Shown one piece after another: positions 1 to 64,000 of a stretch of 64,000 nucleotides of DNA. The DNA comes from Dastarcus helophoroides (taxonomy: Eukaryota > Arthropoda > Insecta > Coleoptera > Bothrideridae). The position numbers were made by a program, and so were the translations under genes. The notes under the pieces are model-generated. The model searched no databases and had not been told where the DNA came from. It saw only the letters and a program-made list of their open reading frames with translations. The stretch is taken from NCBI GenBank assembly GCA_028583605.1, contig CM053333.1:28995302-29059301 (forward strand), in the 5' to 3' direction. How positions within the stretch are numbered: position 1 is the first letter of the stretch; every line of letters starts with the position of its first letter.

Positions 1-2116
1 ATAAAATCTTTAATAACAAAAGAAAAGGTGCTTGCATATGCACAGCGAATACGAAGATATTAAAAGAGAAATGATGTTTCTCAACAAAAGAGACTTTTTA
101 AAGAAAATGGAAAAAAGTTCTGCCAACAGTTAAAAACAAAAGTACAGAGATCACAAAAGCACCATCACAAAATGAAATAGAAGCCTTTTGGAAGGATCGG
201 TAAGAAGCAAATGCAAGGCACAACTCAAAAGCAGAGTTGAGAAAAAGAGAAGAGAAATCTACGCAGAAAGTACCTTTTATGTTAATCGAAGAGATCACCT
301 TCAGAGACATAGAAAAGGCCTTATCAAATGCAGCAACTGGAAAGGAGCCGATTTGGACAAAATACCAAATTTCTGGTTAAAAAAATTTCACGCTACACAT
401 AAGGCATTCGCTCACGCGTTAAATGAACTCAAAAAACACCCAGAACAAATCCCAGAATGGGTTACGCAAGGTATTAGTTTTCTGCATCCAAAAACAGAAG
501 ACACAAGCAAAGCGAATAATTACCGACCAATAACATGCCTATCAATTATCTATAAATTCATCACCAAAATATTCTCGGATAAAATATATGAGCATCTAGC
601 AAATAACAATCTACTACCAGCTGAGCAAAAAGATTGCTCCAGGGGTTCTTTGGGATGCAAGGAACACCTGTTATTAAATAAGCTAATCATGAAATACGGT
701 AAAGAAAAGAAAAGGGGATTGGCCATGGCTTGGATAGACTATGAAAAAGCGGTCGACAGCATTCCAAACAGTTGGATAAAACAAGTTATGCAAATATATC
801 ATCTAGATCCCGAAATAGTCCACTTCTGCACAAGGGCTATGAAAAAATGGAATACGAAGGCAAGATTGACAACAGAACAAGGAGTGATAAAAACTGATAC
901 CATAAAAATTAACAAAGAAATCTTTCAAGGTGCCTTGCTGTCCCCCCTTTTATTATTCTGCATGTGTTTAATATCCTTATCAAGAGAGCTGCGTGAAAGT
1001 CACCACGGATATAAAGTACAGAAAACATCGGTTCACCTCCTACTTACTATACATGGATGATCTAAAACTCTTCAGTTGCAATAAAGATGGAGTTAATGAC
1101 ACGTTAGGCATTGTGAAACAATTCAGTGAAGATGTCAATATGCAATTTGGACTAGACAAGTGCGTTAAGCTAGTCATACATAAAGGGCAGATTAAACCCG
1201 CAGAAAACCTACAGATGGACGAACAAATTAAAATTACAAACCTTGAACCTGAAAAGGCATATAAATATCTAGGAATGACAGAAAACCGCGACATCGAACA
1301 TGCTGAGATGAAAGACAAGATAAAAAAAGAGTATGTTTGAAGAATAAGGTTAATATTAGGCACAGAACTTACAGGAAAAAATAAAATATCAGCGATTGGT
1401 AATCTAGCAATGCCCGTACTAGAATATAGTTTTAATATTATAAATTGGACAAAAGAGGAACTTAGTCAATTGGACAGGAAGACCCGTAAGCTTCTGACCA
1501 CGTATAATTTACTACATCCTAGAGCAGTGGATAGAGTTTACTTACCTAGATTAGAGGGTGGTAGAGGACTTCGTAAAGTAGAAACAGCTTATAAAGCAGC
1601 AATAGTAGGACTATCCACACAAGAAAAAGAACATGTCAAACATATAGTCTCTGCATGTCCTCAGCTACCAAAACAAAATATGTCAAAAGACACAATCGAG
1701 TATGCACATACATACATTGGGTTGTGAGTAAAAATTATGGTATAAAAGTTTCTGCTAAATGGTATCAACATGCACCTCAACTTACTCAGTCGAAAGGGGA
1801 TATTGTGTTGTTGTACGACCAACAAATACATACTGATCGAACCACTTATGCTAATAAACCTGACGTAGTCATCAGGGACCTGAAATAAGGCACTTTTTTG
1901 ATAGTCGATGTGGCAATCCATGCTGATAGCAATGTAGATAATAAAGAAGTAGAAAAAATAATAAAATATACAGATCTGGAAATAGAAATCCAACGTATGT
2001 GGAAATTAAGAACAGAAATAGTACACATAATTGTAGGATATTTGGGTACTGTGTCAAAGAGGTTCATATACAATGTGAATGATATTCCTGGAAACATCAA
2101 TAGAAACATAATTCAA
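1..2116 (+). pseudogene. R4/Dong reverse transcriptase-endonuclease, frameshifted
   Basis: This is the remnant of the single element polyprotein that nicks its target and copies its RNA into DNA there. Reading across frames, I see an N-terminal basic segment (AQRIRRY at about 37-60), the RT fingers motif NYRPITCL (about 520-545), a palm block AWIDYEKAVDS (about 727-760), IFQGALLSPLL (about 920-955), and the catalytic YMDD box (1050-1061). The YMDD box is reached only after a frame change near 1025. A TGA at 1338-1340 interrupts the thumb, and the frame then continues to 1727. The restriction-like endonuclease shows HIVSAC of the zinc motif and NKPDVVI followed by a stop and IVDVAIH, the PD...D catalytic pattern (about 1850-1915). 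The first cysteine pair of the zinc motif is missing, probably deleted near 1630. The frame ends at a stop at 2117-2119. No function is expected. Confidence 0.88.
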
Positions 2117-2243
2117 TAAACAGCATTATACGGCACTGCAAGTATATTGCGTAAAGTTCTTGGATAAAAGTAGCATCTGATATGAGGAGCCGGGTACATT
2201 CCTGATGAGAGATTGCCGGGAAATAGGTTTACCGAGTTAATGA
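1..2243 (+). mobile_element. R4/Dong-clade non-LTR retrotransposon, copy 1 (5' end outside window)
   Basis: The body is one decayed protein-coding region (reverse transcriptase then restriction-like endonuclease), followed by about 120 bases of non-coding 3' sequence that ends directly in an (AAT)n tract at 2244-2268. Motif order and the TAA-repeat junction match the R4/Dong clade, whose Dong member is known to insert in TAA repeats. The left end lies beyond the window, so total length is unknown. Several frameshifts and stops make it a dead copy. Confidence 0.88.
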
Positions 2244-2268
2244 AATAATAATAATAATAATAATAATA
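2244..2268. repeat. (AAT)n microsatellite at R4/Dong junction
   Basis: About eight AAT units form the 3' boundary of copy 1 and the left boundary of the next R4/Dong fragment. This fits insertion into, or copying of, a TAA microsatellite target. Confidence 0.95.
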
Positions 2269-2790
2269 TCCAATCAAAAAATCAAAAAGGAAAGATGGGT
2301 TGAAACTCAGAGAATAGAAATAATGAACAACGAAGAACTCGAAACATACAAATATCAGGGAATTCAGCAAAACGCCAGACTGGACCACAAACAAATAAAA
2401 ATACAAATAATTCAAAAATATAAAAAAGGAATATCCTAAACTGGAAAATAAACTCGAAAAATCTTATAAAAACCATCAATATCTACGCAATACCACTTTT
2501 GACGTATTTATTTGGAATCATCAAATGGGCAATCACACATACTGAGGTACTGAGGTACTCACCAACAAGAACAAGAGGCGAACTTCACAACAAAGACTAT
2601 CACGCAGCACGCGAAGAAAATATTGATGTGTATACGATGACCCATCAGAAACCACCTAGAGCACAAGACTCGCAGGAGGTCCTGATCACAAGCGAATTCT
2701 ACAGAGCGCTGACTGAATTTCGTAGCACTGACTCAACGCAAAGGTACCCCTTCCTAAAACAAAATAACTAAGATTAGCAATAGCAACAGC
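2269..2790 (+). pseudogene. R4/Dong fragment, post-RT region
   Basis: Starting immediately after the AAT tract, the translation gives ETYKYQGIQQNARLDHKQI and then, in other frames, a YLFGIIKW-like block near 2505-2530. This corresponds to the KYLG and YSFGIIKW blocks just downstream of the RT palm in the better preserved copy at 42550-42700. The fragment is therefore a 5'-truncated R4/Dong copy starting at the thumb. Beyond about 2600 the match fades. No endonuclease motif is visible, and multiple stops make it non-functional. Confidence 0.65.
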
Positions 2791-4556
2791 CACAATGAAT
2801 AAAAAAAATCGTTCCGCAATATCTTTTCAACACATCAAGAGAATTCTCAGACCTGCAGACCACAATATATGTCGCAGCTGTGGCTGTAGTAAGAGCCATT
2901 GGAGGCACTGTTGAATCGCCAAGCTCGCATCACAATTGAACCAAAAAAGACATACCACACTGGGAAGGAAGATTTGAAAATGGAAAATAAGGCCTTAGAA
3001 AGACATTGAAAGACTTCATCAATATTTAGAAGGCAACCCAGAAAGAAGCTGCTGAAACACATAAATAGAGTGAAAAGCTCATCAACGAAACACACACGAT
3101 ACCACCCCGATAACACCCAAATATTGGAAATACTCGACATTTTAAAACAGCCACTGTTAGTTAAGGCCCAAAGACTTATGAGATATGGGGAGGCCAGCCA
3201 AAGAAAGCATCAAAACAAACTATTCAATACCAATGAAAAGTTTTAAAAAACAAAAATCCGGAGAAAACAAAGTGATCGGTGCGAGGAAAATAAAAACTTA
3301 TTATTTTGATATATGGTCAAGTCAGAACAAACACAATGAAAATGCTGCATGGATAAAATGTGAACAAAAATATTTGGCCAACCTGACTCCCAGGGACGAC
3401 TCTGTGATCACGGTAGAACAGCTCGGTCAAGCAATAAATTGTACATATTATTGAAAAGCTCCTGGCTTAGACAAAATCCACAATTTTTGGATTAAACGCT
3501 TTAAAGCAACGCATGAACCCCTTGCATTTCATTTCAATAACTTTTTAAAACATTTAAACCAAATACCATCATACCTGTCTGCAGGCATCACTTTCTTGCT
3601 ACCAAAAGACAAAAACACTCACGACCAGTCAAAGTACCGCCCGATGACATGTCTAAGCAGCATTTATAAAATCTTTAGATTGTGTATTTTAGCAAAGATT
3701 TAACAGTATTTGGAAAAGAATAGCACAGGCTGAGGAACAGAAAGGATGTATTAAAGGGTCACAAGTATGCAAGGAACAATTCATAATTGACAGCGTGATA
3801 TCCCAGTAGGCCATCCGGATATATCGCAATATATACACTGCCTTTATTGATTATAGAAAAGCTTTCGACTGGGTGCCTCACAGCTGGCTTATTCAAGTCC
3901 TCTGCATCTACAAGATTGAGTCTAAATAATTAAAACATTGCAACATTTAATGGCAGTATGGCAGGCTACTCCACATTTAAGTCTTGGCAGCACCAATATC
4001 AAGTGAAACTCGATAAAGATCCTTAAAGGTATATTTCAAGGCGACAGTTTAAGCCCAATATGGTTTTGTCTTGCTTTAAATCTACTGTCGTCCATGTCGC
4101 CCTGAATAGAACTGATTATGGATTTCCAATCAAAAATGGCAACCTTATAAAACACCGCATAATACATCTAATGTACATGGACGATATCAAACTATATGGA
4201 TCCACAGGCAGACAAATACAACAGCTGCTCCACTTCACAGAAACTTTCCCTAGTGATATACAGATGTCATTTGGTCTTTACAAATGCAAAACGCTGAGTA
4301 TAAATCAGGGAAAGAATGAACCTAAAAGATATGAAACTATGGAAGAAACTTACATTGACTCAATGAGTGAATAAGACACGAATATCCAGGTCTACTGCAA
4401 TCACGACAAATTAAACATAAGAAAGTTAAAGAAAGAACCATAGCAGAATATATAAATAGAGTCAGAGCAATATTTTAATCAAAATTAACTGGTGAAAACA
4501 ATTTCAAGTCTATTAGCACATGTGCAATACCAGCACCAATAACGTTTTTTTGTTTC
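2791..4556 (+). pseudogene. R4/Dong N-terminal and RT region, heavily decayed
   Basis: This is a second partial copy covering the part missing from the fragment to its left. A basic N-terminal region (2940-3240) is followed by an open stretch at 3185-3454 that ends at an in-frame stop just before KAPGLDKIHNFWIKRF (3457-3504). RT motifs follow in shifting frames: KYRPMTCLSSIYKIF (about 3630-3675), AFIDYRKAFDWVPHSW (about 3840-3885), GIFQGDSLSPIWFC (about 4030-4070), and LMYMDDIKLYGS (about 4168-4203) with FGLYKCKTLS after it. The last recognisable piece is a CAIPAPITFF-like block near 4520-4556. There is no endonuclease and no TAA tail, so the right end is truncated or replaced. YMDD is intact, but frameshifts and stops kill the gene. 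Confidence 0.82.
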
Positions 4557-6643
4557 AGAATGATCACGACATTGCGATCTTACTATCTACTACTTTCTCA
4601 GACAATCTGAAATATATGTACAATTATCTGTTGCATAGTTATATATCGGATTGCAAGCTAACAAATCGTTTAAGTGTTTAACCACAATATGGCACACTAC
4701 AGATCACTGAAAAATTCTAGCGTTAATGGAAAATCGACCTAATGAGATGTGTCATTTAGCAGCTGGATATGAAATGACAGAGGCCAGGTGGAAGTCCATA
4801 ATATATTAATTTGTTGAGGAAAGACTGTGGCAGACTTTGTCGAAGGCTTTTAATTATTCGTATTTTTCCATACGTGAATTCGAGGCATGGGTAACATACG
4901 CCATTCGAGATGTGATTCCATCTATTTGAGGACTTTTACGTTGAAAATCTTTATCCATTACTTCAGATCTAATACGCAACAAAGATATAAGGCGATAGTT
5001 ATTTTCCAGATCTCTTATTTCCTTTTTTAGCAGATTTCAAGGAATTGGAAATACACATTTGCTGTAGCAAAGTGGGAAAAATCTTTTTAAAAATAAAAAA
5101 TTATTTTTTTTTTGCTTCCCTTAGATAATATTTGTGATATTTTAAAACTCTTGTAAACAATTTTTTTTCCTGGAAACTGCTATACTCAGATACAAAATTA
5201 ACCCAATAAATGTTTTAGTTGAATGTAGAAATATGTTTGATGCAAATTTGGTGTTATTCAAATATCATGGGCTTATATTTAATGAACCAAAAATGATAAA
5301 GAGATCTCGTTGTTGCACCCAATATCATCTTCTCTCAGATCCTTCGCTTTAAACGCTAAATTAATTGATTATATTTGTGGACAAAAAATGTATAAATTAT
5401 AATCGATAGTTGAATAATTATCTGATGGCAGAAAGGATGTACTTATAAAATGTCGTTGGCTTGGCAAGGCTCGGCGTTTTATTAATATTTCACTTTTACA
5501 GGCCTGTCATGTACAGACTGTCTATAAAAACCGCCTTTTTATGCAAATATAAATTTCAAATTATCGGAGCGACATATGAACTTTTATTGTTCACTTCATG
5601 ATCGATAACCCCTCTTTCCGACTTGATTCCAAAAATTTAGATTGAACTTTTATACTTAATAGCGTTGCTGCATTCGCTCGATTTTAATTACTTTTGTTTG
5701 AGTTTCTTATGAAACAGAAGTGAGTTATTTCACAATAATAGCCAGTAATCAATAAGGAGAGGATTAGGCCTTATAGAAAACCCAAGTCAGGTAACCAATT
5801 GGGTGTATACTGAAGGATATCTGCTCGTCGTTTTTCAAACGTCAAATAGGGTAGGTCAGCACTTCTTAACCACGTTTTAAGTCTAATTACTTCCTAAATC
5901 TTTCCAACTTAATTCTATGGGCTATTCTAAAATCAAGATAAGCACTAGATTTTTAATGCATTATAATGAAAGAAAGGTCTAAGATGCTGAATAGCCTTAA
6001 ACAGATCGTTTTACGATCTCTGGAAAAGGCTTTAATTTATTTAACATTTGAAGCCACTCTTCACATACTAGGCACGTAGAACAACGTTATGCTTTTATTT
6101 GGTTTGAATTGTTTTAGTTTGAGATTTATCAATTTCATGCATTACATGAACACTTCTTCCCTTATTGCCGATAGTGAGTAGTAATATTTGAAGGACAATT
6201 ATTAATCTATGGCTATTATCAAAGGTACACTAATCAAATATTTATTTATCCCTTTCACATTTTATAGTTAGTAAAAGGAAGTGGGATATTAGATTATGCA
6301 AACTCTCTTGACACCACTATTGACATAAATCTATTATTCACATAAAATAAAAGAGGGAAACCAAATGTTTTATTACATGATGGTTTATTTTTTATTTTGT
6401 ATTTTCCAACTTAAGCACGAATAAAATTAGCAAAGTTTTAAGACTCTTTTTTTTTTCATCAAATCATTATTACACATAGTATGAACAAAGTTAGGAAATT
6501 TGCCAAAACTTTTTGTAGGTTATCAAAAAGTCTATTGCCAGCTGATCTATTCGCAGTTCTTCAAAATTTAGATTGGTAATGTTTTCAAATAGAGTATTAC
6601 TTAGATATATGTACTCAACATTAAAAAAATATTCTAATTATAA
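4557..6643. other. No recognisable gene
   Basis: AT-rich sequence with stops in all frames. I see no RT, transposase or RNA-gene motif and no long inverted or direct repeat here. It may be old repeat or ordinary intergenic DNA. Confidence 0.6.
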
Positions 6644-6645
6644 TA

Positions 6646-7270
6646 CAGGGTGAGTCAGACAGAATAGACCAACCTTAAACCGGAAATCCTAGACACCAAA
6701 ATATTACGATTGAGCTCAATCCTTATGCCAATGTCACTAGTTTAAGATATACAAGGCTTTCGAAGTTTAATCCGGTGATAGTCGTGCCGGATCTCTCAGA
6801 CCAAACCGATTATATTTTTTGTGATAACGTAAACATGATAACGTTTCATGTAGTGCCCCTTCGTCTATCTTCCTAAAATGTAATAATTATGTGTATACAG
6901 TACCTTTTTGTATAAAAAATGTTGCTTTTTATGATTATGGCACTTTTGTGTCGAAATATTGCAATACAAAAAAGTTACGGCAAAAAATAATCGCGGGCAA
7001 CCCCCTACACACCACGCTACTGCTTATTTAAAAAATATGTTACATGAGAATATGCCTAATCCAATTTTTTAACTGCTTGCCCAATTTCATGACTTTGCTA
7101 CTAACCGTTAACTTTTTGTAGTAAAAAAACCACTTTAGTGGCGCCATCTTTAAATGGTCATATCTCCGTTAGGAGGCAATTTAAAGAAAAAAATGTATTT
7201 CAACATTTTTCATATTTTAATGTGTAGAATATGCTCCTGAAGTAGCGGCCCGGACTTTTGTAACACCCTG
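6646..7270. mobile_element. TA-flanked MITE with CAGGGTG ends
   Basis: The stretch begins CAGGGTG after TA and ends CACCCTG before TA. With the flanking bases the two ends are exact inverted copies of AATACAGGGTG (6642-6652 and 7264-7274). TA duplication and these ends are typical of small non-autonomous mariner-type elements. There is no coding sequence inside. The inverted repeats are very short here, unlike the long ones of the element at 30440-31425 with the same terminal heptamer. Confidence 0.6.
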
Positions 7271-7699
7271 TATTGCTATTAGCTCCAGCAGTCATTCAAG
7301 TGACAGTGTAAGTACTGATTTTTCGTGAGAGACCCAACGCGACTAAATAAGCATCATTTCTTATATGTTGTCTTTTTGAGCATCTATTATTATTTTTATC
7401 TTGCTTATGCACAAACACTCTCCTATAAAGGTGTCATATTTATGTATTTAAAATCAGTTTGTGTAAAAAATTAAAAAATATTGAATTGAATCTTTTTAAC
7501 AAGAATTATGAATTAAAATCTATTTTACTAATATGGTTTTATTTTTAACTTTGCTATTCACATTTGTTTAAAGTAAACGTATTTTCAGTAATTTTTAAGA
7601 TGTAAAAAGCAATTAAAGGTTCCAATCACTTAATTTTACAAAAGTGGGGCAAAAAATTGTATTGGTCTGTGAAACTCAGCGCGGGCATATTTTCCCCAA

Positions 7700-7960
7700 A
7701 GAGTTGCGCGACTACCGCCCGGTTAAATTTTATTATAAATTTTCTCAATAATTAAAAAAGTTTTAATGCTATAAATTTAAAAATTAGCAGTTTTATGTGT
7801 TTTGGTGTGAGAATTACGAATTGTGGTCTTATTTTACCTTACCCCTAGAAGGCGCTAGTTTCATATTATTATTGACGTAAATTAAAACGTACTTTTTTAT
7901 CTGTTAGGTAATACTTTGAACAAATAAAGAATATGAAAGAACCAATTTTACAAAGAAAAC
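7700..7960 (+). repeat. Dispersed repeat with GGCGCTAGTTT motif, copy 1
   Basis: A segment with TTCTCAATAATTA, GATGCTATAAA-like and AGAAGGCGCTAGTTTC-like blocks in fixed order. It recurs at 34430-34650 on the same strand and at 17120-17290 on the opposite strand. Class unknown; probably an old MITE. Confidence 0.6.
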
Positions 7961-8204
7961 CAACTCCTGTTTAGGTCGTCTAAATCTACCGGTTTTTAAG
8001 TTATTTGAATTTAAAAGATTCTATTTTTACATAATTCTTTTATTCTTAAAATATGCAAATATTAGGATAAGCAATCAAAACAATAGTAAATAATAATAAC
8101 AATTTTTAGGTAATTGACACAATAACAAACTTCAAATCCAATGTTGGAAATGTCTATCACCTACCCTAAGAAATTTTAAATTACACTTTCTTAAATATCA
8201 GAAT

Positions 8205-8410
8205 AAAATTGAAATAAAGAACTTGTCCCCTAAAACCAAGAAAGATTAAAAAACATAATAAAGGTTGCTCTAATGCGTTTCGACAGCCAAGCTGTCATCT
8301 TTAGTTTCTCTCCGAAAATGACAGCTTGGCTGTCGAAACGCGTTAGAGCAACCTTTGATGTTTTTTTAATATTTCTTGGTTTAAGGGGACAAGTTCTTTA
8401 TTTCTATTTT
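8205..8410. repeat. Palindromic PLE pLTR fragment (inverted repeat)
   Basis: Left arm about 8205-8302 and right arm about 8314-8410 are near-complementary, with a short centre of about 11 bases. Each arm holds the block ATGACAGCTTGGCTGTCGAA and then AGAGCAACCTTT, CTTGGTTT and GGGACAAGTTCTTTA. The same block follows the PLE gene near 8700-8745 and recurs alone at 26262-26340. This is therefore a tail-to-tail junction of two PLE terminal repeats. The hammerhead-like core is damaged in both arms (CCGAAAA and CTAAAGA where CTGAAGA is expected). Confidence 0.7.
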
Positions 8411-8412
8411 TG

Positions 8413-8443
8413 AAGATAACCAAGGACCAGTCCGTTCCATCAA
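8413..8443. repeat. Short dispersed repeat GATAACCAAGGACCAGTCCG
   Basis: A block of about 30 bases starting GATAACCAAGGACCAGTCCG directly abuts the palindromic pLTR. It recurs at about 57147-57177. It is probably part of the PLE terminal region. Confidence 0.55.
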
Positions 8444-8699
8444 ACAAAAATCAAAATAAAAGTTTCCCTATTATTTTTAAATGTATTTGTGGCTTTTTGG
8501 GTTATTTTTCGCAATTCCCGAAGAGAATTTAATTCTACCTGATAATCAAAATACTCCTTTAAAAAATTATGGTTATATCTGCGCCTGAAAAAATCATAAA
8601 AACATACACTGAAATGTTTAAATGCAAATAATTTTAAAACCGTTACTTGAGATACAACACTTGTACCCTGCAACCAAGAAAAATTAGAAAACTCAATAA

Positions 8700-8760
8700 A
8701 GGTTCCTCTAACGCGTTTTGACAGCCAAGCTATCATTTTCAGGAAGATACTAACACCTAA
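8700..8760 (-). ncRNA. Degenerate hammerhead-like motif in PLE terminal repeat
   Basis: On the minus strand the block reads CTGAAAATGATAGC, then TTG, then GCTGTC, then AAAACGCGTT. Compared with the better copy at 26262, CTGAAGA has become CTGAAAA and GAAA has become AAAA. The position downstream of the nuclease gene is where PLE hammerheads are known to lie. It is unlikely to cleave. Confidence 0.45.
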
Positions 8761-8884
8761 TCCTAAAATTTTCCCTTACATAATAAGAATATCCACTTCG
8801 TGCATGATCGACCGCATCTCAACGCGCATGCGCATCTAATTATATACGTCGCAATGTCAAAATTCCTTATCTATCAAGCTTAAC

Positions 8885-9958
8885 TATTTTTAACAGAGAT
8901 GAATGGCCTAAAGGCTCAGCGCAACCATTCATAAGGTTGTATCCAGTCTTATGGATGGCTAAGCTTTCACATGCATTTAACATATAATTCTTATTTACTA
9001 CTCTTAACAATTTAATATTATTATCTATCCTATGATCTTATCTAAAAGCATGTCGAGCCACACTTGACTTCTCTGTTCTTCCTTACTTCAAATGAGCCAA
9101 ATGCTCCTTCAGTCGGATTTTGAGAGATCGCCTAGTCTGCCCGACATACTTTTGAGGACAATGTTTACATAAAATTTAATAAATACCGGACTTGTCCGTT
9201 TGCTTTACTTTATCCTTTAAACTACCCAAAAACGAATTTAATTTGCCGTTGGAACTATAAACAAGCCAAAAGCCCTGTTTTCGTAAAATTTTACCCAAAT
9301 CATGCGTAAGCGAGGGTTTAAATGGAAGTGAGACGAACTTAAAGTTTTTGTTTTCATCAGCTCGGAAAGTTGTAATATTCACCAACTGACATTTAAATTT
9401 TTTCTCATTAATAATTTTATAAGTAATATTTGGATTGAACCCATTAACCTCAGCTATATGTTCAATTGTCTTTAACTCCTTTCCGAATCTTTCCCTTTTA
9501 AGAGGAAGACTGAGAAGGCGATGGGTAAGAAAGTTGAAGTTTGCCATTTTGTGTTGTATGCAATGGTTGAAGTCGGAAGTTATATAGCGGAAGGTACTGG
9601 AATCTGTCCTATATACGTCAAATTCTAATCTATTTTTATGCCTAATAACTAAAGTGTCCAAAAATGTCAATGCTCTTCCTTTCTCCAACTCTACGGTGAA
9701 TTTAACCGTTGGAAAACGTGAAATTAGTACATCAATGAAATCATCTAAATTTTGATTTTTTGTGTTAGAAATAGCAAAAATGTCATCTACATATCTAACC
9801 CATACCCTGGGAAACAAACTACATTCATTTTTAAGACGATTTTTTAAAACACTCATGAAGAGCTCAGCCATGAAAGGTGACAAAAAATTTCCCATGGCTG
9901 CGCCCTCAAGTTGTTCATAAAATTCCTTATTATTAATAACGAATTTTACCTTACCCAT
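8885..9958 (-). pseudogene. Penelope-like reverse transcriptase and GIY-YIG endonuclease
   Basis: PLEs encode an RT related to telomerase and, in the endonuclease-bearing types, a C-terminal GIY-YIG nuclease. The translation shows FYEQLEGAAMGNFLSPFMAE, then RYVDDIF with the catalytic aspartates, then LTFLDTLVIR, then the thumb region with FNPNITYKIINEKKFKC. The nuclease begins KSGIY, is cut by a stop at 9176-9178, and continues ILCKHCPQKYVGQTRRSL. Two further in-frame stops follow, then NACESLAIHKTGYNL with the expected glutamate. The open frame formally extends upstream to 10129, but its first 57 residues are antisense of the opposed PLE fragment, so I place the real boundary near 9958. It is dead because of stops, but well enough preserved to assign. 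Confidence 0.9.
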
Positions 9959-10091
9959 CGCCTTCTGAGTCTTCCTCCTAGTAAAGAAAGATATGGAAAG
10001 GAGTTGAAGATAATTAAACATATAGCTGAGGTTAATGGGTGTGATCCAAATATTGTTTATAAAATTATTAATAAGAAAAAATTCAAATGTC
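9957..10091 (+). pseudogene. Penelope-like RT fragment in opposite orientation
   Basis: The plus strand encodes FYLTHRLLSLPPSKERYGKE, then KHIAEVNGCDPNIVYKIINKKKFKC, closely matching the thumb region of the minus-strand PLE next to it. The two PLE pieces meet head to head. The match ends at about 10091, where the hammerhead-bearing repeat starts. Confidence 0.85.
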
Positions 10092-10137
10092 ACGTCTGTG
10101 AATTCTTTAGTACTTACTTGTCGGAACATTTGTTAGC

Positions 10138-10210
10138 ATTCGAGTCGGATATACCAAACTGACCAGATCTAACAAGATCGAAACCGGTCTTTGGTTTCCA
10201 AACTTCGAAT
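10138..10210 (+). ncRNA. Hammerhead ribozyme, first copy, core mutated
   Basis: Same fold as the copy 369 bases downstream, but the core reads CTGACCA instead of CTGACGA. The G8 equivalent at 10164, needed for catalysis in known hammerheads, is C. A change at 10146 also breaks one pair in helix I. GAAA and the ACCGGTC cleavage segment are kept. Predicted inactive. Confidence 0.7.
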
Positions 10211-10506
10211 CTAATAAATGTTCAAATTTATTGGTCTGTGCATTTGAATCCTTGTCTTCTGGGAAATTGTTCCTAGAGAGCAACTACTTCGCTAGATGGC
10301 AGTGTTTCAACTGTTGGTAGTTCAGCTACCTATGATTCACTATACACGCCTGGATGGCTGCATGAATTTGTAGTCTAGGTTGCATTCTACTTGCATACGA
10401 AATTGCTGGCGATGGCCATAGTTTCTCTATGGACCAATAAGTGATAGAGTCACACGCTTGACGTCTGTGAATTGTTTAGTACTTACTTGTCGGAACATTT
10501 GTTAGC

Positions 10507-10579
10507 ATTCGAGTTGGATATACCAAACTGACGAGATCTAACAAGATCGAAACCGGTCTTTGGTTTCCAAATTTCGAAT
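10507..10579 (+). ncRNA. Type I hammerhead ribozyme with complete core
   Basis: The core CTGACGA (10528-10534) is followed by helix II GATCT/AGATC with an AACA loop (10535-10548), GAAA (10549-10552), the palindrome ACCGGT forming a minimal helix III (10552-10557), and the cleavage nucleotide C10558 in a GUC context. Helix I pairs ACCAAA (10522-10527) with TTTGGT (10559-10564), then TTGGA with TCCAA, then ATTCGA with TCGAAT, separated by small internal loops. All invariant hammerhead residues are present. The minimal helix III is like that of known PLE and retrozyme hammerheads, which can work as dimers. Seen in sequence; activity is inferred. Confidence 0.85.
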
Positions 10580-10617
10580 CTAATATATGTTCAAACCTAT
10601 TGGTCTTTGCATTAGAA

Positions 10618-11564
10618 TAATAATTCTCTTACAAGGCTTTGCGGCGCTGTGGAAAGTAGCAGGTATAGCTTTTATTCCCTAAAGCCGAACAGGAGGAAGT
10701 TTGGCCAGCTTCAGCAGACTATTATTTTATTACTTTCAGTTAGACCAGAGTACACGTTTCACCGCAAATGCTGAGTTGACCTTGAGGAGCAGACCGTTTC
10801 TTAAAAACGTTTTCCTGATGCAGATTTTATTGAAACATTTCATGTTTTTGATGCATTATATTCTCTCCGGAAATCTACCTTAACAATGACTTACACATGT
10901 TTAGTAAAGCAAATTGTAGGGTGCAATCTCCTCAGCGGTGTTCTGTCGAAGAGAGAACAATAGAAGCTGTGCCTGTCACAGCAACGCCTAATAACTTAAA
11001 TCTATTCATCTTGAGTGTTGAATTCTAATCTCGAGAGAATTTAATCATCTGCAATCAAACACGTTTAATTATATCAATCGAATTGTAGTCAGAATAGAGC
11101 ATGCAACTTGGTATATCCCAATTGAGTGGTGCATCAAAGTTCTAAGAAGCAAAATCCTTATTCATAAACGCAATATTATTCACTAAAGGACATCAAAAAT
11201 TCACCTATTTTTTAAAGGATTTCTGCACTTGATAATTTCATATTGTAAATTTGCTCAGATTTGACCCTATTACAGTAGACAAATATTCACCGTGGAAACC
11301 TGTTAAAACAACATTTATAAATCCACACTAACAAAACAATTCGGACGTTTTATTCACGGCTTTATCGCTTAAGCCGATAATCATTAATTAACCAAAACCC
11401 AAACTTCAAAATTTTTCATGTCTGCATATAAAATGTTATCAGAAACAAGTGACACATGAGAACAGCAGTTTTTTCTCGAAAACATAATAATTAAAACTGA
11501 ATATTTGGTGCTGTTTTGAATGTGATTTCTAACACAATGATTTCACAGCAAAAGTAAATACACA
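10618..11564. other. No recognisable gene
   Basis: AT-rich DNA with only short open frames. I see no RT, transposase or repeat partner within the window. Confidence 0.55.
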
Positions 11565-11876
11565 TACAACGCTGTAACTTGAAATAAATTCAGTAAATCA
11601 AAGACAGTTTTGTTTCGGAAATATGCTTGGACATATGGATTAATTTTCTAACTTGCGCTTTTTTGATGTAGGAAAATTTTATACAGAATGTAACAAATTT
11701 AAGATATGACGTCATCGATAAATTTTTTAAATGGCAACCCTATTTTTTTCTTGACTATTTTTAACGGATATATCAAGTTACACATGTGTATTAAATTTAT
11801 TCTTTTTATTTTTTGTCGTTTAAAAGATATTTAACAAATACTAACTAATTTGAAAAATCAAGTAATGCGATTCAAC

Positions 11877-13464
11877 TCAATAATCTTTCTTCAATAAATG
11901 TTCAAAATGTTGTCCATTTACTAACTGATAATAGCCCAAACGGAACTGAAACTCGTTTTGAATATTTTCAATTACTTTGGGGGAAATTAGTCTACACTCC
12001 TGTCTTATTCGTTCTTTCAACTCCTCAATATTTACAGGTTTGGTCATAACAATTTTGCTCTTCAAATACCCTTACAAGAAATAGTTCATAAGTGTTAAGT
12101 CCGGAGACCTGGATGGCCATTCAAAAGGTCTCCTTCTACCAATCCATCTGCCTGGAAATACATCATCCAGATACTCACGGACAGGCCTTGCAAAATAAGG
12201 AGGGGCACCGTCTTGTTGAAACCAGATGTTTCTATTCGGGATATCAGCTTCGACCGAATCAGGAAACCAAATAGCTGGATCAGGAATTAACTCCTCCTGC
12301 AAGAATTCTAAATATCCTGCCCCATTGAGATTTTCTTGGTAGAAAATTGGTCCTATAACTCGATCACCAACAATCCCTGCAGAATCCCTGACTTTCTCTG
12401 GATGTTGAGTGTGGCCTTCCTTCATCCAATGTGGGTTGTGTCTGCCCGGTAACGACAATTTTGACGGTTTACCTCATCATTTAACATAAACGTTAATTCA
12501 TCTGAAAACAGGATAGTTTCTATGCTTAGAATATAGTAGTATAGTAGATCCATCATTTGTTCACAAAACTGGAGTCTTCTATCAGGATCATCTTCTAAAG
12601 GTTCATGAAGAATTGTCATAGTATGAGGCTGAAATTTTTGTATTTTTGGAATTCTTGTCACTGAAGACTCGCTAATTTTGAGTTCCCTATCTATCTGACT
12701 AGTGGGGACATAAGGATTTCCTTGGACAGAGAGAAGTACATTATTTTTATCAGCTTTGACCGGATCAGGAAAATAAATAGCTAAATCAGGAATAATCTCT
12801 TCCTGCAGGATTCTAAATATCCTGCCCCATTGAGATTTCCTTGGAAGAAAATTGGTCCTTTAACCCAATCACCATCAATCCCTCCCTAAAAATTGACTTT
12901 CTCTGGATGTTGAGTGTGGCCTTCCCTTATCCAGTGTGGGTTGTTGTCTGCCCAGTAACGACAATTTTGATGATTTGGCTCACCATTTAACATAAACGTT
13001 GATTAATCTGAAAACAGGATATTTTCTATGCTTAGAACATTTTTGTCCAGTAGATTTGTTCACAAAACTGGAGTCTTCTATTCGGATCATCTTCTAAGAG
13101 TTCATGGGTGATTGCCATTTTATAAGGATGAAATTTTTGCATTTTCCGAATTCTTGCAACTGAAGACTACTAATTTCGACTTCCCTACCTATCAGGTAGT
13201 GGGGATATGAAGATTTTCTTGGGCAGAGAGAAGTACATTAATTTTGACATCTTCATTCTGACGGATATTACTTGTTCTTCTTAAATACCCATTTTCCCGA
13301 AACTGTTTTTCAATCTTGCTTACGGTACTTTGCGATATGGATGGTAAATCAGGATACTTCTCTCTTATTAAAAAACGAATAACTTCATTTTGTGTTCTTG
13401 TTCTATCTCCGTAGCCAATCATTATTAAACTTTCAATCTTGTGGGTTTCAGTTATGTACGGCAT
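11877..13464 (-). pseudogene. DUF4817-type mariner transposase
   Basis: The N-terminus on the minus strand (13464-13192) reads KIESLIMIGYGDRTRTQNEV, then SISQSTVSKIEKQFRENGYL, matching the DUF4817 helix-turn-helix region common to a large insect transposase family. The DDE core is spread over 12661-12072: ETILFSDELTF (first Asp), EKVRDSAGIVGDRVIGPIFY, NIWFQQDGAPPYFARPVREY (second Asp), FPGRWIGRRRPFEWPSRSPD with LTLMNYFL (third acidic residue). The C-terminus (12065-11877) reads NIEELKERIRQECRLI, then FQFRLGYYQLVNGQHFEHLL. Frame breaks separate these blocks, and a partial duplicate of the core lies at 12753-13240. The family mobilises DNA by cut and paste; this copy cannot. Confidence 0.88.
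12247..13240. repeat. 506-bp tandem duplication inside the transposase gene
   Basis: 12247-12752 is repeated at 12753-13240 with scattered changes and small indels. Landmarks AGCTT..GACCG..TCAGGAAA, CTCTGGATGTTGAGTGTGGC and CAGAGAGAAGTACATTA occur in both at the same spacing. The second unit is the more decayed. Confidence 0.85.
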
Positions 13465-13595
13465 TTTGGTAGATTTTTTAATAAATGGGGTTTCTCACTA
13501 AACGACGAATTAACAGCCTCTCCGATCAATACAATACTACTCTTATTATTTGTTTTTATTAAGTTTTCCCGACACCTTACGGTATAAGGGAATTG

Positions 13596-13596
<1 letters not shown>

Positions 13597-13660
<64 letters not shown>
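13597..13660. repeat. (TA)n microsatellite, left of PLE-tail pair
   Basis: An uninterrupted TA run of about 64 bases, separated by about 30 bases from the PLE 3' end. Confidence 0.95.
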
Positions 13661-13663
<3 letters not shown>

Positions 13664-13749
13664 GTATTTGTTTATGATGGTAGGGTATGTTAATTAATTT
13701 TGTTTTAGGGTAAGTCGATCAGTAGAGGTACAGGTAAAGAATTCTCTTT

Positions 13750-13803
13750 ATCTATTTCCAAGCTTTCGAAGCTTTATTTTTGCTTCATCATCAGGGATTA
13801 GAT
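13750..13803 (-). ncRNA. Hammerhead ribozyme, second PLE family
   Basis: On the minus strand: CTGATGA, a bulged T, helix II GAAGC/GCTTC with an A-rich loop, GAAA, then the palindromic AGCT followed by T as cleavage nucleotide. Helix I pairs TCC with GGA and, after a small internal loop, ATCTA with TAGAT. The core is complete. The extra T before helix II and the very short helix III are the weak points. PLE terminal regions are known to carry hammerheads. Confidence 0.68.
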
Positions 13804-14012
13804 TTGAGATTTGACCTTTGCGAAGTGGTATACATCCTACTATATATTATATTACATTTGGTTTTTTTTAAATGAGGGATAACCATTCCTGTCATTACAT
13901 TGTCCTTTATGTGTTTACTTTACTACATGCAATTATCTTATTACTATTTCAATTTAACCAACATTTAGGTCCTTTTTGGGAATAGGATGGTTCGTTATTC
14001 CTTACTAAGGAA

Positions 14013-14066
14013 TCTCAAATCTAATCCCTGGTGATGAAGCAAAAATAAAGCTTCGAAAGCTTGGAA
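14013..14066 (+). ncRNA. Hammerhead ribozyme of second PLE family, mutated
   Basis: The plus-strand partner of the previous motif. The core reads CTGGTGA, losing the conserved A after CTG. Helix II, GAAA and the 3' part are unchanged. Confidence 0.6.
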
Positions 14067-14131
14067 ATAGATAAAGAGTATTCTTTACCTGTACCTCTAC
14101 TGATCGACTTACCCTAAAACAAAATTAATTA

Positions 14132-14156
14132 ATATATATATATATATATATATATA
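14132..14156. repeat. (TA)n microsatellite, right of PLE-tail pair
   Basis: A TA run directly joined to the PLE terminal AATTAATTAA. Confidence 0.93.
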
Positions 14157-14639
14157 AGTTTTTTTATAAGATTGTGCTGAGAAGAAAAATGTCAAACGAA
14201 TATCTTCTGATACGCGATTTTTAAACTTTTTGAAAATTGTATTGAATAGAATCACATTTGTAAATTTGCAAATTTTAAATAACAAGGAATAAAAAATTAA
14301 AATTTAATACGCATGTGTAACTTAATATAGCCTTTAAGAAGAGTCAAGGAAAAAATAGAGTTGCTATGTAAAAAAAATGTCGATAACGTCATATCTTAAA
14401 TTTGGGACATGTTGTATAAAATGTTCCCACATCAAAAGGAGTGCAAAATAAAATATTAATCGATGTATCCAAACTGAAAAAAAACTGCCTTTGACTTACT
14501 GAATTTATTTCAAGTTACGGACTTGCACTGTATATGGTGTCTCATTCATAATGTTATTAATTTTAAGGGAATGTAGATGAAAAACACATAAGCAGGATAG
14601 GAATACCTGATTAAAACAGACTGTTCAGGTTGGTATATT

Positions 14640-15660
14640 TAAGCTGAAATAAAAAAAATCAAACTCATAATTTAAGCCTCTTTCCGGCTTATGGATTCCA
14701 CGTTGCTAATTAAGAAGAAAATAGAAATAAGAGGAAGAAGAATAATAACGGGATGGCAGCTTAAGCAAAGTAGGAATCGGTAGAAACAAAACATTGCTTA
14801 AAAATGAAAACGTGTAAATGATACTTTTTATCCAAGAATTAGAAAAAATTGTTAAATGAATCGCTTTTTTGTCAGAAAATTGGCCATCAGCGATAACGAT
14901 TTGCCGCAGAAATTTAAAAATAAATCGGGGTTATAAAGTGCATAATCCTCGAAAAATATTTTTTAACGATCATGACAAATTAAACATTTTCAGTTTTGCG
15001 AATCTATTTGAGAATGTGATGGCGATGAAATTTTATGGAACCATATGTTTACTGACGAATCTCTTATTTTTCATAAACTCCACAACCCTTAAATAGTTCG
15101 GAAAAATAGACCCTTGAGTATTCCTGTTAGTACACTACTCTGACTTTAGGGTGTTAGGAAATTCTATCCTTGGTTTATTTTTCATAAACAAAAACCAAGC
15201 TGCCGATAAATATTTAGTATTATTATTTATTTTTTAGGATTATGTCAGACCGAATAATAATTCTTTGAAATTTTACGTTTATTTATTTTTTAAAATTTTT
15301 GCTTTACTTTTCGTCAGACCGCCGGATCAACGAAACCAAAAATATAAAATAGAGATAAATATTTTCATGTAAGTTTTAAATTATGAAAATGCAAATAATT
15401 GTATACATGTTTTGTTCAATAATTAATAATGTTTCAGTCTAACCTGAGCAAGTGATAATGTAATAAGGGTCAGTTGACCTATAAAGTCAAATCATTTGTT
15501 GCGATCAATAGCGCTATGTTAGGGGGGATCAATTTGATTCTCTTTTAAAATATTATATATTATTTTTTTTTTTGATTTCCTGCCTTTTCTAAACCTTCCT
15601 AATACGAGATTAAAACTAATGACTTTATGGCTGTATATGCTTCGATTCGGTATTAATTAC
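14640..15660. repeat. Ancient dispersed repeat, copy 1 (partner 28290-29400)
   Basis: Collinear blocks are shared with 28290-29400: ATAATTTAA near the start, GGAATCGG..GAAACAAA, TAGTTCGGAAAAA then GAGTATT then GTACACT, TCTGACT, and near the end TTCGATTT/TTTGATTT then CTGCC..CTAA.CCTTCC. Divergence and indels are heavy and no protein is readable. The class is not recognised. Confidence 0.5.
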
Positions 15661-15830
15661 AGATCATATGGTCTGTTTTATTAATTGTGTTTTTTCTTGA
15701 TATTATACTATTATTATGAGAACATGTTTCAATATAGACACCATTAGTTTTAACTGTAACACATTATTAAAAACAAATAGTATTTTTTGAAGCAATTTCA
15801 TTTTTTGTAGCAATAATGTGATCGGTTAAA

Positions 15831-16838
15831 ATTAATTTCAGTGGATCATTTTCCTATAGAATGTGAAGCGATTGAATGACGAATTCTACCATAAAAGAAA
15901 AAAATAAAATAAACATTCAATGATCTCCTAAAATATTACTCTGAGCAACATTTATCAGATCCACCCTAGGTTTTTAGGCAGAAAAATTTTAAGGATAAAG
16001 ATGTCGTTCATTAAAAATCGAATGCAGCTTATAATTTAAAACCTAACAAACAGGTTATTGTACTTTAAACGTACGCAAAGTTCTATGATATTGTGCAGAT
16101 TGTAGGATTGTTAAGAAAGTCATTCCGGAAAAGCAAAACAAAAAAATTTGGAGTTTTGCATCCAGCACCTTGGTTAGTGTTAGTTTTTCAACAAAAGTTG
16201 GTAATGTTAAATCTTTATATTTTCATTCCAGGAAGCTATAGGAGTGTAGTAACTTTTCATTCCAGAAAATAGTTTTCGGTGTACATTTCAATAAAAAAGA
16301 AACTGCGTTTTCCGTTAATAAGAGAATAATATTGCTACGATTATCGCCCATTGCGACCAATTCCACTTATCATACATCACTATTGTTATACCATCATTTC
16401 AAGATCTTTTGTAAGATGATATCCCAAACAACTTCTGTGAAAGGACAAAGTACTACGAGTTCCAGAAATAAGATTGGCACTATTGAATGCTTTCGTCTTT
16501 CTTCTTGAACGCAATCTAGAGTTGGAAATAACAACAGTTTTTAAAACTTCGTTCGATTAACTTTTCCGTTGAATCATATATAACGTACACGTAACTTAAG
16601 AATAATATTAGCTTCGAAATCTTTTTCAAACTGAATGTCGTAGGAGACGCTTGCACAGCTAAATATATAAAACTTTTCCCAAACTTCTAATTTTTCTGTA
16701 GAAATTTATTGCCATAATGGATATTAAATCCATGAATTGGTTATTTACTTACTGTCTATGATTTTTTTATTAGTTTACGCTAAAATTTTGGCTGAAACGA
16801 ATAACTCAAAATGGAATTTATTTTCTTGTTTAAACGCA
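15831..16838. repeat. 1-kb direct repeat, copy A
   Basis: About 1 kb starting TAATTTCAGTG and ending CTTGTTTAAA recurs at 20243-21251 with the same orientation and high similarity, including GAATGTGAAGCGA, AACATTCAATG, AGGAAGCTATAGGAGTGTAG and ATATATAACGTACACGTAAC. I see no inverted ends and no coding potential. It is probably one member of a non-coding mobile repeat family. Confidence 0.8.
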
Positions 16839-18736
16839 CATTGCATCTAAATCCAAATAAACAGAAATTTATTGTTACCGTAGAAAAATAATGAAATACT
16901 CCCCAAATCAAATATATGCACTAAAGAAAATTAATATGGAAAATGCTGTTTTATTAATCATTACACAAAATATACATTATATTCATTAGATTTTAATATT
17001 AGTTAAATTATTTTTGTATCTGTTGTATTTGCTATGAATTTCCATCGTAATTATCGTAATAATCTATGATATAGTAATGATATATGGCATGGAAAATTTG
17101 AATAAATAATTTGAATATTCTCCGCAGATAATAATGTTAAACTAGCGCCCTTCAGGGGCAGAGTCAAAATAAAACTAAAATTCGTAATTCCCAGACTGGA
17201 AAATATGAAATTTTTAAATATTTAATTTATAGCATCGAAAATTATTGAGAAATTTTAGAAAAAATTTAAACTTTCAACACCCTCTATCTCTTAAACCAGC
17301 TGCATTGCTATAAGGTATATTAAGGTGTGTATTTTGGTGTGTAGTATCTCCAGTTTAGCGCTGGCCCATTCTTTCTGACAACCTGAATATTTGCAGTTTT
17401 GCAGTGTCATCTCCCAATTTTATTTTCTATATCTCCTCAATATTAAGCAGCATGTCTTACAGCTAAGCGTTATAAATTTATTCGGTTAAACTAATTCGAA
17501 ACATCGATTATACCTTAAATTTTTAAATATCTCTGCTGACATTCACGCTACTCCAGCCACAGAATTCCTTCTCATTGGTTTATAGTAAGCAGACGGTTTG
17601 TTTAGGAAATTATTTATTGCACATTCATCGATCTTCCCGATGTAAATGAATTAAACTTACCTACATAATTTAATATAAAATGCTTCTGCGTGAGATAGAT
17701 AATCTATCCGTTGAACTAGAAATAAATTTGTTTGCAATGATGGTTGATAGTATAAGGTGAAAATATAATACCAGATTAAAACCCCGAATATCTTTGTTCA
17801 AGGTATTTATTGCACATTTCCATCATTAAAAATTCATGAAAAAGTCTGATATACTTAGTTCTGTTTTTAGTTTTATGTGGAAGTTTAGCAGTTGTTGGTC
17901 AAGTCTCAATTATTATTTTATTATTAATATTAAGTTCTTAGTTATTAAAATAATAAGCACTATACACATGTTTAATGAAACAAACTATTGAATGACTATT
18001 TATTTTGTTTTTTTTTTAGTTATTTTTAAGATCAAAAAGAGGTCTCTCAAATTAAAGAACATCAACCTTAATTGGCCAATCAATCAATATTTAATTAGTT
18101 TCTAATAGGCAATGCAAGACCGGGATACCAGGACTCTGAAATACCGAGATCTCACACGGTTTTGGCGGGACTAGTTTCGCTGTAAATCCTACAGGTTTCC
18201 GCGCAATTTGCGGGATTATGCAGAAATCTCCCTCATGGTATTGAAAGATACCTTTAAAGATACCACTATAAAATTAGGGTGTTCGTTATTTAACAAGTTC
18301 CTTCTTTTAACTTGTGTATCCTCTAGATTATTTCTTTGTAATCTAAAAACAATTTTAGAAAAGAAAAAAAATTTCGATGTCGTTTAACACTGCCTAAATG
18401 ATTATGGTTTTTCCTTTTAGTTAACATAAGGTTTCATATAACGCTCCGCGCTGTTTAGGACATTATTGTTTTTCATGAATATTTAATAAATCAAACTATA
18501 TATATAAATATCAATACGAATATACCATAAATGCACATATGTATGTTATTTTGATGCTGGCAATTTTTGAGTTTTTAATTTACGGCTGCGATTTAAAGAT
18601 TTTCTGTTGCATTTGGAATAGCTCACCATGACCATTGACAAATGTTAATTAAGGTTGAGGTGGCGAGAAAAAACTGATCATCATTTTCGCGTTACACATT
18701 TTATCGTAATAACGTAACGATATTATGAAGTTTATT
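16839..18736. other. Gene-free stretch with one repeat copy
   Basis: Apart from the inverted GGCGCTAGTTT-family copy at 17120-17290, I see only AT-rich sequence with no supported gene. Confidence 0.55.
17120..17290 (-). repeat. Dispersed repeat with GGCGCTAGTTT motif, inverted copy
   Basis: The block AACTAGCGCCCTTCAGGGG and the following AATTCGTAATTC and TTATTGAGAAATTT blocks are the reverse complement of the 7700-7960 copy, in the same order. Confidence 0.6.
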
Positions 18737-18737
18737 A

Positions 18738-19250
18738 ATTTTATTTAACATTTCTAGACCCAGTTTAGAAATATGTAAATTATGTAGTTCAATGCTGGAA
18801 GGGGTATTAGCCCTCGGAGTAGTTGTTTCTTGTGGATTGGGCTTCAAATATTTAAATTTTTACCACCGTAAATTATTGATGAAACGCCTATTCATGTTAA
18901 AAATTTTTTATGTATTGAAAATATTGTATTTTTAAGTATTTTCTTTCTCATTTTTCCCTATCTATGTTATGCACTGCTGACGAGCTCAAATCAAAGCGAA
19001 TATTCTTATATTTTCATAATTTATTAAAAAAACAAATTTTAGTATCTAATTTTGGCCTTTTATTTTTCATTTTTCCTATTCTATATAAAATAAACTAACC
19101 TATTTTTTGTCAACTGTCATAAGGTGACGTTTTAAATAAATTTACATATCACGTAGTCAGTCATATTTCAAAAACTGTTTTAGAATATTGTCAACAAACA
19201 ATAAAAATTTGAATATTTTCAAGCTGGGTCGTGGAAATGTTAAATAAAAT
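18738..19250. mobile_element. Small element with ATTTTATTTAACATTTC inverted ends
   Basis: Left end ATTTTATTTAACATTTC (18738 on) and right end GAAATGTTAAATAAAAT (to 19250) are inverted copies, continuing about 45 bases through GACCCAG and AAATAT blocks. The interior is non-coding and is shared with 46138-46580. The same end sequence forms the perfect hairpin at 52321-52464. A non-autonomous DNA element is the simplest reading; no target duplication was identified. Confidence 0.65.
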
Positions 19251-20242
19251 GAATAAACTTAATGTTTCCGATCAATAAGAGTCCACCATGAAGGAGAATA
19301 AAAAGGTATGATTACATTTTTTATTGCACCACTTAAGACTGAACGCACTTTTTGGAAGGAATAAATAAGAGGACAGATCGGTGTGCATCACAACTAATGT
19401 AAAAATGGACTTCGGTTCTACAGACGAATTTTTTCATGATTTAATATCATTGACACCGAAAACGTTGTGGAATGTTTAAATTTTGTTGAGTTTTTATCTT
19501 TAATAAAGTTTAATAGTTATGAATTTAATATCATGTTATGAAGCCATTTCTATGTTACTGTTGTCTCATGATGTGGAAGTATTACGTATCAAACGAACAG
19601 AATTAGATGATTTTTTGACCATGTTGTGTACATTTCACTTACATGTTACAAATAATCAGTTAAGGGAATTGTTACATAAACTTATTGAAGCACTATTGAC
19701 AAAGTCCAAGGGGGTTGATGATTGTCTAGATGGAGTACTATGGGTACTTCATATGGCACTTATAACTTAACTAGTGGTAACAGTGTGTCAAATGATGGTG
19801 GCCTCAGTATTGGTGTAGGACGGCCAAAATATGACTTTTCTTATGGACAGTTAAAGTTACTTCGAACTTCAGGTTTCACTTGGCAAAGAATTGCAAATTT
19901 ATTAAATATATTTATACCTACTCTACAAAGGCATCGACAACATTTATTATTTGTTGATGACACGTAATCTTTAATAAATACAGAACTAAGTAATGAAATA
20001 TGGGAAATTTTAATATCCACTTCTGGAGTAGAAGAAGTCTACGTAATGGAAAGTTTAAGATATCAAAAATTAATGTTTCACGATGGAGAGTAACACAACT
20101 ACTGCACCATATAAATCCTTTAAGAATAAATTTAAGAAGAACACATGCTGCATGCAGAAGAGCTTACAAAGTTAAAGGACCAAATTATCTATGTTATGAA
20201 GATCCAAATATTTTTTGCTAAAGTATTTCTACACAAATCTTA

Positions 20243-21251
20243 ATTTCAGTGAATTATTGTCCTACAGAATGTGAAGCGACTGAATGACGAATTGTACCAT
20301 GAAAGAAAAAATTAAAACAAACATTCAATGGTCTCCTAAAATATTACTTGGAGCAACATTTATCAAATCCACCCTATGTTTTTAGGCAAAAGAATTTTAA
20401 GGATAAAGATGTAGTTCATTTAAAATCGAACGCAACATATAATTTAAAACCTAACAAACAGGTTATTGTACTTTAAACTTACGCAAAGTTCTATGATATT
20501 CTGCAAATTGTAGGATTGTTAGGAAAGTCATTCCAGAAAAATAAAACAAAAAAATTTGTAGTTTTGCAACCAGCACCTTGTTAGTATCAGCTTTTCAACA
20601 AAAGTTGGTAATGTTAAATCTTTATGTTTTCATTCCAGGAAGCTATAGGAGTGTAGCAATTTTTCTTTCCAGAAATTAGTCTTCGGTGTACATTTCAATA
20701 AAAAGAAACTGCCATTAATAAAAGAATAATATTGCTAGGATTATCGCCCATTGCCACTAACTCCACTTATCGCTACATACATACATACATCGCTATGGTT
20801 GGACCATCATTCCAAAATCTTTTGTAAGATGTTATGTGTTATTCCAAATAACTTGTGTGAAAGGACAAAGCGCTGCGGGTCCCAGAAATAAGATTGGCAC
20901 TATTGCATGTTCGTCTTTCTTCTTGAACGCAATCTAGAGTTGGAAATAACAACAGTTTTTAAAACTTCGTTCGATTAACTTTTCCGTTGATTCATATATA
21001 ACGTACACGTAACTTAAGAATAATATTAGCTTCGAAATCTTTTTCAGACTGAATGGGGTAGGAGACGCTTGCACAGCTAAATATATAAAACTTTTCCCAA
21101 ACTTCTAATTTTTCTTTAGAAATTTATTGCCATAGTGGATATTAAATTCATGAATTGGTTATTTACTTACTGTCTATAATTTTTTATTAGTTTACGCTAA
21201 AACTTTGGCTGAAAAGAATAGCTCAAAATGGAATTTATTTCTTTGTTTAAA
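20243..21251. repeat. 1-kb direct repeat, copy B, inside the integrase gene
   Basis: Matches 15831-16838 over its whole length. It separates GPNYL from SNHKL of the integrase gene. The junctions lack GT..AG, so it looks like an insertion rather than an intron. A CATACATACATA run is an addition relative to copy A. Confidence 0.8.
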
Positions 21252-21450
21252 TGGATGAATTCAAACCACAAGTTGACGCTTTTTAGATTTGTATTTCATA
21301 AATGTATTGATGGGCCTAGTAGATTCATAGTATATTTGCAATATTTACCTAGTAACACATCAACAAGTGTGTTAAATTTATTTAAAGCAGCCTCTGAAAA
21401 TTACGGTTTACATATGAGAGTTCGAGGAGATCACGGAACTGAAAATGTTC

Positions 21451-21472
21451 TATATATATATATATATATATA
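21451..21472. repeat. (TA)n run inside integrase pseudogene
   Basis: A short TA microsatellite lies between RGDHGTENVL and the continuation of the integrase frame, so it interrupts the coding sequence. Confidence 0.9.
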
Positions 21473-23339
21473 TAGTAGCAGATTATATGATCTCTAGACG
21501 TGAAATTAACAAGGGCAGCTATATTACAGGACGTTCTGTGCATAATCAGCTTATAGAACGTATATGGGCAGAGGTAAATAAAGTTGTGTCTAAACAATAC
21601 AAAGAATTATTCATTTGAATGGAAAATGAGGATTTACTTGATAAACTCTATAGATTTGTTTGCCTTACGCTGCGTATATTTATCAACTTTTTCAAAAGAT
21701 TTTCAAGAATTTGTAAATCATTGTACAGTTATGGACATTGGGATTAGTTTACCATAATCCTGATATCTTTGAGGAAGATGAAAATTATTTACTAGATGCA
21801 GAAGGGTGTGGAATAGATTCTGAAAGGCAAATCTCTATTCGGACTGAGAATAACATTATCGTTTCTGAAGTTGAGCAACAATTTTTGCAGCTGCAAGAGA
21901 TAGAAAATATTGTACCAGATTCTTTGTTAGAAGATGGAATAAATGGTATATCGCATTATATCAAATTTCGCGAATTTTTAAATTCATTATTTTAAGGTCC
22001 TTTTTTTAATTTCCTGTTACACCTTTCAACAAAACAAGTAGGTTTTAAATACATGCATTTCTATATATTATTTATACCTATGCTGATACTATTATCAGAG
22101 GAGTGTCTAATCACTATTTTACTAATTAATTTCCACCAGTATTAATGGGTACCTTGTAGGGTATATTTAGGGTTTCTTAGCTAAGAAATATTTTCAGCAG
22201 TTATTGTTTACCATTTTATCCTAAAGCTTAGTGAAAACCTAACATATTGAAATGAGGCAATGGTGTAGAACAAGTATTTTCATTAAATTTATACCATTCC
22301 AAAGATTTTATGATTTCTAATGCCAAAATCCAAATGGTATTTAAAATCGCTATAAGTTGTATTGAAAATTTAGTTCCGTATTTCGTACAATAATTTGGAT
22401 TTTGTTTTTGGCTAAATTTTTTGTTCATAGGTGAAAGCTGTGCATGATTTTTAAAAATAATTTTATTAATAAATATACCAAGATGCCATATTTTATCATA
22501 GAACCAAAACAAGTTAATTTTATATGCGGCCTGTGAGACCGTGTCCGCCTCATCGTGTTACAAAACATGACGCGCCAATTCTAGGGTTAAAGAGACAAAT
22601 AAACAAACACAACCTTAAAAATGTTTTATTGATTTGATTTTACAATGAGAGAAAAATCTTTTTTTGTTATATCCTGATTTCAAAACGCTTAAAAAAGCTA
22701 TAGGAAATATACATCTGCCTGATGCCTGATAGAATCGCAGAATTTTTATGTCTAGGGTAAATGTCAATTTAGCGAGCAGGAATCAAGTAAGAAACATACG
22801 TGAACGTAATAGGAGTTCTCCTAGATGAAAAAACTTTTTGTACACGTAATGAGCACTAACAAAGCATTTTTGAAAATTCATCTCTAAGGATATTAAATGC
22901 CAGATAAAAATTTGTCCTCAAGTTCGTCATTTTTGAAGTTAGAAATACAGAAATTGGTGTTTATAGATAAAAATTAGTTCTAACAGCATATTTGGAAACT
23001 CATCTCCTAAGGGGGTAAAATAGAAAACAAAAGTTTCTATAGGAAGTGCTTTATACTGAAGTTAAAAACATGGTTTGAGAAAAGTCAGACAATTCTTGAG
23101 CTGGTGCAGTTTACTCAGAAGAAATCTGGTCGGGCACATGGGCACATAGTTAGTAGATAAATAAAAAGAAAACCATCTAAAGATCTAAAGACTGCAAGAA
23201 TATTATTTGTCTGTGTATATTTTAGGAACAATCAACTCAAAAAGTGTAATCCTATTATTCTCTGTAGGCAATGGGAGCAGAAGACAGAAACGAGTACAGA
23301 CGGAAATAAAATCCAACTGTGTTGCATAACTTAGAAATG

Positions 23340-23460
23340 CTGCTTTTGTGGAAATCAAAGCTATCATTTCTTGTTAATATCTTCCATGAAAGCACTTGTG
23401 GAAAAAAAGACGCCAACCATCCGCCTGCGCTCCAGTGTCTGGAGAGATTCAATCAATAAT
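23340..23460 (+). repeat. Dispersed repeat (inverted partner at 32570-32690)
   Basis: ATCTTCCATG, CACTTGTGGAAAAAA, CAACCATCCGCCTG, GCTCCAG and GAGAGATTC occur here and, reverse complemented and in the same order, at 32570-32690. Class unknown. Confidence 0.6.
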
Positions 23461-23597
23461 AATCAATATCAATAATCAGTAATTAAATCAATAATTAGAG
23501 CAATCGGTGTTCTTTGCACTCGATCCAAACGAGCCAGTACGTGTTTAAACGCTGACGCTCAAACATAGGGACAATCGTAACGTATTTTTAAACACTT

Positions 23598-23705
23598 AAT
23601 TTTTAGTTTTTATGACTATTACACTTTATTAACGATCATAAAGCAACAGATATTAAAAATTCCAAAATGTTTCAATAATTATTTGCTAACACCAGATCAA
23701 GGGTG
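23598..23705 (+). repeat. Dispersed repeat (direct partner at 34131-34236)
   Basis: ACTATTACACTTTATTAACG, AGATATTAAAAATTCCA and ATATTTGCTAA-like blocks recur at 34131-34236. On the minus strand AATAAAGTG could be a poly(A) signal, so an LTR fragment is possible. Confidence 0.5.
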
Positions 23706-24713
23706 AGTAAGGGTTGGAAAAGTCAATTACTTGATCTTGAGGTTAAGGAATAATAATCTGCCATTAAAATTGACCCGACGCACACCGACCTTGTATAATT
23801 ACCCCAAAAATGGCTACCCCAACGATCATAACAACAACTGTTTTCAATTGCATACATTATTACGAATTTTTTGGGAGAAACAGCCAATTTAGGAAATTAG
23901 AACGTGTCGAAAAATTTAAAACTACGTACTGTAAAAGTAAAACTTTACACAGTACTTTAGTGTTGGTCTAATTTGGGCTTTATAGAGAGTGAGTAGGTGA
24001 TGTGATGTAATATACCTAGATTGAATAAGAAAATCCAGCATTTGAAAGGCAGGTTGGGCAATGAACATGCAAGGTCAGGTCAAAAAAAAATTTTATTTGC
24101 ATTTACTCCAGATTAAATTTCATAATTTCCTCGAAATCAGGAATAATCCTCCTGTACCTCCTCTTCTTTTAGTTAATGTAAAGCGGCGATGGATAACAGT
24201 TAATCGGGAAAAGAGGATAACAATGGGATACTTTTATTTGGATTGGAGATTGAAGTTAAGAAATCATTTATAAATATATAACAGAAACACCGTAAGAGAT
24301 AAAACAAACCCTTGGGGCACCCACTGCATTTTGCTTTATCGACATTAATATTGGAGATGAGTCTTATTCAAAAAAACGGAACAAAAATTGAAAACTATTC
24401 TTTTTCAAGCAGCTGAAAAAACTCTAGCGGTGCTTCGTTTCTTCGTTAAAAAAGTTAAGGAATATTAGATCAACTAATACATACTTCAGTATTACAAAGC
24501 GAGACGCATGTCCTTGATTTTAGGCACATAATAAAGAAGCAATATTTCAAATTAAAAAATAAATTCGGAAAATATGAAATTTAGTTGAGCAGAAGTTTTA
24601 ATTATCTTCAACGTAGCTCTTATAATGTAAGTAGTTTTGATTTGTTATTGTCTTTATAAATGTAAACGGGTAGTGATATTTCCCAGTCGGTAGAACTTGT
24701 GCATTTTAAATAT

Positions 24714-25034
24714 TGTTGCGCGTTATCAGTTCGAATGCTTAACACTTGGTGAATTGTAACCACTTTATTTTAAAACTGAACTCGGAACGCTACAATTGTA
24801 ATTCACTTAACTAATTAACTCACCTATTTATTGACTTCTAACTAACTGAGGGAAAGCCGACTGCCTTATATAGGTCCCGTTTCGGGTTCTAGAAGGAACA
24901 AGCAGATAAGACTTATCATTTCCCGAAATTTCTGGAACGCTCATCTGCCATTCGATTTATTATCGCGGCGGCTTGCCCCTTATCAATTTTTTTATAAAAT
25001 TCCCAAATAAATTTTATAATTACATTTTTTTACA
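24714..25034 (-). mobile_element. Solo LTR (321 bp)
   Basis: The segment begins TGTTGCGCG and ends TTTTTTTACA, so it has TG..CA ends, and is flanked by ATAT on both sides (24710-24713 and 25035-25038). On the minus strand there is a TATATAAGG box (24864-24872), about 35 bases upstream of a TCAGTTAGTTAG initiator-like run, and AATAAA signals near the 3' end. These are LTR promoter and polyadenylation features. No internal gag/pol lies beside it, so it is a solo LTR. The 4-bp duplication would suit a Gypsy-like element, but ATAT is weak evidence in AT-rich DNA. Confidence 0.68.
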
Positions 25035-25038
25035 ATAT

Positions 25039-26224
25039 AAATTAAGAAATTAATTAATTAATTAATTTAATAAATACAGCTGTTTGAATCTTTTAACATT
25101 TAATTTGTGTTAGTATATTAAATTTGGTCCAGATTTTGTAGCGCCTAAACGTTTAAGCTTCTGGGAAACCAAATTTCCGATAACTTTATTGAGATATATT
25201 GTATTATTATAACGCCTTTCAGAAGTTTTATGACTCCGATTTTTTCAGAGGGTGAAATTTGGTATTGACCGATTTCTTTTGTCAATAGCAAATGCCCATT
25301 CCTTTTCATAACAAATCAAATTTATAGCTGCAGCAGGGACAATTCTATGCTCCAGAATTCAACTATTATACCTAAGAAATGGAACCATATCATAAATTAT
25401 GGTTTTTGTGTCTTTCAATATCGATATGAAATATCCACATCGATTTCCGTTTAATTTATAGGCTAGTAAGGTTTGTAAATGTATGCATTGTACAAAAATG
25501 TATTTAGTTGTTTGTTTTAATGTTTATTTGATACTTTCCTGCCTTCATTTTTTTTTTCATTTATTAAGCAGTTTTATTTTTGGAAACATAGTGATGTTTA
25601 TTTAATAAATTAATGCGCTAAATTTCTACAATTGACATTGAAGTGAAAGCCTGATGTTTAACAATTCGTGAAGTGTTTTACCCTTACTTAAGGGATACAC
25701 CAATCCTTTTGCAAAGACTGACGGGAAGTTGGGGACGCGGACATATTGTGTTAAAGTTGTTAATGATTGTTTCCTACCACAAGCATCGCACTAACTTACA
25801 GGTTATTATTCTCTAACAGTGGACTGAGAAAACGTATTAATTTCACCAATTGCGCTGGCTAGGAAGATCCTTTATTTACGCTACCAATTTATAATTTCAT
25901 TCCCTTCTATGGTGAAGTTATCAAGACTACAATTCATTTCATCTAATGTGACCTACTTTTATCATCCACATTCGCATGATAAAGTGGAATGTTTCTCAAA
26001 CACTGCTTAATCCTACCACGTTAAATGAAATATGGCTCTTCTATTTAAAGTCGTAAATTTTCCGGTAAATCTAATATTTATAGAAAAGGTAATACATGCT
26101 TAGTCATGAATACTAATAGCACCTTGCAACATATTGAAAATGTTTGTTAAAAACAAGTAAAACTAATGCACAGCATTAATTGGTTAATACTTGTAATAGT
26201 TCACCTAAATCCTCCGTGACGATA
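25039..26224. other. No recognisable gene
   Basis: AT-rich sequence including a short (TTAA)n run near 25050-25066. No supported coding or RNA feature. Confidence 0.55.
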
Positions 26225-26345
26225 GAGTGTAGAAAATCTATTATCCTTAGTTAATATCTCCCTGAAGATGATAGCTTGGCTATCGAAACCTGTTGAGCAA
26301 CTTTTGTTGTATTTCTCAATATTTCTTGGTTTCAGGGGACAAGAT
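26225..26345 (+). mobile_element. Isolated PLE terminal-repeat fragment
   Basis: The block CCTGAAGATGATAGCTTGGC, then GAGCAAC, then TTTCTTGGTTTCAGGGGACA matches the terminal repeat of the PLE at 8450-9958 and its palindromic pair. No coding part is attached. Confidence 0.7.
26262..26292 (+). ncRNA. Hammerhead-like core in PLE terminal repeat
   Basis: CTGAAGA (fits CUGANGA), a bulged T, helix II GATAGC/GCTATC with a TTG loop, GAAA, then CCTGTT. The last segment corresponds to CGCGTT in related copies, which gives a palindromic ACGCGT minimal helix III. In this copy helix III is broken. Helix I pairing next to the core is weak. Confidence 0.5.
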
Positions 26346-28289
26346 TTATATATCAATCTTTATGAAATTCAGGAGTTAGAACCATATAGGTATTTTCTAT
26401 AGTATATTTTAGAAAAAACTCAACATTATTGTTTCCAGAACTAAACACTCGCATATAACATTTGCTTAAACCTAAATAGTATAAAGAAAAAATATTGTGT
26501 CAAACAATTACCTCTTGATAACATCATATAAGATAAATGAAAAACAATGTCCAAATACATGTATTTTGACAGCTATAAAAGCTATAATAATGTGATCATA
26601 ACAACCATATTTGCTGTCAAATTCTGAAGTTACAATGAAGATAACAATTATGATACCTATTTTAAAATAGTTTTCTTATAACCTATTATTTCATAAAAAA
26701 CCATTAGAAATAAAAACAAAACTGGGCATTTATGGGAACTGCCGACAGAAGTGAAAACTTAAAACTATAGCAATGTTTTTTTTTAATGTTCGAATTGTAA
26801 TATCAGAAATAAAAATTTCATAATTTGTCAAAATTCGAAGTCTATGAGCAAATAATAGAGAAAAATCCAAAAAAAAAAAAACGATAAAAGTATCGTTACT
26901 TATTAGTTTTTTTAGGTTTTTCTTGATTATTTGCTCATTGACTTCCAATTCTGACTTCAGATTCAGGTTCAGCGAAAAAAATACCCTAGAATATCATAAT
27001 CCAGCTTCCAGCACACACCACAATTTTTGCTTACGGAGAGAAAACGAATAATAATAATCAAATTAAAACACAATTTAAATAATTATAATTTGCATTCATG
27101 CGTGACGAGGACCAAGTTCTAACCTCGCTGCCGATCTTGCGATTTTTTAATTCTATTACGGGATCCATTCATAGGTACATGTACCTACGAGACATCAAAA
27201 CATGTCGGTAGTTCAAATTAGCCTTATTCGTAACGCGAAACTAATAGTTTATCCTCTACAGTTTTTAAATCTACATTGCTAGATTGTTATTATTCAATGA
27301 GGTCCACAAGTAATGCCTAAATCTAAGTAATTTACAATCAATTTATAAGTAAAATCCTAAAACAGATTAATTTTTAATTTCAAAGTGATATTTTCTAAGC
27401 ATAATTTAACTCCTTCCACCCCAACTCTCCTTGCATGTGAAAGGTTATTAAAAAGGGATTTTTAGTTATCTATCCAGCGATATGAATTTTGTTAATATTC
27501 ATCAAGGGAATTAAGTTTGAAAATTTTGAAATGTGTTTGAAATGTATACAATCAAATGTCTCTTAAACTATCGTATGTATTAAATATCAAATATCTCTCA
27601 AATCTGACTTTTTTTCGGACGCAGCTGATTTTTATAACTAAAGACAAGTCAGTTAGCACAGCTGTAGGATTTATGCTTTAGAAATTTCACGCGTAACCTA
27701 AAGGTAGTTCACTGGTCAATTGCTTTTCCAAATATTTTCTTTAAATTTTTGTAGATGTTACTGACGGAGTTACCTAAACACCCGCAAAATGAAAAGACCC
27801 GTGCCGGTACCGAAGCCGAGATATTCAATGTCAATATAAAAATATGATTTTTAGCATGTACGGTACGGTATAGGCGAAAGAATATTTTCGAAGGTGTTTT
27901 AATTTATTGCTGTCAAACTTCTCTATATATTCTGATAAAAAAGTAAAATATTATGTAGAGTGATATCGTAAATGAACTAGTAAAATATGGGGACTCCTAG
28001 CGGTACTGCTTTTACGTGATCGTAATCTGAAATTATACATTTTGAAGTTACGGCAACACAGCAGCTCTATTAATAGAGTAGAGTTGCGGAGATTACGCGC
28101 AGACTCAGAAAGCATCTGATTTGTGCAAACATTCTCTCGCGTAAGTGCTACAGTGTTGTGGACTTAGAAAATCTACTGAAAGGCGACTAGATATTTAGCA
28201 GCGGTAGCAGATTAAATCTCACATCTACGTAACGAGGTATGATTCAGTCATAATAGCATTAATTTTAAGAAAAGATAGAGAAAAAGGCG
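26346..28289. other. Gene-free stretch
   Basis: No gene supported. 26703-26768 shares an ACTGCCGACAGAAGTGAAAA block with 36662-36735. A perfect 16-base palindrome TAGGTACATGTACCTA lies at about 27172-27187. Confidence 0.5.
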
Positions 28290-29400
28290 TATAATACGAA
28301 TACGTAATTAAAAAAAATTCAAGTATAATTGCGCCGAAAAAAAAATATTTTAAAATCATAATTTAAACCCTTTTTTGAGCTGTTTGGACTCCAAAGGTCT
28401 AAAGCCTAGAAAGAAGAAGAATTTACTGCTGCGCAGTTGGGAATCGGGCGAAACAAATCATTGCTAGGTTATGTCTAAATGACAATAGGAAACATATTAA
28501 GTGTTCCTGGTGGCACCGATGGTTGGGGAAAAGTCGTTGGGTGATTTGCTTTTTTATATGAACATCGGGTAACAAAGAATTGCAAAAGAAAGTTAAGCAA
28601 AAATAAAAAAAGTGAAATCGCGAGATAGATGTAAACGTTGATATAATCTCTACAAGTAATAAATTAAATTCGCTGTTGTGGGTGCAAATGTTAAAAGTGG
28701 TTAATACTTGAGAGTTATTTCCCGACGTTTTATTTTTTATGACCCTTTGCGATACGATGAAAATTTTGTAAACTTTGTGTAATTTACCGAGGGATCATCA
28801 CTTTTTTCATGCGCCCGATAAGTCTAAAATAGTTCGGAAAAAAAGCACTCGAGTATTAAAGTAAGTACACTGCATCTATTCTGACTGTTGACATATTTTT
28901 TTATAAATAACGACCTAACTGCTAACCAACGTTAATATGCTTAAAATTAAATAAACTAGTGCATCGTATCGTTATTTATTTTCCAGAATTAATATTTAAT
29001 TTGAGTCGTTTGTGTTCGTTTATTTTTAGACTGTTGTCGTTTATTAATAAACCGATTAATTAATGAAACAAAAAAATGTAAAAAAATTTAGGTGTATGAA
29101 AATACAAATACTTATTCGTCAAAATAACTAATAGAGATTTGTTGCCCATTAATTAGCGATGTTTCGCCCTCGTCAGTCCGGCTTATTATTTTAGCTGGTG
29201 AGTGGATAATAACGTGATCAGCGTCTGTTGCTGTAAAGCATTTAATGTGGTCACTAGCGCCAGGCTTTTGGTGGTCAATGGGTTGATTTGGGTCTATTTT
29301 AACAAATCGAATGAAGATTTTTTTTTTCGATTTTCTGTCTTCACTAAGCCTTCCGAACCCGTAGTTAAAGTTAATGTCATTATGACCAAATAATCCTGTA
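28290..29400. repeat. Ancient dispersed repeat, copy 2 (partner 14640-15660)
   Basis: Carries the same ordered blocks as 14640-15660, such as TAGTTCGGAAAAAAAGCAC and GAGTATT (about 28830-28860) and TTCGATTTTCTGTCTTCACT near the end. Strongly diverged; class not recognised. Confidence 0.5.
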
Positions 29401-30437
29401 TAGAGGGAAGATATAACATTTGAAACTTTCTACTCTGATTACAGGCGGTGAACTACCTTGTAGTATCTGTGATTGTTACTTATTCGAAAGTTCTTCAGAC
29501 CGTATACATACACTACAGAAATTTAAATGATTTGGATTTCGAGTAACTTGCTACATCACGCTACAGGAACCTTTTAATGATCTGTTTCAGTATTTATATG
29601 TTTGGACAAGTTATAGGCTACCGTGCAGCTGCGGCTTGCAATATTTATACTTCTTTTTATTTAGACATTTCGTACATTCCTTCTTGTTACCCTACCACGT
29701 TACAAATTGCTTAATCAAAGTATAAAATACGATATATCACAAACAACAGAATATACTGGCCTGTTTTTTTTTATGAAATACGTGAATAAAATCTGATTTA
29801 ATTTAAACCCTAATTCCATGGTATTTGATATTCATAACATTAACAAATGCAAGTTATACGTTCTGCAAAACTTTCCATTTGAAAGTTATAAATGAATTCT
29901 AATTGCAATCGCATTAGGGTTAGCTGATGTTGAAGTATTTTCGATTTAGTAAGGTCGAAGAGAACCGTCATAGACAGATGAATCAGACGTGACAGGGTAA
30001 CTGTAAAGTCTGAAACTCGCATCCCTATTTCTATCCAAGAGATTACTGAACGTGAACAGGCTGTGCTTCGGACGTTGATTTGCACTTGTGTGCGATTGCT
30101 AGTTGGTCACGAGTTTCACAAATTGAAATCCAGATAGCCCACCCCTGTTTAATGTCGTACAGGTGAGCGCCGAACAATTTAATTGTACGTTTGTTTCGTC
30201 CAAAAAAACCAGTATACTAATATAACTACAATTTTTTACACATGTTTGTAATTATAAGGAAAGTAATTGCAGGTAATCTTATGGAAATCCTAACCTGGAT
30301 TCAAAATAAATATTTGTGTTTATTTAATTTATGTTTTCTAATTTAAAAATAAGCGGGTTTAGATTATAGGTTTATAAGAGTTAAATAAAAAATTTAAACG
30401 GTATTTTGTTATTCATTTTGATTCATACATAGTATTA
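29401..30437. other. No recognisable gene
   Basis: Only short open frames without recognisable domains. No repeat partner seen in the window. Confidence 0.5.
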
Positions 30438-30439
30438 TA

Positions 30440-31425
30440 CAGGGTGAGTCACTAAGCGGGACTCGGTCTTTGGTAGGCGTATCGTTCAAAATATCAAAAA
30501 ATGTTTTAAATAAAAGTTGTTCGAAATAAAGTTCTCCACAACTTAAAATTACGACATAGGCCCTTAGTTGAACCGTTTTCGCGTAATTTAATTTTTTTGG
30601 TTAAATTTGTCTTGAGGCAAGAAATGGATTTCTGTCAGCACTGCCCAAGGCATAAACCATATCGACCAATTCTTCTTGAGAAAACATTGTCTTTTAGTAC
30701 TAATACCAAGACCTCGCGACAGCAATGAGATAAACTGTCAGTTATTGCCGGACAAACGAGACGAAACAAAACCGCGACATCCAGAGCTAACGCGATAATA
30801 CGAAATTAATTAAAATTTTTACAAAATTCTAAATTTCTCAAAAAATATTGGACGGAGGTGGCAATACCTGGTATTAAAAAAAAGGTAATTAAATTTCGCA
30901 TCCGATAAGATAATCCAAGATAGGTGGTTCCATTTGAAAAAATTAAGTTATGCATGTTTGAACAACTGAAAAATTGTGTCGACGGATGTGAAAAAATTTA
31001 AGAAATCTTGCTAACAGCAAAGACGTAAACAAATACTCCATTTCTTCCTAAATCCAAAACCGTATGCCACGCAACTCTGAGTCATTGCGTTTGGAAAATA
31101 TCGTTAATGGCGTCAAGCTCCGAAATCGTTAAATTTAACCAAAAAAATTAAATTACGCGAAAACGGTTCAACTAAGAGCCTATGTCGTCTTAATAAATTC
31201 ATATTCATTTTTAACAAGAAATCCAAAAATGTAAACATACATAGGGTATTCTATTTAAAATAAGAAAGTTGTGTTCATTTCCGGTGCAACCGGAAGGCCG
31301 CCATATTTAGCAATAATTTAAGGTTATGGAGAACTTTATTTCGAACAACTTTTATTCAAAATATTTTTCGATATTTTAAACGATACGCCTACCAAAGACC
31401 GATTCCCGCTTAGTGACTCACCCTG
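30440..31425. mobile_element. MITE with long inverted repeats and TA target
   Basis: Ends CAGGGTGAGTCACTAAGCGG (30440 on) and the reverse complement CGCTTAGTGACTCACCCTG (to 31425) are flanked by TA. Inverted similarity reaches about 165 bases inwards, through GGTAGGCGTATCGTT, TTCGAAATAAAGTTCTCCA and GAACCGTTTTCGCGTAATTT. The right arm carries an extra segment of about 120 bases (about 31195-31317) absent from the left arm. The interior encodes nothing recognisable. It shares terminal CAGGGTG with the element at 6646-7270. Confidence 0.85.
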
Positions 31426-31529
31426 TATATTACCTATATTATATTATACTATATTATGTATCCATTTGTACATTGTTTTTGAGCTATTTGAGAAAAAATA
31501 ATATTTTTTATCGTAGGAATATTCCCAAC

Positions 31530-32030
31530 TAATGGTACTAGTTTAAAATTGTAACCTTTACCTAAACCCCGATATCTTAAAAACTATTAATAAAATTTCA
31601 GTTAATGTTGGACACCTGTCAAGAGGAATACAAAACCTACCTTTCCAACGAGACATCAGATGGGGTGTGTTCTTATTTTAAAAAAATTAATAGGGGTGGC
31701 TAGCCCCTTAGGCGAGTGGAGGGCTGAGACAAATAGCACATTCTTTAGTTTATCCGATGCGTATTTGTGATTTTTATAACAAAATTTTTTGTCTAAATGA
31801 TAATCAAAATTACTAGTTTTCAAAAATTTTGCTTAATTTAAACATCGATATTTCAACAAATAATTGAAAGATTTAAGATATTGTTGCAAAATCGCAAATA
31901 CAAAGCAAAGAGTTTTTTAACGATATGTGAAACAAAATAGGTTTATATTAAAAAAAAAATAAGTTGCGGTGGCTACCATCTAAGCGGTGAAGCGGAGTGA
32001 GTCAAAAAATACCTCATTTTGGTTTCTTCT
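31530..32030. repeat. Diverged tandem pair, about 277-bp unit
   Basis: Two units end similarly: GGGGTGGCTAGCCCCTTAGG then CGAGTGGAGGGCTGAG (about 31690), and GCGGTGGCTACCATCTAAGC then GGTGAAGCGGAGTGAG (about 31967). Each is preceded by a CGATATTTC/CGATATCTT block. Strong divergence suggests an old duplication or two members of one family. Confidence 0.45.
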
Positions 32031-34130
32031 CCAGACCCCCGATATCTATTTCAGAGAGATTCCCGATTGCTGTTTTTTAAATTATTACACCATATGGGCA
32101 GTTGATAGTAATCCACTGTCATTCTTTTCCTCCGTCGCTACTTCAGGGAGGCTGACAGAACTGCAGATACTAATGATTAATCAGCATCTCGTAACCGTTC
32201 CGGAATTGAAAGAGGAAAATTTGGTTGACTTCAGTGCTTTGAAAATTCAGGCCGTCAATTTCTTCATAAAAAAATGATGGAATAATGTAACCAGCATCCT
32301 TATAGGCGGTAAAATTTCCTATGAGATTTAATCTGTCCATCCCAGAAGGAATGCAAGCACTAACTTCTCCTGGATCGACCATGTTCTCGTCACTGCCAAG
32401 ATCGTCTCTCAGAAGCTAAGCTTTCTTTTTCGAGCTAAAAAATACTTCGCGTCTCATCAGCTGGTTACTTTTTATAAGATCTAAGTTAGTTTAACGCCTG
32501 AATGCTATTCTCACGTTAAGAGTTGAGCCCCAAAGCACACTTTGGCTTTTTTGGATTCGATTCAAAGAAAAGCGATTCGATGATTAGAATTTGACCGAAT
32601 CTCTCAAAACCTGGAGCACAGGCGGATGGTTGATGACTTGTCTTTTTTCTACAAGTGGTTGCATGGAAGATGCTCATAGACACTAATAGGTCTGACACAT
32701 CCAAGGCCAAAATTCTTGAGGCATACAACGCATACGTTTTTATTTTGAAAATCCGAAATTGTTCTCGATATTTAGAATTTTTGTTAGTATGAAAATTATA
32801 ATTTTTTCACAAAATCTAGAATATCTATTAAGCAATCTCCAGTTTGTACCTTTTTTGAACAATTGCGACTTAAAACTGAGAGTTTTGCCTTTTTCCTTCT
32901 TGAAAATTACAACCATTTTTTCAAAACGTCCACCCAAATTTTAATATTTCGAGTTCGCTTTTTATATTTTGAATGTAAAATCCAACATTTCTTATAACTT
33001 TCTTTAAAAGAGTTTTGTCATTAATTTGTTGTATATCTTTTTAAAATCTTGATATTAATTTTAAAAGTCAAATTATTCTTAATATGCTAAGGTTTTTTTC
33101 ATATACAAATTATAATCTTTTAAGCATTTTTAAATATTTTCCTAAAATTCATAGTTCTATTTTTATCATTTTCTCAAAAAGCTATAGACAGATAGGCATA
33201 AAAAAATTGTCTTTAAAGTGATTTGGCTTATTATTACCCTCTCTAAGTGAAGTCGGGACTCATCCAATACCAGCTTGAAATAGTGGATATTTACTGAGAA
33301 TTTTCCTTTTTTTAAATTTTCAACAATATTTTCTTTTTTCGAACCACTGTTGCAAATTTGATGGGATTAGCCTGTGTTATAAATGTAAGACATACTATTT
33401 TAAAGATTTATTTGTAATTTTTTACTTAAACGGAAGTCCCAAAAATAATAATAATTTACCAATTAAAATCTAATTGTCAAATACCCAAATACCAATTATT
33501 TATTGGGTAAAACTTCAATTACAAAAATACAATAACAATCATCAACTGGAACTGGTATTTAAAAATCACGCAAGATTTATTATCTAATCATTGTTACTAT
33601 TGTCTTCACTAGTAGAGGCTTATCGCGCTGCAGCCTGAATGCAATGCAAACAAAATAATTATACTTCTTTATAGGTATTTTCAAAAACTACAATTTTGAT
33701 GTCGTGTTATTTTCTCGAGAATGGGACTGTTCATCAAAAAAAAATTAAAATTGAAAAAAGCAATTTTAAAGCAATGTTAAAAGGTTAACGTGAAATAATT
33801 AAAAAACCATCTTACATTATATGACAAAAATGCTTATAACTCTGTAGGTAAAAGTATGGCGCTATTAAAGACACCCTTAAAGGAGTTTTTGAAATTCTAT
33901 TTTATCTTGAACGATTGTAGAGTTATAAGTTTTGGCCGTAACTACATTCCGAAATTTGGTTTTATGCAAATTTCTAATGCACCAACCATAATCTATCTGC
34001 AACAAAAGGAAAATAAATGAAGGAATTAAGATCAAACTTTCATAGCATGATCGCAATAGCATAACAATAAAATAGGCGCGGACAGAAGTCAGAGTGCACA
34101 GTTAAGCAGAGTTATGTCTAAAGTGTAGAT
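32031..34130. other. Gene-free stretch with one inverted repeat copy
   Basis: A minus-strand frame at 32382-32170 reads DPGEVSACIPSGMDRLNLIG but I cannot assign it. 32570-32690 is the inverted partner of 23340-23460. The remainder is AT-rich without supported genes. Confidence 0.45.
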
Positions 34131-34236
34131 AATTTATGACTTTATAACTATTACACTTTATTAACGATTAAAAAGCAATAGATATTAAAAATTCCACAAT
34201 GTTTTAATAAATATTTGCTAAAACCCAGGTTTTGCA
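34131..34236 (+). repeat. Dispersed repeat (direct partner at 23598-23705)
   Basis: Shares ACTATTACACTTTATTAACG and AGATATTAAAAATTCCA with 23598-23705, in the same order. Confidence 0.5.
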
Positions 34237-34429
34237 TTACTACATCACCGGCGGTTATACTGGAAATTTGTTTAGCCGTTGTTATGCTAACAACGGATCA
34301 CAGATTCCTACGAATATGCTGTCTAAACTAGATTGTAAATATTTGTGAATTTCTGTGGCATCCAAGAAATTAAGTTTTTTCGTGTTATTACAAATATATA
34401 ATACTTCTAATGTATTCGCAAAGTAAAGT

Positions 34430-34650
34430 TGAAAGTTTAATTTTTTTTTAAATTTCCCAATAATTAAGAAAGTATTGATGCTATAAAGGTAAAAATTAAA
34501 AGTTTTATATTTTTTGGTACGAATTTGAAGCTTATTTTGACATTTCTCCTAGAGGGCGCTAGTTTCTCCGTTTTATTTATGTAAATTAAAACATATATTT
34601 TATGTGTTGAATTACGCTTAAACAAGTATATAATGTGAAAAAACGATCAA
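34430..34650 (+). repeat. Dispersed repeat with GGCGCTAGTTT motif, copy 3
   Basis: The block CTAGAGGGCGCTAGTTTC and the flanking AATAATTAAGAAAGT and GATGCTATAAAG blocks match 7700-7960. Confidence 0.6.
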
Positions 34651-34850
34651 ACCGTACGTAAAAATTGGTACGTGTTAGAAAAAAGTTACGCATATGTTCT
34701 TACTAGGCGATAAGTATAAATGGAGAAATACTAAAATTGGAAGAAGGTGCCTAAACTGAACCTTCCGTACTTACCCGTACTTACCTAGGCGACAATGACA
34801 AATTGCTAAGCGGAGTCAGTGTATCGTTTATCAATTAATGTTGTTTGATT

Positions 34851-35138
34851 TTAGAGCGATATGTCGCCATCACATATAGTGATGGTTTTGCTCGTTTGGC
34901 TTCCCATAGCTTGTTGTACATTTTCGGTTCGATTTTTAATTTCACTCAGTACTAGGTCAAACGCATCTGCAAGCAGCCTAAGATACTGGAAAAAGTGTTC
35001 TGGATAGTTTCGCAGATATTTGTATGTGTTGAAATTTGCCATACTTGTTTCTAAACCTATTGATAAAATGAACACAGAATTGCGTTCTGCGGAAAAAATG
35101 ATTAGGACTAAAATCATCTTCAAAAAGCAGAGCAACAC
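34851..35138 (-). pseudogene. Possible Harbinger/PIF transposase N-terminal remnant
   Basis: The middle of this 95-residue minus-strand frame, FNTYKYLRNYPEHFFQYLRL then LADAFDLVLSEIKNRTEN, has the spacing of the N-terminal region of Harbinger-type transposases (an FFxYxRM-like segment, then F, D and L positions). The expected following arginine-rich and LRFLATG-like segments are absent. It could be coincidence in AT-rich DNA. Confidence 0.3.
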
Positions 35139-36014
35139 GACATTGTGACCCGTGAAATATCGCTCGCCAGCGTGGCCGTACCCTTACGCATTAAATATTT
35201 TTCAATGTTTTCAGTGGTTAAATTATGTCTCCTATTGCGAAAATGTCCCTTTCACATTAAATGAGGTTACAGATGCACATTTGAAAGAGCACACAGTTCC
35301 ATAGCGATTTGCCGTTTACAATTGTTTCAATTTTTTGTCACTTTAAAAAAACTGTCGTTTTAGGAGTGACAGAATGTACCATAGCCAATACATTTTTAAC
35401 AAGATCTTCATCTTTACCAATAGTCAATTTTAAAACTTCTACATTATTTGAACAATCACAATGTCGTCCCCTTTGACATTCACTAAATAAGATTAACATA
35501 AAATAAATATGGGCTTCAAATTGTTATTTTTACTGAGAAAAGTTAATCGGTAATAATTGTTGTGTATTTTTTACATAATACATTTAAATGAATTCAAAAG
35601 CCGATTTCTCATACCTTTTTTTGGTATTGGATTAAATATAATGCATATGCATTTTAGATTTTGTATTATTTTGTCATTTTCAAAGAGGAAAATTAAATAA
35701 TCAGTCATAAATTATTATAGATCATTCCTGTATATTTACTGGCATTTGAAATAGTTCTAAGACGTTGTTGTACTAAATTCTTATTATTCGGACTTTGTTT
35801 AACTTTAAATGTTCGTTAATAACTCGGCAAGCTCTATTGTGCAAGGTCTAATAACACTCAAGATTGACTGGAAACGCTGTAATGGACAAGTTATAATACA
35901 AATCTTCTTGGATGATTTCAAATATAACATTCATTTCGAAGCTAATTTAGTAGAATAGCAGTAAGGTTTTATCACAAAATAGAAGACTTTTTGCTTATTT
36001 AAACTTGTTTTGGC
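35139..36014. other. No recognisable gene
   Basis: A minus-strand frame around 35500-35350 (SECQRGRHCDCSNNVEVLKL) is open but has no recognisable domain. The rest is AT-rich. Confidence 0.45.
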
Positions 36015-36628
36015 ATCTACACATCAGGAAAGTCAAACACTGTCCATAGGGAGAATGTTAATGAGAGATTTAACATTGAGAGCTAATAGTGGGATAGATG
36101 GGCGGCGCCTTGTATTCTCCTACACCGGTGTAAACAATTCAACGCAGAGCGCAGCGATCAGTAAGGGTGGAGATTTCAGTAGTAAACATAGTTTCTAACG
36201 TGTTTTGTTGCGGGATTACTATTGGCAGGCAACAATTTTATTAAAATTTGCGTACCACATGCAGTTTGTTTTTTTTTAGTCCGTTGATTTAACCAAAGTC
36301 TCAGGCAAAATAAAACTGATATTCTTTGATAACCAAAATAAATAAACGAGATTTCTTAAACAAAATAAATAATAATTCTAATGAAGAATATAACATAACT
36401 CTTTAAACATAACAGTATAAGGCGTTCAAATAGTCCCCCAGACTATGCTAAACAATATTCCAGTCTGTTGTAAAACTCTGGACGAGTTTTTTCTATCATC
36501 AAAACTGGAAGATACGAGCATGCTGCGTCAAAGTAGGGGAATACGTTCAGCGGCCGTAGAAAACTACAGAAGGGACAATTCTTAACGTTTTACATGGACA
36601 ATGAAAATTTTTCCTCATCTGTATAGGT
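36015..36628. repeat. Segmental duplication, copy 1
   Basis: About 610 bases from ACACATCAGGAAAGTCAAAC to ACATGGACAATGAAAATT recur 1147 bases downstream (37162-37770) in the same orientation with few changes. An open frame over GRMLMRDLTLRANSGIDGR is conserved between the copies but short, with no known domain. Confidence 0.85.
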
Positions 36629-36839
36629 ACCTAGTAAAAATAATTAATATTTCTTTGGTATTCTAAAAAAGAAAACAAAATTGGGCAGTTATGGAGACTG
36701 CCGACAGAAGTGAAAACCTAAAACTATGATGTAACAGGTTACTGCATATTAAAAAAACCTGTAACACTATCTAAATTTTATATCTGTACAGCAAATTTCA
36801 AGATATTTCAAAACAATATGTTTTCAATATACTGATTTT

Positions 36840-36992
36840 TCGAGTTAGCGGGGTGGCGGATTAGCGAGCTTGGGATAAGCGTAATTTGGATAAGCGAGGT
36901 TCGGATAAGCGAAGTTCGTATAAGGGAATTTCAGATAAGCGAGGTTTGAATTAGTGAGATTCGGTTTAGCGTGTTTCGGATTAGAGTGCTGT
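36840..36992. repeat. 15-bp minisatellite GATAAGCGAGGTTCG
   Basis: About ten degenerate 15-base units with consensus GATAAGCGAGGTTCG lie in register. Such units resemble the ends of pogo/Tigger-like transposons, so this may be an expanded transposon terminus. It sits between the two copies of the segmental duplication. Confidence 0.75.
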
Positions 36993-37161
36993 GCAATTAA
37001 ATCTAATAATTTTTAGCCATTCGGATATTATTTAGTCAACGTATACATATGTTTTCTAAGGTAATTTTAGAGGTCGCCTATAAAAATAGAAAATGTTTTC
37101 ACGTTCATTTCGCAAAATGTGTTGAACGTCTACATTTCACCTACCACCAGCATTCAAAACC

Positions 37162-37770
37162 ATATACACATCAGGAAAGTCAAACACTGTCCATAGGGAG
37201 AATGTTAATGAGAAATTTAACATTGAGAGCAAATAGTGGGATAGATGGGTGGTGCCTTGTATTCTCCTACACCGGTGTAAACAATGCAACGCAGAGCTCA
37301 GCGATCAGTGCTGGTGAAGATTTCAGTAGTACATCATAGCTTCTAACGTGTTTTGTTACGGGATTACTACTGGCAGGCAACAATTTCATTAAAATTTGCG
37401 TACCACATGCTGTTTGTTCTTTTAGTCCGTTAATTTAATCAACGTCTGAGGCAAAATAAAACTGATATTCTTTGATAACCAAAATAAATAAACGAGATTT
37501 CTTAAACAAAATAAATAATAATTCTAATGAAGATATACTAAAATAACTCTTTAAACATTACAATCTAAGGAGTTTAAATAGGTTGCCAGACTGTGCTAAA
37601 CAATATTCCAACAATACTCCACTCTCCACGAGTTTTTCTAACATCTAAACTGGAAGATACGAGCTTGCTGCGTCAAAGTAGGGGGAATACGTTCAGCGGC
37701 CGTAGAAAACTATGGAAGGGACAATTCTTAGCGTTTTACATGGACAATGAAAATTTGTCCTTATCTGTAT
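37162..37770. repeat. Segmental duplication, copy 2
   Basis: Second copy of 36015-36628, with a short internal rearrangement near 37590-37640 where TCTGTTGTAAAACTCTGG is replaced. Confidence 0.85.
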
Positions 37771-37908
37771 GTTTAAACCTTAGAAATTGCATCCAAATAA
37801 CGTTACATGCGCAGTTTGGAAGGGCGAAGCGAGTAGACGCACCTATGCGGAGATGATATACATTCGTCCTTTGATCTTGGAAATGCAATTTTGGCGTGAT
37901 GCGCGGTA

Positions 37909-37957
37909 TATTCTTAATAAGTATATTCTTAATAAGTATATTCTTAATAAGTATACT
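37909..37957. repeat. 15-bp tandem repeat, three units
   Basis: TATATTCTTAATAAG occurs three times in tandem. It also creates a YILNK repeat in one frame, with no sign of a real gene. Confidence 0.9.
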
Positions 37958-37959
37958 AC

Positions 37960-40202
37960 TTGCGCATCGAGTCGGCGCGGATTTAAGTGATTTCTAATAG
38001 GAACCTGTGTATTTAAATAGAGTCGGCCCGATGCTCTGCGCTGCTCTCCACCCTAATCTGCGCTTACCTTGACACGGTAGACAAAAATAGAGCAAACCAC
38101 GACCATGGCGACAGTCCTTGTGTACAAAATATTTAGTTTCCTGCTTTTTAATGCATTGTTCTTCTGAAGAATTGGAAGACCATTCTTATCTCAAAAAAGC
38201 TCGAGTTGGTAAACTAAAGTAATTACTTTACGGTTTATAAAAATATAAATCCAATATTTGTTAGAATATGATAAATACTAAGGTGTCTTTGCCTTATAAT
38301 TTCTTGTAAAATTACCGCTCGTATTACATTTACGTTTTCTGCTATAATAAATAATTTATTGTAAATCTCAAAGCCCTGGCAGAAGCAATACTAAATGAAA
38401 TTAATATTTCTACTAAACATTTACATGCAGTTATATACATATAAACTTAATTAATTAATTAATTAATTAATTAATTAATTAATTAATCAAAATATGAAAT
38501 ATCTAAATCAGATTCTGACAGATATTTTAGGCCGTATGTTAAACTGAAATTCATACATACTTAAGATATTCAAAAGCAAACTAACTTTTGCAGGGCTCTT
38601 GGGACTATGGCTGATAACTTAGTTATCCCCTTGCTAGAGATTTCGGTTGCAGATTAATATCCTAGCTTACGGAGGACTTATGGCATCTGGTTCTTCTATT
38701 GTCTTATTAACATGAAATATTATATATTTTCCTTTTTGTTCACATTTTCTGATTCCACTTTTTAAACCTTAAATAGATCCAAACAAGTTGAACAAAATCA
38801 TAAGGACTCCACATAAGAATTAATTTAATACTAACCTGGAACAAAAAATTACACTATTGATACTGAGTTTAACCTAAAAGCTCAGCGCAATTTTAAATGC
38901 CATGGTTGTTTTCAGAAAATAAAACAAAATAATATGGGCTAAAATAAAAAACTTATCAGAATGGATTCAACGTTTTAATAAAAATGTGCTGATCAAAGAT
39001 TACCGTTGTAGAAAAGTCAAAAGTTACGACTTTTTCCGAAAATTATATATTTGACTTTACACTGGAAAATCTAACTTTTTTTAAAATGTTGAAATATAAA
39101 TTTCGAATTTCTTTCATAATTATTTTTTTTCTTTTTTCTTATCTAAAATTTCTACCATTTCTTTTTCTCCAATTTAACTAAAAAGAGTAATAATATAGAG
39201 AAAAATCTATATCTTTGTTTGTTAAAATATTGAAAAAAAGATGCCTTGGGAATTTGAAATTTTTCTTTAACTCTAAAGATTTAGCTAACCGCACAGATGG
39301 CTTTGCCAAAATTTAAATATAAAAAACTAAAAATTATGGCAAGCCTTTCCTGTATATTTAAAGCCGTTTTCCTTTCTTTTTAACTAGGCTAATATTTTTA
39401 TAGAAGTAAATTTCAGCAAATGATTTTTGTTTGGAAGAGAAATATTTTTTGAAAATGTCAAATATTTTTCCAAAGGTTAAGAATATTTAAAAACTGAAAT
39501 AAAGTAAAACAGTAGAAAACGTATTAGAAACAAAAGTATATATTCAGTCGAAGCTTTTTTCAAATAATATCTTTTTCATCAGTTTTTCAAAATGAATATC
39601 GCTCCCTCTTAGAATAAATCCTTCCCACGCCTATATATCTGTCTACAGGTATTTTTTTTACCATTGGATAAGCTATGATAGATGATCCTAAAAAGCAGTT
39701 TTCACATCACAAAATAAATCAGTTTCCTTGAAAATTGTAAATATGTTTAACAAGGAAGGACCATCATGCATGATGCAACAACGGAATAGGAATAAACATT
39801 CTTCCTCTGCAGTTGCAGAAGTTCGCTAAAATTAAAATATTGTCGCAGCATCCCTGCAGCAAAAGAAGTGCTGCGGCGTCCAGTTTGGAAAATTCTGCTG
39901 TAAAGGACAAAGCAAATTTTACCGGTCATCAGTAAGAACAGGGAAAGATAGTTATTAATGCACATTGTTTCACGATTCTATAGCTTGACGGAAGCGCTTA
40001 TCATATCATGACCTCACCCCCATCGATACAGTTGTTCATCTAAAAGCTTTAATAAAACAGTTTATTAAATATTAAATAGATCTCTTAGATAATTAAAGAT
40101 ATTAATTTTTTTTAATTTTATTAAATACCACAAATCTAATAATTTATAAAAGTTTACAAACCCAGTATATAAGTTCCGTCACAAAAAAAATAATTGAGGT
40201 AA
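37960..40202. other. Gene-free stretch with (AATT)n run
   Basis: A TTAA-type microsatellite occupies about 38447-38487. I see no supported gene or RNA in the remainder. Confidence 0.5.
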
Positions 40203-40907
40203 CTTATCTCTAAAGGCCGGATTTCAGGTAAAATCTTAAAATCCGACATTTTCACCTTTTTTGGTGTTTTTCAAGCGTTATTGCCCAAATTTCAATGGCG
40301 CTTGTTTTTTGCCTTTTCATACATGATTCGTGCCCATTTAACCTTTTCTAAGGATTTTTCCAAGTATATTTACACTTTTGGAGAAGTTAAGCAGAAATAT
40401 GTCCTTGATAAAATAAGGGTAATGTCATGCGCAAAAGCTTTTGACCATCATAACATAACAATAAAAAGCTTCAAGTATAAATTTTCAAGAAATATAATTT
40501 AAAAACACCCACCCAGGCCCTTTTAAGTTTTGTTTGCTATTGTGACACAAGACAATTAAACTAGGTTGCTTATATTTATCGTTATTTCCAAGTAAAAACA
40601 TATGTTGGGGTAAAATGATAAAATTTCCTGAAGGATATTTATTTTCTAAAATTTATCTTAGAGCTGTCTTGTGTAAAGTGCACTTGTGTGAACAATGCCT
40701 CCAGCAGGACAAAGTGCACTAATTAACCACATAGTGTGAAGTCAACTGGAGAAAAATCGTTTAATTGTAGATGTTGAAAACTTTTTGTAACAAGTTAAAT
40801 TATAAATTATATCAGAGCAAACATTTCTGTCACAAAAATCATTGTGCTAGTTTCAATTACATGTAAAAAATCTCATGTTATGCAACATCACATTCGTCGT
40901 TAATCAA

Positions 40908-41033
<126 letters not shown>

Positions 41034-41063
41034 CCAGCCGTCGCTGTACTCCGTATTCATAAA

Positions 41064-43767
41064 CAAAAAATAGGCGTAACATCTTTGCTGAGAATTAAAA
41101 AAAAACCGTTTTGGCAACAAAGACTTGAAAAAACTATTAACAATATTAGAAAAGAATTGGGGCAGCTAACAGCATACAGAAAAACTAAATCGCCATCAAA
41201 GCGATTAAAATCACGAGTGAAAAAACTTTTCCAAAAAATCAAGACTCAAGATAATCATCCAAACCATCAACATCAATTGGACGACTACATGGATGTACTT
41301 AAACAAAAACTAAAGGGCCAAAATCAAGAGGCTTACTCGATACATAAAGTGTACAAAAAGAAAACAGGAAAACTACCTATTTCAGAACAATCAAAAACTA
41401 TTTTATAGGCAGCTTAATGGTACCACAATTACAGATGCCCAACCAAAACCCAACAAACAATAACTTACCGAGTACTGGACATCTTTATGGTCAGTTCCTA
41501 AAGAACACAAAAGAAATGTTCACTGGATTAGAACAGAACAGAGAGAAATTCATACCCCACAAATGAACTTCGATTTAGCAATTAGTGAAGATGAAGTGAA
41601 TATCGCGATGAAATCTACAAGCAACTGGAAAGCGCCTGGAGTTGACAAGATACAGAACTTCTGGTATAAAAAATTTAACAGTTTGCATGTCAACCTAGCA
41701 GAACAATTTACATATGTTATTAACCATTCTAAAGAAACCCCAACTTTTCTCACATTAGGATCTACGTTTATGTTACCAAAAGGCCAACAAACACATGATC
41801 CAGCCCAATACAGGCCCATCACATGTTTGCCAACTTTATACAAAGTATTAACAGCCTGTATTACTAACCGCATCTATAAACATGTGACTGAACATAACCT
41901 GCTGACAGAAGAACAAAAAGGATGCAGGAAAAATCACCAAGGATGTAAAGAACAGTTGGTCATTGATTCGGTTATACTTAAACAAGTGCAAAGGGAAAAA
42001 AGTAATTTGCATACCGCCTTTATAGATTATAAGAAAGCCTTTGACAGCGTCCCTCATTCCTGGCTTGTACATGTATTACAAATATACAATATTCACCCTA
42101 CAGTAATAGCATTTCTGGAGAATGTCATGACACATTGGCGAACAAACTTAAATATATATACTGACAACGAGATACTCAGTACGGATGAGATCTGCATACG
42201 AAGAGGCATATTCCAAGGAGATTCCTTAAGTCCGTTGTGGTTTTGCCTGGAACTCAACCCGCTGTCCACAATGCTAAACAGTACTAAGTATGGATACAAG
42301 GTAAAAGGAGGTAGGCAAGTTAGCCATACAATATCACACCTCCTCTACATGGATGACATTAAACTCTACGCAGGAAATGAGAAAGAAATACGCAGCCTTA
42401 TTAATATCACTCATGAATTCCCCACAGACATTCATATGGATTTTGGCCTGGACAAGTGCAAAATATTAAATATTGAAAAAGGTCATTTAATAAACGGCGA
42501 TGCTGTACTCTCCAATAGGGAAATTATAAAGGCGATGGAACATGGTGAAACGCACAAATATTTGGGATTTCAGCAAGCACGCTTATTAGAACAGAAACAG
42601 CTGCTACTTAAATCTCAACTAAACTCAGTAAACCTGATCACATGAATTAACACATACGCCATCCCAGTTCTTACATATTCTTTTGGAATTATCAAGTGGA
42701 CGAAAACTGATTTGGAAAACATCGAAAGGCAAACGCGCAGTTTAATGACTAAATTTAAAGACCATCACCCAAAGTCATCCACGATCAGAATTACTCTCCC
42801 TAGAAAGCAAGGATGCTTAACCTTCACAACAGCCAGATCAATAAATTAAGAGAATTCTTCTGCAGTAAATCCTTAACAAGTAACCTTCATGCCACAATTA
42901 AATTAGCTGACAAAAACTGCTCCACTTTGAATTTTGCTGACGAAAGAGGTGATTTGACAGTAATCTCCGATAGTGAAAAACTGCAACAATGGGCAAGTAA
43001 AGAACTCCATGGGCGACACTATTACGACGTAAACCAGCCACACATAGATAAGGAAGCGTCAAACAGATGGCTCAGTGATGGCAAACTACTACCTGAAACT
43101 GAGGGATTCATGATTGCCATACAGGACCAGGTCATAAGCACCAATAATTACAAGAAATTTATTATTAAAGAAAAAGATACCAACTCAGACTTATGCAGAA
43201 AATGTCAGCAAAAATCTGAAACAGTCCAGCACATTACATCTGGCTGCTCTCATCTGGCTAATACTGATTATTTACTTAGACATAAGTGTGTAATATCATC
43301 CACCAAAAATTGGCCATTAAATACGGATTCCTCAACACGTACGCGCCATACTATAAATACGAACCACAAGCGGTACTTAACAACGAATCTTTTAAACTTT
43401 ATTACGACCGAACAATTATCACCGACAGAAGAGTAATGAACAATCGACCGGACATCGTAGTAATGAATAAAAAGAAGAAAAATATACAACTGGTCGATGT
43501 AACTGTTCCAAAGAACAACAATTCAATGGAAAAATACCGGAAAAAAAAGACAAGTATGCAGAATTAGCATTAGAAATGGGACAAATCTGGCACTCTAACA
43601 GAGTAGAAATAATACCAGTAGTGGTGTCGTCAACTGGACTTATTCCTAAAAACCTTCATAAGGGCATAGATACACTAGGACTACATAAGAACACATACGT
43701 TGATATCCAAAAGGCTGTTATATTGAATACCTGTTGCATTGTTAGAAAGTTTTTAAGCACAAACTAA
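41064..43767 (+). pseudogene. R4/Dong polyprotein: RT and restriction-like endonuclease
   Basis: N-terminal basic region KKPFWQQRLEKTINNIRKEL (about 41100-41160), frame break near 41385, YRQLNGTTITD. The longest open part is 41563-42645 (360 codons) with NWKAPGVDKIQNFWYKKF, QYRPITCLPTLYKVL, AFIDYKKAFDSVPHSW (catalytic Asp), RGIFQGDSLSPLWFCLELNP, LLYMDDIKLYAGN (catalytic pair), FGLDKCKILN and HKYLGF. A TGA at 42643-42645 is followed in frame by YAIPVLTYSFGIIKWTKTDL. A frame break near 42810 leads to 42813-43436 with the CX2C-H-C zinc motif (LCRKCQQKSETVQHITSGC). A break near 43290 leads to the endonuclease NNRPDIVVM...IQLVDVTVP (about 43440-43510). A last break near 43550 leads to 43576-43767. 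With all catalytic residues visible and only four to five lesions, this is a relatively young dead copy. Confidence 0.92.
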
Positions 43768-43846
43768 GGTACAGACCTACCCCTGTAGTATTTAAGTATA
43801 CTTGGGATGGTTAAATGAATACCAGCAAAAGGCTGAGAAACAAGAC

Positions 43847-43869
43847 ATAATAATAATAATAATAATAAA
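43847..43869. repeat. (TAA)n microsatellite at R4/Dong 3' end
   Basis: About seven TAA units directly follow the element's 3' sequence. Confidence 0.95.
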
Positions 43870-44499
43870 TAAAAACAAATCTATCAGGCAGTCTTTTAAA
43901 AATGTGAAAACATTTTTATTAGAACTCTAGATTAATTAAGTAGTCCCAATTTTCGTAATCCCTTTGTTGCAAAAATACCTGGAAGAAAAAATTCTTCCTG
44001 AAGGAGGAAAAACTACGAGTACGTTGTTTATGATTTTTATCGTAGAAATAGTTTTTCTGTAATATTTTCCTCTCCCTAAAATCGATAATATTAAAAAAGA
44101 TGCACATTCTTTCAAAATATCCATCCTTTGAAGGAATTAAAAATTATAGCTACATTCACGTTGATGCTGCTGAAAGCATCATCTCGATACCGAATTAAAA
44201 TTATGTAATTTGGTCACTGCCTGGCGATGTAGAGACAAACTTTTTAAATTATGCGGATTTATTGCCGTGGAGAAGTACAAATTTTACAATGGAAAATATT
44301 GAGAGACATTTAATTTGTAGTTGAAAAAAACGCAATATTCAAAATGGTCAACAGTGTTTTATCTTGTTAGATATAATTTTGCTTTTTCATGCCTTTTTTG
44401 GCGTGTTCTACCTTTTTGCTGCCTCATTTATTAATTTCACATTTTTTTCACCTTTTTACCTTATTTAATTGTGCCTAAAATCCGGTCTCTACTTATTAC

Positions 44500-45587
44500 T
44501 TTGCGTGCGAATTAGGTTTGACAAAACGAAATAAAATATAAGGCTTCAGCTTTTTGGTTTAACCCTACTATGCCGACTTAAACCAAACACTTGATTAATA
44601 GCCTCTATCCCTCAGAATCTCTCTTTGGGAAATCGGACTTCTGGTAACCCAAATCTTTTACAAAATGTTAGATATTTGTATTCCCCTTTTGGCCTCGTTC
44701 TAGAGTTAGGGCAATTGAAAATAAGATGCTGTTAGTTGTAATTAAAAGACCTAGCCCATTTTTAGATACGACGTTTGCTATATTTATTTCAGTTATCTGA
44801 AGGATTAGCTTAGCTCATATTGATTTCTGACTTGCTTGTTTAACCAAACGCGTTTGATACAAATAAATGGGCAATTTCTCGCTGTCGTTTATCCAGTAAA
44901 CAATTAAATTATTCTCCATTTGTCGCTGGCATTTGGATTTTGCACGCAGACAAGCAGTTTATATTCTGGAAGCACCTTATTTGGAAGCTCTTTCATAAAA
45001 CGCATACTTTCTGGGTGTGAAGATGACAAGACAAAGCTGCCTTATAATGTGTAATAACAAGCACTTGAGAAGGTTTATATAAGCTGATGTAATAAGGACT
45101 GCCAAAACAATGCTCCATTATTAAATCAGGATATTAGGACCTAAGAAGTGGGTAGCTCACAAGTTAAATTATTCCCAATTCTGCAATTCGCAAAAGCTTG
45201 TTAAGGTTTCTTGAACTTAAAAATTATAATTAATATTTATCTTCATACCACAGGTAGTGCTCTCAAATCTATCGAACTCCGTTTAATTTCATACAAAGTA
45301 TCGTGGGGAATGCTGCAGAATATGAAAGCGAAGCTATTTATAAACAAAACCGTTGCTTTGTCCAACATTTTCCTTTCAACTTTGAAAGAAAGGAACAACT
45401 TAGAGCTAAAAAGTAACATACTAAATTTAAAAGTCCTTTTGTTCTGGTTACCTTTTTACCAGTTTTTAATAGGGAATAACCTAATAAAAAACGGCAAGGT
45501 ATCACCAGATTCTGAAGCTGAAGTTTTTTGTTCTATAAAAGTTGTGCAAGCTAGCTTTGTAAGTATTCTACTCACATGCCAAATATG
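44500..45587. other. Gene-free stretch with one unassigned ORF
   Basis: A plus-strand open frame at 45211-45588 has no recognisable domain or repeat partner. In AT-rich DNA an ORF of 125 codons can occur by chance in a window of this size, so I do not call it a gene. Confidence 0.45.
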
Positions 45588-45622
45588 AAATAAATATCTT
45601 GCTTCTGGAAAAGGATACGAAG

Positions 45623-45685
<63 letters not shown>

Positions 45686-46023
45686 CATCCCGCTATCTAT
45701 CGGTCATCTTACATATAACCCGGAATTAACTCATCTACCAGAAGGAGTGCATATATATTAAATTTTAATGCGTATACTGGATTATTATGGTACTCTTAAT
45801 ACGAATTACACAAAAAATTGACCAAAAATTTTTTGAAATTTCATCGAAGCTGATATCTCTATCCTCTAACGAAAACGGCATCTTTCGGTCATCTGGAGTA
45901 TATTCATCAGTTAAAGTACCAGCTTTCGGTCATCCTGTATATATGGCGGGATCTATGTTGCAGTGGATCAGTCATCCGGCTAAAATAAATATCTTGCTTC
46001 TGGAAAAAGATACGAAGAAATAT
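45588..46023. mobile_element. 354-bp GGTCATC-family element between 41-bp direct repeats
   Basis: AAATAAATATCTTGCTTCTG followed by GAAAA(G/A)GATACGAAGAAATAT occurs at 45588-45628 and 45983-46023 with one difference. Between them is a (TA)n run and then a body starting TTTGCATC and ending GTCATCCGGCT. The body recurs at about 53745-54110 without the flanking repeat, so the flanks look like an unusually long target duplication. Confidence 0.65.
45627..45681. repeat. (TA)n microsatellite
   Basis: A long TA run at the left end of the GGTCATC-family element; the second copy at 53748-53805 has one at the same place. Confidence 0.95.
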
Positions 46024-46119
46024 GTATATATATATAGATGACAATATTCTGAAACATTTTTTAAAATGTGACTACCTAATATCTACATTTATTTAAAACG
46101 TAATCTCATGACAGTTGAC

Positions 46120-46580
46120 AAAAAATATGTTAGTTTAATTTACTGGATCAAGCTTTAAATATTTAAATTTTCACCAGCGTAAGCTATTGATGAAAGGTCT
46201 ATTAATGTTAAAATTTTTTATGTATTTCAATTTATTATTTTTTAGTACTTCTTCCTCATTGTTCCCTTTTCATGTTATGCAATGCTGAGAGCTCAAATGA
46301 GAGCGAAACATCGATGTCCAGTGCTACAACCCTTTTTTATATTTTCATAATTTATTTAAAAAATGTTTATGTCTAATTTTGGTCTTTTATATTTCATTAT
46401 TTTCTCTATTCTATGTAAAATAAACCAACCTTCCTTTTTTTTGTCAAATGTCATGAGGTAACCTTTTTAAAGAGATTTAGATATTACGTTGTCATATTTC
46501 AAAAAATGTTTCAGAATATTTTCAACTTCTATTAACAAAAAATAAACATAATATCTCCGACCAATAAGAGTCCATCATGA
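46120..46580 (+). repeat. Copy of the 18738-19250 element interior and right flank
   Basis: Shares AAATATTTAAATTTTCACC, TGTTATGCA..GCTGA..GAGCTCAAAT, TTTTCATAATTTAT, and ACCAATAAGAGTCCATCATG with 18830-19300. The inverted ends are absent. Match to both interior and flank suggests a longer parent element. Confidence 0.65.
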
Positions 46581-47438
46581 AGAATGTTTAAACATTGTTT
46601 GCTGAAACACCATATTATAATGAATAATTTGAGAGAAAATAGATACATCACCGCGATAGATAAACATTAACAAATATTTCGTAATTATTTAGAGCCTTCC
46701 CAGTTATTATAATTATTGTTTTACTTCTAGTTTCAAATTTTGCTGAAAGGGCAGAATAGAATAAAATGACATCGATAAAGTGGCTACTGAATACAATAAT
46801 ATTGCGCTGACAATAAAATAAACAAAGAGCATATAACTTATTTCTCGCACAATATTTGCGGGGAAAGTTTGAAACTTTTGTAATTATCATATTTTACGCT
46901 TTTGCGGTTTTATCAAAGAAGTTTGCAAATTCCCTATGTTAATTATATTGATATTTATGGTGTAACTCAAATTACATTAATTATAAGTATATAATAGCAG
47001 TTTTGTCACTAAATTAAAATGATATCTTTCGTACGCTTTTATTCGAAAATTATCCTTGGAATTAAATATTGATAACGATAAAAGTTTCTACCAACTGAAT
47101 ACCCGCCCAAGACAAATTATGAAAAGAAAAACTAATTTGTAATAATACATCTTCATTACCGCTACTTGCTATGTGTTATTATTCATTATGCAATGAAGAA
47201 CTTCTATTTCCTATCTATTTTGATAAAACAATATTGAAAATTTCATCATTTCGATCTGCTCAATGTGCAAGAATTATATAATTATTAGAATTTCTTAAGA
47301 ACAAAGATTTTTAGAGTCTACCCTTTCGACGCTTTCATAGTTCAATAGAAACCTTCATTACTTAATGGAAACGTTTATTTACTGTTGCAGAGAGACAACA
47401 TCAAAATTACCCAATATATAAGAAACTAAAACTGTGAA

Positions 47439-47441
<3 letters not shown>
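46581..47441. other. No recognisable gene
   Basis: AT-rich sequence without supported features. Confidence 0.5.

Positions 47442-47480
<39 letters not shown>
47442..47480. repeat. (TA)n microsatellite at 5' side of truncated PLE
   Basis: A TA run ends about 20 bases before the first PLE codon at 47501. Confidence 0.93.
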
Positions 47481-47491
<11 letters not shown>

Positions 47492-47500
47492 TTAATAGAT

Positions 47501-48277
47501 TGGTATCAAAAACCAACATCATCCAACAGATTCATTCACTACAACTCGGATCATTCGCAATCTATAAAATTAAATTTCATTAAACAAATGAAACACAGAA
47601 TACAAACAATTTGTCACACATCTTTAATACAAAAGAATCTATTGAAACTTCAAAGTGAGTTAATTGAGAACTCGTACCCAAAAGGACTAACAAGCAAAAT
47701 CCTATTCAGCCTGGAAAGCAACAACAGACCTCAAGTGCCCCAAAGAAAAACACAGCAGAACAGCACAGAAATAACACCAACATCAGTTTCCATAACTCAA
47801 ATAACAGGACTCACGAATAACATAATCCAAGCTCTAAAAAATGAAAACATCAAGATAACAACCAAAAGCAGTTACAAAATTGGAAATTTACACACAAAAC
47901 TCAAAGACAAAATACCAACACAACTACAATCAAATGTCATCTACTCGATAGAGTGTAATTGTAGACAAGTATACATAGGACAAACTTCACAACTTCTAAA
48001 GAGCAAATTAGCATGCCACAGAAGTGACATTGCAAAACAGGTGAACAGGTGTGCTCTAGCTATCCATACTAATGAAAATAACCATGCAGTAAATTGGGAC
48101 TCAGTTCAAGTATTAACACAGGAAAACAACTATAAAAAAAGATTATTTATGGAGATGTTTTACATTAATAAACGAGAAGCGAGAATAAATAGGAAAACTG
48201 ACACAGGGAACCTCAGCAACATATACACCTACCTATTGACCTTTCCTTATCTTGACCTGTATGATGGACCATTATAA
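47501..48277 (+). pseudogene. PLE RT thumb and GIY-YIG endonuclease, open but truncated
   Basis: The frame is continuous from WYQKPTSSNRFIHYNSDHSQ at 47501, directly after two stops at the junction, to TAA at 48275-48277. SIKLNFIKQMKHRIQTICH and ENSYPKGLTSKILFS are the conserved PLE region after the RT palm. The GIY-YIG domain follows: VIYSIECNCRQVYIGQTSQL (YIG conserved, GIY replaced by VIY), LKSKLACHRSDI where an arginine is usual, CALAIHTNENNHAVNW, RLFMEMFYINK (catalytic Glu) and TDTGNLSNIYTYLL. The RT palm with its YxDD box is missing, so the piece cannot act alone, but the open nuclease frame implies a recent insertion. Confidence 0.88.
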
Positions 48278-49070
48278 TTCAGGTGAATTAGTCTTGTTTG
48301 ACTTTGTTTTTTTTTCTTGTTGTTTTTTTATATATCTGTACAATTTTGTTGCGTATGGTAGTGCCCTCTTTAATATCATTTTTGAGAGTAATATGATCAA
48401 AAATAAGGTAAATTTGCTAATATGTAATTTTTAAAAAAAATTTTATGTTTTATTTTAAATTCTGTTTTTTATACTTTTACCCTTGTTTAGGAAGTAGTAT
48501 TTTCAATGTATCATCACCCCTTACTTACAGTCAAATCCAAAAACACTCTGTAAACCAACTCACAATTAACAAATTTTGGAGATAACACAAATTGTGAAAT
48601 TGCACAATTAATTTCAAACAACCACTATCACACCAAAATACAAATGCGAGTTGGTAACTTACAACATCCAACCATTGCAACCCTGATTGTCAAATTCATA
48701 ACCAAAGAAAAGTAACATCAAAAAAGGTCCAAATTTCACAAACAATAAAAACCAAGGAATAACGAACCATCCTATTCCCAAAAAGGACCTAAATGTTGGT
48801 TAAATTAGAATAGTAATAAGATAATTGCATGTATCAAAGTAAACACATGTAGGTAAAACAAATTTTAATGTAACTTCTAACAATTTGAAAAAACACATGT
48901 AAAAATTTGTAGAATGGACAATGTAATGACAGGAATGGTTATCCTTCATTTAAAAAAACCAAATGTAATGTAATATATAGTAGGATGTATACCACTTCAC
49001 AAAGGTCAAATCTCAAATCTGTAAGTAAAATCTAAGTAGGAATCAATTGTTGCTTAATAAGTATACCATT

Positions 49071-49130
49071 GTAGAATCCCTGATGATGAAGCAAAAATAA
49101 AGCTTCGAAAGCTTGAAAATAGATAAAGAG
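49071..49130 (+). ncRNA. Hammerhead ribozyme in PLE 3' tail
   Basis: CTGATGA (49080-49086), bulged T, helix II GAAGC/GCTTC, GAAA and AGCTT are as in the 13750-13803 copy. Helix I is weakened: GAATCC faces GAAAATAG, where the other copy has GGAAATAG. It lies about 60 bases before the element end. Confidence 0.6.
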
Positions 49131-49184
49131 TATTCTTTACCTGTACCTCTACTGATCGACTTACCCTAAAACAAAATTAATTAA

Positions 49185-49205
49185 TTATATATATATATAT
49201 ATATA
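49185..49205. repeat. (TA)n microsatellite at PLE 3' end
   Basis: Directly continues from the PLE terminal AATTAATTA. Confidence 0.93.
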
Positions 49206-52200
49206 TTATTTATAATCAAACTTTTAGGGAAACCAAAAAATGGACGCAGAGTTTTTAGAGAACAGGTCTTCAAACAAAACGAAAAATAAAACTTTCAATT
49301 ACAATCTAAATCTAAATGCTAGAAATAATTAAAGATGTATACTTGAAATAATGAAATGAAAATAAAATAATTAAAATCCGTAACTTGTTGACATAAAAAC
49401 ATAAAAATTGAAATATCAGTACTACGGAAATAATTTTATTTTTAAACATAAACTTTTGGCGAGACAAATAAAAATATGTAGTGTCCATGTTGAAAAAAAA
49501 AGGAAAAAAAATCGATAAAATCAATCAAACAGTAAAACAAATCACTTTCTTAATTCATCAAAATTAAAATCCAAAGTTTGGAAAGTTTTAGATGAAATAA
49601 TTTCCAAAAAATAATTGAACTGTTGGAAAGTAGAGAAAAAAGCATTATTAACCAAAAAGAACTGAATTAGTTTCTAGTTGACATTGCGCGGAATTCTTCA
49701 ATATTCGTAACTATTAACCTCTATTGACGATAAATACAACAAGAGAAACCAGGTCCCGTCATAGCAAATATTTATAGAAACATTCTGGAATTTTAATATC
49801 TCGTATTGTATTTATCGTTAATAGAGTTTAATAGCTATGAGTTTATAAGTTAGTTATTAGTTCTTGGGATCAGCACGGTTTCAAGTAAATAAAGCGAATC
49901 GCCCAGATTTTGGGACTCTCAAAGGCAAAGTGCCACTTAATTATTCGAATAATTTTTGCATACGCGATTGCAATTCTTAGATGTACAACATTTTTGTCGC
50001 CGCTCTACTTTATTTATCTGTGTCTTGCACGACTAAAACAATTAAATCACAATTTGTCATCTACGCTTATTTTGTTTTTCTCTCCTTTTTGCTTCACGCA
50101 AGATTTCGTTTTACTGAACCAGTATTTGGTTTTTAAAATTTCATCATTAGTTTTTTTTAAAGCAAACAATTTTATAAGAACAAACATGTAAGCTGACCTG
50201 CTTAAAAATAAAATAAACAGAAAAAATAAAAAAAAAGGACGATTTGTGGAGGAGGGTATAAACAAATGTGTTTTTTTCAGGGAAATGGTCATTTTCTCCA
50301 ATAAAAAAATTTGAGCTTGTGTTTTTTACAACTAAACTTAAAGTACGAGCGCCTAAAGTAGTATGAGAACCATGATCTCTTATCGAGTTGGAATCTTTAA
50401 ACTATTCCACTTCTAATTTTGTATACATGAGTCTTAAAACTAGTTCTTGATAAAATGTTTGAACGTTTTTTTACACAAATATCTTTTATTTTGCTTCAAA
50501 GTGAGAAATTTAAGTGGCAGTTAGTGTTATGATTCTGTTATCTATACTTGAATATTTACCTTTTCTGCAAAATTCTTTAATTCAGCTAACAAATTTTGGT
50601 AAAACTGAAGGGGTTTTTTCAACTGCCCTATATTTTTAATAATTTATAATTAATTAATTGTAATTATTTTTAATTAAGAAACTTAAAAGTAATAAACGAA
50701 AACAAATAAACCCCATATCAGATGGTTGCGACACGAAAGGAAGGAGCGTAATTTTAAAGCAAGGCGAGTAATCGCTTAATTGTTTCAAGTATGTCAATAA
50801 ATTAATGACCTATCTTAGCAGAATTGAAAGAGGTATTTGCATGGATTGAGACAGAAATGTAATAAAAAGTTGGAGAATGGCATAGGCTTTAAAGAGCAAA
50901 CGTAATGAATTTAGTTTTGTTATATATAAATTTTAATACTCAAGACAACCGACACGAAAATTCGCAGCAAATATTACAGCAGTAATTCAGTAATATATTA
51001 TGCTACGGGTGAAATTAATCGTTCGAACATGCAATTTCCTTAAATCATGAATGCAAAGAGTATAAAGCTGACAGAAATGCAGCTAGGAGCGCCAAAATAA
51101 AGCTTACGAATATATAAATCCTGAAACCTAATGCGCCACTAATTTCCCAGTTCCCCGCCAGTGTGCGGTGTTGTCAATTATAGACCTACGTCGATGTGTT
51201 ACGCCTCGCAGGACACGGCACCATACGAGCTTCGAATTAATGTGAGTCCAACCGTTACAATCAGGGCCAACACTGCTGATAGCCCTTAGCAAAACCCATC
51301 AACACATTCTTTAAAAGTGCACTAAATGTCTCAAAGGAAACAGTTGCACCGGAATGCACCGATACAATATTTCTCTGGATGCGCCGGTCTATGTTGAACT
51401 ATTTTAAAGTCGATATTACTTCTAAACTAATTAGAGTAGAACTAAAGAAATAATTAAGTTGTAATCAAAACAGTCACGCTGAAAGTTTTAAGTAGATTAG
51501 CTTTAATATCATGACAAACTTAACACAAAGGAATAATTGATCTGGTCGAAACTTTAATAAGTGCACCTAATCCCAAATAGATTGATTATTTGCCACGGGG
51601 TACAAAAAAAGTCTGCTATAATAAAGAGATACGACTTTTCCATTGACATATTTTCTGAAGTTTGATTAAATATACTCTTGCACAGTCGACTTCGTTATAA
51701 AAGCTTAAAAACTTTCCAATCTGCTTTTTTCTGCACATCTCTGTTTATCAACTTTTAATCTACAGATAATTATTTATATGCTGGTGAAAGTTACGTAATG
51801 CAACTTTTTTAAAAGTCAAACCATAACTGCATTCAATTTCAAAAGTTGAATGCGCGAAATATAGAGGCTTAACATAAATAATTATCCTGGGGATTTTGCC
51901 AGACGCTACTTCAAAGAAATCCAATTTATTTTTTCATTAAAACTAAAAAGAAGGCCGAAACACAAACCAATTTTCATCAATTCAAATTAGAGATGGCATT
52001 GTTGGGCAAAAATACATTTTACGCAACTTGCTCAATTAGACCTTTAAACATATTTCTTAACCTTAATTAAATGTATGTAACAGGAAAATTTCATCACAGC
52101 CCAAAAGTAAAAGCATTAAGATTTTTTATGCTCTTTAGCTAGTATATGGATGAAATATCTAATGAAATAGTTTTAATGATTTTGGAAACGCTGAGACAAG

Positions 52201-52320
52201 GTATTTGTTATGCTATATTGCTATATCTGAGGACTTTTATGTAAAATATAACAGAATGGAATTGCAATATGTAATAGTTTATTCTTCATGGTAGACCCTT
52301 ATTGACCGGAAATATTATGT
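49206..52320. other. Gene-free stretch
   Basis: About 3.1 kb of AT-rich sequence. Open frames such as 49910-50191 have no recognisable domain. I see no transposon ends or RNA genes. Confidence 0.5.
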
Positions 52321-52464
52321 TTTTTTTCAATTTATTTAACATTTCTTCGGCCCAGTTTGGAAATATTTAAATTTTTATGGTTTGTTTAGAAAATTGTCAA
52401 CAAACCATAAAAATTTAAATATTTCCAAACTGGGCCGAAGAAATGTTAAATAAATTGAAAAAAA
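52321..52464. repeat. Perfect 66-bp inverted repeat (hairpin)
   Basis: Arms 52321-52386 and 52399-52464 are exact reverse complements with a 12-base loop. The arm sequence (ATTTAACATTTC, GGCCCAGTTTGGAAATATTT) matches the ends of the element at 18738-19250, so it looks like a fold-back derivative with the interior lost. Left of it, CATGGTAGACCCTTATTGAC is the inverted form of a sequence flanking the other copies. Confidence 0.92.
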
Positions 52465-53744
52465 CAAAAAAAATGTAATAGTTTATTCTTCTTCCTTTTT
52501 TTTTTCGATGAGATTTTCAGTCTCCACTATAAATTCTTTAAATAACTAAAATCTATTAAATGGAGGCAGGATACAAAACTAATATCAAATTTAAAAATTT
52601 TCCAAACACAACATGACACCAACATAAAAGAAGAGTTTATATAAGACCTATATTTCGTTTATTAAATTGTGAGACGATTTACTTCCCCTACTTTTTTGTA
52701 GGTGCATACAATTATCACAGCCTCAATTCCCATTTTCCTAGGAATACATTTTGAAGATATTTTACTTTTGCCAACAATTTTATGAATATTAAATTTTGTA
52801 ATAATTTATCTTTTATTTTACAAAAAAACTACACCATGTGTATATGCCCCTTTATGTAGTTTTTAACAGGTAACATATACACAAATAAAACCAAAATTGA
52901 ATTAGATGCGACGAGAGAGAGGTTTAAATGACGGTAAAAATGTACAATTAACTACCATTCTCTTATTCACTGAGAATAGTTTAGAAAATTATTATTTTTG
53001 TCATCTAATAAAGGCAACGGTTTTGGTAATTTGCCTTTTGATCAAATATATTTTATTCGGTACTTTCCCGATTTGGTTTCAGACTTGTAATTTAATAAAA
53101 CTCTTATCCTGTTTATGCTTCTAAAGGTCTAAAATTGGCTTTAATACTATCGGGCTTATTTCGGGATGAATCATTGCGCTTGTTATCTCTACAGGAGTAA
53201 CGTAACTGAATAACCTTTGCAAATTTTAAAAGTTTCTTGGTTTTTAAATTTCTTAAACCTAATTTGAATGATTATCTTTATTATAATTTGCTTTTGAAGT
53301 GTAGTTTATCAAAGGTCAAGCGTTTTCCTTTGTAGAAGATAATGCGTTTCGTAAGGTAGATGGACTATTTAAAACGTTATCAGAAATGATCCTGACTTCG
53401 TAGCATGGGAGTTGCGGTCTTGGGATTTGTGATCAAGAAGATTTTTGATGACATGCGGTTGGGCTTGCAGTCACTTTTATTTTGGCGATGGGACTTGCGG
53501 TCAAAGTCATTATACATGCGGGTATAATGATATAAAGCTATTTAACCTCCAATAGATAATTATGTGTAAAGCAAAGGAAAGAGTTGGGAAGAAGATGCAG
53601 CGATTACTAAAATATACAGAGAAGAAATGGAGACAGTTATAAACAAGGCTCGGATTCATATGCACAAGAAATGATCAAAATATGCCCACACCTGAAATCC
53701 CCATTATATGCAGATATAATTCATAAAAAAATGCACGAATATGT
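52465..53744. other. Gene-free stretch with weak G-rich motif
   Basis: Between 53405 and 53500 a GGG(A/C)(G/C)TTGC(G/A)GTC motif occurs three times at uneven spacing, possibly a decayed minisatellite. No gene supported. Confidence 0.45.
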
Positions 53745-53747
53745 GCA

Positions 53748-53808
<61 letters not shown>

Positions 53809-54118
53809 CATCTCGCTATCTATCGGTCAGTCATCTTACATATAACCCGGAATTAACTCATCTACCAGAAGGAGTGCATATATATTAAATTTTAATGCGT
53901 ATACTGGATTATTATGGTACTCTTAATAGGAATCCCACAAAAAATTAAGCAAATTTTTTTTGAAATTTGATCGAAGCTGATATCTCTATATCTTCCGACG
54001 AAAACGGCATCTTTCGGTCATCTGGAGTATATTCTTCAGTTAAAGTAGCAGCTTTCGGTCATCCTGTATATTTTGGCGAGATCTATATTGCAGTGGATCA
54101 GTCATCCGGCTTTGTTGC
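53748..54118. mobile_element. GGTCATC-family element, second copy
   Basis: A (TA)n run (53748-53805) followed by TTTGCATCTCGCTATCTATC, ACATATAACCCGGAATTAAC, and the GGTCATC blocks ending GTCATCCGGCT matches 45627-45982. The reading frame SSGVYSSVKVAAFGHPVY is kept in both copies. Confidence 0.75.
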
Positions 54119-54221
54119 CAATTTTAAGTTGAAGCTATTGCCAGGTGCACGCGTGTTGAAGTGGGGGACGGGGAAGCCGTGATTCATTTATCCCATACAA
54201 ACTCGCGGACCGCATTACTTT

Positions 54222-54425
54222 CGCGTTGCGGTCTATTTCTTAGGCATCGGCATGTTTTGAAAACGCTAATTGTTCCGTATTTGCGTGCGTATAAACTCTC
54301 CGCGCACTTGCATCGCACTATTTTTGCGTCGCGTTTATTTTTTAGGCATCGGTATGTTTTGAAATCGTTTATTGTCCGTTATTTGCATGCATGAAAACTC
54401 TCCGGTTACTCGGTTACTAACGTAT
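54222..54425. repeat. Tandem duplication, 102-bp unit
   Basis: TTAGGCATCGG(C/T)ATGTTTTGAAA and AAAACTCTCCG-like blocks recur at 102-base spacing. It is GC-richer than its surroundings. Confidence 0.75.
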
Positions 54426-55602
54426 TTATTTACCTTAATTTGGACGAATGGAATGAATTATTTATTGGTTTTTCAATATTAGTTGAATACTGTACATGCA
54501 AAATTTGATCTGAATTTTGAAAACATCCAAACGTTTAATTTCTAAGGATATTGAATCTGATTAGGATGAATTTCTATTCCCGTCTTTAAGTAAAACGATA
54601 GTTATAACGGTCAGTGATTCCGAAATTAGTAATCCTAACATAAAATAATTATAAAAATTAATGTAATGTAGAAGAAAAATTTGGATTTCTCGCAAAATGT
54701 TTTTAGAGTGGTTAATAAATTGAGCACTTTTTCCTAAATTTTTGTTTTTTATTTTAGTCCAGTACATGCAATTGATATTTCAAATGAAAATAATAAATAA
54801 ACATGTTTTACAATTTGTAAAAGCAAATTATAAAAACTCCCAGCGTTGGCAGATTAATTTGTGGACAGTAGTTGATAACATTATGTTTATACTTTTTTAG
54901 GTTTTTTAGCACATTGTTATGTTCCACATACAATGTGCAATACGTTAATACACTAGAATAAAGCAGGAGAAATTTGTTGTAAAAAAGTTATTTCCTTTGT
55001 TTTTCATTTATAACAAAAAAGGGCAGTGAAAAAATTATGATCATTAGAAAATTGATAGTTTAAACCTTTATATGTAAATAACTTATTAATATTCGCTGTT
55101 CTATGAATTTACCCTTCATGGTTTTTTCATATGAATTTTCGGTGTTACAAGGGACTTGAATAAAATTTTACCAAGACAACATTATGCACAGCAATTTTTC
55201 CATTCAGTTTTTAAATATAATTTACTAATAAAAAAAGTTAGATTTTTAACTTTGCAATTTGCAATTTGGAATCGATTTGGAAAAAGATTAGATAATCAAA
55301 TTTGATCTTTTTTGAAAATGTAACTTTCGAGGATAAGTTTGAAATTAAATAAAAAGCAAGTTTCGAGATGATTGAAATTGCGAAAAAAAGCAAAATCAAA
55401 GCTTCTATAAATGTAAAAGTTTTATATAAAAGCAATATATCTCAAAATTCAAAGATTAAAGAAAAAGGTATAAATTTGAAATCAAAATTAAGAAAAAAAT
55501 TCTAATCAAAATGCAGAGGAAATTATAATATTTTGAAGAAACCGCATTTCAGAGATTTTTTGCAAATAAAAATTGTCAACTTACTAAAGAATACAGCAAA
55601 AA
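54426..55602. other. No recognisable gene
   Basis: AT-rich sequence without supported features. Confidence 0.5.
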
Positions 55603-55972
55603 GCCCTCTAGAAGCTCAAATATGAAACATCCATATTTAAATTAATGGAAAAAGCAGTAAATGATGCAGTGAGTAGATTTTTTTTTCAATATTTAACTGT
55701 ATTCTAATAGATGACAGTCGTAGAATAATGTTAGTTATATTTTTATGTTGGACATTTAAATGCAGCCAAAAATTCAAACATATTCGCCGCCCTCTAGATG
55801 CTAAAATATAAAATATTGAATTAACGGAAAAAGCAGTAAAAGATGCCTTAAATAGATTTATTTTTTAATGTTTAGCTATATTTTAAAAGATGACATTACC
55901 ATGTTTTAAACATATTTAAATGTAGTCAAAAATGCAAATGTATTCACTAAATTTAAATTTGGCGCCATTAGC
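55603..55972. repeat. Tandem duplication, 186-bp unit
   Basis: GCCCTCTAGA starts both units (55603 and 55789). AATGGAAAAAGCAGTAAA/AACGGAAAAAGCAGTAAA, AGATGACA, and GCAGCCAAAAATTCAAA/GTAGTCAAAAATGCAAA follow at the same offsets. Confidence 0.8.
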
Positions 55973-56554
55973 AGGAGAGACGAACTTCGCGCATTAACCA
56001 TTTTTCCGATATGTTGCAATGCGAAAATGATTCTTATTGCCGCTATTCCTAAGGGTAATCCGTAGCTGTAATTGGAGTCAATATAAATACCATAAAAGTA
56101 CAAAACTGTGTACATTGAAGACATTTAAAAGAGAGATTTAGAAGTGTTTAGAAAATTTGTTTACCTAGGAGATTTAAAAGAGTTTTATTTTAAAAAAAGC
56201 TACTGAATTGCCCATTTTAAACTATGTAACTTGAACCCTATAAAACCGATTTTGTTTAGTTTTATTAATATTCACCAAGCAGCCTTTGATAATAGAAATT
56301 ATAAACACAGCGACTACTTATAAATAAATTCATTAGTTCATAAAAATATTCGGTAGTATTGTACACGGCTTATTTGCATGTTTCTGTGGAGGCGGTACAT
56401 TTTAATGAATCAATAATTATAATTTATTTATTATTTAAATTTCCCTCCAATTAGTTGTTAGTTATGTCAGCGTCATTGCATATGGAAAGCGCCAAATACC
56501 GCGACGCATTCCAAAAGATTATTGGTTGCAATCCATCACATGATCTGTTGGATT

Positions 56555-56660
56555 TCTATTGGGTGAATAAATATCGTGGATGTTCTTGGTCTCTGGATGA
56601 TCTATCTACTGTAACTTCTAACTTGCATTATACGGAGGATTACCTATCCTGCCTAAAATA
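56555..56660 (+). repeat. GATGATCTAT repeat, copy 1
   Basis: GATGATCTATCTACTGTAAC then TTCTAACTTGCATTATACGG, and ATTACCTATCCTGCCTAAAA, nearly identical to 57735-57805. Both give YTEDYLSCLK in an open frame. Confidence 0.75.
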
Positions 56661-57659
56661 GTTGTTAAAAATAGTCCACATTTAACTTCAGCTTTTGCAA
56701 TTGTTTATGTGCAGATTTAAAACTTTTTCTACAAGATATTCTGCATTAAATGGGCCCTCGCCCATATTTTTATTTGCTATTGCAAGTATCACGTTCCTAA
56801 ACTTGATCACTAGACTTTATTACTATAGCAGAAAGTTTTGCAAAGTTAATGTAAGACGCAAATTTCATGTTTTAAAATACGCGCGCTTGTCATCTTATGT
56901 GTCTAACCAATAGAAATTCGCAAACAACCTGACAAATTCTGACCAATAACTTTTTGAAATGCGTGGGGGCATTTGACGCTTCATTTAAATATTTTTTCCT
57001 GTACATTCATTACCAACAATTTGTGAACAATACTTCGTATTATTTACTGTCTCTTATTTAATTCAACATTAGCCAAATTTCCAATTTTCTGTTAATTACT
57101 ATTGATTGTGATTGTTCAATATTGATAATATTGATCAATCAAATTGATAACCAAGGACCAGTCCGTTTCACCAAGATTCTTATGATGAAAAGCTTTACTA
57201 AAATATTTAACAACAAGTATACCAGAGCAAGATTATAGGAATTTCATTGAAAAATTTAATAATAATAATAATATAACACGGAAAGTGGAATAATTTATTA
57301 CTCTTATTGGATTTAATACTAATAAGCCTCTTATTAGTAAAGGAAATTTACATTTGATTTGAACGTATGGTGTTCATTTCAACAAGTCTCAGTAAGTGTA
57401 GGATTGCTCAAAACCAGGACAGAACACAAATTCGGTTTTGATTTCCGTCAAAAATTTTGGTCGGTCTCTTTTTATATTACACGGAATGGTAATCCATAAG
57501 TGCGAAAAATTTCGGATAGCAATTCTATATCATACATTGGCCCAAGTTCTCCCTACAAAGTTTATTCGGAAATATACCGCGCTCATTTAAAAGAATTAAA
57601 ATTTTTAGTAAGTTAACCCTAGTAATATAATCAACATCACGGATGTCAGCGTAACATGT

Positions 57660-57965
57660 AACTTGCAATATACTCAGGATTTCTCGGTTAGCAACAGCGA
57701 AGTTTTTAATAAGCTTGCCTCTACTAATAGCATGGATGATCTATTTACTGTAGCTTCTAACTTGCAATATACCGAAGATTACCTATCCTGCCTAAAATAT
57801 TTGATAAAGATGGCCGATATACAACTTCAATGTTGCCGGATACATGGATGATCTATCCAGCGCAGCACCTTCAACTGCAGTATACACAGGATGACCTATT
57901 CTGCTTAATTTGGCGGGAGAATATACGCCGATATACGCCGCGCGACGCCAGCGCAGAAACATGCA
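57660..57965. repeat. GGATGACC-family cluster with second GATGATCTAT copy
   Basis: 57735-57805 repeats the 56555-56660 segment. Downstream, GCCGGAT, GGATGATCTATC, GTATACACAGGATGACC and GAGAATATACGCC are inverted relatives of the blocks in the elements at 45627-45982 and 53748-54118. On the minus strand they read GVYSPAKLSRIGHPVY, similar to GVYSSVKVAAFGHPVY. Confidence 0.6.
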
Positions 57966-58008
57966 GTGACAGACGCTCAAACTAAGATATACGAAAATAC
58001 ATAAAATC

Positions 58009-58172
58009 CGCAGGATAGGTCCTCTCTCTCAAACTTTGTCAGAATGTGTTTCGAGACATTCTGATTCGATTTACACTAAAAACCTTTAGGTCCTCCATAT
58101 ACGGAGGACCTACTGACCTGGAGGACCTATTAAATGTAAATGGCCTTTGAGAGGGAGACCGAACCTGCGCAG
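58009..58172. repeat. Inverted repeat with central AGGTCCTCC hairpin
   Basis: Outer arms GCAGGATAGGTCCTCTCTCT (about 58011) and the complementary GAGAGGGAGACC..CCTGCGC (about 58148) enclose AGGTCCTCC-ATATAC-GGAGGACCT (58090-58113). A small MITE is possible. Confidence 0.55.
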
Positions 58173-58379
58173 GATACAAATATATATATATATGTATATA
58201 TATATAATACAGAAAAAATATTTTTAATTTGAATAATCTGTATTACAAACAGTTGCGTAAAGACTTTATTAACAGACACAAAAATACAACATTGTCACAT
58301 TATGTAAATATTTTTTATTAAAGACACATTATAAATTTCAAATTTATTATGCAACTAAGTGACAAACATTCCTACAATA

Positions 58380-58745
58380 CTGAGATAATACGCCTTGTAT
58401 ATACGAATATATACAAGTTTATTACGATGCAATTGAAATCTAATTTCATTAGAAGCTGATGAAAACTAGATTGCAATTGCAAAGTTCACGTAAATGAGGC
58501 AAAGCTTTAACCGTTTAATTACAGAACATTTAATTGGTCATTTGTCAAAACTAGATGAAAGTAAAGTCACGCCGAGGACGTTTATATCTATGGATGTTGC
58601 GATGCAACCCATGATACAAGCTTTGCCTCATCCACGTGAACTTTGCAATTGCAATCTAGTTTTCATTAGATTCTGATGAAATTAGCTTTCAATTGCATCG
58701 TAATAAACTTGTACTTATTCGTATATACAAGACTTATTATCTCAG
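58380..58745. mobile_element. Long inverted-repeat element (about 366 bp)
   Basis: Left arm from CTGAGATAATA (58380) and right arm to TATTATCTCAG (58745) pair over about 120 bases, through TATATACGAATA, GATGCAATTGAAA and AACTAGATTGCAATTGCAAA to CATGAACTTT-like blocks. The centre holds ACCGTTTAATTACAGAACAT, which recurs at 58977-59015. A MITE or other fold-back element; target duplication not clear. Confidence 0.78.
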
Positions 58746-60880
58746 CAGAGAAGATTGCTTCAATTAGCATGTAGCGAAGATGTTTGCGTAATAAACAGTT
58801 AAAAGTCAGTTACAAGTCACCCAATGGAGGTTTACTCTCTTGGATACTTATACGACTGACTAACGGCTTTCAGTTGGAAGTGTATACAACCACCGTACCA
58901 TGCTAATGAGGCCAAGGAAGGCAGAAACTATTCTATGGTTGCGGTTGTACATGTTTTCAATTTTAAGCATGTTTAACCGTTTAATTACAGAACATTTAAT
59001 TGGTTATTTGTCATACCTACAATAGTTATATATACATTAAGTTTACTCATCAATATTATTAAAACAAGTAATGACAAGATGTTTTTCTAAGTTATCTACA
59101 GAAAATGATTTCCTTTATCACTCAAAATATTTTTATATACCCAAAAACTTCTCTGAACATCAACTGAAGTGATTGGTAAGTATTTTAAATTAATTAATTT
59201 AATGAAATTAAATTAATTAATTTTAATTAGCATCATTGTTAACATTTTCTGTTCTAGTCACTATTTGATTGACCTTGGCTAAAAGTTTAAATCCTTTCGT
59301 TTTTATTCAGTACTGTGTCTAGCTTCCTGGACACAAGTTTACCTACACAGCACTTGACTGAAATTACAGATGTTTGAAAATTTTCTAGTAACTCAATGAA
59401 TTTCGTAGTGGCAATCCTTTAGTTTGCAATTTCTGTAAGGTGGGATTTACAAATGAATAGTTGGCTTTAATAAAGGCTAATAGCCAATTTTGAAGGCCCT
59501 TTTATTTATTTACTTTAATTTTTGTTGAAAATAAACTCTTTCCGAGAAAATTATATTAACTTTTTATTTGTTACAAACGCAATATTAAATTTTATAATTT
59601 TCAAATTTAGTATACGTTTTTAATTAATTTGATACATGATATGTCATATTTCAACTGTGGCAAAGTAAGCTAAATAAGATATAGTAGACGATATAATCGC
59701 TACAGCTGTTAATAATAAAAAATGTAGTTTTTAACAAGCAATAATTATTATTAAAAAACTAAATATATTGTAACAAACTGTATATGTTGAAATATTTATT
59801 AGTAGCAGAAACCTGTAGAATCAATTTAAATGACGTAATTCTCAAAAACATTCTAATAATTTGATTAGGGGAGATTTGCCCAGCAGGTGTCCGTTCTGGA
59901 CTTCTCTAGAAGTTCAGTATTATAAGATGGATAATCTGCATAAATATGACAATCGTTTCTAATGTTAGTTTTCTAGATATTTTTTCTAACAGGAGTAAGT
60001 TTTTAATGTTAAAATAATGTTTATAAAAATTGCCGAATATTTAAAATTTTTCAATCAAAGATTTAATAAGTTAATCACATTGGAAAACTCTAATGAGGAA
60101 ATGGGATAGCCGTTTAAAGATTTTTTTTATACAATTCAATTACATAAATACATACTATCTGCGCTCATAATCCTATCTACCTTAATACCAATTTTCCCAA
60201 TTTTTCTTTGGTTTAGTGTCTGTTGAAACTAGTTATGTTGGTTTTTAGCTTTCCAATAATGCACATTATTTAGTCGAAATGTAACTTTAAGAATTATGGC
60301 ACGTACATCGCCTCTTAATATTTTTTGTTTAAAAATAATAAATTACTATAACGCACAGCCTCTCGAATGTTTCCTCTAACCAAATTTTTAAAACATCTGT
60401 ACGTTTTCACAGAATTAGTTCATTTAAAGGGGTACAACAATTATACTACAAACAATTTTAATATTACTCAGTTTGTTAAAGTATTTTTAGTTTTTCCATC
60501 ATTTTTGTTAAATAATTAGACACTGTATGTTTATTATTAAAATTTATGGCACTTGCATGGCCTACTGTAATTTTTTTTGTTTAAAAGTAATAAATTAATT
60601 TATTTAACCCACTTTGCCACATTTGCAGTATGGCGTATCAGATATCAAATTTATCAGAAAAATACACTCAATTTACGGATTGTATGATTTAATATGGTGT
60701 CTTTCAGAAATAACAAAAATTGACAAAATTTTCTTACAAACAATTCAATTCCGGAGAAATTAACGTACGGTTTTTGATTTTTTTACACCGGACTTTAAAT
60801 AAACAGGTAACAGCTGTTTATTAAAAATGGCGATTATTAGTTTTTTCTAAATATAATGGAGTCGAGGTAGAATTCAATCA
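58746..60880. other. Gene-free stretch
   Basis: AT-rich sequence. A weak pair of similar segments lies at 60288-60350 and 60536-60600 (AATTATGGCAC, TTTTTTGTTTAAAA, TAATAAATTA). No gene supported. Confidence 0.5.
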
Positions 60881-61157
60881 CGATAGACTTATATCAGTAT
60901 GCTGAGGTTTTGACGCAAACTCGTCTCATGCGCGCAGGTTGACGTTAACTGCGAAATATAATATAAAACTGGTCATGTAACATGCGATGTCTCCGCTGAC
61001 AGGTTCCCAGTTGTCTCGACAATCGTACCGAACGGAGGTGAATTAAGTAGCTTCCCTAAGTGCGACTCTAGTCAACTTTAAGTGAAAACTTAGTGCTTTT
61101 CGGAGTTAAATTGTGTGCGTCCAGGTCCCAGGATCGTTGGTGCCACAATCTACAACG

Positions 61158-62459
61158 ATGAAGAGCGTGTTAGAGTGCAATTTGGCCGAACTTAAAGGTT
61201 TGGCCGAGTTAATAAACGAGCGCATAGCTCAAATAACTAAAGAGAACGAGGAGGCTTGCAAGATGCAAGTAGAAACATTTTCTACCCCAAAGAAAATGGC
61301 AAAGAAGAAAAGGACCGAGGAATACGACAGCGAGAAGATTGTAGGGCAAAACCGATTTGCCGCCCTACAAACCAGAGAAGAGGACCGAGAAGAAGAACCT
61401 AAACTGATAGAAGAAGAGGAAGAACAAAAAACGGAAGAACCCCCAAGGAAACGGAAAACTAACAACAAACGGACATTTACAACGAATACGACAACAGAAA
61501 AAACAACTTTACAAACAACCACAGATAACAACACGACACCGATTATTCTAAGGAATAAAGACAAATGGACAGAAATAAGCAAACACTTGAGGGAGACAAA
61601 GATAGTCTACTCAAGAGCTTCAACAACCAGAGACGGAATTAGAATCGTGCCGCAAACCGTGAACGACTACCGGAAAATGTACAAGGTATTTAAGGAGGCA
61701 AACCTTGAATTCCACACTCACCAACTAAGAGAGGAAAAATCTCTAAAAGTGGTAATACGAGGTATTCCACAAGAAACACCTGAAAAAGACGTGCACGAGG
61801 ATCTCAAGGCACAAGGATACCCGACAATGAAAGTCACACGGATGAATGGAAAAGGAGGAAAACCGGCCCCGATTGTACTTGTTGAACTGGAACGCAAGTA
61901 CAAATCGATTTACGGAATCACAAAAGTAAACGGCCTCAACATATCAATTGAGCCGCTTAAAACAAACGGAGTTATAATTCAATGTCACAGATGCCAATTG
62001 TACGGGCACATTCAAAAAAACTGCAACGCAGAATACCGGTGCATGAAGTGTGCAGGAGCACACAGCACACATCTCTGCGACAAGGAGAGAACGACCGCCG
62101 CCAAATGCGTAAACTGTGGAGGAGCACACACTGCAATTTCCAGGCAGTGTAAGAAGAGGCCCGCACAACAAACGGCAGAGACCGAAAAACCTCAACAAGT
62201 TCCCAAGACAACGGCACAAAAACCTACTGTGTCGGCCTGGGCAAAACCACTAAATTTCAAAACTGAGAAGCCTCAACAACAAGAGACACAGAAAAACAAA
62301 CCGACAACGAAACCACCGCAAAAAGAAAAAACATCTGCAAAAACCCAAATTGCAGTTATTCTAGCAGAGATGTTGATAGAATTTGCACAACTTAAGCCAA
62401 CCGAGGGTCAAGAGATCAGCTTCACCAGAAAAATTACAAAAATACTAACAACTTTTTAA
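61158..62459 (+). CDS. Jockey-type ORF1 (gag-like, PRE_C2HC and zinc knuckles)
   Basis: ORF1 proteins of this clade bind element RNA and form the ribonucleoprotein that carries ORF2. I start at the ATG at 61158; the frame is open further upstream to 61113 but only with a GTG. The 433 residues comprise a coiled-coil-prone start (MKSVLECNLAELKGLAELIN), an acidic stretch of E and K around residues 70-105, a Thr-rich linker, an RRM-like/PRE_C2HC region (KVVIRGIPQETPEKDVHEDL, APIVLVELERKYKSIYGITK), and three zinc knuckles at about residues 273-335: CHRCQLYGHIQKNC, CMKCAGAHSTHLC and CVNCGGAHTAISRQC. The tail is rich in K, P, Q and T. ORF2 begins at the next base after the stop. Confidence 0.92.
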   Translation: MKSVLECNLAELKGLAELINERIAQITKENEEACKMQVETFSTPKKMAKKKRTEEYDSEKIVGQNRFAALQTREEDREEEPKLIEEEEEQKTEEPPRKRKTNNKRTFTTNTTTEKTTLQTTTDNNTTPIILRNKDKWTEISKHLRETKIVYSRASTTRDGIRIVPQTVNDYRKMYKVFKEANLEFHTHQLREEKSLKVVIRGIPQETPEKDVHEDLKAQGYPTMKVTRMNGKGGKPAPIVLVELERKYKSIYGITKVNGLNISIEPLKTNGVIIQCHRCQLYGHIQKNCNAEYRCMKCAGAHSTHLCDKERTTAAKCVNCGGAHTAISRQCKKRPAQQTAETEKPQQVPKTTAQKPTVSAWAKPLNFKTEKPQQQETQKNKPTTKPPQKEKTSAKTQIAVILAEMLIEFAQLKPTEGQEISFTRKITKILTTF

Positions 62460-64000
62460 ATGGACACACACCAAAAAAGGCTAAGAAATCCCACCGGGCT
62501 AAAAATCATAGCCTGGAACGCAAACAGTATCACAAACAAGCTATCGGAACTGAAAGCATTCGTCGCAGAACACAAACCAGATATTGTTCTGCTCGGAGAA
62601 ACCCATTTAAGGCCGGGAAAAACGTTAAAGATTCCCAACTACTTGACCTACAGAAAAGACAGAGAAGACAAAGCAGGAGGAGGCGTGGCCGTGCTAGTAA
62701 AAATTGGCATCGAACACCACGCCCTCGAGTCAAACGGCGACAAACCTGACATCGAATATACGGGAGTGGAAATACAGCTACGACATTCAAAACTCGCACT
62801 GTACTCCGTATACTCGCCGCCCACAAAAAAGGAAATAGAAGGGGAACTTGATAAAATCTTCGACAGAAAATCACCTACTCTGATAGCAGGAGACCTCAAC
62901 GCCAAGCACAAAAACTGGCACTGCAAAGCTACAAACACAAAAGGAAACAGACTTTGGAGATACTTGGAGAACAGAAATCTAATAATCGACCCTCCACTAG
63001 AACCAACACATTATCCGGACAACTCGACGACTGCGGATATTCTCGACGTTACGGTACACAAAAACCTGACGCTCGACCTGAATGTCCAAGTCATAGAGGA
63101 ATTATCGTCAGACCACTGTCCACTTATCATCACATATGGAAATCCAAACCAATCACAGCTGTACACAAAAACCAAGATCAACTGGACAAAATTCCAACAT
63201 GAATATGTTCCACAAAAACACAACATCGAGAGCGTGAAACACCTAAATTGGGCCACCGATCAGTTCGAAAAACACATAAACCAAGCTCTCACCGCCGCAA
63301 CTACAACAACGCAGCAAAATAGGAGGCAGGAAAATTTACCAGACCAAATAGTGACGCTCATTAAACGTAAAAATGCAGCGAAGAAAACGTATCACAGAAC
63401 TTTACACCCGTCTGATAAGAATATACTAAACAGACTCACAAACGAAGTTAAAAATCTTCTGAAAGAAGAGTACAACAGTAAATGGGAAAAACACTTAGAA
63501 AGTTTTAACGAAAAGGACGAAACACCCTGGAAACTTGCCAAGAGACTGAGACAAACAAGCAGAGACTTGCCTCCGTTAAAAACAAATAACGGAAAGGCCA
63601 TTACAAACGAAGAAAAAGCCGAGGCGTTTGCAGAAATGCTGCAAAAGCAATTCAGCCCAAATCCTTCGACAGACAGAACGCACAACTTGAATATCGAAAC
63701 ACACACGGAGACCCTTCTCAACCTCGGAGAAAACTACAAATTCGACGAAGTCACCACAGAAGAGTTGAAAACGATTATTAAGAACCTAGTATCGAAAAAG
63801 TCCCCTGGTCCAGACAACATAAGGAACTTTACGATAAAAATGCTTCCGCCAGAAGCAGTAGAAGACCTCAAGAACATATGCAACGCAATCTTCAAACTTC
63901 GCGTCTATCCAAACAGATGGAAGACGGCAGAAACAATAATGATCCATAAACCAGGAAAACCGAGAAACAGCGTCGACAGCTACCGACCAATCAGCCTGCT
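62460..64000 (+). CDS. Jockey-type ORF2: APE endonuclease and reverse transcriptase (cut by window)
   Basis: The frame starts ATG at 62460, directly after the ORF1 TAA, in the same frame, and stays open to the window edge (513 codons). The apurinic-like endonuclease that nicks the target fills about residues 15-230: IIAWNANSITNKLSEL, PDIVLLGETHLRP (catalytic Glu), GGGVAVLV, YSVYSPP, LIAGDLNAKHKNW (Asp/Asn), ADILDVTV and LSSDHCPLI (catalytic Asp-His). A linker follows, then the RT start: KKSPGPDNIRNFTIKMLPPE, then TAETIMIHKPGKPR and SYRPISLL at the edge. The catalytic RT box lies outside the window. Stop-start adjacency implies reinitiation or readthrough for ORF2 translation. Confidence 0.93.
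   Translation, partial: MDTHQKRLRNPTGLKIIAWNANSITNKLSELKAFVAEHKPDIVLLGETHLRPGKTLKIPNYLTYRKDREDKAGGGVAVLVKIGIEHHALESNGDKPDIEYTGVEIQLRHSKLALYSVYSPPTKKEIEGELDKIFDRKSPTLIAGDLNAKHKNWHCKATNTKGNRLWRYLENRNLIIDPPLEPTHYPDNSTTADILDVTVHKNLTLDLNVQVIEELSSDHCPLIITYGNPNQSQLYTKTKINWTKFQHEYVPQKHNIESVKHLNWATDQFEKHINQALTAATTTTQQNRRQENLPDQIVTLIKRKNAAKKTYHRTLHPSDKNILNRLTNEVKNLLKEEYNSKWEKHLESFNEKDETPWKLAKRLRQTSRDLPPLKTNNGKAITNEEKAEAFAEMLQKQFSPNPSTDRTHNLNIETHTETLLNLGENYKFDEVTTEELKTIIKNLVSKKSPGPDNIRNFTIKMLPPEAVEDLKNICNAIFKLRVYPNRWKTAETIMIHKPGKPRNSVDSYRPISL

What the first reader, a model, noticed from the sequence alone, without database searches (positions are those of the whole stretch)
10092..10617. Retrozyme-like tandem unit (369-bp period) with a hammerhead in each copy, beside a PLE fragment
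A 369-bp unit occurs about 1.4 times. Each copy has a hammerhead fold at the same offset, and the second copy has every invariant core residue and a long three-part helix I. Two cleavages in a transcript would release a 369-nt RNA with ends suited to circularisation. Animal retrozymes are known as small tandem non-coding repeats with type I hammerheads, thought to be mobilised by PLE reverse transcriptase. Here the unit lies directly against a PLE RT fragment. This may be an undescribed retrozyme family, or an unusual PLE terminal repeat.
Basis: partly seen in the sequence, partly recalled or inferred. Interest (0 to 1): 0.88.

Follow-up and report, generated by a model that had tools for sequence, protein, structure and literature searches.

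The report
Self-cutting RNA element with Penelope footprints
In an insect genome, a small non-coding repeat that carries a self-cutting RNA is inserted in the same peculiar way as the Penelope retrotransposons of that genome, which suggests that Penelope enzymes copy and paste it.

Summary
The finding is real. Window 10092-10618 holds 1.43 copies of a 369-bp non-coding unit with a type I hammerhead (HHR) in each copy. Copy 2's core is intact; copy 1 lost the invariant G8, so this locus should not release a 369-nt RNA. The host genome (539 Mb, unnamed, beetle-like) has 534 exact HHR-core matches (control 0). They form tandem arrays of about 377-bp units, and 0 of 20 arrays examined had Penelope-like (PLE) protein sequence within the 8.5-9.7 kb fetched. 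This is an animal retrozyme family, not a PLE terminal repeat. The main result is how it inserts. Of 39 other sites, 20 are head-to-head inverted pairs; 17 have one outer end at unit site A and the other at site B, none has two alike, 3 have an undefined end (minor fragments add 3 same-site pairs). Target duplications peak at 12 bp. The genome's own PLEs behave alike: 13 of 13 read have one X and one T end, with duplications of 11-14 bp (one 18). The window locus joins a canonical PLE end (8647) to a canonical retrozyme end (10618). This is strong indirect evidence that PLE machinery mobilises retrozymes, proposed but not shown in the papers seen. No RNA evidence was available.

The parts
10092..10249 (+). 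First copy of the 158-bp repeated part of the retrozyme unit (unit positions 1-158)
   Evidence: D1, 94% identical to 10461-10618, spacing 369
10250..10460 (+). Rest of the 369-bp unit, present once here; pairs in part with the repeated part in the predicted rod
10461..10618 (+). Second copy of the repeated part; its right edge (unit position 158) lies at the terminus 'site A' seen at other genomic sites
10141..10212 (+). Type I hammerhead of copy 1, core broken (position 8 is C at 10164); cleavage position would be after C10189
10510..10581 (+). Type I hammerhead of copy 2, invariant core residues present, helix III = palindrome ACCGGU; predicted cleavage after C10558
10238..10257 (+). Unit position of terminus site A (unit 147-166) in copy 1
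10385..10406 (+). Unit position of terminus site B (unit 294-315), the other recurrent 3' end of genomic insertions
8647..9948 (-). Antisense PLE fragment (RT to GIY-YIG region), left outer edge at 8647 = canonical PLE end X
9949..10091 (+). Sense PLE RT fragment, head-to-head with the antisense one and directly abutting the retrozyme
8205..8445 (.). Separate short head-to-head PLE-end insertion: left edge at end X, right edge at end T (tail)

Best explanation
The unit is a new family of animal (non-LTR) retrozyme. Its transcripts carry a weak-helix-III type I hammerhead in each repeat, which in tandem (dimeric) form would cut out a roughly 369-377-nt, strongly self-paired RNA that can be circularised (inferred). 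The GIY-YIG endonuclease and reverse transcriptase of Penelope-like elements of the same genome then insert it (inferred from shared footprints). Both target strands are cut with a stagger of about 12 bp. cDNA synthesis starts on one strand at internal site A and on the other at internal site B, runs around the circular or tandem RNA for up to several laps, and the two cDNAs meet head to head. The window locus is best read as one such event in which the cDNA on one side was copied from PLE RNA, and on the other side from retrozyme RNA and then PLE RNA.
For: Shown by sequence: a multi-copy tandem family; 81 of 99 full-length HHR segments in 39 loci keep CUGANGA. 3' outer edges fall at A (27) or B (26) in 53 of 59 cases; 5' edges do so in 7 of 59, about what the width of the two windows (47 of 369 positions) gives by chance. 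Head-to-head main insertions are 17 A/B, 0 A/A, 0 B/B and 3 with an undefined end, of 20; the 19 loci fetched last give 11 A/B and 1 undefined of 12. TSD of 10 bp or more in 17 of 39, against 3 of 1482 mismatched flank pairs, mode 12 in that range. PLEs of the same genome: 13 of 13 sites read have one X and one T end; TSD 11-14 (one 18); 156 mismatched pairs reach at most 9. Architecture: H17 to A is 56 nt in the retrozyme; H17 to X is 63 nt in the PLE. Window: of 39 other PLE-end places listed, 33 start exactly at the position of 8647 and 37 within 8644-8649, so 8647 is a true PLE end; 10618 is site A. The circular 369-mer is far more stable than shuffles (z -6.6 and -6.4).
Against: No RNA data: cleavage, circles and expression are untested. 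The retrozyme and this PLE family share no sequence beyond short chance-like matches, and their end motifs differ (GTGCATTA and CTTGCATA against TTTCAA and CATCAAA), so another PLE family could be the helper. Among minor fragments in the first 20 loci, 2 B/B and 1 A/A head-to-head pairs exist. TSDs of 10 bp or more are found in only 17 of 39, and in only 4 of 19 single-orientation insertions. The composite locus has no significant TSD (best 8 of 12; chance 0.31). Its PLE arms differ more (21 of 154, gaps included) than its retrozyme copies (9 of 158; Fisher p 0.02), which a single event copying identical templates does not predict. The 39 loci are the best-scoring of 3671 first-look candidates, not a random sample, and the end windows were set after one search had shown match ranges for all 40 sites, so the later loci are not a fully blind test. 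PLE pairs were picked because they looked head-to-head; only their end types and TSDs are a test. LINE insertions were not examined as a control.
Confidence: 0.75

Rival explanations
1. Unusual PLE terminal repeat (pLTR) or remnant of an internally deleted PLE: the unit is simply a part of PLEs.
For: It abuts a PLE here. PLEs of this genome carry HHR-like motifs at a similar distance from their end, and the insertion pattern is the same. A distant origin by reduction from some PLE is not excluded.
Against: 0 of 20 arrays have PLE protein within the fetched 8.5-9.7 kb. Only short matches (14-25 bp) of the unit in 4 of 11 other PLE loci. The unit is free-standing, with TSDs of its own in 17 of 39 sites. 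This PLE's own ends X and T are different sequence.
Confidence: 0.1
2. Retrozyme mobilised by a LINE-type (non-PLE) reverse transcriptase; inverted pieces come from twin priming.
For: Reverse transcriptases that are not PLE-like by eye lie in the window (41464-42645, RVT_1). TSDs of about this length occur in LINEs too (recalled).
Against: Twin priming (recalled mechanism) gives an inverted piece from inside the element. Here the outer edge of the inverted piece is itself a recurrent 3' end, and of the opposite kind to that on the other side, in 17 of 20 head-to-head main insertions. That pattern is shown by the PLEs here (13 of 13 read). LINE insertions of this genome were not examined as a control.
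Confidence: 0.08
3. Ordinary satellite DNA: tandem copies spread by unequal exchange; the HHR is a passenger.
For: Tandem arrays exist and the main copies are 88-97% identical to the query, not recent.
Against: Dispersed short arrays of one to about five units with recurrent 3' ends, inverted partners and, in 17 of 39, TSDs; 81 of 99 HHR segments keep the core.
Confidence: 0.04
4. The window locus is two independent insertions (a PLE, then a retrozyme) brought together by chance and a deletion, although the family as a whole is still PLE-mobilised.
For: No significant TSD across 8647-10618. PLE arms and retrozyme copies differ in divergence (p 0.02). PLE next to retrozyme was seen only here among the 21 array loci checked, so coincidence is possible.
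Against: Both outer edges are canonical termini (8647 PLE X; 10618 retrozyme A), and no PLE protein match resumes to the right of the retrozyme.
Confidence: 0.45

Closest known systems
Metazoan non-LTR retrozymes (Cervera and de la Pena 2020, PMC7229834; first two of three parts of the Results, the Discussion and passages seen)
   Same: Type I HHR, tandem repeats of 150-450 bp, GC below 50%, dispersed arrays, TSDs longer than 4 bp, highly self-paired predicted circle; weak helix III with palindromic loop as described for axolotl HHR_Amex1.
   Different: Another sequence (not compared with published retrozymes; one exact pattern each found nothing in the viral and prokaryotic collections; other eukaryote genomes were not searchable). 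Two recurrent 3' termini and head-to-head A/B insertions; the words 'inverted' and 'head-to-head' do not occur in that paper's main text.
Penelope-like elements: pLTR, inverted pLTR and tail (A. vaga, PMC3846280, passages; Anolis PAc, PMC11167929, passages)
   Same: Head-to-head inverted partner, tail on one of the inverted ends, internal start of reverse transcription at two adjacent sites, both strands cut; TSDs of 8, 9 and 10 bp mentioned for A. vaga.
   Different: No ORF of its own, free-standing; the two ends are about 150 nt apart rather than about 38 nt as in this genome's PLEs.
Rfam Hammerhead_HH9 (RF02275)
   Same: Helix layout, core, 4-bp helix II with 6-nt loop as aligned by Infernal.
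   Different: Scores of 27-41 bits, below the gathering score of 52; shorter helix III.
Minimal PLE hammerheads (Cervera and de la Pena 2014; Lunse 2017: not held, known only through passages of citing papers)
   Same: Palindromic or missing helix III that needs a dimer; tandem arrangement.
   Different: The retrozyme HHR has a long three-part helix I with internal loops; the PLE's own motif here has a short helix I (read by eye).

Membership tests
Metazoan non-LTR retrozyme | Type I hammerhead in each unit | tested here: met
   core CUGANGA intact in 81 of 99 segments
Metazoan non-LTR retrozyme | Short tandem unit of 150-450 bp, many dispersed copies | tested here: met
   369 bp here; 27 of 31 spacings 375-384 bp elsewhere; 40 scored of 3671 candidates, 534 exact core matches
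Metazoan non-LTR retrozyme | Non-coding, GC below 50% | tested here: met
   No stop-to-stop frame of 80 aa or more lies within 10092-10618; two PLE frames run in from the left and end at 10132 (minus) and 10162 (plus); GC 0.40
Metazoan non-LTR retrozyme | TSD longer than the 4 bp of plant retrozymes | tested here: met
   10 bp or more in 17 of 39 sites against 3 of 1482 mismatched pairs
Metazoan non-LTR retrozyme | Strongly self-paired unit-length RNA | tested here: met
   circular MFE -116.1 against -83.6 +/- 5.1 for 150 shuffles; 2 of 255 sampled window stretches are as stable; one of six control stretches has z -4.1
Metazoan non-LTR retrozyme | No LTR, PBS or PPT | not tested
   -
Metazoan non-LTR retrozyme | Self-cleavage and circular RNA in tissues | not testable with these tools
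   No RNA data
PLE terminal repeat (pLTR) | Flanks a PLE ORF | tested here: not met
   0 of 20 arrays; only short matches in 4 of 11 other PLE loci
PLE-type integration (works like) | Head-to-head partner with the two different 3' ends on the two sides | tested here: met
   17 of 20 head-to-head main insertions A/B, 3 undefined; minor fragments include 2 B/B and 1 A/A; PLE control 13 of 13 X/T
PLE-type integration (works like) | Same TSD length as PLEs of the genome | tested here: met
   commonest length 12 for both, where a TSD of 10 bp or more was found: 17 of 39 retrozyme sites, 13 of 13 PLE sites

The most novel reading that the evidence does not exclude
Window 8647-10618 is a fossil of one integration in which a Penelope-like reverse transcriptase wrote its own RNA into one side of the cut and retrozyme RNA into the other, switching from retrozyme to PLE RNA at 10091/10092. 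More generally, animal retrozymes are satellites of PLEs that mimic the PLE replication origin: a hammerhead about 60 nt upstream of a first reverse-transcription start (A or X) and a second start further on (B or T). Each insertion uses one of each, on opposite target strands.
Probability: 0.5. Interest if true: 0.82.

Novelty: new member of a known kind. Interest (0 to 1): 0.68.

Why it matters
Which enzyme moves animal retrozymes is open. The 2020 paper (PMC7229834) and later reviews (PMC7761336, PMC11722881; passages seen) name LINEs or PLEs, with PLEs as the strong candidate because both carry type I HHRs, occur in tandem and co-exist. Here the insertions themselves carry the PLE signature (12-bp duplications; two recurrent 3' ends, one on each side, head to head), next to PLEs of the same genome that show it too. 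That turns a suggestion into a footprint that can be tested in any genome with retrozymes, and it names two RNA sites to test in a purified PLE system. It also suggests a use for the hammerhead: making unit-length or circular templates for a reverse transcriptase that starts inside the RNA.

Tried and rejected
Pattern scans for the HHR core, one in viral contigs and one in genome contigs, found nothing; the search for related loci for the PLE protein in viral contigs found no relative. Rfam at gathering threshold finds nothing in the window. Many sub-threshold Rfam miRNA matches were not pursued; in the window several lie on AT repeats or on the 8205-8410 palindrome. Simple adjacency to a PLE as evidence was dropped: it was seen only at the window locus. 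A TSD for the composite locus was sought and not found. Fold stability alone was rejected as proof: the right flank 10619-10987 also scores z -4.1. No consensus of any element was built; the window copy served as query for the retrozyme maps.

Rows dropped before counts: only the longest insertion of each of the 39 loci was counted; shorter fragments of the first 20 loci are. One search used end windows 2-3 positions wider; no counted edge falls in the added margin. In one search, HHR segments not covering query 6-80 were left out. In one search the 10 PLE pairs are the first ten that I picked from the minus/plus pairs visible (I noted 22), plus three loci (L031, L035, L036) in which I had seen both ends.

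Full report
What is in the window. Two copies of a 158-bp sequence, 94% identical, lie 369 bp apart at 10092-10249 and 10461-10618. Each contains a hammerhead of Rfam family HH9 on the + strand, at 10141-10212 and 10510-10581 (29.7 and 35.5 bits; E 1.1e-4 and 1.4e-6 in 3 kb; gathering score 52). A strict descriptor (CUGANGA, helix II, GAAA, helix III, helix I of at least 4 bp) has one hit in the window, in copy 2, and 3 hits in 749 random windows. The nine differences between the copies include 10164 C against 10533 G, which removes the invariant G8 from copy 1 (the hammerhead numbering is recalled). In both copies helix III is the palindrome ACCGGU. The best fold of the isolated copy-2 motif does not form the core (-26.3 against -22.7 kcal/mol with the core held open). 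Published type I hammerheads with such a helix III, in newts and axolotl, cleave well only as dimers (PMC7229834, Results part 2). With copy 1 broken, at most one cleavage is expected here.

The unit as one RNA. The segment between the two cleavage positions, 10190-10558, folded as a circle, has MFE -116.1 against -83.6 +/- 5.1 for 150 dinucleotide shuffles. Helix I of the hammerhead continues into a rod that pairs the repeated part with the unrepeated part (10226-10237 with 10431-10442), so the 369 bases behave as one predicted structural unit. Only 2 of 255 sampled window stretches of that length are as stable. The part outside the HHR alone has z -3.7. Of six control stretches five have z between -1.9 and 1.2, but one, the right flank 10619-10987, has z -4.1. 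So this is supportive, not decisive.

The family in its genome. The genome search answered: G000 has 538.9 Mb in 50 contigs and the window lies at C9:28995302-29059301. The 526-bp query gave 83 matches, which I group into 40 sites (the 40 scored of 3671 first-look candidates), at 77-100% identity, mostly 88-95%, many as tandem arrays. An exact pattern for the intact core has 254 + 280 matches, its reversed control 0 + 0. I fetched all 39 other sites. Of 31 spacings under 700 bp between neighbouring cleavage sites, 27 are 375-384 bp. Of 99 full-length HHR segments, 81 keep CUGANGA. Rfam HH9 matches copies in 5 of 5 loci scanned at E up to 0.01, five copies in L014 (27.4-40.5 bits). tblastn of 64 PLE proteins found PLE sequence at the window locus and at none of 20 arrays with 8.5-9.7 kb of sequence; the other 19 arrays were fetched with too little flank for this test. 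The host looks like a beetle: the nearest named PLE proteins, at 45-58% identity, are mostly from Aromia moschata, one from Molorchus minor; nothing else was done to name it.

How it inserts. I mapped each array on the unit. The first 20 loci suggested that 3' edges fall at two places, A (unit 147-166) and B (294-315): 44 of 49 edges of all blocks, with 2 of 49 for 5' edges. With all 39 loci, counting the longest insertion of each, 53 of 59 3' edges are at A (27) or B (26), against 7 of 59 5' edges, about the chance share of the two windows. Twenty main insertions are head-to-head inverted pairs. Seventeen have A on one side and B on the other, none A/A, none B/B, and three have one undefined end. 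Equal chance would give 17 of 17 mixed with p = 7.6e-6. The 19 loci fetched after the windows were set give 11 A/B and one undefined out of 12; one search had already shown their match ranges, so this is not a blind test. Among all 15 head-to-head pairs of the first 20 loci, smaller fragments included, 10 are mixed, 2 B/B, 1 A/A and 2 have an undefined end (two of the mixed ones, both in L018, look like copies of one another). Exact target duplications of 10 bp or more flank 17 of 39 insertions (13 of 20 head-to-head, 4 of 19 single) against 3 of 1482 mismatched flank pairs; the commonest length in that range is 12. The A edge reads ...GTGCATTA and the B edge ...CTTGCATA, with variants.

The PLEs of the same genome. 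A protein search with the window's PLE found 147 places scored of 3044 candidates, many as minus/plus neighbours. Their 3' region has two edges: X (...TTTCAA in sense) and T, about 38 nt further on (...CATCAAA). In 13 of 13 sites with both edges read, one edge is X and the other T, with duplications of 11-14 bp (one of 18), most often 12; 156 mismatched pairs reach at most 9. These sites were chosen as head-to-head pairs, so only edge type and duplication are tested. This is the arrangement described for Penelope in A. vaga: direct and inverted pLTR, an optional tail on one of the inverted pLTRs, head-to-head most frequent (PMC3846280, passages). Anolis PAc protein cuts and extends both strands and starts reverse transcription at two adjacent internal sites (PMC11167929, passages). 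The PLE here also carries a hammerhead-like motif (CUGAAGA, an extra U, a 6-bp helix II, GAA, palindrome ACGCGU, a 4-bp helix I) that Rfam does not report in 11 PLE loci and L080. I read it by eye; an exact core string occurs in 8 of 12 PLE loci, two of which (L038, L039) overlap. Its cleavage position lies 63 nt before X and 101 nt before T; the retrozyme's lies 56 nt before A and 207-214 nt before B in the copies measured.

The window locus again. The PLE piece left of the unit ends at 8647. Of the 39 other places listed in the main block, 33 begin exactly at the position of 8647 and 37 within 8644-8649 (the other two at 8626 and 8666). So 8647 is edge X, and what lies left of it is not part of the element. 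The right edge, 10618, is A. Between them stand antisense PLE (8647-9948), sense PLE (9949-10091) and sense retrozyme. This is what a head-to-head PLE insertion would look like if one cDNA had begun on retrozyme RNA and switched to PLE RNA. Against a single event: no significant duplication (best 8 of 12 at the right place, chance 0.31), and the PLE arms differ by 21 of 154 while the retrozyme copies differ by 9 of 158 (p 0.02), though the templates need not have been identical. I put the single composite event at about 0.5.

What is shown and what is inferred. Shown: the repeat, the hammerheads by sequence, the family, its independence from PLE bodies in 20 of 20 arrays checked, the two-edge head-to-head insertions with 12-bp duplications, and the same in PLEs. 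Inferred: self-cleavage, circular RNA, and that PLE protein does the copying. The helper may be a different PLE family, since the edge motifs of retrozyme and this PLE differ and they share no more than short matches. LINE insertions were not examined as a control.

Comparison with what is known. By the criteria of PMC7229834 that could be tested, this is a metazoan non-LTR retrozyme. That paper and PMC7761336 propose PLEs as helpers from shared features and co-occurrence; the words inverted and head-to-head do not occur in the first, and in the second 'inverted' occurs only in a reference title. None of the titles and abstract openings listed by my ten literature searches mentions a two-edge insertion pattern of retrozymes; the full texts were not all read, and subscription papers, including the 2014 and 2017 PLE hammerhead papers, are not held. 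The element is therefore a new member of a known kind, with evidence, new as far as I could see, on how that kind moves.

Noticed in passing
window 46036-46586; copies at 18833-19293 and 52281-52327: A second HHR-bearing repeat family, unrelated in sequence. Copy 46144-46586 has an HH9-like relic at 46270-46341 (25.4 bits, E 0.05 for the window, one base missing from the core) and an inverted partner at 46036-46143; copy 18833 keeps CUGACGA but lost the 3' half. Genome: 40 scored of 3308 candidates, most right edges at query 383 or 398, which may be ends or alignment breaks. It may be another PLE-related element with a two-ended pattern.
   Followed up: partly
window 10619-10987: The right flank of the unit folds unusually well (circular z -4.1) but has no Rfam family at the gathering threshold and no repeat copy in the window.
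   Followed up: no
window 8205-8445: Short palindromic PLE insertion made only of the two ends, X on the left and T on the right: a minimal head-to-head product.
   Followed up: partly
L018 7072-7613: Tandem array of four units of about 130-147 bp that contain only unit positions 94-239, i.e. a shorter relative of the retrozyme with the region just around and downstream of the cleavage site.
   Followed up: no
PLE loci L031, L035-L040, L080: PLE hammerhead-like motif with one extra U after CUGAAGA that Rfam does not report; worth a dedicated covariance model.
   Followed up: partly
window 47438-48277: GIY-YIG part of a second, distant PLE family (26% identity to P0004; best Pfam match DUF637 at E 0.2, not meaningful).
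   Followed up: partly
window 12072-13494, minus strand: Decayed transposase-like reading frames, mariner-like by eye only; no Pfam match for the two frames tested.
   Followed up: no
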